Under the pieces are notes generated by a model, which saw only the letters and a program-made list of their open reading frames with translations, was not told where the DNA came from and made no database searches. Below are positions 1 to 64,000 of a stretch of 64,000 nt of DNA, piece after piece. Each line of letters opens with the position of its first letter. The stretch's first letter is position 1. The DNA is taken from positions 2,666,001-2,730,000 of the forward strand of contig NZ_CP019402.1 in NCBI RefSeq assembly GCF_002024505.1. Reading direction: 5' to 3'. This DNA is from Plantibacter flavus. GTDB lineage: Bacteria > Actinomycetota > Actinomycetes > Actinomycetales > Microbacteriaceae. The translations under genes were made by a program, and so were the position numbers.

Positions 1-780
1 GCCGTAGCTGCCGAAGGGGTAGGGCCCGAAGGCGCGCTCGAAGCACGCCAGCATGTCGACCTGCTCGGCGAAGTCGTGTCGGAACCGCGCGGTGAGGTCA
101 CGCGGCAGGTGTGCGACGACCGGCACCGTGGTCGTCGCGACCCGAGCGCTGACGGCGAGCCGCTGGTACCGGCCGATCTGCACCGTCGCGAGGTAGGCGG
201 CCATCGGTTCGGGCTGCTCGTAGACCCATCTGGTCCGGCTCGCGCGGGCGACCCGCGACACCAGCTCCCCGGGGGCGACGACCGTGTACGCCGACGACGC
301 CGTGACACTGATCCGATAGGACGACTTGTCCGAGGGGTGGTCGTTGCAGGGGAACCAACTCGACGCACCGCACGGCTGGGACGCCACGATGACGCCGTCC
401 TCGAGTTCCTCCCAGCCGATCTCGCCCCAGGGGCTGCGCACGGGACGGGGCGCACCCGAGTACCGGACGAGCACGGAGAACTCGGCGCCGGCCGCGATGG
501 TGTCCCGGGGCGTCAGCGTGAGCTTGCCCGAGCCGTGCGTCCGCTTCGCCTCGGCCCCGTCGACCTGGACACGGGTGACGCGCAGCGCGGCGAGGTCGAG
601 CGAGAACCGTGTGAGCTCCTCCGTCGCGACGGCGGTGAGCCGAGCCGTCCCCGACAGGGCGTTGCGGTCGACGTCGTAGTCGAGATCCAGCTCGTACCGG
701 ACGACGCGGTAGCCACGATTCCCGCTGGAGGGCGTGTAGGGGTCGCCTGCGCTCCGCAGACGGGCGAGAGCCTCCCCCAT
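1..780 (-). CDS. M1 family metallopeptidase, N-terminal part (cut by window edge)
   Basis: The reading frame opens with ATG at 780 and runs off the left edge after 260 codons, so only the N-terminal beta-sheet domain is present. Motifs typical of M1 aminopeptidases are visible, including SSWFPCNDHPSDK and the stretch YEQPEPMAAYLATVQIGRY. The zinc site (HEXXH) would lie beyond the edge. The ATG overlaps the stop codon of the synthetase gene by one base (TGATG), so translation is probably coupled. The enzyme may trim or hydrolyse the synthetase product, or be an ordinary cytosolic aminopeptidase; the sequence does not decide. The family call is firm; the functional link is inference from gene order. 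Confidence 0.85.
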   Translation of the reverse strand, partial: MGEALARLRSAGDPYTPSSGNRGYRVVRYELDLDYDVDRNALSGTARLTAVATEELTRFSLDLAALRVTRVQVDGAEAKRTHGSGKLTLTPRDTIAAGAEFSVLVRYSGAPRPVRSPWGEIGWEELEDGVIVASQPCGASSWFPCNDHPSDKSSYRISVTASSAYTVVAPGELVSRVARASRTRWVYEQPEPMAAYLATVQIGRYQRLAVSARVATTTVPVVAHLPRDLTARFRHDFAEQVDMLACFERAFGPYPFGSYG

Positions 781-3700
781 CAGGACGCGACCTGGGGCTC
801 CCGGTACTCCGCCGTCGTCACCTCGCGCCACGGGCCGATCGGGTTGCCGCTCCACCGGGTGCCGGCCGGGACGCGTTCTCCGCGCATGACGAGCGAGGCC
901 GGTCCGACCGTCGCATCGTCGTCGATCCGCGCCCCGGGGAGGATGACGCTGTGCGGCCCGAGCGTGGCGCCCGATGCGAGTTCGACCTGATCCATACTCA
1001 TGATTCGATCATGGAACAGGTGCGTTTGCACAACGCAGCCCCGGTTGACCGTCGCGCCGTCGCCGAGTCGGACGAGGTCGGCCTCCGGCAGCCAGTAGCT
1101 CTCGCACCAGACCCCACGACCGATGCGGGCGCCGAGCGAGCGCAACCACCAGGTGAGGGCGGGGGTGCCGGTGGCGGGTGCCGCGAACCAGGGCGCCGCG
1201 ACCATCTCGACGAAGGTGTCGGACACCTCGTTGCGCCAGATGAACGAGGACCAGAGCGGGTGCTCCCCCGTGCGGATCGGTCCGACGATCACCCATTTGG
1301 CGACGGTCGTGATCCCCGCCGCGACCGCGCCGGCGGCCAGGAGCACGGCACCGCTGACGGCGATCGCGACACCGAGACCCCAGGTGTCGGCGAACCAGGC
1401 GAGCGCGAGGAGCACCAGGAGCGCGATGCCGGTCGTCACCATGACGGGGACGATGCGGCAGAGCTCCCACAGCGCGCGGGCGATCCGGAGCCGGAGCGGC
1501 GGGTCGTAGGTCCGGTCGAGATCGGCGTCGGACACCTGCCGCCGGAGTCGCATCGGCGGGCTCCCGAGCCAGGACGAGCCGGACTTGGCCTTCCGCGGTG
1601 CGGCCGACAGCACGGCGACGAGCCCGTTCTTGGGAACGTGCATGCCGGGGCCCGCCATGCCGGAGTTGCCGAGGAAGGCGCGCTTGCCGACGGACGCGCC
1701 GGCGATCCGCATCCACCCGCCGCCGAGCTCGTAGGAGGCCACCATCGTGTCGTCCGCGAGGAACGCGCCGTCGCCGACGGTCGTCATCCGCGGGAGGAGG
1801 AGCACCGTCGAGGCCTCCACGTTGCGCCCGACCTTCGCCCCGAGCAGGCGGAGCCAGACGGGCGTGAAGAGGCTGGCGTAGAGCGGGAAGAGGAGGGTGC
1901 GCGCGGCGTCCAGGAGCCGCTCCGTGGCCCACACCTGCCAACCGACCCGACTGCGCACCGGGAAGTAGCCCTCGCTGAGACCGAGGCCGAGCAGCCGGAC
2001 CAGGCCGATCGTGCTGATCGCCAGGACCACGAACCACACGAGGGTGGCGACGGGCACCCAGAGGAGCGCGCGCCAGGAGAAGTCGAGCAGGCTGGTCGCG
2101 CCCGACGCGCCCGCCGCCACGACCGCCGCCGCCAGCACGAAGGCGAGGAACGGCAGCACCGACAGCAGCGCCGATCCCGCGCCGTACGCGAACAGCCAGC
2201 GTCGGCGACGCGGGGGTCGCTCGGTCGGCCAGACCGGTTTCGCCTTGCCCACGCGGACGGCGGGCGACCCCGACCACAGGTGTCCGGAGGGGACCCGGCC
2301 GAAGACGGAGGATCCCGGAGCGATCTCCGCACGCTTGCCGATCCGGGTGCCGGCGAGCAGGGTGCTGCGAGCGCCGACCGTGCTCTCCGCGCCGATGTGG
2401 ACGTGACCGAGTCGGAGCGTGTCGCCGTCGACCCAGTAGCCGCGGAGGTCGACCTCGGGCTCGATCGATGCGCGCGCCCCGACGGTGAGGAACCCGGTGA
2501 CGGGCGGCACGCTGTGGAGGTCCGCGTCGGCACCGATCTTCGCGCCGAGCGCCCTGGCGTAGCTCGAGATCCACGGGGCACCGGCGAGACTCACCGCGCC
2601 GACCGTGTCGGCGACGCGTTCGGCGAGCCAGAGCCGCACATGGACCGAGCCGCCGCGCGGGTAGTCGCCCGGGCGGACGCCGACGAGGAGGAGCTTCGCC
2701 GCGACGACGGAGATCGCCATGCGTCCGATCGGGGTGATGACCACGAGGAACCCGAGGGCGATCCACCACCAGGAGACCATGGGGAGGTACGGGACGTCCG
2801 CGACGAGGCCGAGGACCCGACTGCCGGCGAGCAGGTACACGAGCCACCGGAGTCCGACGAGGATGAGGAGCGGGACACCCAGGAGGGTCTGTGCCCACTG
2901 GGTCGCGAGCGGCGTCGGGAGCACGGGGTCCGCGACGGCCGCCCGACTGCGACGCTCGGGGCGTCGGCCGTCGAGTTCGGCGGCCATCGCGCCGAGTCGG
3001 GGGTGGCCGTAGATGTCGGCGACGGTGAACTCGGCATCGCGGGTGCGGATGAGCGAGACGAGCTGCGCGGCCGCCAGGCTCCCGCCGCCCAGGCTGAAGA
3101 AGTTGTCGCTCTCGGCCGTGACCCGGACCCCGAGGACGGCCGTCCACTGCTCGGCGAGCCACGCGGCGGTGCCCGACAGGGTCGAGGCGTCCTCCCCGTC
3201 GGCGGCGTCGAGCGGCCACGGCAGCGCGGCTCGGTCGATCTTGCCGGAGGTGCGGGTGGGCAGCTCGCCGACGACCGCGAGGAGCGGGACGAGCGGTGCC
3301 GGGAGCTGCTCACGGAGGGTGTCGAGCGCCCGCTCGAGCGAGAACCCGTCGCGGTCGGGCACCGCGAGGTACCCCACGAGGACGGCGTTCCCGGCGGCGG
3401 TGCGCTGCACGGCTGCTGCCGCACCCGAGACGCCCGGCAGCGCCTGCAGGGCGGCCTCGATCTCCCCGAGTTCCACGCGCCGACCGCCGATCTTCACCTG
3501 ATCGTCCGCGCGCCCCTGGAACACGAGTCCTGCGGCCTCGTAACGGACGAGGTCGCCGCTCCGGTACGCCCGCGACCACCCGATGCTCGGCATGGGCGCA
3601 TACCGTTCGGCGTCCTTGGCTGGGTCGAGGTACCGGGCGAGTCCGACGCCGCCGATGATGAGTTCGCCGACGCCGCCCTCCTCGACCGGGACGCCCTCGG

Positions 3701-4784
3701 CGTCGACCACGGCGAGGTCCCAGCCGTCGAGCGGCAGTCCGATCCGCACGGGCTGCTCGCCGGTCAGCAGCGCGGCGCAGGCGACGACGGTGGCCTCGGT
3801 GGGTCCGTAGGTGTTCCAGACCTCTCGGCCGTCCACGGCCAGCCGGGCGGCGAGCTCCGGCGGGCAAGCCTCGCCGCCGAAGATGAGCATGCGGATGTTC
3901 TCGAGGGATTCGGCGGGCCACATCGCCGCCAGCGTCGGCACCGTCGACACGACGGTGATGCCCTTCGCGGTGAGCCAGGGTCCGAGGTCCATCCCGCTGC
4001 GGACGAGCGAGCGCGGCGCCGGGACCAGGCACGCGCCGTGTCCCCAGGCGAGCCACATCTCCTCGCAGGACGCGTCGAAGGCGACGGACAGGCCAGCCAA
4101 CACACGATCACCGGGGCCGAGCGGTTCCGCCTGGAGGAAGATCCGCGCCTCGGCGTCGACGAACGCGGCGGCAGAGCGGTGCGAGACGGCGACGCCCTTC
4201 GGCGTGCCCGTCGAGCCGGAGGTGAAGATGATCCAGGAGTCGTCGCCCGGTCGCGGTGGTTCGAGGACCGGGATCGCCCGGGTGCCCGGGTGGGGTGCCG
4301 CGCCAGTCGCGAGTTGCACCCGGTCGGGGTCGGCGGCGTCATCGCCCGGGTCCTCCGTCCCTCGGCGCGAGCGCTCGAAGACACCGCCGTCGACCAGGAC
4401 GCCGACGACGGCCGCCTCACCGAACACGAGTCGTGCCCGCTCCTCAGGGTCGTCGGCGTCGACGGGGACGTAGGCCGCTCCGGTGAACAGGATCCCGAGG
4501 ATCCCGAGGTAGAGGTCGCGGGTGCCCGAGGCGATCCGGACACCGACCCGGTCGCCGCGGCGGACCCCGGCGGCGAACAGCCCGGCCGCGACCCGCTCGG
4601 CACTGAGGACGAGCTCGCGGTAGCTGAGCGCGCCCTCCGCGTCCTCGATCGCCGAGGCCTCGGGATGCGACTCGGCGACGTCACGGAGGACGTCGATGAG
4701 GGTGCGTTCGGCCGGTGCGCGCACGCCACCGAGCAGCGTGGGCTGCCGCTCGATGAGGAGGGCGGTGCTGGTGTCGGCGTCCAT
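780..4784 (-). CDS. Pls/PosA family non-ribosomal peptide synthetase
   Basis: A 1334-residue single-module synthetase of the type that makes epsilon-poly-lysine (Pls) and poly-ornithine (PosA). An adenylation domain fills about residues 1-540, with A3 SGSTGTPKG near 190, A5 NTYGPTEATV near 323, A7 YRSGDLVR, A8 GRADDQVKIGGRRVELGE and A10 PTRTSGKIDR near 515. A carrier domain follows (FFSLGGGSL, Ser near 568). The C-terminal half has about six membrane segments interleaved with three hexapeptide-rich, left-handed beta-helix-like domains, the known Pls layout. There is no condensation or thioesterase domain. Start 4784 is preferred because AGGGGAT lies just upstream; an in-frame ATG at 4856 has no such site. 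The monomer cannot be read from the sequence with confidence. The product is expected to be a short cationic homopolymer made at the membrane. Confidence 0.88.
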   Translation of the reverse strand: MDADTSTALLIERQPTLLGGVRAPAERTLIDVLRDVAESHPEASAIEDAEGALSYRELVLSAERVAAGLFAAGVRRGDRVGVRIASGTRDLYLGILGILFTGAAYVPVDADDPEERARLVFGEAAVVGVLVDGGVFERSRRGTEDPGDDAADPDRVQLATGAAPHPGTRAIPVLEPPRPGDDSWIIFTSGSTGTPKGVAVSHRSAAAFVDAEARIFLQAEPLGPGDRVLAGLSVAFDASCEEMWLAWGHGACLVPAPRSLVRSGMDLGPWLTAKGITVVSTVPTLAAMWPAESLENIRMLIFGGEACPPELAARLAVDGREVWNTYGPTEATVVACAALLTGEQPVRIGLPLDGWDLAVVDAEGVPVEEGGVGELIIGGVGLARYLDPAKDAERYAPMPSIGWSRAYRSGDLVRYEAAGLVFQGRADDQVKIGGRRVELGEIEAALQALPGVSGAAAAVQRTAAGNAVLVGYLAVPDRDGFSLERALDTLREQLPAPLVPLLAVVGELPTRTSGKIDRAALPWPLDAADGEDASTLSGTAAWLAEQWTAVLGVRVTAESDNFFSLGGGSLAAAQLVSLIRTRDAEFTVADIYGHPRLGAMAAELDGRRPERRSRAAVADPVLPTPLATQWAQTLLGVPLLILVGLRWLVYLLAGSRVLGLVADVPYLPMVSWWWIALGFLVVITPIGRMAISVVAAKLLLVGVRPGDYPRGGSVHVRLWLAERVADTVGAVSLAGAPWISSYARALGAKIGADADLHSVPPVTGFLTVGARASIEPEVDLRGYWVDGDTLRLGHVHIGAESTVGARSTLLAGTRIGKRAEIAPGSSVFGRVPSGHLWSGSPAVRVGKAKPVWPTERPPRRRRWLFAYGAGSALLSVLPFLAFVLAAAVVAAGASGATSLLDFSWRALLWVPVATLVWFVVLAISTIGLVRLLGLGLSEGYFPVRSRVGWQVWATERLLDAARTLLFPLYASLFTPVWLRLLGAKVGRNVEASTVLLLPRMTTVGDGAFLADDTMVASYELGGGWMRIAGASVGKRAFLGNSGMAGPGMHVPKNGLVAVLSAAPRKAKSGSSWLGSPPMRLRRQVSDADLDRTYDPPLRLRIARALWELCRIVPVMVTTGIALLVLLALAWFADTWGLGVAIAVSGAVLLAAGAVAAGITTVAKWVIVGPIRTGEHPLWSSFIWRNEVSDTFVEMVAAPWFAAPATGTPALTWWLRSLGARIGRGVWCESYWLPEADLVRLGDGATVNRGCVVQTHLFHDRIMSMDQVELASGATLGPHSVILPGARIDDDATVGPASLVMRGERVPAGTRWSGNPIGPWREVTTAEYREPQVAS

Positions 4785-4943
4785 ACGCGATCCCCTGTCG
4801 TCCGGCTGTTCAGCGCCGCCAACGGTAGGCAGCGCGCATGGACGGTTGGTGAACACCAGTCAACCGCCAGATGTCGTGGAATCGTCGGCGACGCTCCGCC
4901 GACCCCCGGCATCCTCGGAGGGCGCGCGCCTACCATGGCTTGC
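4785..4943. promoter_or_regulatory. Divergent promoter region between synthetase and gabT
   Basis: This 159-base gap separates the divergent synthetase and gabT starts. It holds an inverted repeat CGGTTG/CAACCG around 4838-4866 and a hairpin GTCGGCG/CGCCGAC near 4890-4910. Toward gabT, TACCAT at 4931-4936 sits 7 bases before the ATG at 4944, a leaderless arrangement. The inverted repeat is a possible operator serving one or both genes; no regulator gene is adjacent. Confidence 0.45.
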
Positions 4944-6287
4944 ATGACCATCGACTTCTCCGTGCCCCAGGAACGCCAGCTCGTGACCGCCATCCCCGGC
5001 CCCCGATCGCTCGCACTCACGGAACGGCGCCGCCGGGCGGTGTCGCGCGGTGCCGGCAACCTCGCGCCGGTGTGGATGGACCACGGCTCCGGCGGCATCC
5101 TCGTGGACGTCGACGGCAACCACATCATCGACCTCGGAACGGGCATCGGTGTGACGACCATCGGACACGCCAACCCCGACGTCGCCGCGGCAGCAGCCGA
5201 GCAGGCCACGAAGCTCACGCACACGCTCTTCACCGTGACGCCGTACGAGAACTACCTGCGGGTCGCGGAGAAGCTGTCCGAGATCACGCCGGGCGACTTC
5301 GAGAAGCGATCGATCCTCCTGAACTCCGGCGCCGAGGCCGTCGAGAACGCCGTGAAGATCGCGAAGAAGTACACCGGTCGCCGCGCGATCGTCGCCCTCG
5401 ACCACGCCTTCCACGGACGCACGAACCTGACGATGGCGATGACCTACCGGCCGGCGCCCGAGCGCCTCGGGTTCGGTCCGTTCCCCGGCGAGATCTACAG
5501 CGTCCCGCTCTCCTACCCCTTCCGCGACGGACTCGACGGACCGGCGGCCGCCGAAGTGACGATGGACTACATCGAGCGGCACATCGGTGCGAGTGAGGTC
5601 GCCGCGTTCTTCGCCGAACCGGTCCTCGGCGACGGCGGCATCGTCATCCCCGCGCCCGGCTACTTCGCGCGCATCAGCGAATGGTGCACCGAGAACGGGA
5701 TCGTGTTCGTCGCCGACGAGATCCAGGCCGGCATCGGACGCACCGGCGCCTGGTACTCGATCGAGCACCACGGTGTCGTACCCGATCTCATCACGAGCGC
5801 CAAGGGCATCGCCGGCGGCTTCCCGCTGTCGGCCGTGACCGGGCGCGCCGAGATCATGGACGCCGTCCAGCCCGGTGGCATCGGCGGCACCTTCGGTGGC
5901 AACCCGGTGTCCACGGCGGCCGCGCTCGCGACGTTCGAGGTCATCGAGCGCGAGGACTTGCTGGGCGAGGCCCGTCGGGTGGAGGCGACCCTGCGATCGC
6001 TCATGGGCGACTGGGCCGAGCGCTTCGACATCGTCGGCGAGGTCCGGATCATCGGTGCGATGGCCGGCGTCGAGTTCGTCGTCCCCGGCACGAAGCAACC
6101 GCACCCCACGGCACTGCAGACCGTCATCGACGCGGCGATCGCGCAGGGCGTGCTCGTGCTCGACGCCGGCTCCTGGGACTCGGTGCTGCGACTCCTCCCG
6201 AGCGCGGTCATGTCCGACGAGCTCCTCCGCGACGCGGTGTCCGTCCTCGAAAACGCCCTGGGTCAGGTCGCCAGCGCGGTGCGCTGA
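4944..6287 (+). CDS. gabT: 4-aminobutyrate aminotransferase
   Basis: A class III PLP-dependent aminotransferase of 447 residues, the usual GabT length. It moves the amino group of GABA to 2-oxoglutarate, giving succinate semialdehyde and glutamate. The cofactor-binding aspartate lies in FVADEIQAGIGRTGAW and the Schiff-base lysine is K287 in ITSAKGIAGGFPLSAV. Start 4944 is preferred over the in-frame ATG at 4935 because a TACCAT hexamer lies 7 bases before it and because MTIDFSVPQ is the expected beginning. A GGAGGG at 4917 would suit 4935, so the choice is not certain. The last residues and the stop codon lie inside an inverted-repeat element. A gamma-glutamyl-GABA hydrolase-like gene 1.2 kb downstream suggests a role in GABA or putrescine breakdown. 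Confidence 0.9.
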   Translation: MTIDFSVPQERQLVTAIPGPRSLALTERRRRAVSRGAGNLAPVWMDHGSGGILVDVDGNHIIDLGTGIGVTTIGHANPDVAAAAAEQATKLTHTLFTVTPYENYLRVAEKLSEITPGDFEKRSILLNSGAEAVENAVKIAKKYTGRRAIVALDHAFHGRTNLTMAMTYRPAPERLGFGPFPGEIYSVPLSYPFRDGLDGPAAAEVTMDYIERHIGASEVAAFFAEPVLGDGGIVIPAPGYFARISEWCTENGIVFVADEIQAGIGRTGAWYSIEHHGVVPDLITSAKGIAGGFPLSAVTGRAEIMDAVQPGGIGGTFGGNPVSTAAALATFEVIEREDLLGEARRVEATLRSLMGDWAERFDIVGEVRIIGAMAGVEFVVPGTKQPHPTALQTVIDAAIAQGVLVLDAGSWDSVLRLLPSAVMSDELLRDAVSVLENALGQVASAVR

Positions 6288-6502
6288 CGCGAGCGCGGGT
6301 CTCTGCGCACGGAACCCTTCGGCCGGCGCGGTGCGATGACGCGAGCGCGGGTCTCTGCGCGCTGGGGCCTTCCGCCGACGCGGTGCGCCCACGCGAACCC
6401 GCCCGAATCGGCGCGGGCGCGGCCCGCGCGCGTGAGCGCGGGTCTCCAGAGGGGCGCGCTCGCGGCTGTGCCCCGCGGTGACGTCAGCGCACCGCGCTGG
6501 CG
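6269..6502. repeat. Inverted-repeat intergenic element, copy A
   Basis: The ends are a perfect 21-base inverted repeat (6269-6289 and 6482-6502). Inside, the 20-mer GCGCGGTGCGCTGACGCGAG at 6274-6293 is repeated at 6326-6345 with one change, each time followed by GCGCGGGTCTCTGCGC. A degraded third copy lies near 6378, and GAGCGCGGGTCTCC is at 6434-6447. The same modules form a second element at 37.1 kb. The element lies between convergent genes and its left arm supplies the gabT stop codon. It encodes nothing recognisable; it could be a non-autonomous mobile element or a structured RNA end. Confidence 0.75.
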
Positions 6503-6517
6503 CAACCGACGAACGGG

Positions 6518-7348
6518 TCAGTCGACGGTGACGAAGTCGATGAGCTGCTCGACGCGACCGAGGAGCTCCGGCTCGAGGTCGTTGAAGGTCCGGACCTGAC
6601 CGAGGATGCGCTTCCAGGCACGGGCGATGTCGGCTTGCGAGTCGTGCGGCCAGCCGAAGGCCTGGCAGATGCCCTTCTTCCACTCGATGGAGCGAGGGAT
6701 GGTCGGCCACTCGCGCAGACCGACCCTGGCGGGCTTCACGGCCTGCCAGACGTCGACGTACGGGTGTCCGACGATGAGGACGTTCCGGCCGTTCGGTCCG
6801 GCCATGACGGCGTCGGCGATCCGCTGCTCCTTCGAGCCGGGGACCAGATGGTCGACGAGGACGCCGACACGACGGTCGGGGCCGGGCCGGAACTCGGCGA
6901 GCGCGGCGTCGAGGTGGTCGACGCCTGCGAGGTATTCGACGACGACGCCCTCCACGCGGAGGTCGTCGCCCCAGACCCGCTCGACGAGTTCCGCGTCGTG
7001 GCGGCCCTCGACGAAGATCCGGCTCGCGCGAGCCACCCGAGCGGTCGTCTCCACCGCGAAGGAGCCGGAAGCGGTGCGCGCCCGCCCGGTCGGTGCATGC
7101 TTCGGCACGACGAGGACGACGGGCTCACCCTCGAGGAGGAACCCCGCCCCCATCGGGAACACGCGCCGCTTGCCGCGGTAGTCCTCGAGCTCGACCGTCT
7201 TCGCCTCGACGCGTGTGATAGCGCCGCAGAAGCCGCCCAGTTCCTCGACCACGAGGTCGGTCACCGCCTCGACCTCGCGGGCCACCACGCGGTTCTTCTT
7301 CCGCCAGTCCCCCGCGAGGACGTCCTGACCGTACCTGTCTTCGAACAC
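6518..7348 (-). CDS. DUF3097 family protein
   Basis: A 276-residue protein matching the actinobacterial DUF3097 family. It opens with FEDRYGQDVLAGDWRKK, has RIFVEGRHDAELVERVWGDD near the middle and ends with a conserved stretch around VRTFNDLEPELLGRVEQL. The VEGRHDAELVE segment followed by an acidic GVLVDHL strand resembles a TOPRIM-like fold, which would suggest a nucleic-acid role, but no activity is established to my knowledge. It has no signal peptide or membrane segment. GTG at 7348 is preceded by TAGCGT at a 6-base distance, so the transcript is probably leaderless. It stands alone between convergent gabT and the upstream hydrolase gene. Confidence 0.85.
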   Translation of the reverse strand: MFEDRYGQDVLAGDWRKKNRVVAREVEAVTDLVVEELGGFCGAITRVEAKTVELEDYRGKRRVFPMGAGFLLEGEPVVLVVPKHAPTGRARTASGSFAVETTARVARASRIFVEGRHDAELVERVWGDDLRVEGVVVEYLAGVDHLDAALAEFRPGPDRRVGVLVDHLVPGSKEQRIADAVMAGPNGRNVLIVGHPYVDVWQAVKPARVGLREWPTIPRSIEWKKGICQAFGWPHDSQADIARAWKRILGQVRTFNDLEPELLGRVEQLIDFVTVD

Positions 7349-7354
7349 CCGTCA

Positions 7355-7360
7355 ACGCTA
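7355..7360 (-). promoter_or_regulatory. Leaderless -10 (TAGCGT) of the DUF3097 gene
   Basis: TAGCGT, six bases (TGACGG), then the GTG start at 7348. Confidence 0.6.
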
Positions 7361-7467
7361 CGACAGCACCGTTCACAACTCAGGATCACCGCGGCGTGGC
7401 GGCGGCACCTGCCGCCTCGGGCCGACGACACTCCGAGATCGTCCTGAATTGCGAACCGCGCCGGTAC

Positions 7468-8214
7468 TCAGGCTGCGGCGCGCTCGGCCTCGCGGGCGAG
7501 ACCGCCGAGCAGGAGCCCGAGCTGGTCGTCCACGGTGCCCGGGTCCTCCGGGTGCCACTGCACGCCCGTGATCGGCAGGGTGCGGTGCTCGATCGCCTCG
7601 ACGGTGCCGTCGGAGGCCCAGGCGACGGCACGCAGACCCTCGCCGAGCTCGCCGACCGACTGGTGGTGGGCGCTCTGCACCTGGAGGTGACGGGCGCCGA
7701 GTCGGAACGCGAGGGCGCTCGAGGGGTCGAGCTCGACCTCGTGCGGGGTCATGCTCTCATCGACCGGGACGCCCTCGTTGCGGTGGGCGCTGTGCTCACC
7801 GAGGTCCTGCACGAGCGTCCCGCCGAGGGCGACGTTGATGATCTGGTGACCGCGGCAGATCCCGAGCAGCGGCGTGCCACGCTCGGCGGCGCGACGGGCG
7901 ACCGCCAGCTGGGCGCGGTCGGCCTCGGGGAAGTGCTGGCCCTCGGCGCGGTAGCCGGTGGTGCCGCCGTACTGGGCGGGATCGATGTCGGCTCCGCCCA
8001 TGATGACGACGGCGGAGGCCCCGTCGGTCGAGGCGAGGAGCGCATCGGTGCCGAGGTCGTGCGCGGCCAACCGGGTCACGCGCCAGCCTGCCCGTTCGGC
8101 GGCGGCGATGGTCCGTCCGACGAGGATCTGCACGTACTCGTGGTACGCCTGGTCGTCCTCACGGAACCTGGTGACCTCGACGAGCGCCAGCATGGGTGAG
8201 ACGTGTCCTTGCAT
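7468..8214 (-). CDS. Gamma-glutamyl-gamma-aminobutyrate hydrolase family protein (peptidase C26)
   Basis: A 248-residue class I glutamine-amidotransferase-fold hydrolase like PuuD. PuuD frees GABA from gamma-glutamyl-GABA in putrescine degradation. The nucleophile is C120 in GICRGHQIINVALGG, and the His/Glu pair is H221 and E223 in QWHPED. Start 8214 is chosen because GGAAGGAG lies 5 bases upstream; the longer frame from 8259 has no such signal. With gabT nearby it could form a short GABA-producing and GABA-consuming pair, though the genes are not in one operon. C26 proteins also hydrolyse other gamma-glutamyl amides, so the substrate is inferred. Confidence 0.85.
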   Translation of the reverse strand: MQGHVSPMLALVEVTRFREDDQAYHEYVQILVGRTIAAAERAGWRVTRLAAHDLGTDALLASTDGASAVVIMGGADIDPAQYGGTTGYRAEGQHFPEADRAQLAVARRAAERGTPLLGICRGHQIINVALGGTLVQDLGEHSAHRNEGVPVDESMTPHEVELDPSSALAFRLGARHLQVQSAHHQSVGELGEGLRAVAWASDGTVEAIEHRTLPITGVQWHPEDPGTVDDQLGLLLGGLAREAERAAA

Positions 8215-8408
8215 GATGCTCCTTCCAGGGGTTCCGTGAGGTGACTCCACCAGTCTCACCGGACGGATGCCCTCGCGCGAGCTGCCGCGTCACGGTCGGT
8301 AACAGAGTCCCGGTGGGCGTCGGTGAAGCCCGGTCACCGCCGTATAGCACAGCTGTGGTTCGGCACGCTCGCTGGGAGCCCGCTGTAGAGATGTCGAGGG
8401 CCCGGACC

Positions 8409-8414
8409 TAGACT
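8409..8414 (+). promoter_or_regulatory. Possible -10 (TAGACT) of the TPM-domain gene
   Basis: TAGACT would start the transcript near 8421 and leave a leader of about 34 bases before the GTG at 8455. No clear -35 is seen. The rest of the 8215-8454 gap holds nothing else I recognise. Confidence 0.4.
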
Positions 8415-8454
8415 CGGAACCGAGCCGCGGGGTGGGGCTCCAGGGTCCGAACGA

Positions 8455-10539
8455 GTGACGAGGTGGCCGATGCGGGTTCGCTGGGCGGTATCGATCTGGG
8501 CCTGCTGCGTGGCCGTGCTCCTCGGAGTGGGAGCCACCACCGCCTGGGCGGAGAGCCCGGTGCAGCTCGGGGCCGGGCGCGTGTCCGACAGCGCAGGTGT
8601 CCTCAGCAGCGGTGAGGTCACCGAGATCACGACGGCCGTCGACGAGCTGGCCGCGGATCACGGCGTCGACCTCTGGGTGGTCTACGTGCCGACCTTCACC
8701 GACCCGAGTGACGCCGAGTCCTGGGCGAACCAGACCGCGAAGGACAACAACCTCGGACCGAACCAGTACCTGCTGGCCGTGGCGACCGAGGACCGCGCCT
8801 ACTACCTCTCCGGCGACTCCAGCGGACCGGTGAGCGGTGATCAGCTGACCGAGATCGAGCAGCAGCGGATCCTGCCGCAGCTGCGTGATGACGACTGGAC
8901 CGGCGCCGGCGTCGCTGCCGCCGAAGGCCTGGGTGCCGCCGTCGGCGGCGGGTCGATCGGGGGCACCGGTAGCGGATCAGGTGGCTCGACCGGGTGGCTG
9001 ACCATCCTGCTGATCGTGGTCGTCGCCGTCGTGGCCGTCGTCCTCCTGGTCGTCTTCCTCCGCCGGCGCCGTGCTGCGAACGGCGACGGCGCGGTGACCG
9101 CGGGCCGGCAGGGGGCGCCGGTCGACCCGCTGACCATCGCCCCGATCCCCGAGCTCGAACGACTCGCCGGCAGTGCGCTCGTCCAGACCGACGACGCGGT
9201 CCGGACGAGCGAGGAGGAGCTCGGCTTCGCGACCGCCTCCTACGGCGAACCGGCCACGGCCGCGTTCACCGCTGCCCTCGCCGGAGCGAAGGACGACCTC
9301 TCGCACGCCTTCGCACTCAAGCAGCGGCTCGACGACGCCGAGCCGGACACGGAGCAGCAACAACGCGACTGGAACCTCCAGATCATCCGGCTCTGCGAGC
9401 ACGCGAACCACGTGCTCGACGAACAGGCCGCCTCGTTCGACGAGCTCCGCGCGCTCGAGAAGAACGCGCCCGCGGCGGTCGAGGAGCTGCGAGCCAGGGC
9501 GGCCGCAGCCGGACCGACGGTGACGGCCGCGCAAGACGCGGTGCACGCCCTGCAGACGCGCTACAGCCCCGACGCCCTCATCACCGTGATCGACAACCCG
9601 GCGGAGGCGACCGAGCGACTCGCCTTCGCCACCGCGGCGATCTCGGACGCAGCTGCGCGGCTCGCCGCCGGAGACTCGGGCGAGGCCGCCGTCGGCATCC
9701 GCGCCGCGGAGGAAGCGCTCGACCAGGCAACCCAGCTCACCGGGGCCGTGAAGCGGCTGCAGGCGGATCTGACGACCGCCGAGCAGCACCTCGCCGCCAG
9801 ACTGGCCGAATTGGACGGGGACGTCGCCGCGGCGGGCGGCCAATCCGACCCGACCGGCACCCTCGCCGCAGCGGTCGCGAGTACCACCGCGACGGTCTCG
9901 CAGGTGCGCGGCGCGCTCGGCGCACCGAACAACCCGATCGCCCTCCTCGCCCGCTTGGATGCGGCGAACACGCAGATCGACGGTGCTCTCCAGGGGGTGC
10001 GCACCGCGGCGGAGCAGCGACAACGCGCCGCAGCCGCCCTCGGACAGACCCTGCAGACGGCGGGCGCGCAGGTGTCGGCTGCAGAGGACTTCATCGTCTC
10101 GCGGCGCGGAGCCGTCGGCCCGGAGGCCCGGACGCGCCTCGCCGAGGCCGGCCGAACCCTCGTGCAGGCCCAGGGCCTCGCCGCCACCGACCCGACGCAG
10201 GCGCTCCCCCTCGCCCAGCGCGCCAACTCGCTCGCGAATCAAGCGGTGCAGCTCGCCCAGGCCGACCTCGGGCAGTTCCAGAGCCAGTCGGCGGGCGGAC
10301 TCGGCGGCATGTTCGGCGGCGGCCAGGGTCAGCAGGGCGGCAACGGGATGCTCGGTGCGGTCCTCGGCGGCATCCTGATCAACTCCGTCCTCGGCGGCGG
10401 GTCCCGTTCCGGCGGCGGCATGTTCGGCGGCGGCGGATCGAGCGGCGGCATGTTCGGCGGCGGCTCCGGTCGCTCACGCAGCGCCGGCAGCTTCGGTGGC
10501 GGCGGCACCCGATCCCGACGCGGCGGCGGTCGCTTCTGA
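8455..10539 (+). CDS. TPM domain-containing membrane protein
   Basis: A 694-residue extracytoplasmic protein. A signal peptide (about 1-32, ending near TTAWA) is followed by a TPM (YgcG-type) domain at about 40-165 with DELAADHGVDLWVVYV and LGPNQYLLAVATEDRAYYL. A single membrane helix at about 183-204 (TILLIVVVAVVAVVLLVVFL) leads to a long alanine-rich, probably coiled-coil cytoplasmic part. The tail is rich in GGMFGGG and GGGTRSRRGGG repeats. GTG 8455 is used; ATG 8470 is an alternative. The next gene is pspA, 74 bases downstream, so the protein may act in envelope-stress sensing. This TPM-PspA pairing is common in actinobacteria, but the role is not proven. Confidence 0.8.
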   Translation: MTRWPMRVRWAVSIWACCVAVLLGVGATTAWAESPVQLGAGRVSDSAGVLSSGEVTEITTAVDELAADHGVDLWVVYVPTFTDPSDAESWANQTAKDNNLGPNQYLLAVATEDRAYYLSGDSSGPVSGDQLTEIEQQRILPQLRDDDWTGAGVAAAEGLGAAVGGGSIGGTGSGSGGSTGWLTILLIVVVAVVAVVLLVVFLRRRRAANGDGAVTAGRQGAPVDPLTIAPIPELERLAGSALVQTDDAVRTSEEELGFATASYGEPATAAFTAALAGAKDDLSHAFALKQRLDDAEPDTEQQQRDWNLQIIRLCEHANHVLDEQAASFDELRALEKNAPAAVEELRARAAAAGPTVTAAQDAVHALQTRYSPDALITVIDNPAEATERLAFATAAISDAAARLAAGDSGEAAVGIRAAEEALDQATQLTGAVKRLQADLTTAEQHLAARLAELDGDVAAAGGQSDPTGTLAAAVASTTATVSQVRGALGAPNNPIALLARLDAANTQIDGALQGVRTAAEQRQRAAAALGQTLQTAGAQVSAAEDFIVSRRGAVGPEARTRLAEAGRTLVQAQGLAATDPTQALPLAQRANSLANQAVQLAQADLGQFQSQSAGGLGGMFGGGQGQQGGNGMLGAVLGGILINSVLGGGSRSGGGMFGGGGSSGGMFGGGSGRSRSAGSFGGGGTRSRRGGGRF

Positions 10540-10613
10540 TCCGCTGCACCACCCATCTCATCACCAGACACCGACCGACACGACCCAGCAGGACACGAGA
10601 GAGGAACCACACC

Positions 10614-11390
10614 ATGGCAGAGAAGCAGTCCATCTTCGGACGCATCGCCCAGCTGACCAAGGCCAACATCAACGCGCTGCTCGACTCCGCCGAGGACCCG
10701 CAGAAGATGCTCGACCAGATGGTCCGGGACTACACGAACTCGATCGCCGACGCCGAGAGCGCGATCGCCGAGACGATCGGCAACCTCCGGCTCCTCGAGC
10801 AGGACCACCAGCAGGACGTCGAGGCGGCCTCCGAGTGGGGCACGAAGGCGCTGGCCGCGAGTCGCAAGGCCGACGAATACCGTCAGGCGGGCAACGCTGC
10901 GGACGCCGACAAGTTCGACAACCTCGCGAAGATCGCGCTCCAGCGCCAGATCGGCGCCGAGAACGAGGCCAAGCAGGCCGAGCCGCAGCTGGCGTCCCAG
11001 ACGAAGGTCGTCGAACAGCTGAAGAACGGCCTCAACGGCATGAAGACGAAGCTCGAGCAGCTGAAGACGAAGCGCAGCGAGCTGGTCGCCCGGGCCAAGA
11101 CCGCCGAGGCGCAGCGCAAGGTCGCGGACGCGGTCGGCAGCATCGACATCATGGATCCGACGAGCGACCTCAGCCGCTACGAGGACAAGATCCGTCGCGA
11201 GGAGGCGAAGGTGCTCGGTCAGCAGGAGCTCGCCGCATCGAGTCTCGACGCGCAGTTCAACGACCTCGAGGACCTCGGCGAGCTGACCGAGGTCGAGGCC
11301 CGGCTCGCCGCACTGAAGGGCGGCGGTTCCGCGTCGCCCGCGATCGAGTCCTCCGGCCCCGAGTACACGCCGAACGCCGACCACTCCTGA
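10614..11390 (+). CDS. pspA: PspA/IM30 family membrane-stress protein
   Basis: A 258-residue all-helical protein of the PspA/IM30 (ESCRT-III-like) family, which coats stressed membranes from the cytoplasmic side. It starts with the usual amphipathic stretch IFGRIAQLTKANINALLD, then DPQKMLDQMVRDY, followed by a long coiled coil of about 170 residues. The start is supported by AGAGGA nine bases upstream. It follows the TPM-domain gene on the same strand. A strong hairpin lies 10 bases beyond the stop, so these two genes are probably a unit. No PspF- or PspC-like regulator is present here. Confidence 0.92.
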   Translation: MAEKQSIFGRIAQLTKANINALLDSAEDPQKMLDQMVRDYTNSIADAESAIAETIGNLRLLEQDHQQDVEAASEWGTKALAASRKADEYRQAGNAADADKFDNLAKIALQRQIGAENEAKQAEPQLASQTKVVEQLKNGLNGMKTKLEQLKTKRSELVARAKTAEAQRKVADAVGSIDIMDPTSDLSRYEDKIRREEAKVLGQQELAASSLDAQFNDLEDLGELTEVEARLAALKGGGSASPAIESSGPEYTPNADHS

Positions 11391-11399
11391 CGATCCGAC

Positions 11400-11425
11400 G
11401 GGCCCTCGGAACCTCCCGAGGGCCC
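11400..11425 (+). terminator. Hairpin terminator after pspA
   Basis: A 10-bp perfect stem GGGCCCTCGG/CCGAGGGCCC with a 6-base loop, 10 bases after the pspA stop. No T-run follows. Confidence 0.65.
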
Positions 11426-11466
11426 GTCGCCCTCGCCCCCTCGCACCATCTCCAGGAAGGCACCGC

Positions 11467-12327
11467 ATGACGAAGTTCGTCGTCGTCCCCCAGTGGCAGG
11501 GCTCCGGCTCGTCCAGGGCCATGCAGTTGATCGATGGAGCCGAGGCGATCCGTGGCGACCTGCCCACGGCGGCCACGACACTCGTCCACGTGCCGACCGA
11601 GGCCGGCGAGGCCCTCGACACCGACATCCGGCGCGCCAGTTCCCTCGTGACGACCGCGGAACTCCAACGTCAGGCGCTCGTCGGGATCGACGAGCCCGTC
11701 ATCACCATCGGTGGGGACTGCGGCGTCGAACTCGCGTCGGTCGGTGAGGCCCTCCGACGCGACCCCGGCATCGCCGTCGTCTGGTTCGACGCCCACGGCG
11801 ACCTCAACACCCCGCTCAGCTCGCCGTCCGGGTCGTTCAGCGGCATGGTCGCCCGGGCGCTCACCGGCGAAGGCGCCGCGATGCTGCTGCCCGAGGCCCC
11901 ACTCGATCCCGCCCGACTCGTCCTCGTGGGGGTGCGCGACCTCGACGACGGTGAACTCGCCCACATCGAGGAGCGTGGCATCCCCATGGTCTCCTCGGTG
12001 ATGACGAGCGCCGCCGAGGTGGTCGCGGCCGTCGAGGCGACGGGCGCCGACCGCGTCTACCTGCACGTGGACGTCGACGTCCTCGACCCCGCGGTCATCG
12101 CCGGCGTCAGCTCGGCCGTCCCCTTCGGTCTCGAACTCGGCACCCTGCTCGACTGCATCACCGCCCTCCGGGCACGGTTCGGCTTCGCCGGGGCCGGGGT
12201 CACGGGCTTCTCGCCCGGCTCCCCCGACGCCGCAGCCGACGACCTCGGCACCATCCTCCGCATCATCGGCGCGATCAGTCGCGAACCGAAACCCGACAGC
12301 ACCAACCCGACAGGAGTCACCCCATGA
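11467..12327 (+). CDS. Arginase/agmatinase family (ureohydrolase-fold) protein
   Basis: A 286-residue ureohydrolase-fold protein. The central manganese motif DAHGD is at 108-112 and DVDVLDP at 202-208. The first metal motif, normally GGDHS, reads GGDCG at 82-86, so the usual His ligand is Cys85. Either the site binds a different metal set or the enzyme acts on a different substrate (agmatinase, formiminoglutamase and guanidino-acid hydrolases share the fold). CAGGAAGG supports the ATG. The gene overlaps the next one by four bases (ATGA), so it is translationally coupled to a disulfide oxidoreductase. The family call is firm; the substrate is unknown. Confidence 0.85.
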   Translation: MTKFVVVPQWQGSGSSRAMQLIDGAEAIRGDLPTAATTLVHVPTEAGEALDTDIRRASSLVTTAELQRQALVGIDEPVITIGGDCGVELASVGEALRRDPGIAVVWFDAHGDLNTPLSSPSGSFSGMVARALTGEGAAMLLPEAPLDPARLVLVGVRDLDDGELAHIEERGIPMVSSVMTSAAEVVAAVEATGADRVYLHVDVDVLDPAVIAGVSSAVPFGLELGTLLDCITALRARFGFAGAGVTGFSPGSPDAAADDLGTILRIIGAISREPKPDSTNPTGVTP

Positions 12328-13739
12328 GCCGTACCGTCGATCTCGTCGTCATCGGAGCCGGACCCGTCGGCGAGAACGTCGCCGACTACGCCCACAAGAG
12401 CGGTCTGAGCGTCGTCATCGTCGAGAGCGAACTGGTCGGCGGTGAGTGCTCCTACTGGGCCTGCATGCCGTCCAAGGCCCTCATCCGCTCGGGCGCCGCC
12501 CTGCGGGCCGCCAAGCGCACGGGGGGAGCCATCCCCGAGGACACCGCGCTCGATCCGCTCAAGGTCCTCGCGCGACGGGACTCGTTCACGAGCGACTGGT
12601 CGGACGACGGCCAGGTCGAGTGGCTCGAGGGCGCCGGCATCGAGCTGGTGCGTGGGCACGGTCGCCTGACCGGCGAGCGCGAGGTCACCGTGACGGCCGC
12701 CGACGGCTCGACGACGGTGCTCACGGCGACGCACGCCGTCGCGGTCTGCACCGGCTCCGCGGCGCTCCTCCCCGACATCCCCGGGCTGTCGGCGGTGGAG
12801 CCGTGGACGAGCCGCGAGGCCACGAGCGTCCAGACCCTGCCGGAGTCCGTCGCCTTCCTCGGTGGCGGCGTCGTCGCCGTCGAGCTCGCGACCGCCTACC
12901 GCTCGCTCGGGGTCGACGTCACGCTCGTCGCCCGCAGCGGCCTGCTCGGCAACACCGAGCCGTTCGCCGGCGAGCTCGTCGAGTCCTCCCTGCGTGAACT
13001 CGGCGTGACGATCGTGCACGCCTCCCCCACCGCCGTCTCCCGGGCCGCCGACGGCGCCGTCACGCTCGAGTTCGACGACCGGGACGCGGTCACGACGGCG
13101 GAACTCGTCGTGGCCACCGGCCGGACGCCCCGGACGGACGACCTCGGGCTCGAGACCATCGGCCTGGAACCGGGTGCCTGGATCGAGGTCGACGATCAGC
13201 TCCTCGCTCACGGCAGCGACTGGCTCTACGCCGTCGGCGACGTCAACCACCGGGCGCTCCTGACGCACCAGGGTAAGTACCAGGCACGCGCCGCGGGAGC
13301 GGTCATCGCAGCACGGGCGAACGGCGAGGACGTCGACACCAGCCCGTGGAGCGACCACGCGGCGACCGCCGACCACCGTGCCGTGCCGCAGGTCGTCTTC
13401 TCCGAGCCCGAGGTCGCAGCCGTCGGGCTCACGGCCGCGCAGGCCGAGGCGGCGGGGATCGCCCACCGGGTGGTCGACTACGATCTCGGTGGCATCGCGG
13501 GCTCGAGCCTCCACGCCGACGGCTACACCGGGCGGACGAGGATGGTCGTCGACGAGGAGCGCGGCGTGATCATCGGGATGACCTTCGTGGGTCAGGACGT
13601 CGCCGAACTCGTCCACGCCGCGACGATCGCCGTCGTCGGTGAGGTGCCGCTGCACCGCCTCTGGCACGCGGTGCCGTCCTACCCGACGATGAGCGAGATC
13701 TGGCTGCGACTCCTCGAGACCTACCGGAGCGGTGCGTGA
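12324..13739 (+). CDS. Pyridine nucleotide-disulfide oxidoreductase (dihydrolipoyl dehydrogenase-like)
   Basis: A 471-residue FAD/NAD(P) oxidoreductase of the lipoamide dehydrogenase / mercuric reductase group. The FAD motif is GAGPVGENVADYA. The redox-active pair is C42 and C47 in GGECSYWACMPSKAL. The NAD(P) motif is GGGVVAVELATAYRSLGVDV, and the second FAD motif is YAVGDVNHRALLTHQGKY. The C-terminal dimer domain ends with HAVPSYPTMSEIW, where the catalytic His is expected. No 2-oxo-acid dehydrogenase E1/E2 gene is adjacent, so the disulfide substrate is open. It overlaps both neighbours by four bases in a three-gene operon. Confidence 0.88.
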   Translation: MSRTVDLVVIGAGPVGENVADYAHKSGLSVVIVESELVGGECSYWACMPSKALIRSGAALRAAKRTGGAIPEDTALDPLKVLARRDSFTSDWSDDGQVEWLEGAGIELVRGHGRLTGEREVTVTAADGSTTVLTATHAVAVCTGSAALLPDIPGLSAVEPWTSREATSVQTLPESVAFLGGGVVAVELATAYRSLGVDVTLVARSGLLGNTEPFAGELVESSLRELGVTIVHASPTAVSRAADGAVTLEFDDRDAVTTAELVVATGRTPRTDDLGLETIGLEPGAWIEVDDQLLAHGSDWLYAVGDVNHRALLTHQGKYQARAAGAVIAARANGEDVDTSPWSDHAATADHRAVPQVVFSEPEVAAVGLTAAQAEAAGIAHRVVDYDLGGIAGSSLHADGYTGRTRMVVDEERGVIIGMTFVGQDVAELVHAATIAVVGEVPLHRLWHAVPSYPTMSEIWLRLLETYRSGA

Positions 13740-14146
13740 CCCGTCCCGGCGACGTCGACGAGCCGCGGAGCCGTCGTTCCGGCGGCCCGTGGCTCGACTC
13801 ACCCCTGAGCCGGATCGGGTACTGGTACGCCACGCTCACCGGGCTCGTCTGGGGCGCACTCTGGAGCACCGGCCCGGTCGAACGGCGGGGCGGGATGATC
13901 GTCTTCCGCGGGATGCCGTCGTGGACGTTCGGCCGAGGTGGTTCATGCGTCGGCGGGGTGTACCTCACCGACCGGAACGTGTCGACCCGGGTGCTCGAAC
14001 ACGAGGCGGTGCACAAACGGCAGTGGCAGCGGTACGGCATGCTCTTCCCGCTGATGTACGCGATCGCCGGTCGAGATCCGCTCCGGAACCGCTTCGAGAT
14101 CGAAGCCGGTCTCGAAGCGGGAGGCTACCTGCCGAAGCGCCGCTGA
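13736..14146 (+). CDS. Small HEXXH protein (often labelled Fe-S oxidoreductase)
   Basis: A 136-residue protein starting with GTG at 13736, overlapping the oxidoreductase stop by four bases. One hydrophobic segment (YWYATLTGLVWGALW, about 29-43) may anchor it to the membrane. LEHEAVHKRQW carries an HEXXH motif at 89-93, and E121/E123 in FEIEAGLEAGGY could be the third ligand, as in minimal zinc peptidases. Homologues are commonly annotated as Fe-S oxidoreductase, but I see no cysteine cluster (one Cys only). I therefore call it a possible metalloprotease-like protein of unknown function. Confidence 0.7.
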   Translation: MTRPGDVDEPRSRRSGGPWLDSPLSRIGYWYATLTGLVWGALWSTGPVERRGGMIVFRGMPSWTFGRGGSCVGGVYLTDRNVSTRVLEHEAVHKRQWQRYGMLFPLMYAIAGRDPLRNRFEIEAGLEAGGYLPKRR

Positions 14147-14192
14147 CGAGCGTCGCGGCGTCCGCGCGATGCCGAGCCGGTTCGAGGGCGTG

Positions 14193-14648
14193 TCAGTGCG
14201 ATGCGCGCTCGACCGAGCTCGAGCGCTGACGCACGCCGATGCTGGCCAGGGTCATCCTGAGGTCGTTCCGGAGACCCGTCAGGTGCTCCGTCTCGCCGCC
14301 GATCCACACGTGGTAGTCGGCCGCGTCGTGTCCGTCGACGTCGAGCATCTCGCTCGCCCAGGCCCGAGTCGCTCGCGCGACGGCCTGACCGCGTGCGCAC
14401 CGGCTGCCCGTTCCGGGTTCCCCCGAACGCGCTGCGCGGACGAGCCACGTCACGACGACGCGTCCCGGCGAGTCGAGGGTGGTGATCGACGCGGCGTCGT
14501 CGACCTCGACGAAGACCTGACCGCGGGCGCAGATGGGGAGCAGCGCGAGGACCTCAGCCAGCTCGCCGACCGACGACTCGTCGCCCGCGAGCAGCACGTG
14601 GCGTGCGTCCGCAACGGCGAACTCCGCCGGATCCTCGAAATAGCTCAC
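14193..14648 (-). CDS. Siderophore-interacting protein domain (SIP) protein, short form
   Basis: A 151-residue protein corresponding to the C-terminal SIP (NAD(P)H-binding) half of siderophore-interacting ferric reductases. It has ARHVLLAGDESSVGELAEVL near the start and DYHVWIGGETEHLTGLRNDL near the end. The FAD-binding N-terminal half of the usual 260-280-residue proteins is missing, so it may need a separate flavin partner. GTG 14648 follows TATACT by exactly six bases, so it is probably leaderless. An iron box overlaps this promoter, so expression should rise when iron is low. Confidence 0.82.
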   Translation of the reverse strand: MSYFEDPAEFAVADARHVLLAGDESSVGELAEVLALLPICARGQVFVEVDDAASITTLDSPGRVVVTWLVRAARSGEPGTGSRCARGQAVARATRAWASEMLDVDGHDAADYHVWIGGETEHLTGLRNDLRMTLASIGVRQRSSSVERASH

Positions 14649-14654
14649 GCGATC

Positions 14655-14673
14655 AGTATAGGCGAGCCTAAGC
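14655..14673 (-). promoter_or_regulatory. IdeR/DtxR iron box over the SIP promoter
   Basis: Read on the minus strand the site is CTTAGGCTCGCCTATACT. The palindromic core TAGGCNNGCCTA (14659-14670) matches the DtxR/IdeR operator. The -10 hexamer TATACT (14655-14660) overlaps the box, so iron-loaded repressor would block RNA polymerase. The ABC operon starting at 14922 is divergent from it; whether the same site controls that operon is unknown. Confidence 0.75.
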
Positions 14674-14782
14674 TCACTTCGATCCCCTGCGCAGGGTCTT
14701 CCAAGGCGATAGAGCACATCACGATCCGATCACTCTGTGACGCCCCCTGACACCGTGGCTGGCACCACACACGTCGACTGGG

Positions 14783-14921
14783 TACGCTCGCTGGAGCCCC
14801 AGCGATGCGGCTTTCCGGACGCGGTCCAGTATTCACGCGGCCCAGGCGGGAATGCCCGCTGCCCGGAACCGGTTGTGCGTCTCCAGATGCCGGCCACTCC
14901 AGCATCCCCGAAAGGACCTCC
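14783..14921 (+). promoter_or_regulatory. Promoter and long leader of the first ABC operon
   Basis: TACGCT at 14783-14788 is a plausible -10, with CTGGCA 18 bases upstream as a weak -35. This would give a leader of about 127 bases. It can fold: TTCCGG near 14813 pairs with CCGGAA near 14870, and GCGGG/CCCGC lies within. I do not recognise a known riboswitch. The remainder of the 14649-14921 gap shows only the iron box. Confidence 0.35.
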
Positions 14922-16430
14922 ATGCGTCATCGTCAGCTGCGTCGTCAGCTCCTCACCGCCGCGATCGCGGTCACCGGCGCCGCCCTCGTCCTCACCGGCT
15001 GCGCAGGCCCGGCCGCGACGCCGACGCCCGACGCCGACGCGACCCTGCGGGTCGGTCTCGTCCTGGAGCCCTCCGACCTCAACATCCGCACCACCTCGGG
15101 CGCCGCGCTCGACCAGATCCTCATCGACAACGTCTACCAGGGCCTCGTGTCCCGCACCGAGGACAACCAGATCGTCGACACGCTCGCGAAGAGCCACGAC
15201 ATCAGCGCCGACGGTCTCACCTACACCTTCGTCCTCCGCGACGGCGTGACCTTCCACGACGGCGCCGCCCTGACCGCGGCCGACGTCGTCGACTCCATCA
15301 CCCAGGTGCAGCAGGACCCGACCTTCGTCGACAACGTGGCGCTCCAGAAGGTCGCCTCGATCACGGCCGTCGACGACTCGACCGTGCAGCTGCAGCTCAC
15401 CTCGCCCGACTCCAACCTGTTGTGGACCCTGACCGGACGCGCAGGACTCGTGCTGGAGTCGGGCGCCACCAACGACCTGTCGACGACCGCCAACGGCACC
15501 GGGCCGTTCACGCTGAAGACCTGGAAGCAGGGCGACAGCATCACCTTCGACCGGAACACGAAGTACTGGGGCGACGCTCCGAAGGTCAAGGAGGTCGTCT
15601 TCAGCTACATCCCCGACGCCTCCTCCGCCGTCAACGCCACCCTCGCCGGCGAACTCGACGTGCAGACGGCGCTCGACGCGAACCTCAAGGACCAGATCAC
15701 CCGCGCCGACGGGTTCAGCATCACCGAAGGCAAGACGACCGACAAGTACACCCTCGCCTTCAACAACCAGCGCGCTCCCCTGAACGACCCCCTCGTCCGA
15801 CAGGCGCTCCGCTCCGCCATCGACCACGCCGCGATCGTCGAGGCCGTCGGCGGCGCCGCGGTCGAGCAGTACGGGCCGATCCCCGAGCTCGACCCGGGCT
15901 ACGAGAACCTCAGCGAGCTGGTGAAGTACGACCCGGACCAGGCGAAGGCGCTGCTCGCCCAGGCCGGCCAGGAGAACCTGTCGCTGACGCTCACGATCCC
16001 GAGCTTCTACGGCACCTCGGTGGCCAACGTCCTCGTGTCCGAGTTCAAGGCCATCGGCGTCACCCTCACCGTGAAGAGCGTCGAGTTCCCGACCTGGCTC
16101 AACGACGTCTACACGAACAAGGACTACGACCTCAGCTACGTGAACCACGTCGAGGCGCGCGACTTCCAGAACTGGGCGAACCCGAACTACTACTTCGGCT
16201 ACGACAACGCGCAGGTCCAGTCGCTCTATGCTGAATCCGTAGCGGCGACCGACCCGGCCGTCGCAGCCCAGAAGCTCAAGGAGGCGGCGTACCTCGTGTC
16301 GAAGGACAACGCCGCCGACTGGCTCTACACCGCGATCACCCTCACGGTGGTGCGCGACGGTGTGACCGGCTTCCCCGTGGACTCGGTCAACTCGCGCATC
16401 GACCTGGCGAAGGTCGCCGTGACCGGGTGA
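14922..16430 (+). CDS. ABC transporter substrate-binding lipoprotein (peptide/nickel, SBP_bac_5)
   Basis: A 502-residue lipoprotein of the family-5 solute-binding group. The signal peptide ends in a lipobox, LVLTGC, near residue 27. The mature part carries the hallmark stretch LTYTFVLRDGVTFHDGAALT. The ATG at 14922 has AAAGGA upstream; the longer frame from 14805 lacks one. It heads a five-gene operon encoding two permeases and two ATPases, each overlapping the next. Substrates of this family include oligopeptides, nickel and glycosides. The nearby iron box might hint at a metal complex, but nothing in the protein settles it. Confidence 0.92.
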   Translation: MRHRQLRRQLLTAAIAVTGAALVLTGCAGPAATPTPDADATLRVGLVLEPSDLNIRTTSGAALDQILIDNVYQGLVSRTEDNQIVDTLAKSHDISADGLTYTFVLRDGVTFHDGAALTAADVVDSITQVQQDPTFVDNVALQKVASITAVDDSTVQLQLTSPDSNLLWTLTGRAGLVLESGATNDLSTTANGTGPFTLKTWKQGDSITFDRNTKYWGDAPKVKEVVFSYIPDASSAVNATLAGELDVQTALDANLKDQITRADGFSITEGKTTDKYTLAFNNQRAPLNDPLVRQALRSAIDHAAIVEAVGGAAVEQYGPIPELDPGYENLSELVKYDPDQAKALLAQAGQENLSLTLTIPSFYGTSVANVLVSEFKAIGVTLTVKSVEFPTWLNDVYTNKDYDLSYVNHVEARDFQNWANPNYYFGYDNAQVQSLYAESVAATDPAVAAQKLKEAAYLVSKDNAADWLYTAITLTVVRDGVTGFPVDSVNSRIDLAKVAVTG

Positions 16431-17386
16431 CCCGCTTCATCCTGACGAGGCTGGTGCTCCTCCTCGTCGGGCTGCTCGCCGCGAGCGCCCTGATCTTCTT
16501 CACCATCAGGGTGCTCCCGGGCGACGTCGCCCAGGTCATCGCCGGAACGGACGCGACGCCCGAGGCGGTCGCCGCGATCCGCGAACAGTTGGGACTCGGC
16601 CAGCCCGTCCTCCTGCAGTACCTCGACTGGATCGGCGGGTTGCTCCGCGGCGATCTCGGGAACTCGCTCATCACGGGCACCCCCGTCGCCAGCGAACTCG
16701 CCCAGAAGGCGCAGGTCACCGTTCCGCTCGGCATCATGGCGCTCGTGATCGCGCTCGCGTTCAGCGTGCCGCTCGGGGTGTTGGCCGCCGTCCGGCGTAC
16801 CCGCGCGACGGGCGTCGTCATCTCTTTCGCGTCACAGGGGCTCGCCGCCGTCCCGGTCGTCTGGGCCGGCATGATGCTCGTGCTCCTCTTCGCCGTCGTG
16901 CTCGGTTGGCTCCCGGCGCAGGGCTTCCCGCGCGCGGGCTGGAACGATCCGCTGGCGGCAATCCGCGCCCTCCTCCTCCCGGCACTCACGATCGGCGTCG
17001 TCGAGGGCGCGGTCCTGCTGCGCTTCGTCCGTTCCGCCGCCCTCGACGCGATCGGCCAGGACTACGTCCGGACGGCGGCGGCCAAGGGGCTGACCCGTTC
17101 GCAAGCACTCATCCGCCATGGGCTGCCGAACGTGGCCCTCTCGGTCGTCACCGTGCTCGGGCTCCAGATCGCCGGGCTCATCGTCGGCAGCGTCATCATC
17201 GAACAGCTCTTCACCCTGCCCGGCATCGGGCGCATGCTCGTCGCCGACGTCGGCAACCGCGACCTCGTGAAAGTGCAGGGCGAGCTTCTCGTCCTCACCG
17301 GGGTGGTCCTCGTGATCGGTGCCGTCGTGGACGTCGTCCACCGTCTCGCAGACCCGCGACTCCGAGAACGGGAGCGCAGCGCATGA
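16427..17386 (+). CDS. ABC transporter permease (DppB-type)
   Basis: A 319-residue inner-membrane permease with about six helices. It starts MTRFILTRLVLLLVGLL, as DppB/OppB proteins do, and has the EAA-type loop around DYVRTAAAKGLTRSQALIRHGL, which docks on the ATPase. GTG 16427 overlaps the preceding stop by four bases (GTGA). It pairs with the DppC-type permease encoded next. Confidence 0.92.
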   Translation: MTRFILTRLVLLLVGLLAASALIFFTIRVLPGDVAQVIAGTDATPEAVAAIREQLGLGQPVLLQYLDWIGGLLRGDLGNSLITGTPVASELAQKAQVTVPLGIMALVIALAFSVPLGVLAAVRRTRATGVVISFASQGLAAVPVVWAGMMLVLLFAVVLGWLPAQGFPRAGWNDPLAAIRALLLPALTIGVVEGAVLLRFVRSAALDAIGQDYVRTAAAKGLTRSQALIRHGLPNVALSVVTVLGLQIAGLIVGSVIIEQLFTLPGIGRMLVADVGNRDLVKVQGELLVLTGVVLVIGAVVDVVHRLADPRLRERERSA

Positions 17387-18294
17387 CCGCTCGTGAGGAT
17401 CACCCGCGTCGGCGCGCGGGATCAGGCGGACTCCGCACCCTCGTGTCCGGCCCGGCCGGCGTGTTCGGGCTCGTCGTGGTCACGCTGCTCCTCCTGAGTG
17501 CCGGCGTCTCCTTCCTCTGGACGCCGTACGACCCCCAGCTCACCGATCCGTTCGCGAAGTGGCTGGCTCCGTCGCCGACCCATCTGCTCGGCACGGACGA
17601 GGTCGGACGCGACATCTTCAGCCTGCTGCTCGTCGGTGCGCGAGTGACCGTGGCCGTCGCGATCGGTTCCGCCGTGGTCTCGACGGTCATCGGGGTCGCC
17701 CTCGCCGCCCTCGGTTCACTCACTCGGCGCTGGGTCCGGGAGACGGTCGCGGTGCTGATCGACATCCTCATCGCGTTCCCGACCCTCCTGATCGCCATGA
17801 TGATCGCCTCGGTCTTCGGTGGCTCGCTGTGGGTCGTCATCTGGGCGGTGGGCATCAGCTTCGGCGTGAACATCGCCCGGGTGACCCGCCCCGAGATCCG
17901 CCGGGTCTCGCACAGCGAGTACGTGCTCGCCGGCAAGGCCGCCGGTCTCGGGCCGGTGAGGAACCTGACACGACATCTCCTGCCGAACGTCGCACCGGTG
18001 TTCATCGTCCAGCTGTCATGGTCGATGGCGGTCGCGGTCCTCGCCGAGGCGGGCCTGTCGTACCTCGGCTACGGCGCCCCCTCCAGCGTCCCCTCGTGGG
18101 GTCGCATGCTCAGTGAGCTGCAGACCTACCTCGCCGTGCACCCGCTGTCGGTGCTGTGGCCGGGGCTCGCCATCACCGTCACCGTCCTCGCCCTCAACCT
18201 GCTGGGTGACGCCCTACGGGACGCGACCGATCCGACCCTCGGTCGCCGAGGACCCGCCTCGACCCCCACCTCGCCCCAGGGGGTGACCGCATGA
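17383..18294 (+). CDS. ABC transporter permease (DppC-type)
   Basis: A 303-residue second permease subunit. The N-terminal helix is followed by the periplasmic stretch PTHLLGTDEVGRDIFSLLL, diagnostic of DppC/OppC. The ATPase-contact loop reads SEYVLAGKAAGLGPVRNL, and LSYLGYGAPSSVPSWGRML follows. ATG 17383 overlaps the upstream stop by four bases, and its own stop overlaps the next ATG in the same way. Confidence 0.92.
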   Translation: MTAREDHPRRRAGSGGLRTLVSGPAGVFGLVVVTLLLLSAGVSFLWTPYDPQLTDPFAKWLAPSPTHLLGTDEVGRDIFSLLLVGARVTVAVAIGSAVVSTVIGVALAALGSLTRRWVRETVAVLIDILIAFPTLLIAMMIASVFGGSLWVVIWAVGISFGVNIARVTRPEIRRVSHSEYVLAGKAAGLGPVRNLTRHLLPNVAPVFIVQLSWSMAVAVLAEAGLSYLGYGAPSSVPSWGRMLSELQTYLAVHPLSVLWPGLAITVTVLALNLLGDALRDATDPTLGRRGPASTPTSPQGVTA

Positions 18295-19079
18295 GTCTCG
18301 ACGTCCAGGACCTCGTGGTCACGCTCGGCGGCCGCCGGGTCGTCGACGGCGTGAGTTTCAGCGTGCCGGCGGGCGCACGGTTCGGCCTCATCGGCGAGTC
18401 CGGATCCGGGAAGTCGCTGACGGCGCTGGCGATCCTCGGACTCCTCCCCGACGGCGCTTCGGTGAGCGGCAGCATCCGCTGGCAGGGCGAGGAACTCCTC
18501 GGCCGTGACGACCGCGAACTCGCGCGGATCCGCGGGCGTGAGATCGGGATCGTGTTCCAGGAGCCCCGGACGGCGCTCAACCCGATCCGCACCATCGGAC
18601 GACAGATCGGCGAGCCGCTGCGCATCCACGAGGGGCTCTCGAAACGGGAAGCGCTCGACCGGGCCGTCGAACTCGCCGCGCGGGTCCGTCTGCCCGACCC
18701 CGAGCGCATCGTCCGGCGGTACCCGCACCAGCTGTCCGGCGGGCAACGCCAGCGGGTCGCGGCCGCCATCGCCCTCGCCTGCGGACCCTCCCTGCTCATC
18801 GCGGACGAACCGACCACGGCGCTCGACGTCACCATCCAGTCGGAGATCCTGGGCCTCTTCGAGCGTCTCGTGAACGAGACCGGGGCGTCCCTCGTCTTCA
18901 TCACGCACGACCTCGCGGTCCTCTCCCGGATCGCCAGCGATGCCGTGGTGCTCGCGCAGGGCAAGGTCGTCGAGGCCGGGCCCGTCGCACAGCTGCTCTC
19001 GACGCCGGTCTCTCCCGTGACGCAGCGGCTGTTGGCCGCCGCGAAGACCATGAGCTGGAAGGGCGAGGACGATGACTGA
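18291..19079 (+). CDS. ABC transporter ATP-binding protein (DppD-type)
   Basis: A 262-residue ATPase. Walker A is GESGSGKS, the Q-loop is VFQEPRTALNPI, the signature is LSGGQRQRV, Walker B is LLIADEPTTALD and the H-loop is FITHDLAVL. The C-terminal extension with PVSPVTQRLLAA is shorter than in full DppD proteins. It partners the second ATPase encoded next, with which it overlaps by eight bases. Confidence 0.92.
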   Translation: MSLDVQDLVVTLGGRRVVDGVSFSVPAGARFGLIGESGSGKSLTALAILGLLPDGASVSGSIRWQGEELLGRDDRELARIRGREIGIVFQEPRTALNPIRTIGRQIGEPLRIHEGLSKREALDRAVELAARVRLPDPERIVRRYPHQLSGGQRQRVAAAIALACGPSLLIADEPTTALDVTIQSEILGLFERLVNETGASLVFITHDLAVLSRIASDAVVLAQGKVVEAGPVAQLLSTPVSPVTQRLLAAAKTMSWKGEDDD

Positions 19080-19857
19080 GCCGCTGCTCCACGCCCAGGG
19101 GCTCGGACGGGTCTACACGAACCCGCGGGAGTCGCTGTTCCAGCGCCCGAGCCGCACCGTCGCGCTCCACCCGAGCGACCTCGTCGTCGCCCCGGGTGAG
19201 GCCGTCGGCATCATCGGCGAATCGGGGTCGGGCAAGTCGACGCTCGTCCGCCTCCTGCTCGCGCTCGACGCCCCGAGCTCCGGCACGGTCGAGTTCGACG
19301 GCCGTCCGGTCAGCGCCGCGGCGAGCGCCAGGAGTCTGCACTGGTTCCGCCGACAGACGGGCGTGGTGTTCCAGGACCCGTACGCGTCGCTCGACCCGCG
19401 GATGAGTATCGGGCGGATCGTCGCCGAGCCGCTCTCCGCGCTCGGGATCGACGGCGACCACCGTTCCAAGGTGCGCGCGGTACTCCGGCTCGTCGGTCTC
19501 GACGCCGACGCGGCCGACCGCTTCCCGCACGAGTTCTCCGGTGGTCAGCGCCAGCGCATCGCCCTCTCGCGAGCGATCGTGCACCGCCCTCGCCTCCTCG
19601 TCGGCGACGAACCCCTCAGCGCGCTCGACGTCACCGTCCGCGCGCAGATCCTCGAGTTGCTCGGCGGGCTGCGGCAGGAGCTCGGGCTCGCGATCGTGCT
19701 CGTCTCGCACGACATCGGCGTGGTGCAGCATCTCTGCGACCGGGTCGTCGTCATGCGCGACGGATCGATCGTCGAGGAGGGTCCGGTCGCCAAGGTCCTC
19801 AGTCGGCCCTCGCACCCGTACACGACCCAGCTGCTCGCCTCGGTCCCCCGCCTCTGA
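19072..19857 (+). CDS. ABC transporter ATP-binding protein (DppF-type)
   Basis: A 261-residue ATPase with Walker A GESGSGKS, Q-loop VFQDPYASLDPRM, signature FSGGQRQRI, Walker B LLVGDEPLSALD and H-loop VSHDIGVV. The C-terminal peptide-importer tail SHPYTTQLLASVP is present. Its ATG lies inside the end of the DppD-type gene. As the last gene of the operon it is followed directly by a tandem repeat array. Confidence 0.92.
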   Translation: MTEPLLHAQGLGRVYTNPRESLFQRPSRTVALHPSDLVVAPGEAVGIIGESGSGKSTLVRLLLALDAPSSGTVEFDGRPVSAAASARSLHWFRRQTGVVFQDPYASLDPRMSIGRIVAEPLSALGIDGDHRSKVRAVLRLVGLDADAADRFPHEFSGGQRQRIALSRAIVHRPRLLVGDEPLSALDVTVRAQILELLGGLRQELGLAIVLVSHDIGVVQHLCDRVVVMRDGSIVEEGPVAKVLSRPSHPYTTQLLASVPRL

Positions 19858-19865
19858 CGCCGCCT

Positions 19866-19991
19866 AGCTCCCGAGCCACCGTCCCGGTCCCTGAGCCACC
19901 ATCCCCCGGTCCCTGAGCCACCATCCCCCGGTCCCTCAGACACCATCCGGTCCCTCAGCCACCATCCCCGGTCCCTGGGCCTGTCGAAGGG
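19866..19991. repeat. Tandem array of GGTCCCTGAGCCACCAT-type units ending in a 22-mer repeat
   Basis: Five imperfect units of about 20-25 bases of the form GGTCCCTGAGCCACCATCCC fill the gap between the convergent ATPase and MpaB-like genes. The last unit changes into GGTCCCTGGGCCTGTCGAAGGG (19970-19991), the 22-mer found at three other places in the window. It ends two bases before the stop codon of the minus-strand gene. It is not a CRISPR: there are no unique spacers. Confidence 0.8.
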
Positions 19992-19993
19992 CC

Positions 19994-20950
19994 TCAGGCG
20001 GCCGGGTCCGCCAGGCGCCGGTGCCGGCGCAGCGCCGCGCGCTGGCTCGGCGACTCACCGTGCAGGACGAGCCCCACGATCCACAGGACGACCCGCGTCG
20101 CCGTCACGACCGGCAGCGGGATCGGACCGAGGTGCGCGGTGCGGAGCCCGAGGATGCGGCGGTACTCGGCTGGGATCGTCGCGACGGCTCCCGCGAAGAG
20201 GATCCCGTAGGCGGGGAGCAGCGAGCGGTCGAGCGGCGGACGCCGGAGGAACGCCAGGGTCTCGTCCACCCTCGGGCCGCCGGTCAGCTCGCCCGCGTCG
20301 AGGTAACCGCGCAGCTGCCGGGCCAGCTCGGTCTCGGAGCGGGGCGGGTCGACGACGCCCATGAGCTCACCCGCGAGTGCCCAGTCGGCCACATAGGCGT
20401 CCGCACCACCGGGGATCCGGCCACCCCAGGTCTGTCGCACGCTCAGGAAGGCGTCGGTGAACGCCAGGTGCACCCAGCGCAGGAGGTCCGGGTCGTTGGC
20501 CGCGTACGGGCGCACCACGCCATGGGCGTCGAGGTATTCCCCGACGACGCGTTCGTGGAGCTTGAGCACGTAGTCGCTCGTCCGACGGGCCGTGTCGCGG
20601 TCGCCGTAGGTGACGGTGAAGATCCAGCGGATGGTGCCGTCGAGCCGTCCGAGCGGGTCCTCCCGGTACCGGGACCAGTCGTGCACGCCGGCGAGCGCCC
20701 CAGGGTGAGCCGCCTGCAGGAGGAGCGCCCGGATGCCGGCGACCATGGTCTCGACACCGCCGTGCACCGTCCAGGCCGCGGAGTCGGGCGTGAAGAACCC
20801 CGTGTCGGTGCCGTCCTCGAGATCGAGCGTCCACTGCGGCGGGCGGTCCTGCTCCACCGCGAAGACCGCGAGGATGCGTGAGCGGAGCCCGGCGAGCAGG
20901 CGGGTGCGCAGGCGGGAGACCGGTCGCCGTCCAGTGCCGACATCCACCAC
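19994..20950 (-). CDS. Oxygenase MpaB family protein (DUF2236)
   Basis: A 318-residue protein of the MpaB/latex-clearing-protein superfamily, thought to be haem-b dependent. It has the family's VHGGVETMVAGIRALLLQAA near residue 60 and AGVHDWSRYREDPLGRL. A later stretch, LLRWVHLAFTDAFLSV, carries conserved His/Asp positions. GTG 20950 is chosen because GGAGGA lies seven bases upstream; GTG 20965 is the longer choice. Other family members cleave rubber or act on secondary metabolites; the substrate here is unknown. Confidence 0.82.
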   Translation of the reverse strand: MVDVGTGRRPVSRLRTRLLAGLRSRILAVFAVEQDRPPQWTLDLEDGTDTGFFTPDSAAWTVHGGVETMVAGIRALLLQAAHPGALAGVHDWSRYREDPLGRLDGTIRWIFTVTYGDRDTARRTSDYVLKLHERVVGEYLDAHGVVRPYAANDPDLLRWVHLAFTDAFLSVRQTWGGRIPGGADAYVADWALAGELMGVVDPPRSETELARQLRGYLDAGELTGGPRVDETLAFLRRPPLDRSLLPAYGILFAGAVATIPAEYRRILGLRTAHLGPIPLPVVTATRVVLWIVGLVLHGESPSQRAALRRHRRLADPAA

Positions 20951-21035
20951 TCGATCGTCCTCCACTCGCCGTCACGACGAGCCTACGTCGGGATGCCCGC
21001 GGCCCCGCCCGTAGGGGGATCGTCTCCTCCATCGC

Positions 21036-21057
21036 GGTCCCTGAGCCTGTCGAAGGG
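21036..21057 (-). repeat. GGTCCCTGAGCCTGTCGAAGGG intergenic repeat, second copy
   Basis: A perfect copy of the 22-mer, ending 19 bases before the stop codon of the minus-strand methyltransferase gene (21079-21077). Confidence 0.85.
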
Positions 21058-21076
21058 CGCCTCGGCAGGGCCCCGG

Positions 21077-21841
21077 TCACCGGATGGGCTTGCGTGCTTC
21101 GATGAGGGTTCGGGAGGAGTGCGCGACGAACGGGCCGTCCTCCTGCAGGGAACGGTGCAGCTCCTGCAGGCGGTCGAGGTACCGCGCGGAGGTGAATCCG
21201 GGCACCATCCAGATCACCTTGCGCAGGAACCAGACGATCGCACCGACGTCGTGGAACTCGATGCGCAGCCGTTCGGTCCGCAAGCACACGATCTCGAGTC
21301 CGGCGGCACGGGCGCCGGCGGCCTCGTCGTCGGGATGACGCGCGCGACGGACCGCTTCGGGCTGTGGGCCGAGGAAGGCCTCGACGAGTTCGAACACGCT
21401 CGCCGGTCCGACGTGCTGGGCGAGGTAGCTGCCGCCCGGGGCGATCACGCGAGCCACGTCGGTCCAGTCCACGGCGACGGGATGCCGACTCGACACGAGC
21501 GCGAACGAGTCGTCCGCGAACGGCAATGGAGCACCCTCCTCCGTGCGAACGACGACGACGCCGCGCGGGTGCAGGCGGGCGGCGGCTCGGGCGAGGTTCG
21601 GTGGCCAGGACTCGGTGGCGGCGGCGAGCGGCGGAAGCACCGGCGCCGTGTCCAACACCTCTCCCCCGCCGGTCTCGAGGTCGAGCGAGGACGGGACGTC
21701 GGCCAGACGTCTCCCGAGCAACTCCGAGAACCGCCAGGAGGGGCGCTCCTCACTGGCCCGGCCGTCGAGCCAGGAGAAGTCCCACCCGTCGACCGAGGCG
21801 GCGTCGGCCTCGGCGACGAGGTCGTCGAACGATCGTGACAT
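21077..21841 (-). CDS. Class I SAM-dependent methyltransferase
   Basis: A 254-residue protein with the Rossmann methyltransferase pattern: motif I SLDLETGGGEVL, then a strand with GVVVVRTEEGAPLPFADDSF and SSRHPVAVDWTDVARVIAPG. The start at 21841 has a very good GGAGGAG upstream. An in-frame ATG at 21880 instead overlaps the ATPase stop by four bases and would add 13 residues. It is the last gene of the second ABC operon, so it may modify an imported compound or only be co-transcribed. The substrate is unknown. Confidence 0.82.
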   Translation of the reverse strand: MSRSFDDLVAEADAASVDGWDFSWLDGRASEERPSWRFSELLGRRLADVPSSLDLETGGGEVLDTAPVLPPLAAATESWPPNLARAAARLHPRGVVVVRTEEGAPLPFADDSFALVSSRHPVAVDWTDVARVIAPGGSYLAQHVGPASVFELVEAFLGPQPEAVRRARHPDDEAAGARAAGLEIVCLRTERLRIEFHDVGAIVWFLRKVIWMVPGFTSARYLDRLQELHRSLQEDGPFVAHSSRTLIEARKPIR

Positions 21842-21876
21842 GGTCTCCTCCGTGCGCGGCTCCGTGGTCGGTGCGC

Positions 21877-23595
21877 TCATCCGACGGCCTCGAACCGGCT
21901 CGGATCGAGCCGCTCGACGTCGAACCGCGGCACCGCGTCGAGCAGCTCCCGAGTGTACGCGTGCTGCGGATGCCCGAGGACGGCCGAGGCCGGGCCCGAC
22001 TCGACGACGCGCCCGTTGGACAGCACCGTCACCTCGTCGGCGATCTGCCGGACGAGACCGAGGTCGTGCGAGATGAACAGGTAGCTGAGCGCGTGCTCGT
22101 CCCGGAGGTCGAGGAGCAGTTCGACGATCTGCGCCTGCACCGAGACGTCGAGCGCCGAGGTGGGCTCGTCGAGGACGAGCACCGACGGCGCGAGGACGAG
22201 CGTCCTCGCGAGTGCGACCCGCTGGCGCTGACCGCCCGACACCTCCCGTGCACGACGCCCCTGCGCACTCGAGGGGAGGGCGACCTGGTCGAGGATGGTC
22301 GCGACGCGGCGCCGACGTTCGGCGGCGCTCCGCACCCCGTGGATCCGCAGGGGCTCCTCGATGATCTGTCCGACGGTATACCGCGGATCGACCGCCGAGA
22401 GCGGGTTCTGGTAGACCAGCTGGAGGTCGCGCGCGAAGGGGTTGGCGACGGCGTTGTCCCGCGGGAGTTCCCGGCCGACGACACGCACCGAGCCGTCGTC
22501 GAAGGAGGTGAGCCCGGCGACGATGCGCGCGAGCGTCGATTTGCCCGACCCGGACTCGCCGACGAGCGCGTGGATCGAACGCGGACGGAGGACGAGCGAC
22601 GCGCCGTCGAGTGCGGGCGGCGCCTGCGGATCGCGTCCGAACCGTTTGGACACGTGCGACACCTCGACCACCGCGGGCGCCGCTTTCGTCTCGCCGCGCT
22701 GCTCCGCCTGCACCTGCTCGGCCGCAGCGCGGATGCGTTCCCGGTAGCGCAAGGGCGAGGACGCGGGCGAGTCGGAGAGCAGCCCCACCGTGTAGGGGTG
22801 CCGTGGTGCGAGCAACACCTCCTCGGCCGGGCCCAACTCGCGGACGTTCCCGTCCTGCAGGACCACGATCGCGTCGCTGCGCTCCTGCGCCAGCGCCAGG
22901 TCGTGGGTGATGAAGAGGATCCCGAGCCCGAGCTCCTGCCGGAGGCCGTCGAGGAGGTCGAGGATGCGCCGCTGGACGGTCACATCGAGCGCGGACGTCG
23001 GCTCGTCGGCGATGAGCAGCTTGGGCCTCGCCGCGATGGCGATCGCGATGAGCACCCGCTGCAACTGCCCGCCCGAGAGCTCGTGCGGGTAAGACCGCAC
23101 GCGGGCCGAGGCCTGACGGATGCCCACGTGCTCGAGCAACTCGATCACGCGCGCGGGGACCTCCGAGCGCGGGGTGTCGCCCGCCACCTGGACCGCCTGG
23201 GCGATCTGCACGCCGATCCGCTGCAGCGGGTCGAGTGAACTCAGCGGATCCTGCGGGATGAAACCGAGCGTCGAGCCGCGCAGGGGGCGCCACTGCTTCC
23301 GGGAGAAGTCGGCGACCTCGTGTCCGGCGACCGTGACCCGACCGGCGGTGACCGAGCCGTTGCCGGGGAGGAGCCCCGCGACCGCCCGGGCGATCGTGCT
23401 CTTCCCCGAACCGGACTGACCCACGAGCGACACCGTCTCGCCGCGTCCCACCTGGAACGACACGTCGCGCACCGTGTCGGTCGGCCCCCTCGAGCCGCGC
23501 GTCCGGTACCCGACGGCGAGTCCGTCGACGAGCAACGGCACCGGAGCCGCGTCGACGACGTGGAGTGCGCTGTGCTGCAGGGCTGCCTGGTTCAT
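21877..23595 (-). CDS. Fused dual ATP-binding protein of a peptide-type ABC importer
   Basis: A 572-residue protein joining a DppD-like and a DppF-like ATPase. The first half has GQSGSGKST, signature LSGGQLQRV and LLIADEPTSALD. The second half has GESGSGKST, signature VSGGQRQRV and VLVLDEPTSALD. ATG 23595 overlaps the permease stop by four bases and has AGAGGACC upstream; the frame extends to 23733 without support. Fusing the two ATPases is common in this family, in contrast to the two separate ATPases of the operon at 14.9-19.9 kb. Confidence 0.92.
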   Translation of the reverse strand: MNQAALQHSALHVVDAAPVPLLVDGLAVGYRTRGSRGPTDTVRDVSFQVGRGETVSLVGQSGSGKSTIARAVAGLLPGNGSVTAGRVTVAGHEVADFSRKQWRPLRGSTLGFIPQDPLSSLDPLQRIGVQIAQAVQVAGDTPRSEVPARVIELLEHVGIRQASARVRSYPHELSGGQLQRVLIAIAIAARPKLLIADEPTSALDVTVQRRILDLLDGLRQELGLGILFITHDLALAQERSDAIVVLQDGNVRELGPAEEVLLAPRHPYTVGLLSDSPASSPLRYRERIRAAAEQVQAEQRGETKAAPAVVEVSHVSKRFGRDPQAPPALDGASLVLRPRSIHALVGESGSGKSTLARIVAGLTSFDDGSVRVVGRELPRDNAVANPFARDLQLVYQNPLSAVDPRYTVGQIIEEPLRIHGVRSAAERRRRVATILDQVALPSSAQGRRAREVSGGQRQRVALARTLVLAPSVLVLDEPTSALDVSVQAQIVELLLDLRDEHALSYLFISHDLGLVRQIADEVTVLSNGRVVESGPASAVLGHPQHAYTRELLDAVPRFDVERLDPSRFEAVG

Positions 23596-24464
23596 GCGGT
23601 GGTCCTCTCGCGGGTGAGTTGGCTGAGACGGCTGATGGCGAGCACGGTGACGGCGATCACGAGGCCCGGGACGACGACGAGCCACGGCGAGGACACGACG
23701 TACTGACGACCCTCGGAGACGAGCAGACCCCACTCCGGGTCGGGCGGCGGAGCTCCGTACCCGAGGAAGCTGAGCGAGGAGATCCAGATGATCGCGAGTC
23801 CGAACTGGAGGGCCGTGAGCGACAGCACCGCGGAGTACGAGTTCGGGAAGACGTGCTTGGCGAGGACGTACGCCCGCGAACCGCCGAGATGGTGACTCGC
23901 CTCGACGAACGGCAGGTCCTTCACCGTCAACACCTCGGAGCGCATGATCCTGGTGAACGCCGCGATCGAGGAGATCCCCACGGCGACGGCCGCGTTCAGG
24001 GTGCCGAAGCCGAGCGCCACGACGACGACCATCGCGAGGAGCAGCCCGGGGATCGAGAGCAGCACGTCGACGATCCGGCTGATGACGGCGTCGACGAGAC
24101 CGCCGAACGACGCGGCGACGAGCCCGAGGACCGTGCCGGCGCCGAGACCGATGAGGACGGCGACCGCCGAGCCGAGCAGGGTCCGACCGGTGCCGTGGAT
24201 CACCCGTGACAGCAGGTCGCGACCGAGGGAGTCGGTTCCGAACCAGTGCGCGACCGATGGAGCGGCGAGCGCGTTGGCGTCATCGGGCTCGAGCGGGTCG
24301 TACGGCGTGAGGAGGCCGGGTGCGACCACGGACACGAGGACGAGACCGACCACGATGATCGCCAGGACGTCAGCGACCCCGAGGCGGCCGAGGAGTCGAC
24401 GGAACGCGTCCGGTCCGTCGTCGGCCGCGGTGACGTCGCGGTCCGGTCGGAGTCGGAGGCTCAT
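23592..24464 (-). CDS. ABC transporter permease (DppC-type)
   Basis: A 290-residue membrane permease with the DppC marker HWFGTDSLGRDLLSRVIHG after the first helix and an ATPase-contact loop around EASHHLGGSRAYVLAKHVFP. LSFLGYGAPPPDPEWGLLV follows near the C-terminus. It overlaps both the upstream permease and the downstream ATPase by four bases, so the three should be made in fixed proportion. Confidence 0.92.
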   Translation of the reverse strand: MSLRLRPDRDVTAADDGPDAFRRLLGRLGVADVLAIIVVGLVLVSVVAPGLLTPYDPLEPDDANALAAPSVAHWFGTDSLGRDLLSRVIHGTGRTLLGSAVAVLIGLGAGTVLGLVAASFGGLVDAVISRIVDVLLSIPGLLLAMVVVVALGFGTLNAAVAVGISSIAAFTRIMRSEVLTVKDLPFVEASHHLGGSRAYVLAKHVFPNSYSAVLSLTALQFGLAIIWISSLSFLGYGAPPPDPEWGLLVSEGRQYVVSSPWLVVVPGLVIAVTVLAISRLSQLTRERTTA

Positions 24465-25552
24465 GCGTCCACGCTCGCTTTCGTCGGGATACCGTCGGGC
24501 ACCGCCGTCCCCGTCGCCGCCGCTGTCGCGACCGTCGGCCTGGCGAGGCGGGAGCGTCGGGACCGCCCATGCCCCGGGCGGACGATGCGCGGGTCGAGGA
24601 CGGGGTAGACGAGGTCGGTCACGAGATTGATGCCGACGTAGATGGAGGAGATGAGGATGACGACGGCCAGGATCACCGGGGTGTCCTGATCGCGCACGCT
24701 CTCGAAGGTGATGAATCCGAGGCCGGTGCGGGTGAACACGGCCTCGACGACGACGACACCGGCCAGCAGCTCTCCGACGACGAGGGCGAGCATCGTGATC
24801 GACGGGATCGCACCGTTCTTCAGGACGTGGCCGAGGGCGATCCGCACCTCGCTCGTCCCCTTCGCGCGGAGCACGGTGACGAAGGGTTCGTCCGCAGCCT
24901 TCCGGAGTCCCTGGATCAACACCTGCGTCAACGGACCGTTGACGGCGAGCGCCAGGGTCAGTGCCGGGAGCACGTAGGACACGAAGCCCTGATCGCGCAC
25001 CGACGACACCCAGCCGAGCTGGAAGGAGAAGATCGCGAGGAGCACGAAGCCGATGAGGAAGCTCGGCGCGGAGATGGAGGCGATGGGCGCTGAGGCCGCG
25101 ATGCTCCTGATCGCCCTGACGGGGGCGTACACGGCGGTGAGTGCGATGGCGAGCGACAGCACGATCGTCATGATGAACGCCACGCCTGCGAGCACAATGG
25201 TGTCCGAGAAGCCCTGCGCGACGAGGTCCGAGACGGCACGACCGCTGACCAGCGAGTACCCCAGGTCTCCCTGGAAGAGTCGGCTCACCGTCAGCGCGAA
25301 CTGTTCGATCGGCGACAGGTCGAAGTGGTAGTAGGCCCGCAGTGCTTCGCCGGCGGACGGGGGCAGTGGGTTGAGCGGGCTCGTCAGCTTGTTCTCGATG
25401 GGGTCGCCGGGCAGGACGAAGAGGGTGAAGAAGACGAGCGTGTAGACGAGGGCGATCACGAGGAGCGCCTGGGCGACGCGCCTGATCACGTACTCGCGGT
25501 ACTGCCGGTGTCGCGTGTCCGCCGCGCTGGCGTTCGGATGCTGGTTGGACAT
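24461..25552 (-). CDS. ABC transporter permease (DppB-type)
   Basis: A 363-residue permease. The first helix YVIRRVAQALLVIALVYTLV is preceded by about 24 polar residues, and VFFTLFVLPGDPIENKL follows, as in DppB. The coupling loop lies near EPFVTVLRAKGTSEVRIALG. The C-terminus is longer than usual (about 40 polar residues). A hairpin lies between it and the binding-protein gene upstream. Confidence 0.9.
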   Translation of the reverse strand: MSNQHPNASAADTRHRQYREYVIRRVAQALLVIALVYTLVFFTLFVLPGDPIENKLTSPLNPLPPSAGEALRAYYHFDLSPIEQFALTVSRLFQGDLGYSLVSGRAVSDLVAQGFSDTIVLAGVAFIMTIVLSLAIALTAVYAPVRAIRSIAASAPIASISAPSFLIGFVLLAIFSFQLGWVSSVRDQGFVSYVLPALTLALAVNGPLTQVLIQGLRKAADEPFVTVLRAKGTSEVRIALGHVLKNGAIPSITMLALVVGELLAGVVVVEAVFTRTGLGFITFESVRDQDTPVILAVVILISSIYVGINLVTDLVYPVLDPRIVRPGHGRSRRSRLARPTVATAAATGTAVPDGIPTKASVDA

Positions 25553-25589
25553 GTGGGGCCTCCTCTCGGAAAGGGACGGGACCGGAGAC

Positions 25590-25618
25590 GGGAGGGCCGT
25601 CCGGTCGACGGCCCTCCC
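25590..25618 (-). terminator. Intercistronic hairpin between binding-protein and permease genes
   Basis: A perfect 12-bp stem GGGAGGGCCGTC/GACGGCCCTCCC with a 5-base loop, 6 bases after the binding-protein stop and 38 bases before the permease start. Such hairpins often cause partial termination or protect the upstream message, so that more binding protein than permease is made. Confidence 0.6.
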
Positions 25619-25624
25619 GCTCGC

Positions 25625-27247
25625 TCAGTCCTCGATCGAGGTGTTGTAGAACTCCGGCAGGGCGCCGTCGGTGAGGGAGAAGCCCTTCACCCGCTGCTGG
25701 GTGACGAACACCTGGCTGTCGTTGAGGATCGGGACGACATAGGCCTGGTCGATCAGGTGGTCCTGGATCTGTCCGAGGATCGCCGCACGGGTGTCGTCGT
25801 CGGTCGCGGCGTTCTGCGCGTCGAGCAGCGACTGCAGGGTCGTGTCGGAGCCGGCGAGACCGAGGAGGTCGGACCCGTCCTTGCTGTAGTACTCGCTGAG
25901 GCCCTTCGAGGGGTCAGGGTGCGGCCAACCGACTCGGAGCGCTCCGACCTCCGGGTCCGCGAACGCGGTCGCCCAGTAGGTGGAGTAGTCGAGCTCGTTG
26001 AGTGACAGCTCGATACCGACGTCCTTGAACTGGTTCTGGATCTGCTGGAAGAGGCTCTTCGCCGTGTTGTCGTAGACGTCGATGTAGGTCTTCACCGTGA
26101 GCCGCTCGCCGCCCTTCGTGCGGTAGCCGTCCGCGTCGCGCTCGGTCCAGCCGGCGCCGTCGAGGAGGCGGTTCGCCGCATCCGGGTCGTAGGCGAACTT
26201 CGCCGATTCGTCGACGTAGCCGAAGGTGCCAGGCGACAGGACCGACGTCGCGGGCGTCCAGCTGTCGGTGTACTGCGTCTCGATGATCTGCTCACGGTCG
26301 ATCGCGTGCAGCAGCGCCTTGCGGACGTCGACGTCGTCGAGGAACGGCGCCTGACTGCGGAGGAACCACTGGTTGCTGAGACCGACACCCGTCTTGGACA
26401 CGACGTCGTAGCCGGCGTCGACGAGCCCCTGCTCCTCGCTCGGCTGGACGTAGCGGATGACGTCCGCCTCGCCCGACTTCAGGGTGCCGAGCCGGACGCT
26501 GTCCTCCTGCACGGGGATGACCGTGACCGAGGCGAGGTGCGCCTCGCCCTGGTTCGGGGAGGACGGCGGGGCCCAGGCGTACCCCTCACGACGGTTGAGC
26601 ACGATCTCCTTGCCGTAGGTCTCGGAGGCGACGACGAAGGGACCGGAGCCGATGAGGTTCACGAACTTCGACTGCTCCTCCTTGCTCGCGTCGATCGTGG
26701 CGTCGGCGACGAGCCCGGATCCCCACCCGGTGAGCACGTTGAGGAAGGGCGCGTAGGGTGCGGCGAGGACGACGGTGACGGTGCTGGTCGCGTCGTCCGG
26801 CGTCGCCACGAGACCGGACGGGAACTGTGCGTTCGGGGTCGTCCCCTTCGCCTCGTCGCCGGTCGACTGCCAGTTCAGGTTCTTCGCGACGCTCGCGGCG
26901 TCGACGGCGGTGCCGTCGCTGTAGGTGACGCCGTCACGGATCACGAAGGTGTACGTGAGACCGTCGGGGCTGACGGTCCAGGAGTCGGCGATCCACGGTT
27001 CGAGTTCGCCCGTCTCCGCGTTCGGGTAGAGCAGGCGGTCGGTGATGTTCTGCTGCAGCGCACGGGTCTGCCACGTGCCCGCCTCCTGCACCTGCGCCGA
27101 GGTGGGGATCTCCGCATCGAGGTAGGTGAGGCTGCCACCGTCCGCGTCGGACGAGGCCGACGCCGCCGAGCAGCCGGTCAGCGCGATGCTCACGGCGACG
27201 AGGGCTGCGGCGGCGAGTCGTGCTCGCCGTCTGGTGGTTCGGGTCAT
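25625..27247 (-). CDS. ABC transporter substrate-binding lipoprotein (peptide-type, SBP_bac_5)
   Basis: A 540-residue family-5 binding protein. The signal peptide with lipobox SIALTGC ends near residue 23. The mature part contains LTYTFVIRDGVTYSDGTAVD. ATG 27247 has AGGAGT upstream; the extra 26 residues of the longer frame look non-coding. It lies 91 bases downstream of the FMN monooxygenase gene on the same strand. The gene context points to uptake of the compound attacked by the monooxygenase and amidase. Confidence 0.92.
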   Translation of the reverse strand: MTRTTRRRARLAAAALVAVSIALTGCSAASASSDADGGSLTYLDAEIPTSAQVQEAGTWQTRALQQNITDRLLYPNAETGELEPWIADSWTVSPDGLTYTFVIRDGVTYSDGTAVDAASVAKNLNWQSTGDEAKGTTPNAQFPSGLVATPDDATSTVTVVLAAPYAPFLNVLTGWGSGLVADATIDASKEEQSKFVNLIGSGPFVVASETYGKEIVLNRREGYAWAPPSSPNQGEAHLASVTVIPVQEDSVRLGTLKSGEADVIRYVQPSEEQGLVDAGYDVVSKTGVGLSNQWFLRSQAPFLDDVDVRKALLHAIDREQIIETQYTDSWTPATSVLSPGTFGYVDESAKFAYDPDAANRLLDGAGWTERDADGYRTKGGERLTVKTYIDVYDNTAKSLFQQIQNQFKDVGIELSLNELDYSTYWATAFADPEVGALRVGWPHPDPSKGLSEYYSKDGSDLLGLAGSDTTLQSLLDAQNAATDDDTRAAILGQIQDHLIDQAYVVPILNDSQVFVTQQRVKGFSLTDGALPEFYNTSIED

Positions 27248-27337
27248 GACGGGTACTCCTGTGGGTCGGGGTGGTCCGGTGCTGTGCCGGTGTGGTTGCC
27301 CATCCTGGACGGCGCACCGGGCCACCCCGCTGCTCTG

Positions 27338-28801
27338 TTACGACAGGTTTCCCACGGGTTCCCTCGATGACGCCGTGTGACCGTCGACCGTCCCGTCGTG
27401 CTGGTCGCCGAGGTTCCGTCCTCCGCGGTATCGTGCGGCCGGGTGGTCGTCGGGGAGCCGGGCCGCCCCGCCGGTCAGGCGCTCGCGGAGCGTCTCCCCC
27501 GGTCGATACGCGTCGCGCAGCCGCCCTCGGCGACGCAGCTCCGGCACGACGAGTTCGACGAAATCGGTGAGCGTGTCGAGGCTGTGGTACTGCCGCAGGT
27601 TGATGCCGTCGATACCGATCTCGTCCAACCATCGCTCGATCTCGTCGGCCACGACCTCGGGGGTGCCGACGGCGAAGAAGTCCCGCTCGAGGTCGCTGCC
27701 GACCCGGCTGATGAACTCGCCGACGGTGCCGGCCGTCACCTGGGGCGGGAGCGCGTCGGCCGGGACCCCCTCTGCGGCGAGCGCCTCGGCGACCGTCCGG
27801 TCCTCCGGGTGCGCCTCCGGGTCGAACGGCAGCCCGGCGTGGACGAACCGGCCGACGATGCTCGCGTGCTCCCGGTACTGCGCGGCCTTCGCCTCGGCCT
27901 CCTCCTGCGTCGGCGCGACGATGACGGCGGCCTGGACGACGATCTTGAGCGCGGCCCCGTCGCGTCCGTTGTCGGCCGCCGCCGCACGGAACCGTTCCAA
28001 GAGCGGTCCTGCACCGCCGGGACCCCGTACGCCCGTGAACACCGCCTCGGCGTGCCGTCCGGCGAACGCGATGCCGGCCGGCGAGGCGGTCGCGGTGTAG
28101 AGCAGCGGTGTCCGCTGCGCGCTGGGCTCGGACAGGTGCGGTCCGGCGACCTGGAAGTAGCGCCCGACGTGGTCGATGTACCGCACCTTGTCGGGGTCCG
28201 AGTAGACGCCGGCCTCCCGGTCACGGATGACGGCGTCGTCGTCCCAGGACCCCTCCCAGAGCTTGTAGAGGACGTCCAGGTACTCCTCGGCGATCGCGAA
28301 CCGCTCGTCGTGCGGGATCTCCTCGGCGAGGCCGAAGTTGCGTGCGGCGTTGGGCAGGTACGAGGTGACGATGTTCCACGCGACGCGGCCGTTCGTCAGG
28401 TGGTCGAGGGTGCTCATGCGACGGGCGAAGGCGAACGGTGGCTCGTAGCTCGTCGAGAAGGTGATGCCGAAGCCGAGGTGCTCGGTCACGGCGGCCATCG
28501 CGGGGACGACGAGCAGGGGGTCGTTGTTCGGGATCTGCAGGCCCTCGCGCAGGGCGTCGGCCGGGCCGCCACGGAACACGTCGTAGGCGCCGACCACGTC
28601 GGCGATGAAGATCGCGTCGAACCCGCCCGCCTCCGCCGTCCGAGCGAGCGTCGTCCAGTACCGGATGTCGGTGTACTGGTCGCGTCGGTTGTCCGGCAGG
28701 CGCCAGAGGCCGTGGGTGATGTGGCTCACGCAGTTCATCTCGAACAGGTTGAGGATGAGCTGCTTGGGGTGGGACTGCGTCGGGCTGGACGGTGCGTTGA
28801 T
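27338..28801 (-). CDS. LLM-class FMN-dependent monooxygenase (NtaA/SnaA/DmoA family)
   Basis: A flavin-dependent monooxygenase of the bacterial-luciferase fold. The first barrel strand is KQLILNLFEMN, followed by HGLWRLP, GFDAIFIADV and GRVAWNIVTSYLPNAARNFG, all typical of the nitrilotriacetate / dimethylsulfide monooxygenase group. It needs a separate FMN reductase, which I do not see nearby. The start is unusual. The only upstream starts in frame are GTG 28859, which lies inside a TAGGGT -10 hexamer, and GTG 28900, which lies upstream of it; neither has a ribosome site. A perfect GGAGGAG at 28808-28814 stands six bases before an AUC codon at 28801, which I use as start (487 residues). Automatic tools would choose 28859 or 28900. 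Confidence 0.85.
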   Translation of the reverse strand: MNAPSSPTQSHPKQLILNLFEMNCVSHITHGLWRLPDNRRDQYTDIRYWTTLARTAEAGGFDAIFIADVVGAYDVFRGGPADALREGLQIPNNDPLLVVPAMAAVTEHLGFGITFSTSYEPPFAFARRMSTLDHLTNGRVAWNIVTSYLPNAARNFGLAEEIPHDERFAIAEEYLDVLYKLWEGSWDDDAVIRDREAGVYSDPDKVRYIDHVGRYFQVAGPHLSEPSAQRTPLLYTATASPAGIAFAGRHAEAVFTGVRGPGGAGPLLERFRAAAADNGRDGAALKIVVQAAVIVAPTQEEAEAKAAQYREHASIVGRFVHAGLPFDPEAHPEDRTVAEALAAEGVPADALPPQVTAGTVGEFISRVGSDLERDFFAVGTPEVVADEIERWLDEIGIDGINLRQYHSLDTLTDFVELVVPELRRRGRLRDAYRPGETLRERLTGGAARLPDDHPAARYRGGRNLGDQHDGTVDGHTASSREPVGNLS

Positions 28802-28807
28802 GATCGA

Positions 28808-28862
28808 CTCCTCCGGTGCGGCGGCGATCGGTCCGTCCGGACCGGGCCGTCTGAGCACCCTA
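28808..28862 (-). promoter_or_regulatory. Promoter, short leader and Shine-Dalgarno of the monooxygenase gene
   Basis: TAGGGT at 28857-28862 is a -10 hexamer. Transcription would start near 28850, giving a leader with a CGGTCC/GGACCG stem and then GGAGGAG at 28808-28814. The first in-frame codons after the site are UCG AUC AUC. Confidence 0.5.
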
Positions 28863-28960
28863 GGCGCAGCGGGAGGGGCGAGGTCCGGCCGCGGTGTCAC
28901 ATCACGTCATACGGAGCGCTGCGACGCGGGGTCCACGTCGATCGGTCAGCGGGCGTCGGG

Positions 28961-30391
28961 TCAGTGGGCGATCGGCGGGACGCGGTCCTGCCAGCGCAGG
29001 CGCCGCTCCAGTTGCGCACCGAGGGCGAGCAGGGTCGCCTCACCGCCGGGACGCCCGATCAGCTGAACGCCCATCGGCAGTCCCTCGGACGTCTCGTGCA
29101 CCGGGAGCGTGATGGCCGGCAAGCCGGTCGCGTTCACGAAGGAGGTGTGCGGCGCGTAGCGCACCTGCTGCTCGAAGTTCAGCTCGGGCGAGTCCTGGTC
29201 GTACCATCCGATGGGACGTGGCGTCTGGGCGAGGGCCGGCGTGATGATCGCGTCGAACGGCGCGAACTGCGCGAGCACGCTGCGTTCGAACCGGTGGAGA
29301 CTGGCGAGCGTCTCCATCAGCCGGGTCGCCGGCAGCGCCCGACCGCGCTCGACGAGGGACCTCGTGATGGGTTCGAGGAGCGTCAGCTCCGCCTCCGAGG
29401 ACGCCGGGACACCGGCCGCCGAGGCCTGCCAGATCGTCGTGAAGTCGGCCGGGTACCGTTCGGCGTCGCGGAGGGTGAGCTCCTCCAGGCCGTGCCCCAT
29501 CGCGGCGAACGCCCGGGTGGCGACGTCGACGGCCGCGAGGGCCTCAGGGTCGACCGCCAGCTCGAAGGCGCTGTCCCAGGGTGAGCCGGCGAGGACCGCC
29601 AGCTGGAACCGGCCCTCGCCGCGCACGGCGTGCCCGAGCAGCGGTCCGTCGTCGGCGTCGGGTGCGCGCAGCGTGAAGTGGTGGTCGATGCGTCCGTGCA
29701 CGCGCTCGATCATCGCGTCGAGCAGGAGCGCCGCGTCGGCGACGGTCCGGGCGATCGGCCCGGGGACGACGAGGCCGGCGAGTCGGTCGACACCGGAGCC
29801 CGCGGGGACGAGCCCCCGCGTGGGCTTCAGGCCGACGAGCCCGCAGGCGGCCGCCGGGATGCGGACGGAGCCGCCGCCGTCGGAGCCGGGGGCGAACGGG
29901 AGGAGCCGCGCGGCGACGGCGGCTGCGGCCCCGCCACTCGACCCGGCCGCCCCACGGTCGAGGGCCCACGGGTTCCGGGTCGGTGTCCCGTCGAGCGGCT
30001 CCGTGTAGCCGTAGAGCCCGAACTCCGGGGTCGCGGTCTTCCCGAGGCTCACCGCACCGGCCCGGTCGAGGACGCCGACGAGCTCGTCGTCGGTCGTCGC
30101 CACGAGATCCGCTGTGAGCCGCGACCCGAAGCGGACGGGCTGACCGGCACGGGACACGAGGTCCTTGTCGCCGATCGGGAGTCCCCAGAGCGGTGCGGTC
30201 CGAGGAAGTGCCTCGACCGCCTCCACGCGTTCGGCGAGCGATCCGGCGGCGACCGAGGGGAAGGCGCCGATCGCGTCGTCGAGCCGCTCGATGCGGTCGA
30301 GGTAGTGCCGGGCGAGCTCCGTCGGTGAGACCTCGTCCCGCTGTAACGCCTGCCACTGCTCGAGCGCCGTCAGCTCGTGGAGTTCCGCCAT
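28961..30391 (-). CDS. Amidase (amidase-signature family)
   Basis: A 476-residue amidase. The glycine/serine signature GAAGSSGGAAAAVAARLLPF is followed by GSDGGGSVRIPAAACGLVGL. These carry the two serines of the Ser-cisSer-Lys triad, and the lysine is in LPIGDKDLVSRAG. No signal peptide is seen, so it is cytosolic. ATG 30391 follows TAGGCT by exactly six bases, suggesting a leaderless transcript. It is upstream of the monooxygenase and ABC genes on the same strand and may start that operon. The acyl-amide substrate is unknown. Confidence 0.9.
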   Translation of the reverse strand: MAELHELTALEQWQALQRDEVSPTELARHYLDRIERLDDAIGAFPSVAAGSLAERVEAVEALPRTAPLWGLPIGDKDLVSRAGQPVRFGSRLTADLVATTDDELVGVLDRAGAVSLGKTATPEFGLYGYTEPLDGTPTRNPWALDRGAAGSSGGAAAAVAARLLPFAPGSDGGGSVRIPAAACGLVGLKPTRGLVPAGSGVDRLAGLVVPGPIARTVADAALLLDAMIERVHGRIDHHFTLRAPDADDGPLLGHAVRGEGRFQLAVLAGSPWDSAFELAVDPEALAAVDVATRAFAAMGHGLEELTLRDAERYPADFTTIWQASAAGVPASSEAELTLLEPITRSLVERGRALPATRLMETLASLHRFERSVLAQFAPFDAIITPALAQTPRPIGWYDQDSPELNFEQQVRYAPHTSFVNATGLPAITLPVHETSEGLPMGVQLIGRPGGEATLLALGAQLERRLRWQDRVPPIAH

Positions 30392-30397
30392 GCGACC

Positions 30398-30403
30398 AGC
30401 CTA
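30398..30403 (-). promoter_or_regulatory. Leaderless -10 (TAGGCT) of the amidase gene
   Basis: TAGGCT, six bases (GGTCGC), then ATG 30391. Confidence 0.65.
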
Positions 30404-30468
30404 GGCGCGGCGGTGGCCACAGCCCGTCCGTTCCCTGCCCGTTCCGGTCCCCGTTCCCGGGCGGTTCC

Positions 30469-30490
30469 GGTCCCTGGGCCTGTCGAAAGG
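30469..30490 (-). repeat. GGTCCCTGGGCCTGTCGAAAGG intergenic repeat, third copy
   Basis: A copy of the 22-mer with two changes, 11 bases before the stop codon of the minus-strand acetyltransferase (30504-30502). The bases just before it are imperfect GTTCCGGTCC / CGTTCCC repeats (30428-30468). Confidence 0.8.
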
Positions 30491-30501
30491 CGTCGACCGG
30501 T

Positions 30502-31083
30502 TCAGCGCTTCAGGGACTTCTGGAGGAGGACCGTGCCGATCCAGCGGTCGAACTTGAACCCGACACGGCCCATGCGGCCCACCTCGGTGAACCCGAACTT
30601 CTCGTGCAGGGCGATCGACGACTCGGCGCCCTTGTCGGCGATGACGGCCAGCATCTCCTTGAGCCCGGCGGCCTTCGAGCGCTCGATGAGCTCACCGAGC
30701 AGATCGGTGCCGAGGCCCTTGCCGGTCGCTGCGGCTCCGAGGTAGATCGAGCTCTCCACCGTGAAGCGGTAGGCGCGCTTCTGCTTCCACGGCGCACACA
30801 GCGCGTACCCGAGGATCTGTCCGGTCGGGTTGACGGCGACGATGAACGGGAGCTGCAGCCGCTGCAGGTAGGCGAACTTGGAGCGCCACTCGGCGAGGGT
30901 CATCGCGTCCTCGTCGAAGGTGACCATGCTGTTGGCGACGTAGTGGTTGTAGATCGCCCGGACGTCGGGCAGGTCGGCCGCAGTGGCGTCGCGCATCGTG
31001 AATGCGAAGGGGGTCTCGGGGGTCGGCGGCTTGCGCAGGTGCGGCGGCAGCCGTCGCCTCGGCTCGTACTCCTCTTCCAACAT
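30502..31083 (-). CDS. GNAT family N-acetyltransferase
   Basis: A 193-residue acetyltransferase resembling phosphinothricin / methionine-sulfone acetyltransferases. An N-terminal tail of about 28 residues precedes FTMRDATAADLPDVRAIYNH. The acetyl-CoA loop appears as SIYLGAAATGKGLGTDLL (the Q/RxxGxG/A region). The late motif ALHEKFGFTEVGRMGRVGFK is conserved in that subgroup. ATG 31083 follows TAGGCT by six bases, so it is probably leaderless. Confidence 0.88.
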   Translation of the reverse strand: MLEEEYEPRRRLPPHLRKPPTPETPFAFTMRDATAADLPDVRAIYNHYVANSMVTFDEDAMTLAEWRSKFAYLQRLQLPFIVAVNPTGQILGYALCAPWKQKRAYRFTVESSIYLGAAATGKGLGTDLLGELIERSKAAGLKEMLAVIADKGAESSIALHEKFGFTEVGRMGRVGFKFDRWIGTVLLQKSLKR

Positions 31084-31089
31084 CCCCCA

Positions 31090-31095
31090 AGCCTA
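31090..31095 (-). promoter_or_regulatory. Leaderless -10 (TAGGCT) of the acetyltransferase gene
   Basis: TAGGCT, six bases (TGGGGG), then ATG 31083. The same spacer TGGGGG is found at the phosphoribosyltransferase gene. Confidence 0.65.
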
Positions 31096-31148
31096 ACCAG
31101 GGGGTGGGTCGGCGGACAGCCCTTGCGGTCGACCCCACGACCCGGTCG

Positions 31149-31868
31149 TCAGTCGAGCGACCAGTCGATCGGGTCCACGCCGCGGGAGACGAGGAAGTCG
31201 TTGGTGCGGCTGAACGGCTTCGAGCCGAAGAACCCGCGTGAGGCGGAGAGCGGACTCGGGTGCGCCGAGACGATGACGTGACGGTCGGGGTCGCTCGATG
31301 ATTCGAGCAGCGGGGCCAGTCGTTCGGCGTCCTTGCCCCAGAGGATGGACACGAGCGGTGCGGGGCGTGCGGCGAGCGCCCGGATCGCCTGTTCCGTGAC
31401 CGCCTCCCAGCCGTGTCGGCGGTGGGAACCGGCGGAACCCGCCTCGACCGTGAGGACGCGGTTGAGGAGCAGCACGCCCTGTCGGGTCCACGGACTGAGG
31501 TCGCCGTGTTCCGGCGTCGGGACACCGAGGTCGTCGCGGAGTTCCCGGTGGATGTTCGCGAGGCTGCGTGGCAGCGGGCGCACGTCCCGGTCCGCGGCGA
31601 ACGACAGGCCGATCGGATGACCCGGAGTCGGGTACGGGTCCTGCCCGACGATGAGGACCCGGACCGCGCTGAACGGCGTGCGGAAGGCCCGCAGGACGAG
31701 CTCGGGGGCCGGTAACCATCGGGCACCGTCCGCCGCTTGCGCCGCGAGCCAGTGGTCGATCGTCGCAAGACGATCGGCCACAGGCGCGAGTGCGTCGGCC
31801 CAGCCCTCGTCCATCGACCCCGCCGCGGCGAGCTGTGCCGGGCTACCGCCGAGGATCCCGTTCGTCAT
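31149..31868 (-). CDS. ung: Uracil-DNA glycosylase
   Basis: A 239-residue family-1 uracil-DNA glycosylase, which removes uracil from DNA as the first step of base-excision repair. The water-activating loop is [17 protein letters not shown] and the minor-groove loop is [37 protein letters not shown] provides the uracil-specific Asn. The length is normal. It starts three bases after the stop of the S51 peptidase gene, so the two are co-transcribed. Confidence 0.95.
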
Positions 31869-31871
31869 GGC

Positions 31872-32609
31872 CTACTGCTGCTGCGGCTGCTCGGCACCGA
31901 TCGTGCGGACGACGACCCCGTGCTCGGCGGTGAAAACCTGCCAGACGCTGCCGCCACCGAGGACGGAGAGCGCCCCCTGCCCGACCACGAGCGCCGTGTT
32001 CTCGTCGATCGCGACACCGCCGTCGACGACCCCGGCCTCCGTCGCGGCGACGAGCCGCCCGAGGGTGCCCCACTGTGCGGCGTGCGCCTCGACGGCGATG
32101 TCGACGAGCCCGAGACCGTCGCCGATCGTGACCTCGTCGAGTTCCTCGGACGCCGCCTCGGGGCTCACGGGGACCTCGCCGACACGCCATCCGCCGATGA
32201 TCGCGTGCTCGGCGGCGATCATCGCGCCGGCCGAGATGCCGAGGTAGGGCAGACCGGACGCGACGAGGCGTCGGATGTCGGTGGCGACCGGCGCGACCGC
32301 CTCCGCGTAGGCCGAGGGCAGCCCGCCGCCGACGACGATCCCGTCGACCTCGGCCAGCTGAGCCTGCGCGACCACACCGCCCTCGCGGACGACCACGCGG
32401 ATCGCCTCGATCTCACCGGAGCGTGCGACGGCACGTTCCAGGGCGGCGGACTGCTCGAGTCCATCGCCGTCGTGCACGACGACGATCGCGATGCGCGGGG
32501 CCAACCGACCGGCGACGACCGCGAGCGCGGCCGCCTCGGCGATGAACGCTGCGTAGACGGTCGACTCGGTCTCTGGGGCGGCCGGACCGCCGAGGAGGAA
32601 AACACTCAC
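31872..32609 (-). CDS. Peptidase S51 / cyanophycinase-like protein
   Basis: A 245-residue protein of the type 1 glutamine-amidotransferase-like fold, as in dipeptidase E and cyanophycinase. The nucleophile serine sits in YLGISAGAMIAAEHAIIGGW. A preceding VDGIVVGGGLPSAYAEAV strand-loop fits the family. GTG 32609 follows TAGGGT by six bases, so it is probably leaderless. It forms a pair with ung. It may cleave isopeptide or N-terminal Asp/Glu dipeptides; a link to the synthetase product at 0.8-4.8 kb is possible but unsupported. Confidence 0.8.
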   Translation of the reverse strand: MSVFLLGGPAAPETESTVYAAFIAEAAALAVVAGRLAPRIAIVVVHDGDGLEQSAALERAVARSGEIEAIRVVVREGGVVAQAQLAEVDGIVVGGGLPSAYAEAVAPVATDIRRLVASGLPYLGISAGAMIAAEHAIIGGWRVGEVPVSPEAASEELDEVTIGDGLGLVDIAVEAHAAQWGTLGRLVAATEAGVVDGGVAIDENTALVVGQGALSVLGGGSVWQVFTAEHGVVVRTIGAEQPQQQ

Positions 32610-32615
32610 CCTGAG

Positions 32616-32621
32616 ACCCTA
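32616..32621 (-). promoter_or_regulatory. Leaderless -10 (TAGGGT) of the S51-ung pair
   Basis: TAGGGT, six bases (CTCAGG), then GTG 32609. Confidence 0.6.
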
Positions 32622-32649
32622 CCCGGCACCCCGGATCAGGCGGGGACGA

Positions 32650-33147
32650 TCAGGCCGTGATCGTCGGCAGCGTCGACCAGGGGAAGGAGATCCAGCGGTC
32701 GACGCGCTTCCACACGTAGTCGGGACGGAGCACCGTCTGCGGCTTCTCGTACAGCGTCACCGTGCGGACCTCCGCGCCGCTCGCCTGCATGAGTTCCAGC
32801 ACCATCGCGAGCGTGCGACCCGAGTCGGACACGTCGTCGACGAGCAGCACCCGGCTCCCCGGCAACCCGGCCACGTCGAGCAGCGGCGGGAGCACGACGG
32901 GCTCGGGGAGACGCGCGTCGACCCCGGTGTAGAACTCGACGTTCAGCGCGCCGCACGCCTTCACGTCGAGGGCGTAGGCGATGGCACCGGCGAGCAGGAG
33001 CCCCCCGCGCGCGATCGCGACGACGGAGTCGGGCCGGAACCCGCTCGCGACGATCGCACTGGACAGTTCGCGGGCCGCGTCACCGAACGTGGGCCAGTCG
33101 AGGACCTCTCGCTCCGGGGACGCTGCGCTGGGGTTCTCGGTCGACAT
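32650..33147 (-). CDS. Phosphoribosyltransferase
   Basis: A 165-residue type I phosphoribosyltransferase. The PRPP motif is RVLLVDDVSDSGRTLAMVL, and SVVAIARGGLLLAGAIAY supplies the pyrophosphate loop. The overall pattern, including VWKRVDRWISFPW near the C-terminus, is that of xanthine/guanine-type salvage enzymes. ATG 33147 follows TAGCGT by six bases and is divergent from the MFS gene. Confidence 0.88.
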   Translation of the reverse strand: MSTENPSAASPEREVLDWPTFGDAARELSSAIVASGFRPDSVVAIARGGLLLAGAIAYALDVKACGALNVEFYTGVDARLPEPVVLPPLLDVAGLPGSRVLLVDDVSDSGRTLAMVLELMQASGAEVRTVTLYEKPQTVLRPDYVWKRVDRWISFPWSTLPTITA

Positions 33148-33153
33148 CCCCCA

Positions 33154-33186
33154 ACGCTATCCTGCCGGCCGGGCCGCCTGTACCAT
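33154..33186. promoter_or_regulatory. Divergent leaderless promoters, phosphoribosyltransferase and MFS genes
   Basis: On the minus strand TAGCGT (33154-33159) is six bases before ATG 33147. On the plus strand TACCAT (33181-33186) is six bases before ATG 33193. The two start codons are only 46 bases apart, so the promoters must overlap. Confidence 0.6.
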
Positions 33187-33192
33187 CCCCAC

Positions 33193-34731
33193 ATGGCGCG
33201 AGACAGCACGACGACCGGCGGAGCCTCGGCGACCGGATGGCGGACGTCGATCCGTGGGTCGGCAGCTGGTATCACCGCAGGACTCATCGGCTGGTTGTTC
33301 CTCGTCGAGATCACGAGCGGTGTCCTGCAGGGCTACTACGTCCCACTCATCCCCGACCTCGTCGAGCACCTGGGCATCCACGACGCGGACTTCAACTGGT
33401 TCGAGGCCGCGCAGCTGCTGTTGTCGGCACTCGTCGTCCCCATCCTCGCGAAGCTCGGCGACATGTTCGGACACAAGCGGGTCCTCCTCGTCTCCACCGT
33501 GTTGACGGCCGGTGCCAGCTGGTGGCTCGTCGTCGCCGGGGACTTCTGGTCGTTCCTCGCGGCCTGGGCGCTGCAGGGCTTCTACGTCGTCTGGCTGCCG
33601 CTCGAGATCGCACTCATCTTCGAGCGGGGCCGCCGCTCCGGCACCGGGGCCTCGCAGACCCGGCGGGCCGCCGGCCTCCTCGTCGTGGCGCTCGAGGCCG
33701 GGGCCATCATCGGTGCGCTGTCGAGTGGACGCATCCTCACCGCCCTCGGCGGCGACATCCCACTCACGATGATGCTGCCGGCCGTCGCGGTGACCCTCGT
33801 CTTCTTCGCCATCCTCTTCGGCGTCCCCGAGTCCGAACCCCTGCCGGGCAGGACCCTGGATTTCGCGGGCTTCGTGCTCCTCAGCCTCGCGCTCCTCCTC
33901 ATCACCTCGGGGCTCACCTTCCTGCGACTCAACGGTCCGCAGACGTGGTGGGTGTGGGGGCTCATCGCGATCGGCGTGCTCGCGTTCCTGCCGTTCGGGC
34001 GACATGAACTGCGGCAACCCGACCCGGCGATCGACCTCCGGGTGCTGCGGCAACCCAACATGTGGCCGGTGCAACTGACCGCGGGGCTCATCGGGATCAG
34101 CCTGCTCGGCGCCCAGGCGCCGCTCAGCACCTATGCGGGGACACCGCGGGAGAACGGATACGGCCTCGGGCTCGACGCCGGTGACATCTCCACGCTCATC
34201 GGCGCCTACCTGATCTCGATGATCGTCGGTGCGCTCCTGTTCCCACTCGTGTCGCGCTGGGCGACGCCTCGGATCGCGCTGATCATCGCCGCCTCACTCG
34301 TCGCGGTCGGGTACCTGCTGTTCCTCCCGTTCCACCTCGAGACGTGGCAGGTCTTCCTGAACATGGCGATCGCGGGTCTCGGCTCCGGTGCCCTCGTCGG
34401 CGCCATGCCGGCCGCGGCCGCGGCCGCCGCACCTCGCGGGCAGACGGGTGTCGCGTCGGCGCTGACCAACACGACGAAGACGATCGGTGGCTCCTTCGCC
34501 TCGGCCGTCTTCGGCGTGGTCCTGTTCGCCGGCGCCGCGCAGGCCGTCACGGCCGGAGCGTCGAGCCTGTCCGGCTATCTCACGGTCTGGGCGATCTGCG
34601 GGGCGGGCGCGCTCGTCGCCGCCGTCCTGCTCTGCTTCGTCCCGAAACTCGCCTTCGCGGATGCGGCCCCAGTCGACACGGGACCCGAGCCACGCATCGA
34701 TCCCGCTGCTGAGCGCCCGACCGCTCACTGA
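33193..34731 (+). CDS. MFS transporter, 14-helix drug:H+ antiporter type
   Basis: A 512-residue polytopic membrane protein with about 14 hydrophobic segments, the size of DHA2-type efflux pumps. The first loop reads ILAKLGDMFGHKRVLLVST, the motif-A equivalent. Near the C-terminus AAPRGQTGVASALTNTTKTI resembles the DHA2 signature. No regulator gene is adjacent. It could export drugs or metabolites. Confidence 0.88.
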   Translation: MARDSTTTGGASATGWRTSIRGSAAGITAGLIGWLFLVEITSGVLQGYYVPLIPDLVEHLGIHDADFNWFEAAQLLLSALVVPILAKLGDMFGHKRVLLVSTVLTAGASWWLVVAGDFWSFLAAWALQGFYVVWLPLEIALIFERGRRSGTGASQTRRAAGLLVVALEAGAIIGALSSGRILTALGGDIPLTMMLPAVAVTLVFFAILFGVPESEPLPGRTLDFAGFVLLSLALLLITSGLTFLRLNGPQTWWVWGLIAIGVLAFLPFGRHELRQPDPAIDLRVLRQPNMWPVQLTAGLIGISLLGAQAPLSTYAGTPRENGYGLGLDAGDISTLIGAYLISMIVGALLFPLVSRWATPRIALIIAASLVAVGYLLFLPFHLETWQVFLNMAIAGLGSGALVGAMPAAAAAAAPRGQTGVASALTNTTKTIGGSFASAVFGVVLFAGAAQAVTAGASSLSGYLTVWAICGAGALVAAVLLCFVPKLAFADAAPVDTGPEPRIDPAAERPTAH

Positions 34732-34741
34732 CCTCCCGACC

Positions 34742-34763
34742 GGTCCCTGAGCCTGTCGAAGGG
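34742..34763 (-). repeat. GGTCCCTGAGCCTGTCGAAGGG intergenic repeat, fourth copy
   Basis: A perfect copy lying directly against the TAA stop of the minus-strand SDR gene (34766-34764), in the 32-base gap between convergent genes. Confidence 0.85.
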
Positions 34764-35540
34764 TTACTCCGCGACGCGCAACGGCCCCTTCGCCAGGCGG
34801 TACGGGGCGGCCTGGGCGACCGGCTTGATCGTGATGAGGTCGAGGTTGACGTGCGGCGGCAGCGAGGTCGCGTGGACGATGGCCTCGGCGACGTCGTCGG
34901 CCGAGAGCGGATCCGGCACGTCCTCGTAGACGGCGTCGGCGCGGTCCTGGTCGCCACCGAAGCGCACGAGCGAGAACTCCTCCGTGTGCACCATGCCCGG
35001 CGCCACCTCGATCACCCGGATCGGTTCGCCGTTGAGCTCGAGCCGCAGCACCTCGAAGAGCGCGCGCTCCGCGAACTTCGCCGCGTTGTACCCGCCGCCA
35101 CCCACGTAGGCGACGTGGCCCGCGATCGAGGTGACACCGACGATGGTGGCGGCACCACCCTCCGGGATGCTCCGACGGAGGATCGGCAGGAGCGCCTGGA
35201 CCACGCGCTTCGTGCCGAGGACGTTGATGTCGAACATGCGCCGCCAGTCCTCCGCGTCGCCGTCCTCGACGGATGCGAGGCCGAAGGCACCGCCCGCGTT
35301 GTTGACGAGCGCCTGGGCGCCGCCGAGCTCCTCCACCCGGGCGGCGAGCGCGTCGACGTCCGCCTGCACGGTCAGGTCGGCGACGACCGCGGTGCCGCCG
35401 ATGTCCGCGACGAGCGCCTCCAGCCGCTCCGCACGGCGGGCCACCGCCACGACCTCCCAACCGTCGGCCGCGAAACGCCTCGCCGTCGCCTCCCCGATCC
35501 CTGAACTCGCACCGGTCACCACCACACGTCTCGTCGTCAT
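34764..35540 (-). CDS. SDR family NAD(P)-dependent oxidoreductase
   Basis: A 258-residue classical short-chain dehydrogenase. The cofactor motif is VVVTGASSGIGEATA, NNAGG follows, and the catalytic Ser and YNAAKFAE (Tyr-Lys) are in place. It is close to the YdfG / serine 3-dehydrogenase group. ATG 35540 follows TACCCT by six bases, so it is probably leaderless. Confidence 0.92.
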   Translation of the reverse strand: MTTRRVVVTGASSGIGEATARRFAADGWEVVAVARRAERLEALVADIGGTAVVADLTVQADVDALAARVEELGGAQALVNNAGGAFGLASVEDGDAEDWRRMFDINVLGTKRVVQALLPILRRSIPEGGAATIVGVTSIAGHVAYVGGGGYNAAKFAERALFEVLRLELNGEPIRVIEVAPGMVHTEEFSLVRFGGDQDRADAVYEDVPDPLSADDVAEAIVHATSLPPHVNLDLITIKPVAQAAPYRLAKGPLRVAE

Positions 35541-35546
35541 GCCTCC

Positions 35547-35552
35547 AGGGTA
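35547..35552 (-). promoter_or_regulatory. Leaderless -10 (TACCCT) of the SDR gene
   Basis: TACCCT, six bases (GGAGGC), then ATG 35540. Confidence 0.6.
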
Positions 35553-35590
35553 GCCACCGGGCCGAGCCGTTACGCCGTGTGTCCGCGCGG

Positions 35591-35744
35591 TTGGCGCGTG
35601 CAGGCGGGGCCGGTAGCCTCGGGGTCACGACGGAGCACCACCCGGAGCCACGCCCGGCGACATCGCTGTCGGACCGAGCGGCCTCACCGGCGGCACCCAT
35701 CACCCGAGCAGCACCGACCACCCGAGCAGAGGGGACCATCCACC
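35591..35744 (+). promoter_or_regulatory. metY promoter and 120-base leader
   Basis: TTGGCG (35591-35596), a 17-base spacer and TAGCCT (35614-35619) form the clearest two-part promoter in the window. Transcription would begin near 35626 with GGTCACGA and leave about 120 bases before the metY ATG, which has AGAGGGGACC as ribosome site. The leader is GC-rich and can form several stems. It does not show the conserved core of the SAM-I or SAM-IV riboswitches. Confidence 0.55.
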
Positions 35745-37070
35745 ATGAGCGATGCCACGAACGACTGGAAGTTCGAGACGAAGCAGATCCACTCCGGAGC
35801 AGCGCCCGACCCGGTCACGAAGGCTCGGGCCACGCCGATCTACCAGACCACGAGCTACGTGTTCGACAACGCCGACCACGCCAAGAACCTCTTCGCCCTC
35901 GCGGAGTTCGGCAACATCTACACGCGCATCCAGAACCCGACGCAGGCTGTCGTCGAGGAGCGCCTCAGCGCGCTCGAGGGCGGCAGCGGCGCCCTCCTCC
36001 TCGCCTCCGGGCAGGCGGCGGAGGCCTCGGCGGTCCTCAACATCGCGCAGGCGGGCGACCACATCGTGTCGTCGTCGTCGATCTACGGCGGCACGTACAA
36101 CCTCTTCAAGTACACGCTCGCGAAGCTCGGCATCGAGACCACCTTCGTGGAGAACCAGGACGACGCCGAGGAGTGGCGGCGTGCGGTGCGCCCGAACACG
36201 AAGCTGTTCTTCGCGGAGACCATCGGCAACCCCAAGATCAACATCCTCGACATCCGCCTCGTCGCCGACGTCGCGCACGAGGCCGGCGTCCCGCTGATCG
36301 TCGACAACACGATCGCCACGCCGTACCTCATCCGACCCTTCGAGCACGGAGCGGACATCATCGTCCACTCGGCGACGAAGTTCCTCGGCGGTCACGGCAC
36401 GGTCATCGGCGGGGTCATCGTCGACGGCGGAACCTTCTCCTGGACCGGGCACGCGGACAAGTTCCCGGGCCTCACCACGCCGGACCCCTCGTACCACGGG
36501 GCGGTCTACACCGACGCCGTGGGCGATTCGCTCGCCTACATCATCAAGGCGCGCGTGCAGCTCCTGCGCGACCTGGGTGCGGCCATCGCCCCGGCGAGCG
36601 CCTGGCAGCTCATCCAGGGCATCGAGACGCTCAGCCTCCGCATCGAGCGCCACGTGCAGAACGCCCAGCAGGTCGCCGAGTGGCTCGACGCCCACCCCGA
36701 CATCGCCAGCGTCAACTACTCGGGGCTGCCGTCCAGCCCCTGGTACGCGGCTGCCAACCAGTACGCGCCGAAGGGCGTCGGAGCGGTCCTGTCGTTCGAG
36801 CTCAAGGGCGGGGTCGACGCCGGCCGCGCCTTCGTGAACTCCCTGCAGTTGTTCTCACACCTCGCGAACATCGGCGACGTCCGTTCGCTCGTCATCCACC
36901 CGGCGTCGACGACGCACTCGCAGCTCACTCCGGAGCAGCAGCTCACGGCCGGCGTCACGCCCGGGCTCGTGCGGCTCTCGGTGGGACTCGAGAACATCGA
37001 CGACATCACGGCCGACCTCCAGGCCGGTCTGACCGCCGCGAAGCAGGTCGTCGAGGCCGCCCGGGTCTGA
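35745..37070 (+). CDS. metY: O-acetylhomoserine aminocarboxypropyltransferase (sulfhydrylase)
   Basis: A 441-residue PLP enzyme of the Cys/Met metabolism family. It joins O-acetylhomoserine with sulfide to give homocysteine. IYQTTSYVFDNADHAKNLF and ALEGGSGALLLASGQAAEA are typical of MetY. The Schiff-base lysine is K212 in VHSATKFLGGHGT. DPSYHGAVY and the C-terminal RLSVGLENIDDI also fit. It precedes metX, which makes its substrate; a repeat element separates them. Confidence 0.94.
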   Translation: MSDATNDWKFETKQIHSGAAPDPVTKARATPIYQTTSYVFDNADHAKNLFALAEFGNIYTRIQNPTQAVVEERLSALEGGSGALLLASGQAAEASAVLNIAQAGDHIVSSSSIYGGTYNLFKYTLAKLGIETTFVENQDDAEEWRRAVRPNTKLFFAETIGNPKINILDIRLVADVAHEAGVPLIVDNTIATPYLIRPFEHGADIIVHSATKFLGGHGTVIGGVIVDGGTFSWTGHADKFPGLTTPDPSYHGAVYTDAVGDSLAYIIKARVQLLRDLGAAIAPASAWQLIQGIETLSLRIERHVQNAQQVAEWLDAHPDIASVNYSGLPSSPWYAAANQYAPKGVGAVLSFELKGGVDAGRAFVNSLQLFSHLANIGDVRSLVIHPASTTHSQLTPEQQLTAGVTPGLVRLSVGLENIDDITADLQAGLTAAKQVVEAARV

Positions 37071-37099
37071 GCCCGTCCCGAGGCGTTTCCCTCCCGGGT

Positions 37100-37290
37100 T
37101 GCGCCAGCGCGGTGCACTGACGCGAGCGCACCCCACAGCCGCGAGCGCGGGTCTCCAGAGACCCGCGCTCGCGTCGTTCGTTGCGCAGTCGGGCCGGTTC
37201 CCCGCCACCCGAGCCCGTTCCCCGTCACTCGAGCCCGTTCCGGCGCGCTGAGGCCGACGGGAGCACACTCGCGTCAGCGCACCGCGCCGA
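37100..37290. repeat. Inverted-repeat intergenic element, copy B
   Basis: The outer arms GCGCGGTGCACTGACGCGAG (37107-37126) and, inverted, 37268-37287 match with one mismatch; the right arm is identical in reverse to 6274-6293 of copy A. The core is a perfect 15-bp hairpin at 37141-37172. GAGCCCGTTCC is repeated near 37210 and 37230. It fills most of the metY-metX gap. Confidence 0.75.
37141..37172 (+). terminator. Perfect 15-bp hairpin downstream of metY
   Basis: GCGAGCGCGGGTCTC, two bases, then its exact complement. It could end or attenuate metY transcription before metX. Copy A has a degraded version. Confidence 0.55.
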
Positions 37291-37355
37291 CCTCGGCGGA
37301 TCGGGTGACGTAACACGGCCGGTCGACGCCCGCGGGCACGCCACAATGGAGACCT

Positions 37356-38561
37356 ATGGACTGGCAGACCCCGGAAGACAGCGTGCCCTCCCGCTTCGTG
37401 ACCGAAGCCGAGGTCGGCGCCCTGCTCGCGAACCCGCCCTCGAGCGGCGCCTGGCGCGACGGCGATCGGCCGGGCGACCGACTCTTCGCCCCGCTCGGCC
37501 GCCTCGACTTCGAGCACGGCGGGAGCATCCCGCACGCCAGACTCGCCTACGAGACCTGGGGCACCCTCGACGACGACGGCGGCAACGCGGTCCTCGTCCT
37601 CCACGCGCTCACGGGAGACAGCCACGTCCTCGGCGGCGCCGGCAACGGACATGCGACCGCCGGGTGGTGGGCCGGCATCGTCGGTCCGGGACTCGCCGTC
37701 GACACGGACCGCTGGTTCGTCGTCGCGCCGAACATGATCGGCGGCTGCCAGGGCAGCACCGGCCCCTCCTCCTTCGCGCCCGACGGCGTCGAGTGGGGTT
37801 CACGGTTCCCGTACACCTCGATCCGCGACCAGGTCGAGGCCCAGCACCGGCTGCTCGGACACCTCGGACTCGACCGCTGGGCCGCGGTGATCGGCGGATC
37901 GATGGGCGGCATGCACGCACTCGAATGGGCCGCCACCCACCCCGAGCTCGTCGACCGACTGGCCGTGATCGCCGCGCCCCCGGTCACGACGGCGGACCAG
38001 ATCTCCCTGAACTTCGTGCAGCTCGAAGCGGTCCGCACGGACCCGCACTTCCAGGGAGGCGACTACTACGACGCCCCGGACGGTGAGGGCCCCCACCGCG
38101 GCCTCGCCCTCGCCCGACGGATGGCCCTGCTCAACTACCGCAGCCCGGGTGAGTTGAACGCCCGCTTCGAACGCAGCTGGCAGTCGAGCGTGAGCCCGCT
38201 CGGGCATGGTGGACGCTTCGCCGTCGAGTCGTACCTCGACTTCCACGGCAACAAGTTCACCCGACGCTTCGACGCCGGGAGCTATGTGACCCTCGTCGAG
38301 GCGATGAACTCCCACGACGTCGGACGCGATCGCGGCGGCGTCGGCGCGGCGCTGCGGGCCTACGCCGGTCCGTCGCTCGTGCTCGGGATCGACAGCGACC
38401 GGCTCTTCCCGGTCAGTGGGCAGGAGGAGATCGCCCTCCACCTCGCCGGCAACCTCGACGGCACCCGACCGTCGGTCCTCCGGTCCGATTTCGGACACGA
38501 CGGCTTCCTCATCGAGACCGCGCTGGTCGCACCGCATCTCAGCCGGCTCCTCGCCGTCTGA
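37356..38561 (+). CDS. metX: Homoserine O-acetyltransferase
   Basis: A 401-residue alpha/beta-hydrolase-fold enzyme that acetylates homoserine with acetyl-CoA. The nucleophile is S182 in IGGSMGGMHALEWA. LHALTGDSHV and NMIGGCQGSTGPSS are family motifs, and GHDGFLIE near the end holds the catalytic His. ATG 37356 has GGAGA upstream. It works with metY in direct sulfhydrylation to homocysteine. Confidence 0.94.
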   Translation: MDWQTPEDSVPSRFVTEAEVGALLANPPSSGAWRDGDRPGDRLFAPLGRLDFEHGGSIPHARLAYETWGTLDDDGGNAVLVLHALTGDSHVLGGAGNGHATAGWWAGIVGPGLAVDTDRWFVVAPNMIGGCQGSTGPSSFAPDGVEWGSRFPYTSIRDQVEAQHRLLGHLGLDRWAAVIGGSMGGMHALEWAATHPELVDRLAVIAAPPVTTADQISLNFVQLEAVRTDPHFQGGDYYDAPDGEGPHRGLALARRMALLNYRSPGELNARFERSWQSSVSPLGHGGRFAVESYLDFHGNKFTRRFDAGSYVTLVEAMNSHDVGRDRGGVGAALRAYAGPSLVLGIDSDRLFPVSGQEEIALHLAGNLDGTRPSVLRSDFGHDGFLIETALVAPHLSRLLAV

Positions 38562-38604
38562 CAGCCGCGCTCCGTCTGACCGACAACCGTTCCGTCGCGC
38601 CCGT

Positions 38605-38622
38605 GTCACCCGATAAGGTGAC
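38605..38622 (+). promoter_or_regulatory. Small inverted repeat upstream of the kinase gene
   Basis: GTCACC, six bases, GGTGAC, about 20 bases before the kinase ATG and just before its ribosome site. It is a possible operator or leader hairpin. Confidence 0.3.
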
Positions 38623-38641
38623 TCCTCAGAGGAGCGTGAGC

Positions 38642-39808
38642 ATGGATCGGGTGGCGAGGACCCAGCGACGGCTGCTGCTGCGTACGACGCGCCTCTTCGG
38701 GCTCGCGGGCTGCGTCACGGCCGCGATGATCCTCAGCGTCCCGGGCGTCGTCTCGGGCGGCCGGTACGCCGTCCTCCTCGTCCTCGTCGCCGTCCTCGCC
38801 CTCACCCACGTGGCCGCCGAGCAGTACGACGGTCAGCGGTGGGTCCTGCTGGTGTTCCTCGTCGGTGTCGGCGTCGTCGTCGTCATCGGTCTGTCCGACG
38901 GGAACACCGGCCAGGTCGGCTCCGCGAGCGCGATCGCCGCGATCACCTCCCTCGGGATGGGTGCTGTCGCGGCCCGACTGGTGCCGATCCGTCGCACCTG
39001 GCCGCTGCTCCTGACCGCGTTCGTCGTGACGGCGGCCACCATCGTCGTCGTCACCGGGCCCACCGCGCTCACGATCCCGACCATCGGCCTGACCGCGGTC
39101 GTGTGGATCGCGATCGGCGCCTTCGGCGGGTGGCTCGACACGAGCATCCCCCGACTCATCCGTCGGGTCGACACTATCGGCAACGCCTACAACGCTGAGC
39201 GGCTCGCGAGTCAGGCCGAGTCGCAACGGCGACAGGACGCACGCCTCCTGCACGACACCGCACTCGCGACCCTCACCATGCTCGCCCACTCCGGACGGGG
39301 CGTCGATGGCGCCGCCCTCCGCTCGCAGGCCGGGAACGATGCGCATCTGCTCCGCAGCCTCCGCCTCGGCGAGGAGCTGACCCCCGTCTCCTCCGGCTCG
39401 TACATCCTGCAGCGCGGTGTCGACTTCACCCTCGACGAAGGGATCGAGGCCGTGACGGACCGGTTCGCCGGGCTCGGCCTCACGGTCAACGTCTACGGCG
39501 GTGGACAGGCGAACCTCGACCCACGCGTGCGCGAGGCGTTCCTCCTCGCTCTCGGGGAGTGCCTGGAGAACGTCCGGCGTCACTCCGGCGTGGATTCGGC
39601 CGACGTCACGGTCTCGATCGACGAGCTGACGGCCCGACTCCTCATCACCGACACCGGCACCGGGTTCGACCCGTCGGCAGTGCCGGACGGCCATCTCGGC
39701 GTCGCGGAATCGGTCGTCGCGCGCATCCAGGAGGTCGGCGGACAGGCGCGCGTCTTCTCCGCCCCCGGGGCCGGGACGACGGTCATCCTGGAGGTCCCGC
39801 AAGCATGA
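38642..39808 (+). CDS. Sensor histidine kinase (NarL/DesK-like type)
   Basis: A 388-residue membrane kinase. Four to five helices fill about residues 10-165 with almost no extracellular loop, so it probably senses something in or near the membrane. The H-box is ARLLHDTALATL with H204 as likely phosphorylation site. The ATPase part has the N-box GECLENVRRHS and the D-box DTGTGFDP. ATG 38642 has AGAGGAG upstream; GTG 38603 would start inside an inverted repeat. It overlaps the next gene by four bases. Confidence 0.85.
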   Translation: MDRVARTQRRLLLRTTRLFGLAGCVTAAMILSVPGVVSGGRYAVLLVLVAVLALTHVAAEQYDGQRWVLLVFLVGVGVVVVIGLSDGNTGQVGSASAIAAITSLGMGAVAARLVPIRRTWPLLLTAFVVTAATIVVVTGPTALTIPTIGLTAVVWIAIGAFGGWLDTSIPRLIRRVDTIGNAYNAERLASQAESQRRQDARLLHDTALATLTMLAHSGRGVDGAALRSQAGNDAHLLRSLRLGEELTPVSSGSYILQRGVDFTLDEGIEAVTDRFAGLGLTVNVYGGGQANLDPRVREAFLLALGECLENVRRHSGVDSADVTVSIDELTARLLITDTGTGFDPSAVPDGHLGVAESVVARIQEVGGQARVFSAPGAGTTVILEVPQA

Positions 39809-41037
39809 GTGTCGACGCCCTCGAGCAGGCCACCGGACCGACCCGGCGCTACCGTCATCGTCGCGCCATCGACCGGCAGCGTTCGTCACTCGGAACGACA
39901 CAGCTGGGCATCGGTCTCTCAGTGTCCGGCGTCATCCTCGTCGTCTACGCCGCGATCCGCTTCGTCAGCTCGGTCCACCACTACCCGCGACCACTGCTCA
40001 GCGTCGTCGCCTGGCTGCTGCTCACCGCGGCGATCGTGTCGACCTTCCTCCTCCTCCGCCGCTCCGCGTTCCACCTCTCGGATCGGCTGTTCGTCGCGCT
40101 GCTGATCCAGCTGGTGGTGGTCGCCGCGCTCGACCTGGCGAGCGTCTGGAGTCGCGACGCCGTGGGCGTCTATCCGACGGCGGCCGCGGCGGTCGGCGGC
40201 GTCCTGCTCGCGGTCGTCACCCTCCGCCCGGTGCGCGACGTCGCCGCCGCGACCGTGGTGCTCGGGCTGATGCTCGTGGGCTCGATCCTCACCGTCACGC
40301 GGACCCAGACCGCGACCCTCGGTGCGGAGCTGCTCTTCGCCGCGGTCGCCGTCGTCCCACCGCTCATCGCCTGCGCGATCGTCTCCCAGTACCGCCGGAT
40401 CGTCCGCCTCGAACTCGACCGGGTCATGGTCGCCTCCACCGTCGCGAGCGTCCGGGACGCACTCGGGTTCTTCGACTCGGAGGAACTCGTGACCCTCGAC
40501 CTCGAAGCGGAGGAGCTGTTCGTCGGCGTCGCCGACGGCTCGGTCGACCTCCCGCTCAGCCCCGAGCTCGCGGCGCGCGCCTCCCGCCTTGCGACCGAGC
40601 TCCGGCGTCACCTCATGTCCGAGGGCAAGGAGTCCTGGCTCGAGCATGCGTTCCAGGAGTCGTCCGTGTTGTCGGACAGCGCGACCCTCCGCGACCCCGA
40701 GCGACTCGCGACGTATCTCGCAACGGATCAGCGGGATGGACTGCTCTCTGCAGTATGGTTGCTCCTCGGGGAAGCAGATGCGCAGAGTGCCAGAGCTGTG
40801 CTGACGCTCGGACCGGTCGACCGCTCCGAACGACCGGGCCGATCAGGTGCGCTCGTCATCCCGATCGTCCTCGAAGCGGTCGGAGTGCAACGCGCCAAGG
40901 TGGATCCCGCGGTGTGGGAAGCGCTCGGACGAGTGGGCAGCTCTACGGACACGTACCAGAAATCCCGGATCAGGATCGAGATCGACAGCACCGTCGACAA
41001 TCCTGCTGCGGGCCAGCGGAAAGGGGAACGTCAATGA
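39805..41037 (+). CDS. Multi-spanning membrane protein of a two-component operon
   Basis: A 410-residue protein between a kinase gene and a response-regulator gene, overlapping both by four bases. Roughly six to eight helices fill residues 30-215; about 195 cytoplasmic residues follow. The layout copies that of a histidine kinase, but I see no H-box and no ATP-binding N- or G-box. It may be an inactive kinase partner or a signal receptor for the true kinase. GGAGGT supports its ATG. The function is unknown. Confidence 0.75.
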   Translation: MSVDALEQATGPTRRYRHRRAIDRQRSSLGTTQLGIGLSVSGVILVVYAAIRFVSSVHHYPRPLLSVVAWLLLTAAIVSTFLLLRRSAFHLSDRLFVALLIQLVVVAALDLASVWSRDAVGVYPTAAAAVGGVLLAVVTLRPVRDVAAATVVLGLMLVGSILTVTRTQTATLGAELLFAAVAVVPPLIACAIVSQYRRIVRLELDRVMVASTVASVRDALGFFDSEELVTLDLEAEELFVGVADGSVDLPLSPELAARASRLATELRRHLMSEGKESWLEHAFQESSVLSDSATLRDPERLATYLATDQRDGLLSAVWLLLGEADAQSARAVLTLGPVDRSERPGRSGALVIPIVLEAVGVQRAKVDPAVWEALGRVGSSTDTYQKSRIRIEIDSTVDNPAAGQRKGERQ

Positions 41038-41684
41038 CGTCACAGGAGTCTCGCATCAGGGTCGGCATCGTCGATGACCACCGGATGCTGCTCGGCGCGC
41101 TCACCGAATGGATCAGGAGCGTCGCCGACGACATCGAACTCGTCGTCGTGACCCCGTCCTGGCCGGAGCTGCTGACGCACCCCGCCTTCCCCGTCGACGT
41201 CCTGCTCCTCGACGTCGACCTCAAGGACAACGTCCCGGTCGCCGTGAAGCTCGCGACGCTGAAGACCACGGGCGTCACGACCGTCCTCATGAGCACCTAC
41301 AGCGACCCGGCAGTGGTCCGTGAAGCCCTGGCCGCGGGCGCCCTGGGCTACCTCGCGAAGAGCGAAGACGCCGAGACCATCGTGCACGCCCTGCGTGCGG
41401 CGTCACGCGGCGAGTCCTACATCTCCCCCGAGCTCGACCTCGCCCTCGCGAGCGGAGCCTCCGGGACCGGCCCCCGCCTCAGCGCGCAGGAGCGTCGTGT
41501 CATGGCGCTGTACGCCGCCGGTGAGCCCGTGAAGATGGTCGCCGAGAGCCTCGGCATCTCCGACGAGACCGCGAAGAGCTACCTCAAGCGCATCCGCGAG
41601 AAGTACCGCAACGCCGGTATCGACGTCGGTACCAAGGTCGCCCTGCGCAAGCGGGCGATCCTCGACGGCATCATCGTCGACTGA
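41034..41684 (+). CDS. LuxR/NarL-type response regulator
   Basis: A 216-residue response regulator. Its receiver domain has VGIVDDHRMLLGAL, phospho-acceptor D60 in VLLLDVDLKD, and a Ser-Thr/Lys switch region ending LGYLAKSEDAE. The C-terminal helix-turn-helix begins LSAQERRVMALYAAGEP and has the recognition region GISDETAKSYLKRIREKY. ATG 41034 overlaps the upstream stop and has AAAGGGGAA before it. The last 282 bases overlap an opposing open frame that lacks its own stop. Confidence 0.92.
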   Translation: MTSQESRIRVGIVDDHRMLLGALTEWIRSVADDIELVVVTPSWPELLTHPAFPVDVLLLDVDLKDNVPVAVKLATLKTTGVTTVLMSTYSDPAVVREALAAGALGYLAKSEDAETIVHALRAASRGESYISPELDLALASGASGTGPRLSAQERRVMALYAAGEPVKMVAESLGISDETAKSYLKRIREKYRNAGIDVGTKVALRKRAILDGIIVD

Positions 41685-42488
41685 CGCGAACCGCTCGGTA
41701 TGGCCGCTCACAACGTGAGCGGCCATACCTGTGTCAGCGCCAGAGGATTGCGAATGCTGTTTCCACTGGGTCTCAGCGTGCGCGTTCGCGTACGCAATGC
41801 AGGAGATGATCACCCCTTCGGAAATGCCGATCGCTGCAGCGATACACGCGGCGCACGCGATCCCGAACGTGACAATGCACGCAGCCGCGCAGAGGGTCGA
41901 CAACAAGGCGAGCGCCCAAGCAGCCACTCCCTGCTGGCCGAGGCACCAATTCAATTCGCCCCACCAATCGCCGCTGCCCGCAACATCCCCGCTTCCCCCG
42001 ACGAGTTGCGCCGCCTCCCTGGCAGTAATCGAGTCAGTGAACGTCAGTTCTCCGTCCTGCCAGGCTGTCAGCGACCCTCCGCCCGCCAGGTCGTCGACGA
42101 ACTCGAGCTCAACCGTGTGCACAAACGCGCCTTCGGAGTCGAACAACACGGTGAAACTCGACAAGGGAGCGATTCCCTGCCCCTCCATCGGGAACCTCAC
42201 CGCCGAGTTTCCATCGACAAGATCCAGAACACTCTCCTCGCCGAGCGCAGGTGCCCCGTGGCCCCGAATGTCCATGTGCTCTCGCGCCGTCGAGGTCAGA
42301 GAAACGCGCTCGACCTCGTCAGTGACCACGGTCGGCGTCTGCGCCGCTGCGCTGTGGAGAAAAGCTGAAACGTCCGCCACCGGGATCGTTTCCGCTGCCG
42401 CGGGTGCGGCATTGAGGCCGAGAGAAGAAAGAGCAATCACGACCAGCGTAGCCAACATTGCTGCTCGGTTTGATCGTTGCCCCTTCAT
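41403..42488 (-). CDS. Halocin C8-like secreted precursor, frame without a stop before its terminator hairpin
   Basis: A secreted protein starting at ATG 42488 (AGGAG upstream). The signal peptide of about 32 residues ends APAAA|ET. A soluble N-terminal part (about 33-175) is followed by a hydrophobic Cys-rich region with cysteines at 182, 200, 204, 212, 215 and 230. This region (WCLGQQGVAAWALALLSTLC, then CIVTFGIACAACIAAAIGIS) resembles the bacteriocin part of halocin C8 precursors, where the N-terminal half acts as immunity protein. No stop follows: the frame passes through the 41697-41729 hairpin and ends at 41403, antisense to the response regulator. Codons after about 253 are probably not natural protein. 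Base composition is visibly lower in GC than the neighbours, suggesting transfer. The function is inferred. Confidence 0.6.
   Translation of the reverse strand: MKGQRSNRAAMLATLVVIALSSLGLNAAPAAAETIPVADVSAFLHSAAAQTPTVVTDEVERVSLTSTAREHMDIRGHGAPALGEESVLDLVDGNSAVRFPMEGQGIAPLSSFTVLFDSEGAFVHTVELEFVDDLAGGGSLTAWQDGELTFTDSITAREAAQLVGGSGDVAGSGDWWGELNWCLGQQGVAAWALALLSTLCAAACIVTFGIACAACIAAAIGISEGVIISCIAYANAHAETQWKQHSQSSGADTGMAAHVVSGHTERFASVDDDAVEDRPLAQGDLGTDVDTGVAVLLADALEVALRGLVGDAEALGDHLHGLTGGVQRHDTTLLRAEAGAGPGGSAREGEVELGGDVGLAA
41697..41729. terminator. Perfect hairpin between response regulator and opposing gene
   Basis: A 15-bp perfect stem GGTATGGCCGCTCAC/GTGAGCGGCCATACC with a 3-base loop. It starts 12 bases after the regulator stop. 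On the minus strand it lies inside the halocin C8-like reading frame (codons 254-264). Confidence 0.7.
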
Positions 42489-42691
42489 CCTCGTGCTCCT
42501 CGAACGCGTCCAACACACGCCGCCGCCGCGACGAAACACCCGAGGGACATTGTCCACAGCACGCTCGCAACCTGCGGAGCGGTCGTCGCTGCGACGAGCG
42601 GTAGTCCTCCTCCAATGCACAGCAGCGCGACGACGACGCCGCGACCCATCCGGCCGTTCCCGGCTGCCGCGCGAGTGCTTCTCTCCACCAT
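42485..42691 (-). CDS. Small two-helix membrane protein coupled to the halocin C8-like gene
   Basis: A 68-residue protein (ATG 42691) with two predicted helices, GRGVVVALLCIGGGLPLVA and TAPQVASVLWTMSLGCFVAA. Its stop overlaps the start of the halocin C8-like gene by four bases, so the two are translated together. The frame opens earlier at GTG 42763, which is eight bases after a -10 hexamer, so a 92-residue form is possible. A role in immunity, export or maturation of the neighbouring product is a guess from position. I do not recognise a family. Confidence 0.55.
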   Translation of the reverse strand: MVERSTRAAAGNGRMGRGVVVALLCIGGGLPLVAATTAPQVASVLWTMSLGCFVAAAACVGRVRGARG

Positions 42692-42771
42692 GAGCTCAAT
42701 CCATCCTGTCGATGAGAGGATCTCGCGATGCCCGCACCGTTGCGGACATCGGTTCGACTCCACCAGCGTAG

Positions 42772-42801
42772 AATTTATGAACTTGAAATTCTAGATGTAA
42801 A
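42772..42801 (-). promoter_or_regulatory. Promoter of the halocin C8-like operon
   Basis: TTTACA (42801-42796), 18 bases, TAAATT (42777-42772). It is unusually AT-rich for this window and close to the standard housekeeping consensus. Confidence 0.65.
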
Positions 42802-42818
42802 CCTGAGACGTGAGCGAG

Positions 42819-44120
42819 TCAGACAGGGATCGGCGCCGTCGGCGGGTTGCGGTCCGCGATCCTGCGCTCCTCGACATCATTCGCGCGGAGGAGCTCACGC
42901 CTGAGCTGCCGACGCTCCACGGAGAAGCTCGTGACGACGATCCCGAGGCCGATCACGGTCAGCACCACACCGGTCCAGACCGGGGCGAGGTAGCCGAGGC
43001 CACCGGCGATGACCACACCGCCGAGGAAGGCCCCGAGCGCGTTGCCGATGTTGAGCGCCGAGTGGTTGAGCGCTGCAGCGAGGGACTGGCTGTCGCCGGC
43101 GACGTCCATGAGCCTCGTCTGGATGGCCGGGCCGAGGCCCTGCGAGGCGAAGCCGACGGCGAAGACGAACAGGAACATCGTCGGAGTCCACGTCGCGGTG
43201 AGCGCCAGGGCCGTCAGGACCACGGTCATGAGCGCGAAGAAGACGATCAGGGCCCGCCTCACCCCACGGTCCGCGAGATGCCCACCGACCAGGTTGCCGA
43301 TCGTCATGCCGACCCCCATGGTCGCGAGCGCCCATGGGACGAGTGTCGCCGACTCCCCCGCGACCTCGGTCACGAGGGGCGCGAGATAGCTGTACACGGC
43401 GAAGAGCCCGCCGAACCCGATCGACCCGAACCCGAGCACGAACCACACCTGGCCGCGCCGGAAGACGCGGAGTTCGCGACGCATCGTCTGCTGCGGATTG
43501 CCCGCCTGCACCGGCACGGCGAACCAGATGGTCACGGTCGCGAGCGCGAAGATGCCGGTGACGATGAGGTAGGCGGAGCGCCACCCGAACTCCTGGCCCA
43601 CCCAAGTCGCGAACGGCACGCCCACGACGTTCGCGATCGTCAGCCCGGTCATGACGAGCGCGACGCCCTTGCCACGCTTCCCCGGCCCCATGAGACTCGC
43701 GGCGACGAGGGCGGCCATGCCGAAGTAGGCGCCGTGCGGCAGCGCCGCGACGAACCGGGCGAGCAGGACGAGGCCGAAGCTCGGCAGGACCGCCGACGCG
43801 AGCGTGCCGACGGTGAACGCGACGCCCAACCAGAGCAGGACGGTCTTGCGCCGGTACCGCGCGACGAGCGCGGCGATCGTCGGCGCACCGACGACGACGC
43901 CGAGCGCGTACGCCGTGATCAACCACGCGGCCTGCGCGTTCGCCTGCTCCTGGCTGCGAGCGGCCAGCTCGGGCAGGAGGTCGGTCGCGATGTTCGGCAG
44001 CAGACCCATCGCCACGAACTCGGTCGTGCCGATGCCGAAGGCCCCGACGGCGAGCGCGAGGATGGCAAGACGAACACGGGTCGGCGACAGCTGCGTCGAC
44101 CCGTCCAGGATGGTGGGCAT
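42819..44120 (-). CDS. MFS transporter, 12-helix sugar/drug efflux type
   Basis: A 433-residue, 12-helix major-facilitator protein close to AraJ/YdhP-type efflux permeases. It begins LAILALAVGAFGIGTTEFVA, a strong marker of that group, and has ARYRRKTVLLW as motif A. ATG 44120 follows TACACT by six bases. A 16-base palindrome overlaps the promoter, so a repressor probably controls it, but none is encoded next to it. Confidence 0.92.
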   Translation of the reverse strand: MPTILDGSTQLSPTRVRLAILALAVGAFGIGTTEFVAMGLLPNIATDLLPELAARSQEQANAQAAWLITAYALGVVVGAPTIAALVARYRRKTVLLWLGVAFTVGTLASAVLPSFGLVLLARFVAALPHGAYFGMAALVAASLMGPGKRGKGVALVMTGLTIANVVGVPFATWVGQEFGWRSAYLIVTGIFALATVTIWFAVPVQAGNPQQTMRRELRVFRRGQVWFVLGFGSIGFGGLFAVYSYLAPLVTEVAGESATLVPWALATMGVGMTIGNLVGGHLADRGVRRALIVFFALMTVVLTALALTATWTPTMFLFVFAVGFASQGLGPAIQTRLMDVAGDSQSLAAALNHSALNIGNALGAFLGGVVIAGGLGYLAPVWTGVVLTVIGLGIVVTSFSVERRQLRRELLRANDVEERRIADRNPPTAPIPV

Positions 44121-44126
44121 GGATCG

Positions 44127-44156
44127 AGTGTACGGGAATCCTCGAATCGATTCGAG
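44127..44156 (-). promoter_or_regulatory. Palindromic operator over the MFS promoter
   Basis: TACACT (44127-44132) is the leaderless -10. Nine bases upstream lies the perfect palindrome CTCGAATCGATTCGAG (44141-44156), which would cover the -35 position. It is a likely TetR- or MarR-type site. Confidence 0.6.
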
Positions 44157-44195
44157 TCCCGACGGACGAAACCGGACGACCGCTGCCCGATGGGC

Positions 44196-44504
44196 TCAGC
44201 CGTCGTTCTCGAGCGCGGCGTCGAGCCGGTCGAGCTTGGCGGTCAGCTCACCCGTGTAGCCGGGACGGATGTCGGCCTTCAGCACGAGCGAGACCCGGCT
44301 GCCGTAGGCGCCGACCGCCTCGGTGGCGTCCTTGATGACCGCGAACACCTCGTCCCACTCCCCCTCGATGGTCGTGAACATGGAGTCGGTCCGATTCGGC
44401 AAGCCGGACTCGCGGACGATCCGCACAGCCGCGGCGACCGCGTCGTGGACGGAACCGTCCGAGTTGCCGGTGCCGCTGGGGGCGACGGAGAAGGCGACGA
44501 GCAT
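44196..44504 (-). CDS. MTH1187-type thiamine-binding protein
   Basis: A 102-residue protein of the MTH1187/YkoF (formerly DUF77) family, small ferredoxin-like proteins that bind thiamine. It starts MLVAFSVAPSGTG and has DSMFTTIEGEWDEVFAVIK, both typical. AAGGAG precedes ATG 44504. It starts two bases beyond the glycosyltransferase stop, so the genes are co-transcribed. Confidence 0.88.
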   Translation of the reverse strand: MLVAFSVAPSGTGNSDGSVHDAVAAAVRIVRESGLPNRTDSMFTTIEGEWDEVFAVIKDATEAVGAYGSRVSLVLKADIRPGYTGELTAKLDRLDAALENDG

Positions 44505-44506
44505 GG

Positions 44507-45739
44507 TCACTCCTTGTGGGTTCGAGCGGGGACGGGGATGGAGACCGAGGAGACGTCCTCGTCGTGGTGACGCGGCGAGAACAACGCATGGACGGCCCAG
44601 CCGGCGAGGACCAGATAGGCGAGGTTGCGGACCGTCAGCACCGTCACGAGGACCGGGTCGACGTTGAGCAACCACAGGTACAAGTAGGGGTAGACGAGCT
44701 GCGTGAGCGCGGCGATCATCACCGCGAGGACGGCCGGCGCGAGGAAACGCCGACGCTGCAGGACGATCCCGAGGATCACCGGTGCAGCCAACCACATCGC
44801 GAACTGCGGTGACCCGACCTTGTTGAAGATGATGAGCGTGAGGACGAAGAGGAGCGACAACGGCGCGAGCACCTGCACGAGTGGGCGCCCGGACCGCACT
44901 GCGAGTACCCCGAGGAGCACCGCGCCGGCGACGGCGAGACCGAGGAGCGGCGTCATGACGGCGATCGCCGTGTCGACGCCCGGGCCCGTCACCTGGAAGG
45001 TCAGGATGTCGCGGTCGTAGTAGACGAAGCTCTGCGGGACCCCCAGGACGGCGAGCCACAGGTAGGCGTTGCCGATGGGCGACTCGATCTGGAGACCGCG
45101 TCCGGTCTGCTCCGTCACGAAGCTGACCGCGTTCGCGCCGCCGAGCACGAGGCCGACCCCGAGGACCACGACCGACGTCGCCGCCGCCGCGATCAGCACC
45201 TGTCCGCGGTGGCGGTGCGCCAGGACGATCGCGCCGATCAGGGCCGCCGGCCAGATCTTCATCCAGGCGGCGAGCGTCAGGAGGACGGCGGCGACCCGCG
45301 GGCGGCCGGCGACCCAGAGGAGCCCGACGATCGCGATGGGGACGGTCACGGAATCGATCCGGGCGAGCGCGATCGGTCCGAGCAGGAGGAGGAACGCGAG
45401 CCACCACCATGCCGCGACCAATCGTGGGCGCGAGTGGCCGTTGCCGAGGAGGACCGCGAACGCCCCGGCGTTCATCGCGGTCACCAGCAGGAGCCAGCCG
45501 ACGCCGTACCCGGCGCTGCCGAGCAGCAGCGGGATCAGCATGGGGACGATCGCGAGGATCGGATAGACCCAGGGCTCGTCGATGGCGGGGATCGGGCCGC
45601 CGGACGTCGCCTGTTCCACCCACGGCCGGTACACGAGGACGACGTCGCCGAGCGGGAGACCCTCCGCCACGAGGCACAGCCACCCGTCGAGGAGGTGCAC
45701 GAGGCCGAACCCGCACCAGAGGAGCCAACGCCGCATCAC
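44507..45739 (-). CDS. Glycosyltransferase family 87 membrane protein
   Basis: A 410-residue GT-C type integral membrane protein with about ten helices. Family 87 members transfer mannose or arabinose from polyprenyl-phosphate donors to cell-envelope glycans. Acidic residues in the first outer loop (GLPLGDVVLVYRPWVEQA) match the GT-C Asp motif. NKVGSPQFAMWLAAPVIL near the end is also typical. GTG 45739 is chosen because TAGGAT (45747-45752) lies seven bases upstream; ATG 45748 and ATG 45736 are alternatives. Confidence 0.82.
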   Translation of the reverse strand: MMRRWLLWCGFGLVHLLDGWLCLVAEGLPLGDVVLVYRPWVEQATSGGPIPAIDEPWVYPILAIVPMLIPLLLGSAGYGVGWLLLVTAMNAGAFAVLLGNGHSRPRLVAAWWWLAFLLLLGPIALARIDSVTVPIAIVGLLWVAGRPRVAAVLLTLAAWMKIWPAALIGAIVLAHRHRGQVLIAAAATSVVVLGVGLVLGGANAVSFVTEQTGRGLQIESPIGNAYLWLAVLGVPQSFVYYDRDILTFQVTGPGVDTAIAVMTPLLGLAVAGAVLLGVLAVRSGRPLVQVLAPLSLLFVLTLIIFNKVGSPQFAMWLAAPVILGIVLQRRRFLAPAVLAVMIAALTQLVYPYLYLWLLNVDPVLVTVLTVRNLAYLVLAGWAVHALFSPRHHDEDVSSVSIPVPARTHKE

Positions 45740-45825
45740 GTGGACCATCCTAGGCTCGCGCCGCCTGTGGAACCCGTCCGCCACTCGCTCGACGCCCGAG
45801 CGGGTCGGGTCCGCGAGCCTGCTGA

Positions 45826-47367
45826 TCAGTACCCGCTGAAGGCGTCGGTGCGGACGTGTCCGACGCCGATCCCGCGCAGGGCGGGCTTCAGGGCCTCGAT
45901 CATCGCGGGCGGCCCGGAGATGAAGACCTCACGCTCGGCCAGATCCGGGACGGCCTCGGCGAGGCGCTCGTGGTCGAGGCGCCCGGGTCCGAGGCCGCGC
46001 CAGCCGTCCGGCAGCCGGACGTCGTCCGTCGGTCCCACGACGAGCACCGGTGTCCCCCAGGTCTCGAGCTCGGCCGCGTAGGCGAGCTCCTGCGCGTCTG
46101 ACACGACGTAGACGAGGACGACGTCACGCTGATCGGCGCGGAGGTGCAGGCGGGACAGCTGACTGGCGAACGGGGTGATCCCAATGCCGGCGGCGATGAG
46201 CAGGATCGGCTTGCTCGCGTCCTTCGGCAGGACGAAGTCGCCCCACACGCCGGTCGCCGAGAGGCTCGCGCCGACCGGCAGCGCACTCAACGCCCGCTTG
46301 AAGCTGCTGGCCCGCTCGGGCACACGCATCGCCACGCGGATCGTGCGGTCGTCGTCGGGTGGCGAGGAGATGCTGAAGACGCGCCTCGAGCCGCGGACGT
46401 CGGCTCCGCGGTGCGGCAACGACAGCTCGAGGTACTGGCCGGCCGCGAACGGGATCGACCGCTTCGAGCTGAACCGGTACTCGACCGCCGTCGGGGTGAG
46501 GGCGCGGGTGCCTTCGAGCGTCAGACGCATCCCCCGACGACGGGCGACGGCGAACGCGAGCACGTTGCCGACGATGAGCGCGAGCTCCGGGGTCGACGCC
46601 ACCTGGCCGAGCATGAACGGGATGGAGAACAGCACCGCGACGATCGCCGCCTCGGCGAGCTGCTGCCAGCGCCGCGGCGGGAGCGTGAGCGGCTCGGTGA
46701 GCATGAACGCCGCGAGGAAGAGGATCGGGTACGACGTGAGCGGAGCCAGCAGTGCCGGTCCCAGTTCTTGACCGCCGGTGACGAGCCGGACGGTGACGAG
46801 CGCCCAGGAGAGCACGATGAAGACGAGCGCCATGGTGAGGCGCTTCGTCCGGATGAGGACGAGGCCGCCGAGGATGACCACACCGGGCAGCAGCCACGGG
46901 TTGGCGACCCACCAGACCGACGGTGACACGCCCGGGAGGGTGACGTAGCTCGCCACCACGCTCATCACCAGTGCAGCGATGGCCGCCGGATTGAGGACGT
47001 GCCGACCCCTGATCGCGAGCAGGTACTTCGACGCAGAGGCGACCGTGGCGGCGAGGGCGATCCAGGCCAGTGCGGTGGGCTCGCTCGTCGGCCACAGGAT
47101 GAAGAACAGCAGGAGGGAGGTGATGACGGACGACTCGCTGTGCGGCTGCACCTGGAACAGCGCACCGAACAGGCGGTTCGTCAGGTAGCCGACGACGAGC
47201 AGCGTCACCAGGGTGGCGAGGAGCTCGAGCGGCTTGTAGAACACCTGCCCGAAGAGTGACAGCACGAAGGCGTAGATCGCGAGGGTGCCGAGTGACAGCG
47301 TCACGAGGCGGTACATGGTGACCCGCCCGAGGACGGTGCCGAAGAAGGAGCCGGTACGGCCGTTCAT
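45826..47367 (-). CDS. NqrB/RnfD-like membrane protein fused to a ferredoxin-reductase domain
   Basis: A 513-residue fusion. The N-terminal half has eight to nine helices in the NqrB/RnfD pattern, including RGRHVLNPAAIAALVMSV and APLTSYPILFLAAFMLTEPL. The C-terminal half (about 285-513) is a ferredoxin-NADP reductase-type unit with an FAD motif near RRVFSISSPP and a nucleotide motif GIGITPFASQLSRL. It should pass electrons from cytosolic NAD(P)H across the membrane to a flavinylated protein. Its neighbours are ApbE and an FMN-binding lipoprotein, which fits exactly. The quinone or metal acceptor is unknown. Confidence 0.85.
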   Translation of the reverse strand: MNGRTGSFFGTVLGRVTMYRLVTLSLGTLAIYAFVLSLFGQVFYKPLELLATLVTLLVVGYLTNRLFGALFQVQPHSESSVITSLLLFFILWPTSEPTALAWIALAATVASASKYLLAIRGRHVLNPAAIAALVMSVVASYVTLPGVSPSVWWVANPWLLPGVVILGGLVLIRTKRLTMALVFIVLSWALVTVRLVTGGQELGPALLAPLTSYPILFLAAFMLTEPLTLPPRRWQQLAEAAIVAVLFSIPFMLGQVASTPELALIVGNVLAFAVARRRGMRLTLEGTRALTPTAVEYRFSSKRSIPFAAGQYLELSLPHRGADVRGSRRVFSISSPPDDDRTIRVAMRVPERASSFKRALSALPVGASLSATGVWGDFVLPKDASKPILLIAAGIGITPFASQLSRLHLRADQRDVVLVYVVSDAQELAYAAELETWGTPVLVVGPTDDVRLPDGWRGLGPGRLDHERLAEAVPDLAEREVFISGPPAMIEALKPALRGIGVGHVRTDAFSGY

Positions 47368-47425
47368 GTGCGGTCTGCTTTCTGGGAGATGGTGCCGACC
47401 GGGCTCGGGCCCTGTGGCGCGTGAC

Positions 47426-48313
47426 TCAGGTGAAGAGTTCGCCGGGGAACCCGACGGACCGGTCGGTGAGACCGGACGTGAACATGCGGACGCTCTCGAA
47501 GGTGAACGCCTCCGCCAGGGTCTCGTGATCGGTGAAGAACAGCGCGGTGGCCAGTCCGTCGGCCACCATCGCCTCCCGGGCGGTGACCCAGGTCGCCGCG
47601 ACGGTCCTCGTCGGTTCGCCGGTCCGGCCGTCGATGACGTGGTGGAGGCCGTCGCCCCAGGCACGACGATTGGTGGCGGAGGCGCAGAGGGCTCCGTCGT
47701 CGATCGTCGCGACCCCGATGGCCTTGCTGGGATCGTACGGATGCTCGAGCGCGATGCGGAGCGGGTCCGACGTGCGGGACCCGTGCTCGTGACGCAGGTC
47801 GCCCGAGGCGTCGACCGTGAAGGACTCGTGGCCGTGGCTGCGGAGGAGGTCCGCGACGAGGTCGACGAGCCGCCCCTTGCCGGCCGCACCGATGTCGATC
47901 ACGAGCGGAACGCTCGTCTCGAGCACCTCGCCGTCCCACCGGGCCACGTCGTCCCAGTGCGGGGCGGCCACCGCCGGGCCCTGGGGGACGAGCGAGTAGG
48001 AGGCGTCGTAGCCGAGCCGTTCGAGCGAGGTGCCGATGAACGGCGTCACGGCTCCGGCGGTGGCATCGTGCAGACGCCGGTACGTGTCGAACAGCGCGAC
48101 CGCGTCCTCGCGCGCGTCGTCGGGGAAGGCGGTCGAGACCGGGCCGGCGGCGAAGCGCGCGATGAACGCGTCGTCCCGGAACCTCGACCAGGTCCGGTCG
48201 AACCGGTCGATGCACGCGGCGACGGCCTCGGCGGTCTCGGGCTCGAGCGGGAGAGCCGTGTCGAGCTCCCATCCGGTGCCGATCGCCTCGAAGCGCAGTG
48301 TCGTCTCGCTCAT
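47426..48313 (-). CDS. apbE: FAD:protein FMN transferase (ApbE)
   Basis: A 295-residue ApbE-family enzyme, which attaches FMN from FAD to Thr/Ser of target proteins with Mg2+. Motifs seen are DIGAAGKGRLVDLVADLL, FTVDASGDLRHEHG and a C-terminal REAMVADGLATALFFTD with the metal-binding Asp. The N-terminus lacks an obvious signal peptide. It lies between the likely target lipoprotein and the membrane reductase on the same strand. Confidence 0.9.
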   Translation of the reverse strand: MSETTLRFEAIGTGWELDTALPLEPETAEAVAACIDRFDRTWSRFRDDAFIARFAAGPVSTAFPDDAREDAVALFDTYRRLHDATAGAVTPFIGTSLERLGYDASYSLVPQGPAVAAPHWDDVARWDGEVLETSVPLVIDIGAAGKGRLVDLVADLLRSHGHESFTVDASGDLRHEHGSRTSDPLRIALEHPYDPSKAIGVATIDDGALCASATNRRAWGDGLHHVIDGRTGEPTRTVAATWVTAREAMVADGLATALFFTDHETLAEAFTFESVRMFTSGLTDRSVGFPGELFT

Positions 48314-48333
48314 CGTCGGTCCGGCCCTGCGGC

Positions 48334-48861
48334 TCAGCCCTTCGCTTCGGTCTTGATCGTGTCGATGGCCGCGTTGAAGCCGCCGCTCGTGAGCGAGGAA
48401 CCGGCGACCTTGGAGACCTTGAGGCTGTCGATGTCCTTGCCGACCACCTCGGCGGCGATCCCGGAGATGAACTCCGCCTGGTAGCGCTTGCTGTTCGCGC
48501 TCTCGGCGTGCGAGACGACGTCGACCGCCGTGACCGTGTCCGCGGCGAGGGTGACGGTCACCGTGATCGACTCGGTGCCGTTCGGCGACTGGTAGCTGCC
48601 GTCCGCGGTGTAGGAGCCGTCCTGGTAGTCGGTGGCGCCCGAGCCCGCCGCGGCGTCGGTCGAGGTGGTCGCCTCGGGCGTCGCCGCACTCTCGGTGCTC
48701 GGCTGCGTGGTGGTGGTCGAGCTGCCGGCGTCGGCCGCCGAGCAACCGGCCAGGCTGCCGACGAGGGTGAGGCCGGTCAGAGCCGCGAACGTCGTCTTCT
48801 TCGCCGCCACGGACAGCCGTGGCGTGCGGGCGGGAGGCTGGGTGGTGGTGGGGTTGCGCAT
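48334..48861 (-). CDS. FMN-binding domain lipoprotein
   Basis: A 175-residue lipoprotein. The lipobox GSLAGC ends near residue 40, followed by a Thr/Ser-rich linker (about 45-75) and an FMN_bind domain. The flavinylation motif reads AGSSLTSGGF, with T158 as the likely FMN site (consensus SGA[TS]xT). YQDGSYTADGSYQSPNG and GSSLTSGGFNAAIDTI are typical. GAGGAG precedes ATG 48861. It is the first gene of the cluster and the probable outer electron carrier. Confidence 0.88.
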   Translation of the reverse strand: MRNPTTTQPPARTPRLSVAAKKTTFAALTGLTLVGSLAGCSAADAGSSTTTTQPSTESAATPEATTSTDAAAGSGATDYQDGSYTADGSYQSPNGTESITVTVTLAADTVTAVDVVSHAESANSKRYQAEFISGIAAEVVGKDIDSLKVSKVAGSSLTSGGFNAAIDTIKTEAKG

Positions 48862-49010
48862 CGTTCAATCTCCTCGGGCGATGTGTGGGCCGCGGTGCGG
48901 CGGCCGCCGCGGCGAGGTCTCCGCCGCGGTGGCACCAGTGTCCTGAGCTTCCCTATGGGCGAGCTATGAGCGTTCTGGGAGTTGTCCTTCGTCCACCGAT
49001 GAACGCTCGT

Positions 49011-49874
49011 TCAGCGGAGGAGACCATCGACGACACCGCGCACCGCTTCGGCCACGTCGAGCGCGGCCAGCGGGCCGTCGGCTGCGGCGGCGTCCCCTGC
49101 GGCCGCGTGCAGGAGCACCCCGCTCGCGGCGACGCTCGCCAGGCAGCCGGGGTCGGTGAGCACGCGCTCGGCGTTCGTGGCGACGAGCGCCCCGATGATC
49201 CCGGCCAGGGCGTCGCCGGTGCCGGCGGTCGCGAGCCAGGGCGATCCGCCGGAGACCGTGATGGCGTCGCCGTCCGGCGCGACCACGTGGGTCGTGCCGC
49301 CCTTCAGCACCACGATGATGCCGAGGCGGGCGGCGACGTCGGCCGCGTACGACACGGGGTCGGCGCGGATGTCCCCGACCTCGGCCGGGCTCCCCAGGCC
49401 GCTCAACATGGTCGCCAGTTCACCGACGTGGGGTGTGGCCACGATGCGCCACGACTCGTCGACACCGAACGCCCGCTGGTGGGCACCCGCGGCGACGCGA
49501 CGGAGCGACCCGGCATCGGCGACGACCGGCTCGCCCCCGTGCAGGGCTGCGTCGAGCAGCGAGCTCTCCTCGCGGGTCAGCTTGCCGGGGTCCATGCCGG
49601 AGCCGATGAGCCAGGCCTGCACGCGCCCCTCCGCCGTCACGATCTCGGGACGTCGCTGCAGCACGAGGTTCGCCGGTCGGTCCGCTCCGAGGTAGCGGAC
49701 CATGCCGACGCCGGTGCGGATCGCCGCCTCGACACCGATCACGGCGGCACCCGGGTAGCGGTCGGACCCGGTCACGACGCCGAGGACACCCCGGGAGTAC
49801 TTGTCCGATTCGGCATCGGGCACGGCGATCCAGTCGCGTGCGTCGGCAGGGGTCCAGAGTCGCGGTTCGGCCAT
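49011..49874 (-). CDS. nnrD: ADP-dependent NAD(P)H-hydrate dehydratase
   Basis: A 287-residue ribokinase-fold repair enzyme that converts damaged NAD(P)H hydrate back, using ADP. SRGVLGVVTGSDRYPGAAVI near the start and LATAGTGDALAGIIGAL near 215 are its two signatures. The epimerase half (NnrE), often fused, is absent here. ATG 49874 follows TAGGGT by six bases. Confidence 0.92.
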   Translation of the reverse strand: MAEPRLWTPADARDWIAVPDAESDKYSRGVLGVVTGSDRYPGAAVIGVEAAIRTGVGMVRYLGADRPANLVLQRRPEIVTAEGRVQAWLIGSGMDPGKLTREESSLLDAALHGGEPVVADAGSLRRVAAGAHQRAFGVDESWRIVATPHVGELATMLSGLGSPAEVGDIRADPVSYAADVAARLGIIVVLKGGTTHVVAPDGDAITVSGGSPWLATAGTGDALAGIIGALVATNAERVLTDPGCLASVAASGVLLHAAAGDAAAADGPLAALDVAEAVRGVVDGLLR

Positions 49875-49880
49875 GCCATC

Positions 49881-49886
49881 ACCCTA
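49881..49886 (-). promoter_or_regulatory. Leaderless -10 (TAGGGT) of nnrD
   Basis: TAGGGT, six bases (GATGGC), then ATG 49874. Confidence 0.6.
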
Positions 49887-50014
49887 GGCCAGTCGCCGCG
49901 GCGACCCGGCTCTGAGCCGTCGATCGTCGGTCATCCCGGTGTCGGGAATCCGAGCGCGCCCGGGGACGTTGAGCCGGGTGGCGACGCCCGTCGCCCCGAG
50001 ACCCGAGGAGTTCC

Positions 50015-51091
50015 GTGCCCCAGCTGTTCGATCCGATCACCATCCGCGACCTCACCGTCCCCAACCGCCTGTGGATCGCCCCGATGTGCCAGTACAGCGT
50101 CACCGCCCGGGACGGCGTCCCGACCGACTGGCACCTCATGCACCTCGGCCAGTTCGCGGCGGGCGGCTTCGGCCTCGTCATCTCCGAGGCGGCGGCGATC
50201 AGCCCCGAGGGTCGGATCACCCCCCAGGACGCAGGCATCTGGAGCGACGAACAGCGCGACGCCTGGCGACGGATCACCGCGTTCATCTCCGATCAGGGTG
50301 CCGTCCCCGGCATCCAGCTCGCGCACGCCGGCCGGAAGGCCTCCACGTTCGCCCCCTGGGGCACCGACGGGCACGGCAGCGTGCCGATCGAAGAGGGCGG
50401 CTGGTCGACCGTCGCTCCGTCGCCCGAGGCCTTCCCGGGCTACGCCGTCCCGGAAGCCCTCGACGACGAGGGCATCGACCGCGTCGTCGACGACTTCCGG
50501 ACGGCGGCCGTCCGGTCGGTCGACGCCGGCTTCCAGGTCATCGAACTCCACGCCGCGCACGGCTACCTGCTGCACCAGTTCCTCTCCCCGCTCGTCAACC
50601 ACCGCGAGGACGGCTACGGCGGCTCGCTCGAGAACCGGGCCAAGCTCCTCCTCCGCGTCGTCGAGGCGGTTCGCGAGGTCCTCCCGGCCGGTCTGCCGTT
50701 GTTCGTCCGGTTCTCGGCCACGGACTGGGTGGACGACGGATGGGACGAGCACCAGACCGCGACCGTCGCCGCCTGGTGCGCCGAGCGAGGCGCCGACTTC
50801 TTCGACATCTCGACCGGTGGAGCCGTCGGCGGCGTCCGCATCCCGCTCTCCCCCGGATACCAGGTCCCGTTCGCGGCGCACATCGGATCGACAGGTGTCG
50901 ACACGAGCGCCGTGGGCCTCATCACCGACGCCCAGCAGGCCGCGGCCATCGTCGCCGACGGGCAGGCGGAGGCGGTCATGGTCGCCCGCGAGGCGCTCCG
51001 TGATCCGCACTTCGCGTTGCGCGCCGCAACCGAGCTCGGCGTGGAGGTCGCCTGGCCGGGCCAGTACGAGCGGGCCAAGCCGCGCGCCTGA
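50015..51091 (+). CDS. NADH:flavin oxidoreductase, old yellow enzyme (YqjM-like)
   Basis: A 358-residue FMN-dependent TIM-barrel ene-reductase. It starts LFDPITIRDLTVPNRLWIAP and has MCQYSV, both YqjM-subclass marks. The substrate-binding pair is in IELHAAHGYLLHQFLSPLVN, and QLAHAGRKAS follows the usual pattern. GTG 50015 has GAGGAG upstream. These enzymes reduce activated double bonds and serve in oxidative or xenobiotic stress. A very strong terminator follows. Confidence 0.92.
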   Translation: MPQLFDPITIRDLTVPNRLWIAPMCQYSVTARDGVPTDWHLMHLGQFAAGGFGLVISEAAAISPEGRITPQDAGIWSDEQRDAWRRITAFISDQGAVPGIQLAHAGRKASTFAPWGTDGHGSVPIEEGGWSTVAPSPEAFPGYAVPEALDDEGIDRVVDDFRTAAVRSVDAGFQVIELHAAHGYLLHQFLSPLVNHREDGYGGSLENRAKLLLRVVEAVREVLPAGLPLFVRFSATDWVDDGWDEHQTATVAAWCAERGADFFDISTGGAVGGVRIPLSPGYQVPFAAHIGSTGVDTSAVGLITDAQQAAAIVADGQAEAVMVAREALRDPHFALRAATELGVEVAWPGQYERAKPRA

Positions 51092-51097
51092 GCGCTA

Positions 51098-51153
51098 CCC
51101 CGACACGACGACGGCCCGCACGCGTTCGCGTGCGGGCCGTCCTCGTGTCGGGG
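51098..51153. terminator. Bidirectional terminator between convergent genes
   Basis: A near-perfect 26-bp stem whose outer arms are CCCCGACACGA and TCGTGTCGGGG and whose inner arms are GGCCCGCACGC/GCGTGCGGGCC, with a 4-base loop. It lies between the ene-reductase and CNNM gene ends. Confidence 0.85.
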
Positions 51154-51166
51154 CTCGGGCGTCCGA

Positions 51167-52216
51167 TCAGCGACGCCGGGTGGCGTCCTGGACCTCTCCG
51201 ACGAGCTCCTCGATGATGTCCTCGAGGAAGAGGACCCCGGTGGTGGCGCCCGCTTCGTCGAACACCCGGGCGACGTGCGCCCCCGAGCGACGCATCGTGG
51301 TCAGTGCGTCTTCGACGTCCGAATCCTCGAACACCGACACGAGCTGCCTGATGTGCTTCGCGGGCACCGGCCGCTCCTCGTCGCCACTGCCGTCGAGGTC
51401 GTCGTACCGCAGCACGTCCTTCAGGTGCAGGTAGCCGATCGGCACCGACTCGTCGTCGACGATCACGTACCGCGAGTAGCCGTACTTGGCGACGGCGCGC
51501 TCGACGTCCGAGGGGGTGGCCTCCTCCGTCAGCGTGATGAGGCTCCCGAGCGGCAGGGCCACGTCGTGGACCTTCTTCTCGGTGAACTCGAACGCCGCAA
51601 CGAGCGCACCCGTCGAGTCGGTGAGCACACCCTCGCGGGTGGACTGGTCCACGATGGTCGCCACCTCGTCCAGCGTGAACGCACTCGCGGCCTCGTTCTT
51701 CGGCTCCACCCGGAACAGGCGGAGGACGGCGTTCGCGGTCGCGTTGAGGGACACGATGATCGGACGGAAGACGCGCGCCACGAAGACGAGCGGCGGAGCG
51801 AGCAGCAGGACCGCGCGATCCGGGATCGAGAAGGAGAGGTTCTTCGGGACCATCTCGCCGAAGACCACGTGGAGGTAGGAGACGAGCAGCAGTGCGATGA
51901 TGAACGCCACCGTGCCGATGGTCTCCTCAGGCCAGCCGGTGAGCGCCAACGGCACCTCCAGCAGGTGGTGGATCGCCGGTTCGGAGACGTTCAGGATGAG
52001 CAGCGAGCAGACGGTGATGCCCAACTGACTCGTCGCCAACATGAGCGTGGCGTGTTCCATGGCCCACAGCGCGGTCTTGGCGCTCCGGCTCCCCTGCTCG
52101 GCGAGGGGTTCGATCTGCGACCGACGCGCGGAGATGACCGCGAACTCGGCACCGACGAAGAAGGCGTTGGCGAGCAGCAGCACCACGAGCCAGGCGATTC
52201 CTGCCCAGTCGCTCAT
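51167..52216 (-). CDS. CNNM/CBS-domain membrane protein (hemolysin C family, short form)
   Basis: A 349-residue protein with a CNNM transmembrane domain (about 1-180; ANAFFVGAEFAVISARRSQI, YLHVVFGEMVPKNLSFS) and a tandem CBS pair. It lacks the C-terminal CorC/HlyC domain of its partner. CNNM/CorB proteins move Mg2+ or related cations. Its ATG overlaps the stop of the longer paralogue by four bases, so the two probably work as a pair. Confidence 0.9.
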   Translation of the reverse strand: MSDWAGIAWLVVLLLANAFFVGAEFAVISARRSQIEPLAEQGSRSAKTALWAMEHATLMLATSQLGITVCSLLILNVSEPAIHHLLEVPLALTGWPEETIGTVAFIIALLLVSYLHVVFGEMVPKNLSFSIPDRAVLLLAPPLVFVARVFRPIIVSLNATANAVLRLFRVEPKNEAASAFTLDEVATIVDQSTREGVLTDSTGALVAAFEFTEKKVHDVALPLGSLITLTEEATPSDVERAVAKYGYSRYVIVDDESVPIGYLHLKDVLRYDDLDGSGDEERPVPAKHIRQLVSVFEDSDVEDALTTMRRSGAHVARVFDEAGATTGVLFLEDIIEELVGEVQDATRRR

Positions 52217-53532
52217 ACGTCACCACCGTCCTCCGACACGACGGGTCTCGGGGTGAATCGGATCCGATCGATCCGGCGGCCGTCGAGTCGCTCGACGCGG
52301 AGCGTGCCGCCCTCGAGCTCGAGCTCGTCGCCCGAGACCGCGAGTCGTCCGAGTTCACTCATGACGTAGCCCGCGACCGTCTCGTACGGGCCGTCCTCGG
52401 GGACGCGCACGCCGGCGCGTTCGAGGAGCTCGTCGGGACGGAGGCTGCCCGGGAAGGTCGTGGAGTCGCGTCCGCGGACCACCCCGGCACGCGAACGGTC
52501 GTGCTCGTCGGCGACCTCGCCCACGAGTTCCTCGACGAGGTCCTCGAGGGTGGTGACGCCCGCGGTGCCGCCGTACTCGTCGACCACGACGGCCATCTGG
52601 TAGCCGCGTCCGCGCAGCTGCGAGAGCAGCACGTCCAGCTTCATCGTCTCCGGGACGCGCAGCGCCGGTGACTGCAGGGCCGAGACGGGCACCTCGCCGC
52701 GGCGGTCGCGCGGGACCGCGATGGCCTGCTTCACGTGCACGACACCGGTGATGTCGTCGACGTCGGCATCGGTGACGGGGAAGCGCGAGTGGCCGGTCGA
52801 CCTCGCGAGGGCGAGCACCGCCTGGGCGGGTTCGCCGCGCTGGATCGACGCGATGCGCGGGCGCGGCGTCATGACGTCCGACGCATCGTGGCTCGAGAAG
52901 CGGAGGGTGCGGTTGAGCAGGGTCGCGGTGTCGGCCTCGAGTGTGCCCTCGAGCGCCGATCGACGCACGAGGGACGACAGCTCCTCGGCCGTCCGTGCTC
53001 CGGACAGCTCCTCCTTGGGCTCGATGCCCATCGACCGCAGCAAGCCGTTGGCGCTGCCGTTGAGGACGACGATGGCGGGCTTGAACACCCAGGTGAAGGC
53101 CGTCTGGAACGGGACGACGAACTTGGCCGTCTGTCGGGGCAACGCGAGCGCGAAGTTCTTCGGGACGAGCTCGCCGATGATCATGCTGAGCAGCGTGGCG
53201 AGGGTGATCGCGACGATCGTCGCCACGACGGCGACGACGCCCTCGGGGATCCCGATGGCGCCGAGCGGACCGGCGAGCATCGACGACAGCGCCGGCTCCA
53301 TGGTGTAACCGGTGAGGAGGGTGGTCAGGGTGATCCCGAGCTGCGCGCTCGACAGGTGCGTCGACGTGATCTTGAGCGCTGCGATCGTCATCGTCAGGCG
53401 GGTCTCACCACGGTCGCGGCGGGCCTCGAGATCGGCGCGGTCGAGGTTCACGAGCGCGAACTCGGAGGCGACGAAGAAGCCCGTGCCGATGGTCAGTACG
53501 AGGCCGACGCCGAGCATGATCCACTCAGACAT
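52213..53532 (-). CDS. CNNM/CBS/CorC-domain membrane protein (hemolysin C family, long form)
   Basis: A 439-residue paralogue with CNNM helices ([36 protein letters not shown]), a CBS pair with [20 protein letters not shown], and a C-terminal CorC/HlyC domain. About 140 bases of leader separate ATG 53532 from a possible TAGACT promoter at 53679-53684. I see no known metal riboswitch there. Confidence 0.9.
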
Positions 53533-53681
53533 GACGATCCCGTCCGTGCTGAGCGGTCGATGCCGGAGTGGGGGATCCGTCGCCCTGATGGGCGGTCGTC
53601 TCCCGTGATCGGGTCAGCACGGGGCTGGGATGGTGGCCGGGGGATCTGTCTGAAGGAGGGTCGTCCATTGTGCGGACGAGT

Positions 53682-55046
53682 CTATCGGACATCCGCGGCT
53701 GTGGACCCCGGATTTCCGGGGTTCTTCTCAGCCTCCGTCTGCCGCTGGCGATCCTCGGCCGCGCGACGCTTCCGACGCCGCAGGAGGAGGAACCGTGCTC
53801 CGATGCACGCCGCGGCGAGCGCCGGGACCCCACCCGAGACGATCATGCCCACGTGTGGCCCGGCGACCTCGACGAGCCAGCCCATGAGCGGACCGCCGAT
53901 CGACTGCCCGCCGAGCAGCACGAGGATGTACAGCGACATCACCCGTCCGCGGATCGCCACGTTGGACGACAGCTGGACGAGCGAGTTCGCCGCCGTGATG
54001 AAGAGGAGGTTCGCGACCCCGCCCGCGACGAGCAGGAGGGCGAAGGGCAGGAGCACGGGCATCGCGCCGGCGGCCGCCTGCAGGACACCGACCGCCGCCG
54101 CCGCGACGATCACGATGCGCAGATCCACACCCCCACGCCTCGTCGACGCGAGCGCCCCGGTCAGCGCTCCGACGGCGACGAGGGCGTTGAGGAACCCGTA
54201 GCCGCTCGCGCCGATGTCGAAGACGTCCGAGGCGTAGGCGGCGAGCAGGACCGGCAGGTTGAAGGCGAACACCGACATGAACGCGACCATGACGACCGTC
54301 CACCGGATGGCCGGTTTCCGCATGGCGTAGCCGAGCCCCTCCTTGAGCTGGCCCTTCGCCTTCGCGACGACCGGGGTCGGAACGAGTTCCGAGACGCGCA
54401 TGAGCGCCAGGGTGAGCACGACGCCGGAACAGGCGAGGGCGTTGATCGCGAAGGACCACCCGGAACCGACGGCGGTGATGAGGACACCGCCGACGGCCGG
54501 ACCGACGAGCTGCCCGAGCTGGAAGACGGCGGAGTTGAGGCTGATGGCGTTCCGCAGCCTGGCCGGGCCCACGAGCTCGTTCACGAACACCTGTCGCGCC
54601 GGGTTGTCGACGACGGTGACGAGGCCGAGCATGAAGGCGATGACGTAGATGTGCCACACCTCGACCGCGCCGCTGAGCGTCAGGATCGACAGCGCGACCG
54701 CGAGGACGGCGGCGAGCGACTGCGTGATCATGAGCAGCACGCGCTTCGAGTAGCGGTCCGCGATCACGCCGCCGAGCAGTCCGAACAGCAGCATGGGCGC
54801 GAACTGCATCGCGACCGTGATCCCGACGGCGGCGACGCTTCCGGAGAGCTCGAGGACGAGCCAGTCCTGCGCGATGCGCTGCATCCCGATCGCGGTCGTC
54901 GCGACGATGTGCCCGATCGTGAAGAGCCGGAAGTTCGGGACGCGGAGCGAGGAGAAGGTGTCCCGCCAGGCGGGACGCTCCCCCACGATCGGCATGGGGG
55001 CGGTGGGCGGCGGCGGAGCGACGGCGGTGTCGGATGGAGGGGTCAC
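53682..55046 (-). CDS. MFS transporter (EntS/DUF894-like)
   Basis: A protein of about 454 residues and 12 helices, of the EntS-like transmembrane-effector group. VPNFRLFTIGHIVATTAIGM and RIAQDWLVLELSG are its early motifs, and VVDNPARQVFVNELVG and NAISLNSAVFQLGQLVGPA are hallmarks. Homologues export siderophores or macrolides. The start is uncertain: GTG 55046, ATG 54995 and GTG 55196 are all in frame with no clear ribosome site. It is divergent from a LysR gene that probably controls it. Confidence 0.87.
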   Translation of the reverse strand: MTPPSDTAVAPPPPTAPMPIVGERPAWRDTFSSLRVPNFRLFTIGHIVATTAIGMQRIAQDWLVLELSGSVAAVGITVAMQFAPMLLFGLLGGVIADRYSKRVLLMITQSLAAVLAVALSILTLSGAVEVWHIYVIAFMLGLVTVVDNPARQVFVNELVGPARLRNAISLNSAVFQLGQLVGPAVGGVLITAVGSGWSFAINALACSGVVLTLALMRVSELVPTPVVAKAKGQLKEGLGYAMRKPAIRWTVVMVAFMSVFAFNLPVLLAAYASDVFDIGASGYGFLNALVAVGALTGALASTRRGGVDLRIVIVAAAAVGVLQAAAGAMPVLLPFALLLVAGGVANLLFITAANSLVQLSSNVAIRGRVMSLYILVLLGGQSIGGPLMGWLVEVAGPHVGMIVSGGVPALAAACIGARFLLLRRRKRRAAEDRQRQTEAEKNPGNPGSTAADVR

Positions 55047-55198
55047 GGAGAGAGCCAGCGTTTCGTATGTCGAGTGCGTGTCGTATGGGTGGAGCCGCGG
55101 AGGCCGTCGGCTCCCGTCCACGCTATTGCCGACGCGGCCATTTCCGAGCAGGATGATCCCTATCAGTCCTATTCGATTCCTGAATGATCGGCTCACGC
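55047..55198. promoter_or_regulatory. Divergent region between MFS and LysR genes
   Basis: Two direct TCGTATG copies lie near 55064 and 55080, and the stretch CTATCAGTCCTATTCGATTC (55150-55169) is AT-richer and may carry the LysR site. No hexamer at the leaderless distance is seen for either gene. Confidence 0.3.
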
Positions 55199-56044
55199 AT
55201 GTTCGACCCCGCCCTGCTGCGCACCTTCCTGGCCGTCGCCGAGACGAAGAACTTCACACGTGCCGCCGCGCAGCTCGGGTTGAGCCAGCCGACGGTCAGT
55301 CAGCAGATCCGACGGCTCGAGGAGGCCGCCGGCCGATGGCTCGTCGTCCGGGACACGAGGGCGGTCCGCCTGACCGACAACGGTGATGCGATGGCCGGGT
55401 TCGCGCGGACCATCCTCGCTGCACACGCCTCGGCGGAGAGCTACTTCACCGGCTCGGCGATGAGCGGTCGCCTCCGTTTCGGGGCCGCCGACGACCTCGC
55501 GATGACCCAGCTCCCCCGGATCCTGCGACACTTCCGTCAGGGTCACCCGCAGCTGAACCTCGAACTCACGGTGAACCAGAGCGGGCCGCTGTACCGCCGA
55601 CTGAAGGCGGGCGCCCTCGACCTCATCTTCATCAAGATGCACCCCGGCCAGAACGAGGGCAAGCTCGTACGGACCGACTCGATGGTCTGGGTCGGTCTCG
55701 AGAAGACCACCATCGAACCGGGCCAGCCCGTCCCCCTCATCGCCTACCAGGACCCGAGTCTCTCCCGGCAGCTGGCGATCGACGCCCTGGAAGCCGCCGG
55801 GCGCACCTGGCGGATCACCTGCAGTACGCGGGAGGTGAACGGCGTCCTCGCGGCGGTGCGGGCCGGGCTCGGCGTCGCGGTCTTCCCGCGCAGCCTGATC
55901 CCGAGCGACCTCGTCATGCTGAGCAACCGGCTGGAACTCCCGACCCTGGGCGGCGTCGACTTCACCCTGCTCGCGAACCCGTTGGCGGCCGCCGGCCCGG
56001 TGGAGGCGCTCTCCTCGGCCATCATGGACCGGTCGCTCGCCTGA
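55199..56044 (+). CDS. LysR family transcriptional regulator
   Basis: A 281-residue regulator. The winged helix begins FDPALLRTFLAVAETKNFTR, with AAQLGLSQPTVSQQIRRLEE as recognition region. The effector domain starts near residue 85 (SGRLRFGAADDLAMTQLPRI). ATG 55199 gives the standard N-terminus; ATG 55184 would add five residues. Divergence from the MFS gene suggests it controls that pump and itself. Confidence 0.9.
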   Translation: MFDPALLRTFLAVAETKNFTRAAAQLGLSQPTVSQQIRRLEEAAGRWLVVRDTRAVRLTDNGDAMAGFARTILAAHASAESYFTGSAMSGRLRFGAADDLAMTQLPRILRHFRQGHPQLNLELTVNQSGPLYRRLKAGALDLIFIKMHPGQNEGKLVRTDSMVWVGLEKTTIEPGQPVPLIAYQDPSLSRQLAIDALEAAGRTWRITCSTREVNGVLAAVRAGLGVAVFPRSLIPSDLVMLSNRLELPTLGGVDFTLLANPLAAAGPVEALSSAIMDRSLA

Positions 56045-56059
56045 GCGAGCACACGGCGG

Positions 56060-56359
56060 TCAGGCGTCGACGGACTCCGACTCCTCGGCGAACGGCGCCG
56101 GGATGAGGTAGGTCTCGCGGACCTCGGCCGATTCGTGCGGGCCGCTGCCGTCGGGCGCGGTGAAGGGTTCGTCGAACTCGACGATCCACGTCGTCAGCTG
56201 TTCGGTCCACACCGAGACGAACGCCGCGGCGCGCTGGCGGCCGGGTGCGACGATGACCCCGGAGGCACGCTCCCCCGTCGAGGGATCGGATGCCGGGTCC
56301 ACGAGCACGAGGACCTGCATGCCGACACCGAACCCGCGCGTCCCACCGTTCACCGCCAT
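56060..56359 (-). CDS. Hypothetical protein, about 99 residues
   Basis: A small acidic protein (ATG 56359) without signal peptide or helices. It contains GMQVLVLVDPASDPSTGERA and the Trp-containing strand SVWTEQLTTWIVEFDEPF, followed by ESAEVRETYLIPAPF. The alternating hydrophobic pattern suggests a small beta barrel. I do not recognise a family. It lies tail-to-tail with the LysR gene and 48 bases downstream of guaB1. Confidence 0.6.
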   Translation of the reverse strand: MAVNGGTRGFGVGMQVLVLVDPASDPSTGERASGVIVAPGRQRAAAFVSVWTEQLTTWIVEFDEPFTAPDGSGPHESAEVRETYLIPAPFAEESESVDA

Positions 56360-56407
56360 GGGCCCATCATCCCACCGCGGTCGTGCGAGCCGCACCAGCG
56401 CCCCGGC

Positions 56408-57847
56408 TCACCAGGACACGGGCAGCGCCTTGCCCTCCTCGTAGCCGGCGGCCGACTGGACGCCGACGATGGCGCGCTCGTGGAAGCCGGGGACCGAGTC
56501 GGCACCCGCATAGGTGAACGACGAGCGCACACCGGCGGTGATCATGTCGAGGAGGTCCTCGACCGACGGCCGGAGCGGGTCGATCGTGATGCGGGAGGAC
56601 GAGATGCCCTCGGCGAAGAGCGTCTTCCGCGCGAGTTCGAAGGGATCGAGTCGACCGAAGCGCTCGTGCACGGCCTTCGTCGACGCCATGCCCCAGCTCT
56701 CCTTGTAGAGCGACCCGTCGGCGGCGCGCTGCAGCTCACCAGGGGCTTCGATCGTGCCGGCGAACCAGGAACCGATCATGACCGAGGACGCGCCGGCCGC
56801 GAGGGCGAGTGCGACGTCGCGGGGGTAGCGGACGCCACCGTCCGCCCAGACCTTCGCGCCGAGCGCGCGGGCGGTCGCGGCCGTCTCGAGCACGGCCGAG
56901 AACTGCGGGCGTCCGACCGCCGTCATCATCCGGGTGGTGCACATCGCACCGGGGCCGACACCGACCTTGAGGATGTCCGCACCGGCGTCGACGAGGTCCT
57001 GCACCGCGACGGCGGACACGACGTTGCCGGCGACGATCGGGAGGCCGAGACCGAGGGCGCGGACGGCCGCGATCGCCCGGAGCATGCCCTCCTGGTGCCC
57101 GTGGGCGGTGTCGATCACGAGGACGTCCACCCCGGCGGCGGCGAGCGCCTGCGCCTTGACGGCGACGTCACCGTTGATCCCGATCGCCGCGGCGACCCGG
57201 AGTCGGCCCGACGCGTCGAGCGCCGGCGTGTAGATGGTCGACCGGAGCGCGCTCGTCCGGCTGAGGGTGCCGACCACCGCTCCGTGGTGCAGCACGGGCG
57301 CGAACTCGAGGTCGGCGGCCACCATGAGGTCGAACGCGGCCCGGCCACCGGTCACGTCGTCGGCGTCGATCGAGGCGAGCGATCCGCGCGCGAGGTCGCC
57401 GAGCCGTGCGTCGGGCAGCGCCGTGGCGAGACGCGCGGCCGGGATGCAGCCGGCGAAGGCGTCGCGCTCGTCGTGGAGCACGATGCCGTGACCGGCGACC
57501 GCGGGGATCAGGCGCAGGGCGTCGGCCGCGGTCTGATCGGCGCGCATGATCAGCGGGGTGTCGAAGGCGACCGGCTGCTCCTTGACCCAGCGGATCGCCG
57601 CGTCGAGCTCCTGGAGCGGCATGTCCTGCGGCAGGACGCCGAGTCCGCCGCGCCGCGCCAGGGCCGCCGCGAGGCGTGGCCCGGTGACGGAGTTCATGTT
57701 GGCGGAGACGATCGGGATCGTGGCGCCGGTGCCGTCATCCGGAGCCAGGTCGACGTCGAGTCGACTCGTGATCCCGGAGCGGCTGGGGACGAGGAACACG
57801 TCCGAGTACGTCAGGTCGTGGCTGGGGATCTCACCGATGAACCGCAT
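56408..57847 (-). CDS. guaB1: GMP reductase of the GuaB1 (IMP dehydrogenase-related) family
   Basis: A 479-residue IMPDH/GMPR-fold protein with TIM barrel and CBS pair, the actinobacterial GuaB1 type now known to act as GMP reductase in purine recycling. It starts LTYSDVFLVPSRSGITSR, and the catalytic cysteine is C303 in VGVGPGAMCTTRMM. VDVLVIDTAHGHQEGML follows the family pattern. ATG 57847 follows TACGGT by exactly six bases, so the longer frame (57883) is rejected. Confidence 0.92.
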   Translation of the reverse strand: MRFIGEIPSHDLTYSDVFLVPSRSGITSRLDVDLAPDDGTGATIPIVSANMNSVTGPRLAAALARRGGLGVLPQDMPLQELDAAIRWVKEQPVAFDTPLIMRADQTAADALRLIPAVAGHGIVLHDERDAFAGCIPAARLATALPDARLGDLARGSLASIDADDVTGGRAAFDLMVAADLEFAPVLHHGAVVGTLSRTSALRSTIYTPALDASGRLRVAAAIGINGDVAVKAQALAAAGVDVLVIDTAHGHQEGMLRAIAAVRALGLGLPIVAGNVVSAVAVQDLVDAGADILKVGVGPGAMCTTRMMTAVGRPQFSAVLETAATARALGAKVWADGGVRYPRDVALALAAGASSVMIGSWFAGTIEAPGELQRAADGSLYKESWGMASTKAVHERFGRLDPFELARKTLFAEGISSSRITIDPLRPSVEDLLDMITAGVRSSFTYAGADSVPGFHERAIVGVQSAAGYEEGKALPVSW

Positions 57848-57853
57848 GAGAAC

Positions 57854-57859
57854 ACCGTA
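57854..57859 (-). promoter_or_regulatory. Leaderless -10 (TACGGT) of guaB1
   Basis: TACGGT, six bases (GTTCTC), then ATG 57847. Confidence 0.6.
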
Positions 57860-57900
57860 TCCCGAGCGGCGTCCGAGCCGCACCGAGGACGGAATGGGTT

Positions 57901-57906
57901 TAGGCT
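57901..57906 (+). promoter_or_regulatory. Possible -10 (TAGGCT) of kgd
   Basis: TAGGCT would start the message near 57913 and leave a leader of about 70 bases before GTG 57982; GGAGAG lies in that leader. Confidence 0.4.
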
Positions 57907-57981
57907 TGATGACTGGATCGTGCGGGCATGTTCCCTGCCTGCAAACAGTGAGAATTCAACGGAGAGAGTGGGCGATCGACG

Positions 57982-60900
57982 GTGTCGAGCCAGATGACCG
58001 GAGTGGGCGCCGATGACGGCGCAACGAACGAATTCGGAGCCAATGAATGGCTCGTCGACGAGATGTACGAGCAGTACCTCGTCGACAAGGATTCCGTGGA
58101 CCGCTCCTGGTGGCCGATCCTCGAGCACTACCGGCCGGTGAACGGCGCAGCCCAGGGGACGACGGGCGGCCAGTCGGACGACGGTGCGGCGTCCGTCGGC
58201 ACCACGGCGCCGGCCCCCGCCCCTGCGGCGTCTGACGAGGCGGCCCGGGTCAACCCGCCGACGGCCCCGATCCAGGTCATCGGTGCGCAGCCGGTCGCCC
58301 GCACCACCTCGGTCCAGGCGAAGCCGGCCCCGATCCCGGCCGACGCCCCGATGACGAGCCCGAACCAGGTCCAGCAGCCGAAGAGCGACCAGACCGAACC
58401 CGCTCCGGAGGACGTCGACAAGGTCACCGTGCTGAAGGGCATGGCCAAGTCGCTCGCCACCAACATGGACGCGAGCCTGACGGTCCCGACCGCGACGAGC
58501 GTGCGCACCATCCCGGCGAAGCTGATGATCGACAACCGCATCGTCATCAACAACCACCTGAAGCGCGCCCGAGGCGGCAAGGTCAGCTTCACCCACCTCA
58601 TCGGCTGGGCCCTCATCCAGGCATTGAAGGACTTCCCGAGCCAGAACGTCTACTACGAGGAGACCGACGGCAAGCCCACGGTCGTCGCGCCGGCGCACAT
58701 CAACCTGGGCATCGCCATCGACCTCCCGAAGCCCGACGGCTCCCGCGCCCTCATGGTGCCGGGCATCAAGCGTGCCGACACCCTCACGTTCAACGAGTAC
58801 CTCTCGGCCTACGAGGACCTCGTGACCCGCGCCCGCAAGGGCAAGCTCACCGGAGCCGACTTCCAGGGCGTCACGATCTCGCTCACGAACCCCGGTGGCA
58901 TCGGGACCGTGCACTCGGTCCCCCGCCTCATGAAGGGCCAGGGCTGCATCATCGGCGCCGGTGCCCTCGAGTACCCGGCCGAGTTCCAGGGCGCCTCCGA
59001 GCGCACGCTCAACGAGCTGGCGATCGGCAAGACGATCACGCTCACGAGCACCTACGACCACCGCGTCATCCAGGGTGCCGGCTCGGGCGAGTTCCTCAAG
59101 GTCGTCCACGAGCTGCTCATCGGCAGCCGCAGCTTCTACCAGGACATCTTCGCCGCGCTCCGCATCCCGTACGACCCGATCCACTGGTCGCCCGACATCA
59201 GCGTCGACCTCGCCGACGCCGTCGACAAGACCGCCCGCGTCCAGGAGCTCATCAACGCGTTCCGCGTCCGCGGCCACCTCATGGCCGACATCGACCCGCT
59301 GGAGTACGTGCAGCGGTCGCACCCCGACCTCGAGATCGAGACCCACGGCCTGACCTTCTGGGACCTCGACCGCGAGTTCGTCACGGGCGCCTTCGGCTCG
59401 GCCCGCACGGCCAAGCTGCGCGACATCCTCGGCGTCCTCCGCGACTCGTACTGCCGCACCACGGGCATCGAGTACATGCACATCCAGGACCCCGCGCAGC
59501 GCAAGTGGATCCAGAGCAAGGTCGAGCGCAAGTACGAGAAGCCGACGCATGACGAGCAGATGCGCATCCTCGGCAAGCTCAACGAGGCCGAGGCCTTCGA
59601 GACCTTCCTGCAGACGAAGTACGTCGGCCAGAAACGCTTCAGCCTCGAGGGCGGCGAGTCCACCATCGCCCTCCTCGACACGATCCTCCAGGGTGCGTCG
59701 CAGGCCCAGCTCGACGAGGTCGCGATCGGTATGGCCCACCGCGGCCGCCTCAACGTCCTCACGAACATCGCCGGTAAGACGTACGGTCAGATCTTCCGCG
59801 AGTTCGAGGGCACGCAGGACCCGGCGAGCCACGGTTCCGGCGACGTGAAGTACCACCTCGGCACCGAGGGCACCTTCAAGGCCGAGGACGGCCGTGAGAT
59901 CCCGGTCTACCTGGCCGCGAACCCCTCGCACCTCGAGGCCGTCAACGGCGTGCTCGAGGGCATCGTCCGCGCGAAGCAGGACCGGGGGCCGATCGGCGCG
60001 TTCGGCACCCTCCCGATCCTCATCCACGGCGACGCGGCGATGGCCGGTCAGGGCGTCGTCCTCGAGACGATGCAGCTGTCCCAGCTCCGCGGCTACCGCA
60101 CCGGCGGCACGGTCCACGTCGTCATCAACAACCAGGTCGGGTTCACGACGCCTCCTGGCGAGGGCCGCTCCTCCATCTACAACACCGACGTCGCGAAGAC
60201 CATCCAGGCGCCGATCTTCCACGTGAACGGCGACGACCCCGAGGCCGTCGTGCGGGTCGCGGAGCTCGCCTTCGAGTACCGCCAGGAGTTCAAGCGCGAC
60301 GTCGTCATCGACCTCGTGTGCTACCGCCGACGCGGCCACAACGAGGGCGACGACCCGTCGATGACGCAGCCGCTCATGTACAGCCTCATCGAGGCGAAGC
60401 GCTCCGTGCGCAAGCTGTACACCGAGGCGCTCGTCGGCCGTGGCGACATCACCGAGGAGGAGTACGAGGCCGCACACCGCGACTTCCAGGACCGCCTCGA
60501 ACGCGCCTTCATGGAGACGCACGCCGAGCAGACCTCGCCGACGCCGATCCCGACCGAGGTCCTCGACGAGGACGGCTACTCCGGCGAACTCGAGACGACC
60601 GGCGTCTCCGAGGGCGTCGTGCAGCTCATCGGCGACGCGTTCAACAACAAGCCCGCCGGGTTCACCGTGCACCCGAAGGTACAGCAGCTCCTCGAGAAGC
60701 GTCTCGACATGAGCCGCAACGGCAACATCGACTGGGGCTTCGGAGAACTGCTCGCACTCGGATCGGTGCTCATCGAGGGCACCCCGGTGCGGATGTCCGG
60801 ACAGGACTCCCGCCGCGGCACCTTCGTGCAGCGCCACGCCGTCCTCCACGACCGGGTCAACGGCCAGGAGTGGCTGCCGCTCGCGAACCTCAGCGACAAC

Positions 60901-61749
60901 CAGGCCCGCTTCTGGATCTACGACTCGCTCCTCAGCGAGTACGCGGTCATGGGCTTCGAGTACGGCTATTCGGTCGAACGCGCCGACGCGCTCGTGCTGT
61001 GGGAGGCGCAGTTCGGCGACTTCACCAACGGCGCACAGACGATCATCGACGAGTTCATCTCCTCCGCCGAGCAGAAGTGGTCGCAGCGGTCGAGTGTCAC
61101 GCTCCTCCTCCCCCACGGCTACGAAGGCCAGGGCCCCGACCACTCGTCCGCGCGGATCGAGCGGTTCCTGCAGCTCTGCGCCGAGGACAACATGACCGTC
61201 GCACGGCCGTCGACCCCCGCGTCGTACTTCCACCTGCTGCGTCGCCAGGCGTACGCCCGCCCGCGTCGGCCGCTCGTCGTCTTCACCCCGAAGGCGATGC
61301 TGCGTCTGCGTGGCGCGACCAGCCCGGTGGCGGACTTCACCTCGGGCCGCTTCGAGCCGGTGATCGACGACGCACGGATCACCGACAAGGCCGCGGTCAA
61401 GCGGGTGCTCCTGCACTCCGGGAAGATCCACTACGACCTCCTCAGCGAGCTGCAGAAGCAGCCGAACGACGAGATCGCCCTCGTCCGCGTCGAGCAGTTC
61501 TACCCGGTCCCGGTGGCCGAGCTGAACGCCGTGGTCGCGCAGTACCCGAACGCCGAACTGGTGTGGGTGCAGGACGAGCCGGAGAACCAGGGCGCGTGGC
61601 CGTTCATCTGCCTGGAGGCCGCCAAGCACCTCGAGGGTCGGACGATCCGCAACGTGTCGCGCACCGCGTCCGCCTCCCCCGCCACGGGTTCGGCGAAGCG
61701 TCATGCCGCCGAGCAGGCGGAACTCCTCCGCACCGCGCTGGCGCTCTGA
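57982..61749 (+). CDS. kgd: Multifunctional 2-oxoglutarate decarboxylase/dehydrogenase E1 with fused succinyltransferase
   Basis: A 1255-residue actinobacterial fusion (Kgd/OdhA). It runs the 2-oxoglutarate step of the TCA cycle together with a shared lipoamide dehydrogenase. Residues 1-45 (NEWLVDEMYEQYLVD) are the E1 N-terminal segment, and a Pro/Ala-rich linker follows to about 140. The E2-like acyltransferase domain (about 150-380) has DHRVIQGAGSGEF with H360. The thiamine-diphosphate E1 part shows GMAHRGRLNVLTNIAG, HGDAAMAGQGVVLETMQL near 681 and INNQVGF. There is no lipoyl domain, as in all members. GTG 57982 is used; ATG 57994 is possible. Confidence 0.96.
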   Translation: MSSQMTGVGADDGATNEFGANEWLVDEMYEQYLVDKDSVDRSWWPILEHYRPVNGAAQGTTGGQSDDGAASVGTTAPAPAPAASDEAARVNPPTAPIQVIGAQPVARTTSVQAKPAPIPADAPMTSPNQVQQPKSDQTEPAPEDVDKVTVLKGMAKSLATNMDASLTVPTATSVRTIPAKLMIDNRIVINNHLKRARGGKVSFTHLIGWALIQALKDFPSQNVYYEETDGKPTVVAPAHINLGIAIDLPKPDGSRALMVPGIKRADTLTFNEYLSAYEDLVTRARKGKLTGADFQGVTISLTNPGGIGTVHSVPRLMKGQGCIIGAGALEYPAEFQGASERTLNELAIGKTITLTSTYDHRVIQGAGSGEFLKVVHELLIGSRSFYQDIFAALRIPYDPIHWSPDISVDLADAVDKTARVQELINAFRVRGHLMADIDPLEYVQRSHPDLEIETHGLTFWDLDREFVTGAFGSARTAKLRDILGVLRDSYCRTTGIEYMHIQDPAQRKWIQSKVERKYEKPTHDEQMRILGKLNEAEAFETFLQTKYVGQKRFSLEGGESTIALLDTILQGASQAQLDEVAIGMAHRGRLNVLTNIAGKTYGQIFREFEGTQDPASHGSGDVKYHLGTEGTFKAEDGREIPVYLAANPSHLEAVNGVLEGIVRAKQDRGPIGAFGTLPILIHGDAAMAGQGVVLETMQLSQLRGYRTGGTVHVVINNQVGFTTPPGEGRSSIYNTDVAKTIQAPIFHVNGDDPEAVVRVAELAFEYRQEFKRDVVIDLVCYRRRGHNEGDDPSMTQPLMYSLIEAKRSVRKLYTEALVGRGDITEEEYEAAHRDFQDRLERAFMETHAEQTSPTPIPTEVLDEDGYSGELETTGVSEGVVQLIGDAFNNKPAGFTVHPKVQQLLEKRLDMSRNGNIDWGFGELLALGSVLIEGTPVRMSGQDSRRGTFVQRHAVLHDRVNGQEWLPLANLSDNQARFWIYDSLLSEYAVMGFEYGYSVERADALVLWEAQFGDFTNGAQTIIDEFISSAEQKWSQRSSVTLLLPHGYEGQGPDHSSARIERFLQLCAEDNMTVARPSTPASYFHLLRRQAYARPRRPLVVFTPKAMLRLRGATSPVADFTSGRFEPVIDDARITDKAAVKRVLLHSGKIHYDLLSELQKQPNDEIALVRVEQFYPVPVAELNAVVAQYPNAELVWVQDEPENQGAWPFICLEAAKHLEGRTIRNVSRTASASPATGSAKRHAAEQAELLRTALAL

Positions 61750-61764
61750 CCCCAGCCGCACGAC

Positions 61765-61802
61765 CGACGACGACCGCCCGTTCCGACGGGCGGTCGTCGT
61801 CG
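61765..61802 (+). terminator. Terminator after kgd
   Basis: A perfect 17-bp stem CGACGACGACCGCCCGT / ACGGGCGGTCGTCGTCG with loop TCCG, 16 bases after the kgd stop. Confidence 0.85.
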
Positions 61803-61876
61803 TCTGCGTCGTCGTCTGGGCGCGGGTGGTCAGCACGGCGACAGTGATCCGTGCGTGGGCGGTGAGCCGCCGCCAA

Positions 61877-61882
61877 TAGGCT
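61877..61882 (+). promoter_or_regulatory. Leaderless -10 (TAGGCT) of the antiporter gene
   Basis: TAGGCT, six bases (GACGCC), then ATG 61889. Confidence 0.65.
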
Positions 61883-61888
61883 GACGCC

Positions 61889-63592
61889 ATGGACTTCGCA
61901 TTCCTCGCCGTCGTCGCGGTGGTGACCATCGTCGCGGTGGCCCGCTTCGCGAACAAGCTGCGCGTGGCAGCCCCGCTCATCCTCGTCCTGGTCGGGCTCG
62001 CCCTCAGCTATCTGCCGTTCGTGCCGGACGTCGAGGTCAAGCCGGAGTGGATCCTCGCCGGCGTGCTGCCACCGCTCCTCTATTCCGCCGCGGTCAACGT
62101 TCCCCTGGTCGACTTCCGCCGCAATCTCAAAGCGATCTCCGGACTCTCGGTCGTCCTCGTCGTGGTGTCGTCGGTCCTCATCGGCTGGATCCTGTCGACG
62201 ATCCTCCCCGACCTGAGCCTGGCCGCCGGCATCGCCCTCGGTGCCGTCGTCAGTCCGACCGACGCGGTCGCCGCGACCTCGATCGGTAAGCGGCTGGGCA
62301 TGCCGTCGCGACTCGTGAGCGTCCTCGAGGGCGAGAGCCTCGTGAACGACGCCTCGGCCCTGGTCCTCCTGCGCTCCGCCATCGCCGCGACCGCCGGCAC
62401 GGTCTCGCTGTGGGGTGTCCTGGGCGACTTCGCCTATGCCGTGGCGCTCGCGATCGCGATCGGGATCGTCGTCGGGTTCATCACGGTCCGGATCCGGTCC
62501 CGCCTCGGCGACCCGGTCCTCACGACGGTCATCTCCTTCGCCGTGCCGTTCATCGCGTATCTGCCCGCCGAGCACTTCCACGCTTCGGGCGTCCTGTCGG
62601 TCGTCGTCGCCGGACTCTACACCGGGCATCAGAGCGCGAAGTACTTCACCGCTCAGGACCGCATCAGCGAGCGCATCAACTGGCGGACGACGCAGTTCCT
62701 CCTCGAGAACGGGGTGTTCCTGCTCATGGGCCTCGAGCTCGAGGCCATCGTCTCGCAGGTGGAGCAGGACGACCTCGGCATCTGGTCGTCGATCGGCCTG
62801 GGGTTGCTGACCGCCAGCACCCTCATCGTCGTCCGCATCGTGTTCGTCGGCGTCCTCGTCTGGTCGTTGCGACGCGACGAACGGGAGGCCCTCTCCCGGC
62901 GCCCGAGGCTGGCGGAGGTCTCAGCACGTCTCGAGGAGCATCCGACGGAGAACGCGCGCTCAGCCAAGCGCAAGGCCGCCTTCTCGAGGTCGATCGCCCG
63001 GCGGAGCGCCGACCTGGACTTCCTGCAACGTGAGGGACTCGGGTGGCGCGGCGGCGCGGTGCTCGCCTGGGCGGGTATGCGTGGGGTCGTCACGATCGCG
63101 GCCGCGCAGTCGTTGCCGCTCGACACCCCGTATCGGGCGGAGCTGGTCCTCATCGCGTTCACGGTCGCGATCGTCACCCTGCTGCTCCAGGGCGGTTCCC
63201 TCCCGCTCGTCATCCGGCTGTCCCGGGTCGGCGGGACGGACGAGCAGGCCGCGATGGCGGAACTCGCCGGTCTCGTCGAGGAGATCTCGACCGTCGGTGT
63301 GGCCGCCCTCGACGACCCGCAGCTGCGCACGGACGGTGGCGAACCGTTCGACACCGCGGTCGTCGACCGGGTGCGTACGAGCAGCCTCATACGCGTCGAG
63401 TCGGCGGCGGAACGCACCGATGCCGGCGTGGGCCCGCACGAGCAGTTCCGACAACTGCGACGCCGAGTGCTCGACGCCGAACGCGACGCGCTCCTCGATG
63501 CGCGGGCGACCGGCAGCTACTCCTCCGAGGTACTGGCGAAGGCGCAGCGGATGCTGGACGTCGAGGAGTCACGCCTCGACGGTGCCGGCTGA
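61889..63592 (+). CDS. Na+/H+ antiporter (CPA1/NhaP type)
   Basis: A 567-residue cation/proton antiporter. About 12 helices fill residues 1-420. ALGAVVSPTDAVAATSIGKR and LEGESLVNDASALVLL carry the conserved Asp residues of the ion site. WAGMRGVVTIAAAQSLPLD is the late family signature. A polar cytoplasmic tail of about 130 residues follows. It exports Na+ (or K+) in exchange for protons and helps pH and salt balance. Confidence 0.92.
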   Translation: MDFAFLAVVAVVTIVAVARFANKLRVAAPLILVLVGLALSYLPFVPDVEVKPEWILAGVLPPLLYSAAVNVPLVDFRRNLKAISGLSVVLVVVSSVLIGWILSTILPDLSLAAGIALGAVVSPTDAVAATSIGKRLGMPSRLVSVLEGESLVNDASALVLLRSAIAATAGTVSLWGVLGDFAYAVALAIAIGIVVGFITVRIRSRLGDPVLTTVISFAVPFIAYLPAEHFHASGVLSVVVAGLYTGHQSAKYFTAQDRISERINWRTTQFLLENGVFLLMGLELEAIVSQVEQDDLGIWSSIGLGLLTASTLIVVRIVFVGVLVWSLRRDEREALSRRPRLAEVSARLEEHPTENARSAKRKAAFSRSIARRSADLDFLQREGLGWRGGAVLAWAGMRGVVTIAAAQSLPLDTPYRAELVLIAFTVAIVTLLLQGGSLPLVIRLSRVGGTDEQAAMAELAGLVEEISTVGVAALDDPQLRTDGGEPFDTAVVDRVRTSSLIRVESAAERTDAGVGPHEQFRQLRRRVLDAERDALLDARATGSYSSEVLAKAQRMLDVEESRLDGAG

Positions 63593-63608
63593 TGCCGTCG
63601 GTCGGCCG

Positions 63609-63860
63609 TCAGGCGCTCTCGTGGGTGGCCTGGGTGGCCCGCAGCGACGCGAGGACCTGGTTCTTCAGGTCTTCGGGTGCCGTCTCCTTGCACGCCCGCT
63701 GGACGGCCTCGGTGAGGGTCTGGGCGACGAGCGCCTCGTTCTGACACTCCGGGCAGTTCGCGAGGTGCTCGCGGATGTCGGCGGCCTCCGTCTTGCACAC
63801 CTCGTGACGGAGGTACTCCTCCAGGTCTCGCTTGGCCTTGTCGCAGCCGCAGTCGCTCAT
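63609..63860 (-). CDS. rsrA: Mycothiol-system anti-sigma factor (RsrA-like)
   Basis: An 83-residue zinc-binding anti-sigma factor. The ZAS motif is H32-x3-C36-x2-C39 in [11 protein letters not shown], with further cysteines at 4, 6 and 22. In the Streptomyces homologue, thiol oxidation frees SigR to activate disulfide-stress genes. Its ATG overlaps the sigma-factor stop by four bases, so the pair is made together. Confidence 0.92.
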
Positions 63861-64000
63861 TTCTTGCTCCCCTGCTTCGTCACGGTGAACCCCCGGGACG
63901 AGGCGTAATCGGCCAACAGGTCGCGGAGGAGTCGTCGGCCACGGTGCAGACGACTCATCACGGTCCCGATGGGCGTTTTCATGATGTCGGCGATCTCCTG
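63857..64000 (-). CDS. sigR: ECF sigma factor SigR, C-terminal end (cut by window edge)
   Basis: Only the last 47 codons are present. They show the region 4.2 helix-turn-helix [20 protein letters not shown] followed by [13 protein letters not shown], which is nearly invariant in SigR/SigH. A tail of about 15 residues precedes the stop. Gene order sigR-rsrA confirms the call. Confidence 0.92.

What the first reader, a model, noticed from the sequence alone, without database searches (positions are those of the whole stretch)
41403..42488. Halocin C8-like precursor gene with no stop codon before its terminator hairpin
The minus-strand frame encodes a signal peptide, a soluble domain and a six-cysteine hydrophobic domain like halocin C8 precursors. 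The codons run in frame (D252-T253-G254-M255...) straight through the perfect hairpin at 41697-41729 and then 282 bases antisense to the response regulator. If transcription ends at the hairpin, the message has no stop codon and its product would be tagged by trans-translation. If it does not, a fusion with an artificial tail is made. Either the stop was lost after the segment arrived, or the C-terminus is meant to be removed, or the true end is set otherwise.
Basis: partly seen in the sequence, partly recalled or inferred. Interest (0 to 1): 0.7.

Follow-up and report, generated by a model that had tools for sequence, protein, structure and literature searches.

The report
Bacteriocin-like gene that lost its stop
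A two-gene cassette for a small secreted antibacterial-type protein and its likely immunity partner has, in this one genome, lost the stop codon that its compared relatives keep at that spot, so the last part of the reading frame is meaningless antisense sequence.

Summary
In detail: the minus-strand frame 42488-41403 (361 codons) runs through the perfect 15-bp hairpin 41697-41729 and 282 bases antisense to the response regulator. The explanation is simple. The natural C-terminus is residue 238 (window 41775). A sister Plantibacter genome carries the same cassette at the same site, 97% identical, with TAG at codon 239 where the window has GAG. All 20 relatives compared, from Plantibacter, Clavibacter, Streptomyces, Bacillus phage and plasmids, end 0-8 residues after the last cysteine. 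Against the sister, codons 1-238 show 10 synonymous and 6 nonsynonymous differences, the post-stop stretch 0 and 17, so the tail is not selected protein; its open length is unremarkable. So: stop loss after the cassette arrived, or a sequencing error I cannot exclude. A tmRNA gene is present, so a non-stop message would probably be tagged. 'Halocin C8-like' is only an analogy: the NCBI domain model is not met and domain profile comparison is at chance level. The cassette belongs to an unnamed six-cysteine family with an adjacent small membrane ORF at 12 of 14 loci viewed. The family is more interesting than the missing stop.

The parts
41775..42488 (-). precursor gene proper, 238 codons (signal peptide, soluble beta domain, six-cysteine helical domain)
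   Evidence: Relatives end at this residue; dN 0.011, dS 0.057 against G003 (NG86)
41772..41774 (-). position of the lost stop codon: GAG here, TAG in sister genome G003; the paralogue in the same genome also ends with TAG
41403..41771 (-). artificial open tail after the lost stop, ending at TGA 41405-41403
   Evidence: 0 synonymous / 17 nonsynonymous codon differences in the post-stop stretch (codon 239 included) while the response regulator protein is 217/217 identical
41697..41729 (.). perfect 15-bp hairpin, possible shared terminator of the convergent genes, beginning 43 nt past the lost stop
   Evidence: no T-run
41775..41966 (-). C-terminal six-cysteine domain, residues 175-238; four predicted helices, the last ending at residue 237, at low to middling confidence (block pLDDT 48-78)
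   Evidence: AlphaFold2 model; cysteine spacing 17-3-7-2-14
42000..42371 (-). soluble domain, residues about 40-163, six predicted beta strands, block pLDDT 78-94 over residues 51-160
42396..42488 (-). signal-peptide-like N-terminus (hydrophobic segment residues 9-27)
   Evidence: hydropathy; cleavage site not determined
42485..42691 (-). 68-aa membrane protein with two hydrophobic segments, candidate immunity partner; its TGA overlaps the precursor ATG by 4 nt
   Evidence: start codon unsettled; function inferred from conserved adjacency
42772..42801 (-). promoter-like site TTTACA-18-TAAATT ahead of the two-gene unit
   Evidence: 1 found in 41600-42900, shuffles mean 0.3, sd 0.6; consensus match only
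41683..42817 (.). inserted cassette, between the response regulator stop codon and the end of the MFS gene
   Evidence: absent in 5 of 7 genus genomes, present in G000 and G003

Best explanation
The segment is an acquired two-gene cassette: a small membrane protein (probable immunity) and a secreted precursor whose C-terminal six-cysteine helical domain is probably the active peptide. In this genome the precursor has lost its stop codon (GAG at 41774-41772, where the sister has TAG). Shown: the natural end is residue 238, and the extra 123 residues are unselected antisense reading. Inferred: if transcription ends at the hairpin just downstream, the message has no in-frame stop and the product is tagged by tmRNA and degraded; if it does not, a 361-residue fusion with a long tail behind the last helix is made. 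Either way the precursor is probably impaired while the partner gene stays intact, which would leave an immune non-producer. The lesion looks recent because the rest of the gene is conserved.
For: Sister genome: same cassette, same junction, 97% identity, TAG at codon 239. 20 of 20 relatives compared end 0-8 residues after the last cysteine, the window frame continues 131; a further one from Terribacillus ends on the cysteine itself. Codons 1-238: 10 synonymous, 6 nonsynonymous; residues 179-238: 4 and 0; post-stop stretch: 0 and 17 with the antisense regulator protein unchanged. tmRNA gene present, tag ANSKRTDFALAA. The paralogue in the same genome has TAG followed by its own strong hairpin.
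Against: The change rests on one assembly; no reads seen. The sister differs at two neighbouring bases here (GCG TAG against GCT GAG), so either each lineage changed once from GCT TAG (the paralogue's codons) or this one changed twice. Termination at the hairpin is not shown: no T-run. No expression, processing or activity data; immunity and antibacterial roles are inferred from anatomy. The model of the C-terminal helices is not confident.
Confidence: 0.74

Rival explanations
1. Sequencing or assembly error: the real genome has a stop codon at 41774-41772 and the gene is intact.
For: Only one assembly; two neighbouring bases differ from the sister while the 42 codons before them are identical; the rest of the gene looks under purifying selection.
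Against: Single-contig genome, completeness 100, contamination 0.32. Across 42 gene-like ORFs compared with G003 only one frame-disrupting gap was seen, and there it is G003 that lacks the base. That comparison speaks to indels more than to substitutions.
Confidence: 0.2
2. Regulated non-stop message, as in ArfA and BrfA: the hairpin makes the message end before the stop and the product escapes only when tmRNA is limiting.
For: Same geometry: the frame runs through a strong hairpin and tmRNA is present. ArfA and BrfA are documented cases (PMC8012679, passages seen).
Against: The sister, the paralogue and the other relatives compared keep a stop before any such tail, so the geometry is private to this genome as far as seen.
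Confidence: 0.03
3. Functional extension: the 123-residue tail is a new part of the protein (for example removed on secretion).
For: It is open and could be translated.
Against: 0 synonymous / 17 nonsynonymous differences; such an open length is met by 31-38% of random starts; no hydrophobic segment in the tail; none of the relatives compared has it.
Confidence: 0.02

Closest known systems
PHROG 33667 and related Bacillus SPbeta-like phage proteins (Goe11, Goe13, Goe14), function unknown
   Same: The window precursor matches the PHROG profile at E 7.5e-7 over residues 109-230; the Goe14 protein has a signal-peptide-like start, a soluble part and the cysteine domain, with a 54-aa ORF of two hydrophobic segments overlapping it by 4 nt. 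That the Goe proteins are the PHROG's members was not checked.
   Different: Phage-borne; two extra cysteines and a longer third spacing; partner lies downstream, not upstream
Halocin C8 and NCBI 'halocin C8-like domain' proteins (TIGR04449)
   Same: Precursor with a soluble N-terminal part and a cysteine-rich hydrophobic C-terminal part; C-x3-C-x7-C shared by eye
   Different: TIGR04449 has no match in this genome; hhalign of the domain is reached by 15 of 200 column shuffles and 16 of 100 with cysteines fixed, and by 21 of 200 with more relatives; the candidate immunity protein is a separate gene, whereas halocin C8 and its immunity protein come from one gene (PMC3831642, PMC8628083, passages seen)
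TIGR04450 Gpos_C8_like, putative immunity/bacteriocin fusion protein
   Same: Weak hits from 5 of 15 family precursors scanned, ending at the end of the model, best E 0.043
   Different: All far under the cut-off of 27 bits (best 13.4); the window protein itself gives no hit
ArfA and BrfA genes with a hairpin or terminator inside the frame
   Same: Frame runs through a hairpin before its stop
   Different: There the arrangement is the gene's regulation; here the relatives compared lack it

Membership tests
Halocin C8-like domain (TIGR04449) | score over the curated model cut-off | tested here: not met
   No match in G000 at E 0.001, control rings in Haloferax volcanii; the window protein has no NCBIfam hit to it at E up to 10
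Halocin C8-like domain (TIGR04449) | detectable profile similarity to haloarchaeal members | tested here: inconclusive
   hhalign E 0.0032, probability 9.9% on full proteins; domain alone not above shuffles
Halocin C8 | toxin and immunity released from one precursor | not testable with these tools
   A separate small membrane ORF is the candidate immunity protein; role of the soluble domain unknown
Gpos_C8_like (TIGR04450) | score over the curated cut-off of 27 bits | tested here: not met
   Best relative 13.4 bits; none for the window protein
Six-cysteine precursor family described here (PHROG 33667) | profile match and cysteine spacing 17-3-7-2-14 close to the C-terminus | tested here: met
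   E 7.5e-7; core spacing in 18 of 21 proteins, the window included, one of the 18 with two extra cysteines
Six-cysteine precursor family described here (PHROG 33667) | protein ends within about 10 residues of the last cysteine | tested here: not met
   Window frame continues 131 residues past C230 because the stop is lost; 20 of 20 relatives meet it
Six-cysteine precursor family described here (PHROG 33667) | adjacent small ORF with two hydrophobic segments | tested here: met
   Window ORF 42485-42691; seen at 12 of 14 loci viewed, in one of them fused
ArfA/BrfA-type regulated non-stop genes | arrangement shared with orthologues | tested here: not met
   Orthologue, paralogue and relatives compared have an earlier stop

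The most novel reading that the evidence does not exclude
The stop loss placed a bacteriocin precursor under tmRNA control: the message ends at the hairpin, the product is normally tagged and destroyed, and it is released only when ribosome rescue is overloaded, while the immunity partner is made all the time. This would be a naturally evolved ArfA/BrfA-like switch on an antibacterial peptide.
Probability: 0.03. Interest if true: 0.75.

Novelty: new member of a known kind. Interest (0 to 1): 0.38.

Why it matters
The missing stop is an ordinary mutation or an error, but it exposes an unnamed family of secreted six-cysteine precursors with a small membrane partner, found in Microbacteriaceae, a Streptomyces plasmid, Bacillus-group phages and plasmids and a Levilactobacillus plasmid. 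If these are bacteriocins, this is a wide, uncharacterised two-gene system. The window, together with one relative (L009) broken in another way, hints that the toxin gene may decay while the partner gene is kept; two cases are too few to show it.

Full report
What is there. On the minus strand the frame that starts at ATG 42488 is open to TGA 41405-41403, 361 codons. It passes in frame through a perfect 15-bp hairpin at 41697-41729 and then 282 bases antisense to the response regulator that ends at 41684.

Where the protein should end. The same genome (G000, one contig of 4.21 Mb) has a paralogue, 41% identical, that ends ...YANSHA and TAG. The sister genome G003, whose contig appears in another collection as Plantibacter sp. 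ME-Dv--P-122b, has the orthologue at 97% identity with TAG at codon 239; the window has GAG there. A metagenomic protein (P0001) and one from Plantibacter sp. Mn2098 (P0002) end ...YANAHA and ...YANSHA. I added five loci from four other genomes of the family, six more proteins, two of them named Clavibacter, and records of a Bacillus phage, two Bacillus plasmids, a Streptomyces plasmid and a Levilactobacillus plasmid. Of these relatives 20 of 20 end 0 to 8 residues after the last cysteine; the window frame continues 131 residues after C230. Some of the 20 are near-duplicates (for example the C. nebraskensis protein P0004 and L011), and L009 is the part of a gene after its own internal stop. 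A Terribacillus plasmid protein looked at later ends on its last cysteine.

The tail is not a protein under selection. Against G003, codons 1-238 differ at 10 synonymous and 6 nonsynonymous codons (dN 0.011, dS 0.057 by NG86), residues 179-238 at 4 and 0, and the post-stop stretch at 0 and 17, while the regulator read from the other strand is identical at 217 of 217 residues. A frame open for 123 codons or more is met from 37.5% of random starts in this window (coding frames included) and from 31.0% of starts taken antisense inside 27 conserved genes. The AlphaFold2 model of residues 1-238 (mean pLDDT 68, 11-row alignment) has a confident beta domain and four C-terminal helices of low to middling confidence, the last ending at residue 237.

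History. The response regulator gene is present in 7 of 7 genus genomes. In 5 of them it is followed, after 64 to 214 bases, by the end of the MFS gene; in G000 and G003 that spacer is replaced by about 1,135 bases, 41683-42817. The cassette holds a promoter-like site, a small ORF, the precursor and the hairpin. As the sister has the cassette at the same junction with the stop in place, the stop was most simply lost after arrival. The neighbouring codons differ at two bases (GCT GAG against GCG TAG). The paralogue reads GCT TAG, so one change in each lineage is possible, but this is not proved. A sequencing error cannot be excluded without reads.

How it would behave (inference). If RNA ends at the hairpin, no in-frame stop remains and ribosomes reach the end of the message; the genome has a tmRNA gene, tag ANSKRTDFALAA, and trans-translation is described as the major rescue pathway for such complexes (PMC8012679, passages seen). 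The hairpin has no T-run, so termination is not certain. Otherwise a 361-residue product with a foreign tail would be made. Both would probably impair a peptide whose relatives have a free end close to the last cysteine. The upstream partner is untouched, so an immune non-producer is the likeliest phenotype. ArfA and BrfA show that a frame through a hairpin can be regulation, but the orthologue and paralogue here do not share the arrangement.

What the cassette is. The core cysteine spacing 17-3-7-2-14 is found in 18 of 21 proteins, the window included; L044 among them has two extra cysteines. The other three are L012, with a shorter third gap, and the two Bacillus proteins L040 and L043, with a longer third gap and two extra cysteines. 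A small ORF with two hydrophobic segments lies next to the precursor at 12 of 14 loci viewed: the window, G003, the paralogue, L009-L013 (fused in L012), L040, L042, L043 and L045 (for several the start codon was my choice). It was not found at L041 (the locus stops at the record end) or at L044, where a thioredoxin-family gene follows. In the window and in the Bacillus phage and B. velezensis pairs the two genes overlap by 4 nt. The small proteins are weakly alike (15-22% to the window's, apart from the sister), so their homology is suggested by position more than by sequence. This is the anatomy of a bacteriocin with its immunity protein, but no activity is shown.

Comparison with halocin C8. 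The general plan is similar, but NCBI's halocin C8 domain model has no match in this genome, the Gram-positive C8-like model is reached only far below its cut-off by 5 of 15 precursors scanned and not by the window's, and profile comparison with three haloarchaeal proteins is weak on full proteins and within shuffles for the domain. It may work like such a precursor; membership is not shown. The best formal home is PHROG 33667, function unknown (E 7.5e-7).

Verdict. Observation confirmed, cause ordinary: a stop loss seen only in this genome, or an error, in an otherwise conserved gene of a little-known bacteriocin-like family.

Noticed in passing
L040 2740-3659 (Bacillus phage vB_BsuS-Goe14); L043 1144-2063 (B. 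velezensis plasmid); L045 1039-1977 (Terribacillus plasmid): SPbeta-like phages and Bacillaceae plasmids carry the same kind of cysteine-rich precursor, annotated as hypothetical protein, followed by a 54-55-aa ORF with two hydrophobic segments.
   Followed up: partly
L009 (genome G352, probably Clavibacter: same genus label as G063, whose copy is nearly the C. nebraskensis protein): The precursor copy is interrupted by an in-frame TAG at codon 73 while the adjacent small membrane ORF is intact: a second family member with a broken precursor.
   Followed up: partly
L042 818-1884 (Streptomyces sp. BHT-5-2 plasmid p1): Precursor and small hydrophobic ORF present where the collection's gene table lists no gene.
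   Followed up: no
L044 1258-2127 (Levilactobacillus brevis plasmid): A short family member sits directly before a thioredoxin-family gene, which may mean that disulfides matter for the peptide.
   Followed up: no
L005 1243-2265 (same genome, G000:C1 about 3874630-3875660): Complete paralogous cassette with its own stop and hairpin, lying between two near-identical copies of a short stretch that by eye is the end of a LacI-type regulator gene, which may show how it was inserted.
   Followed up: no
L027 1504-1710 and L028 1499-1705 (haloarchaeal plasmids): The halocin C8-like genes there are also followed by a 68-aa hydrophobic ORF (hydropathy), a parallel to the two-gene plan.
   Followed up: partly
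window 35577-37070: Gene-like ORF with a one-base gap in G003 near its start; either a different start or an error in G003.
   Followed up: no
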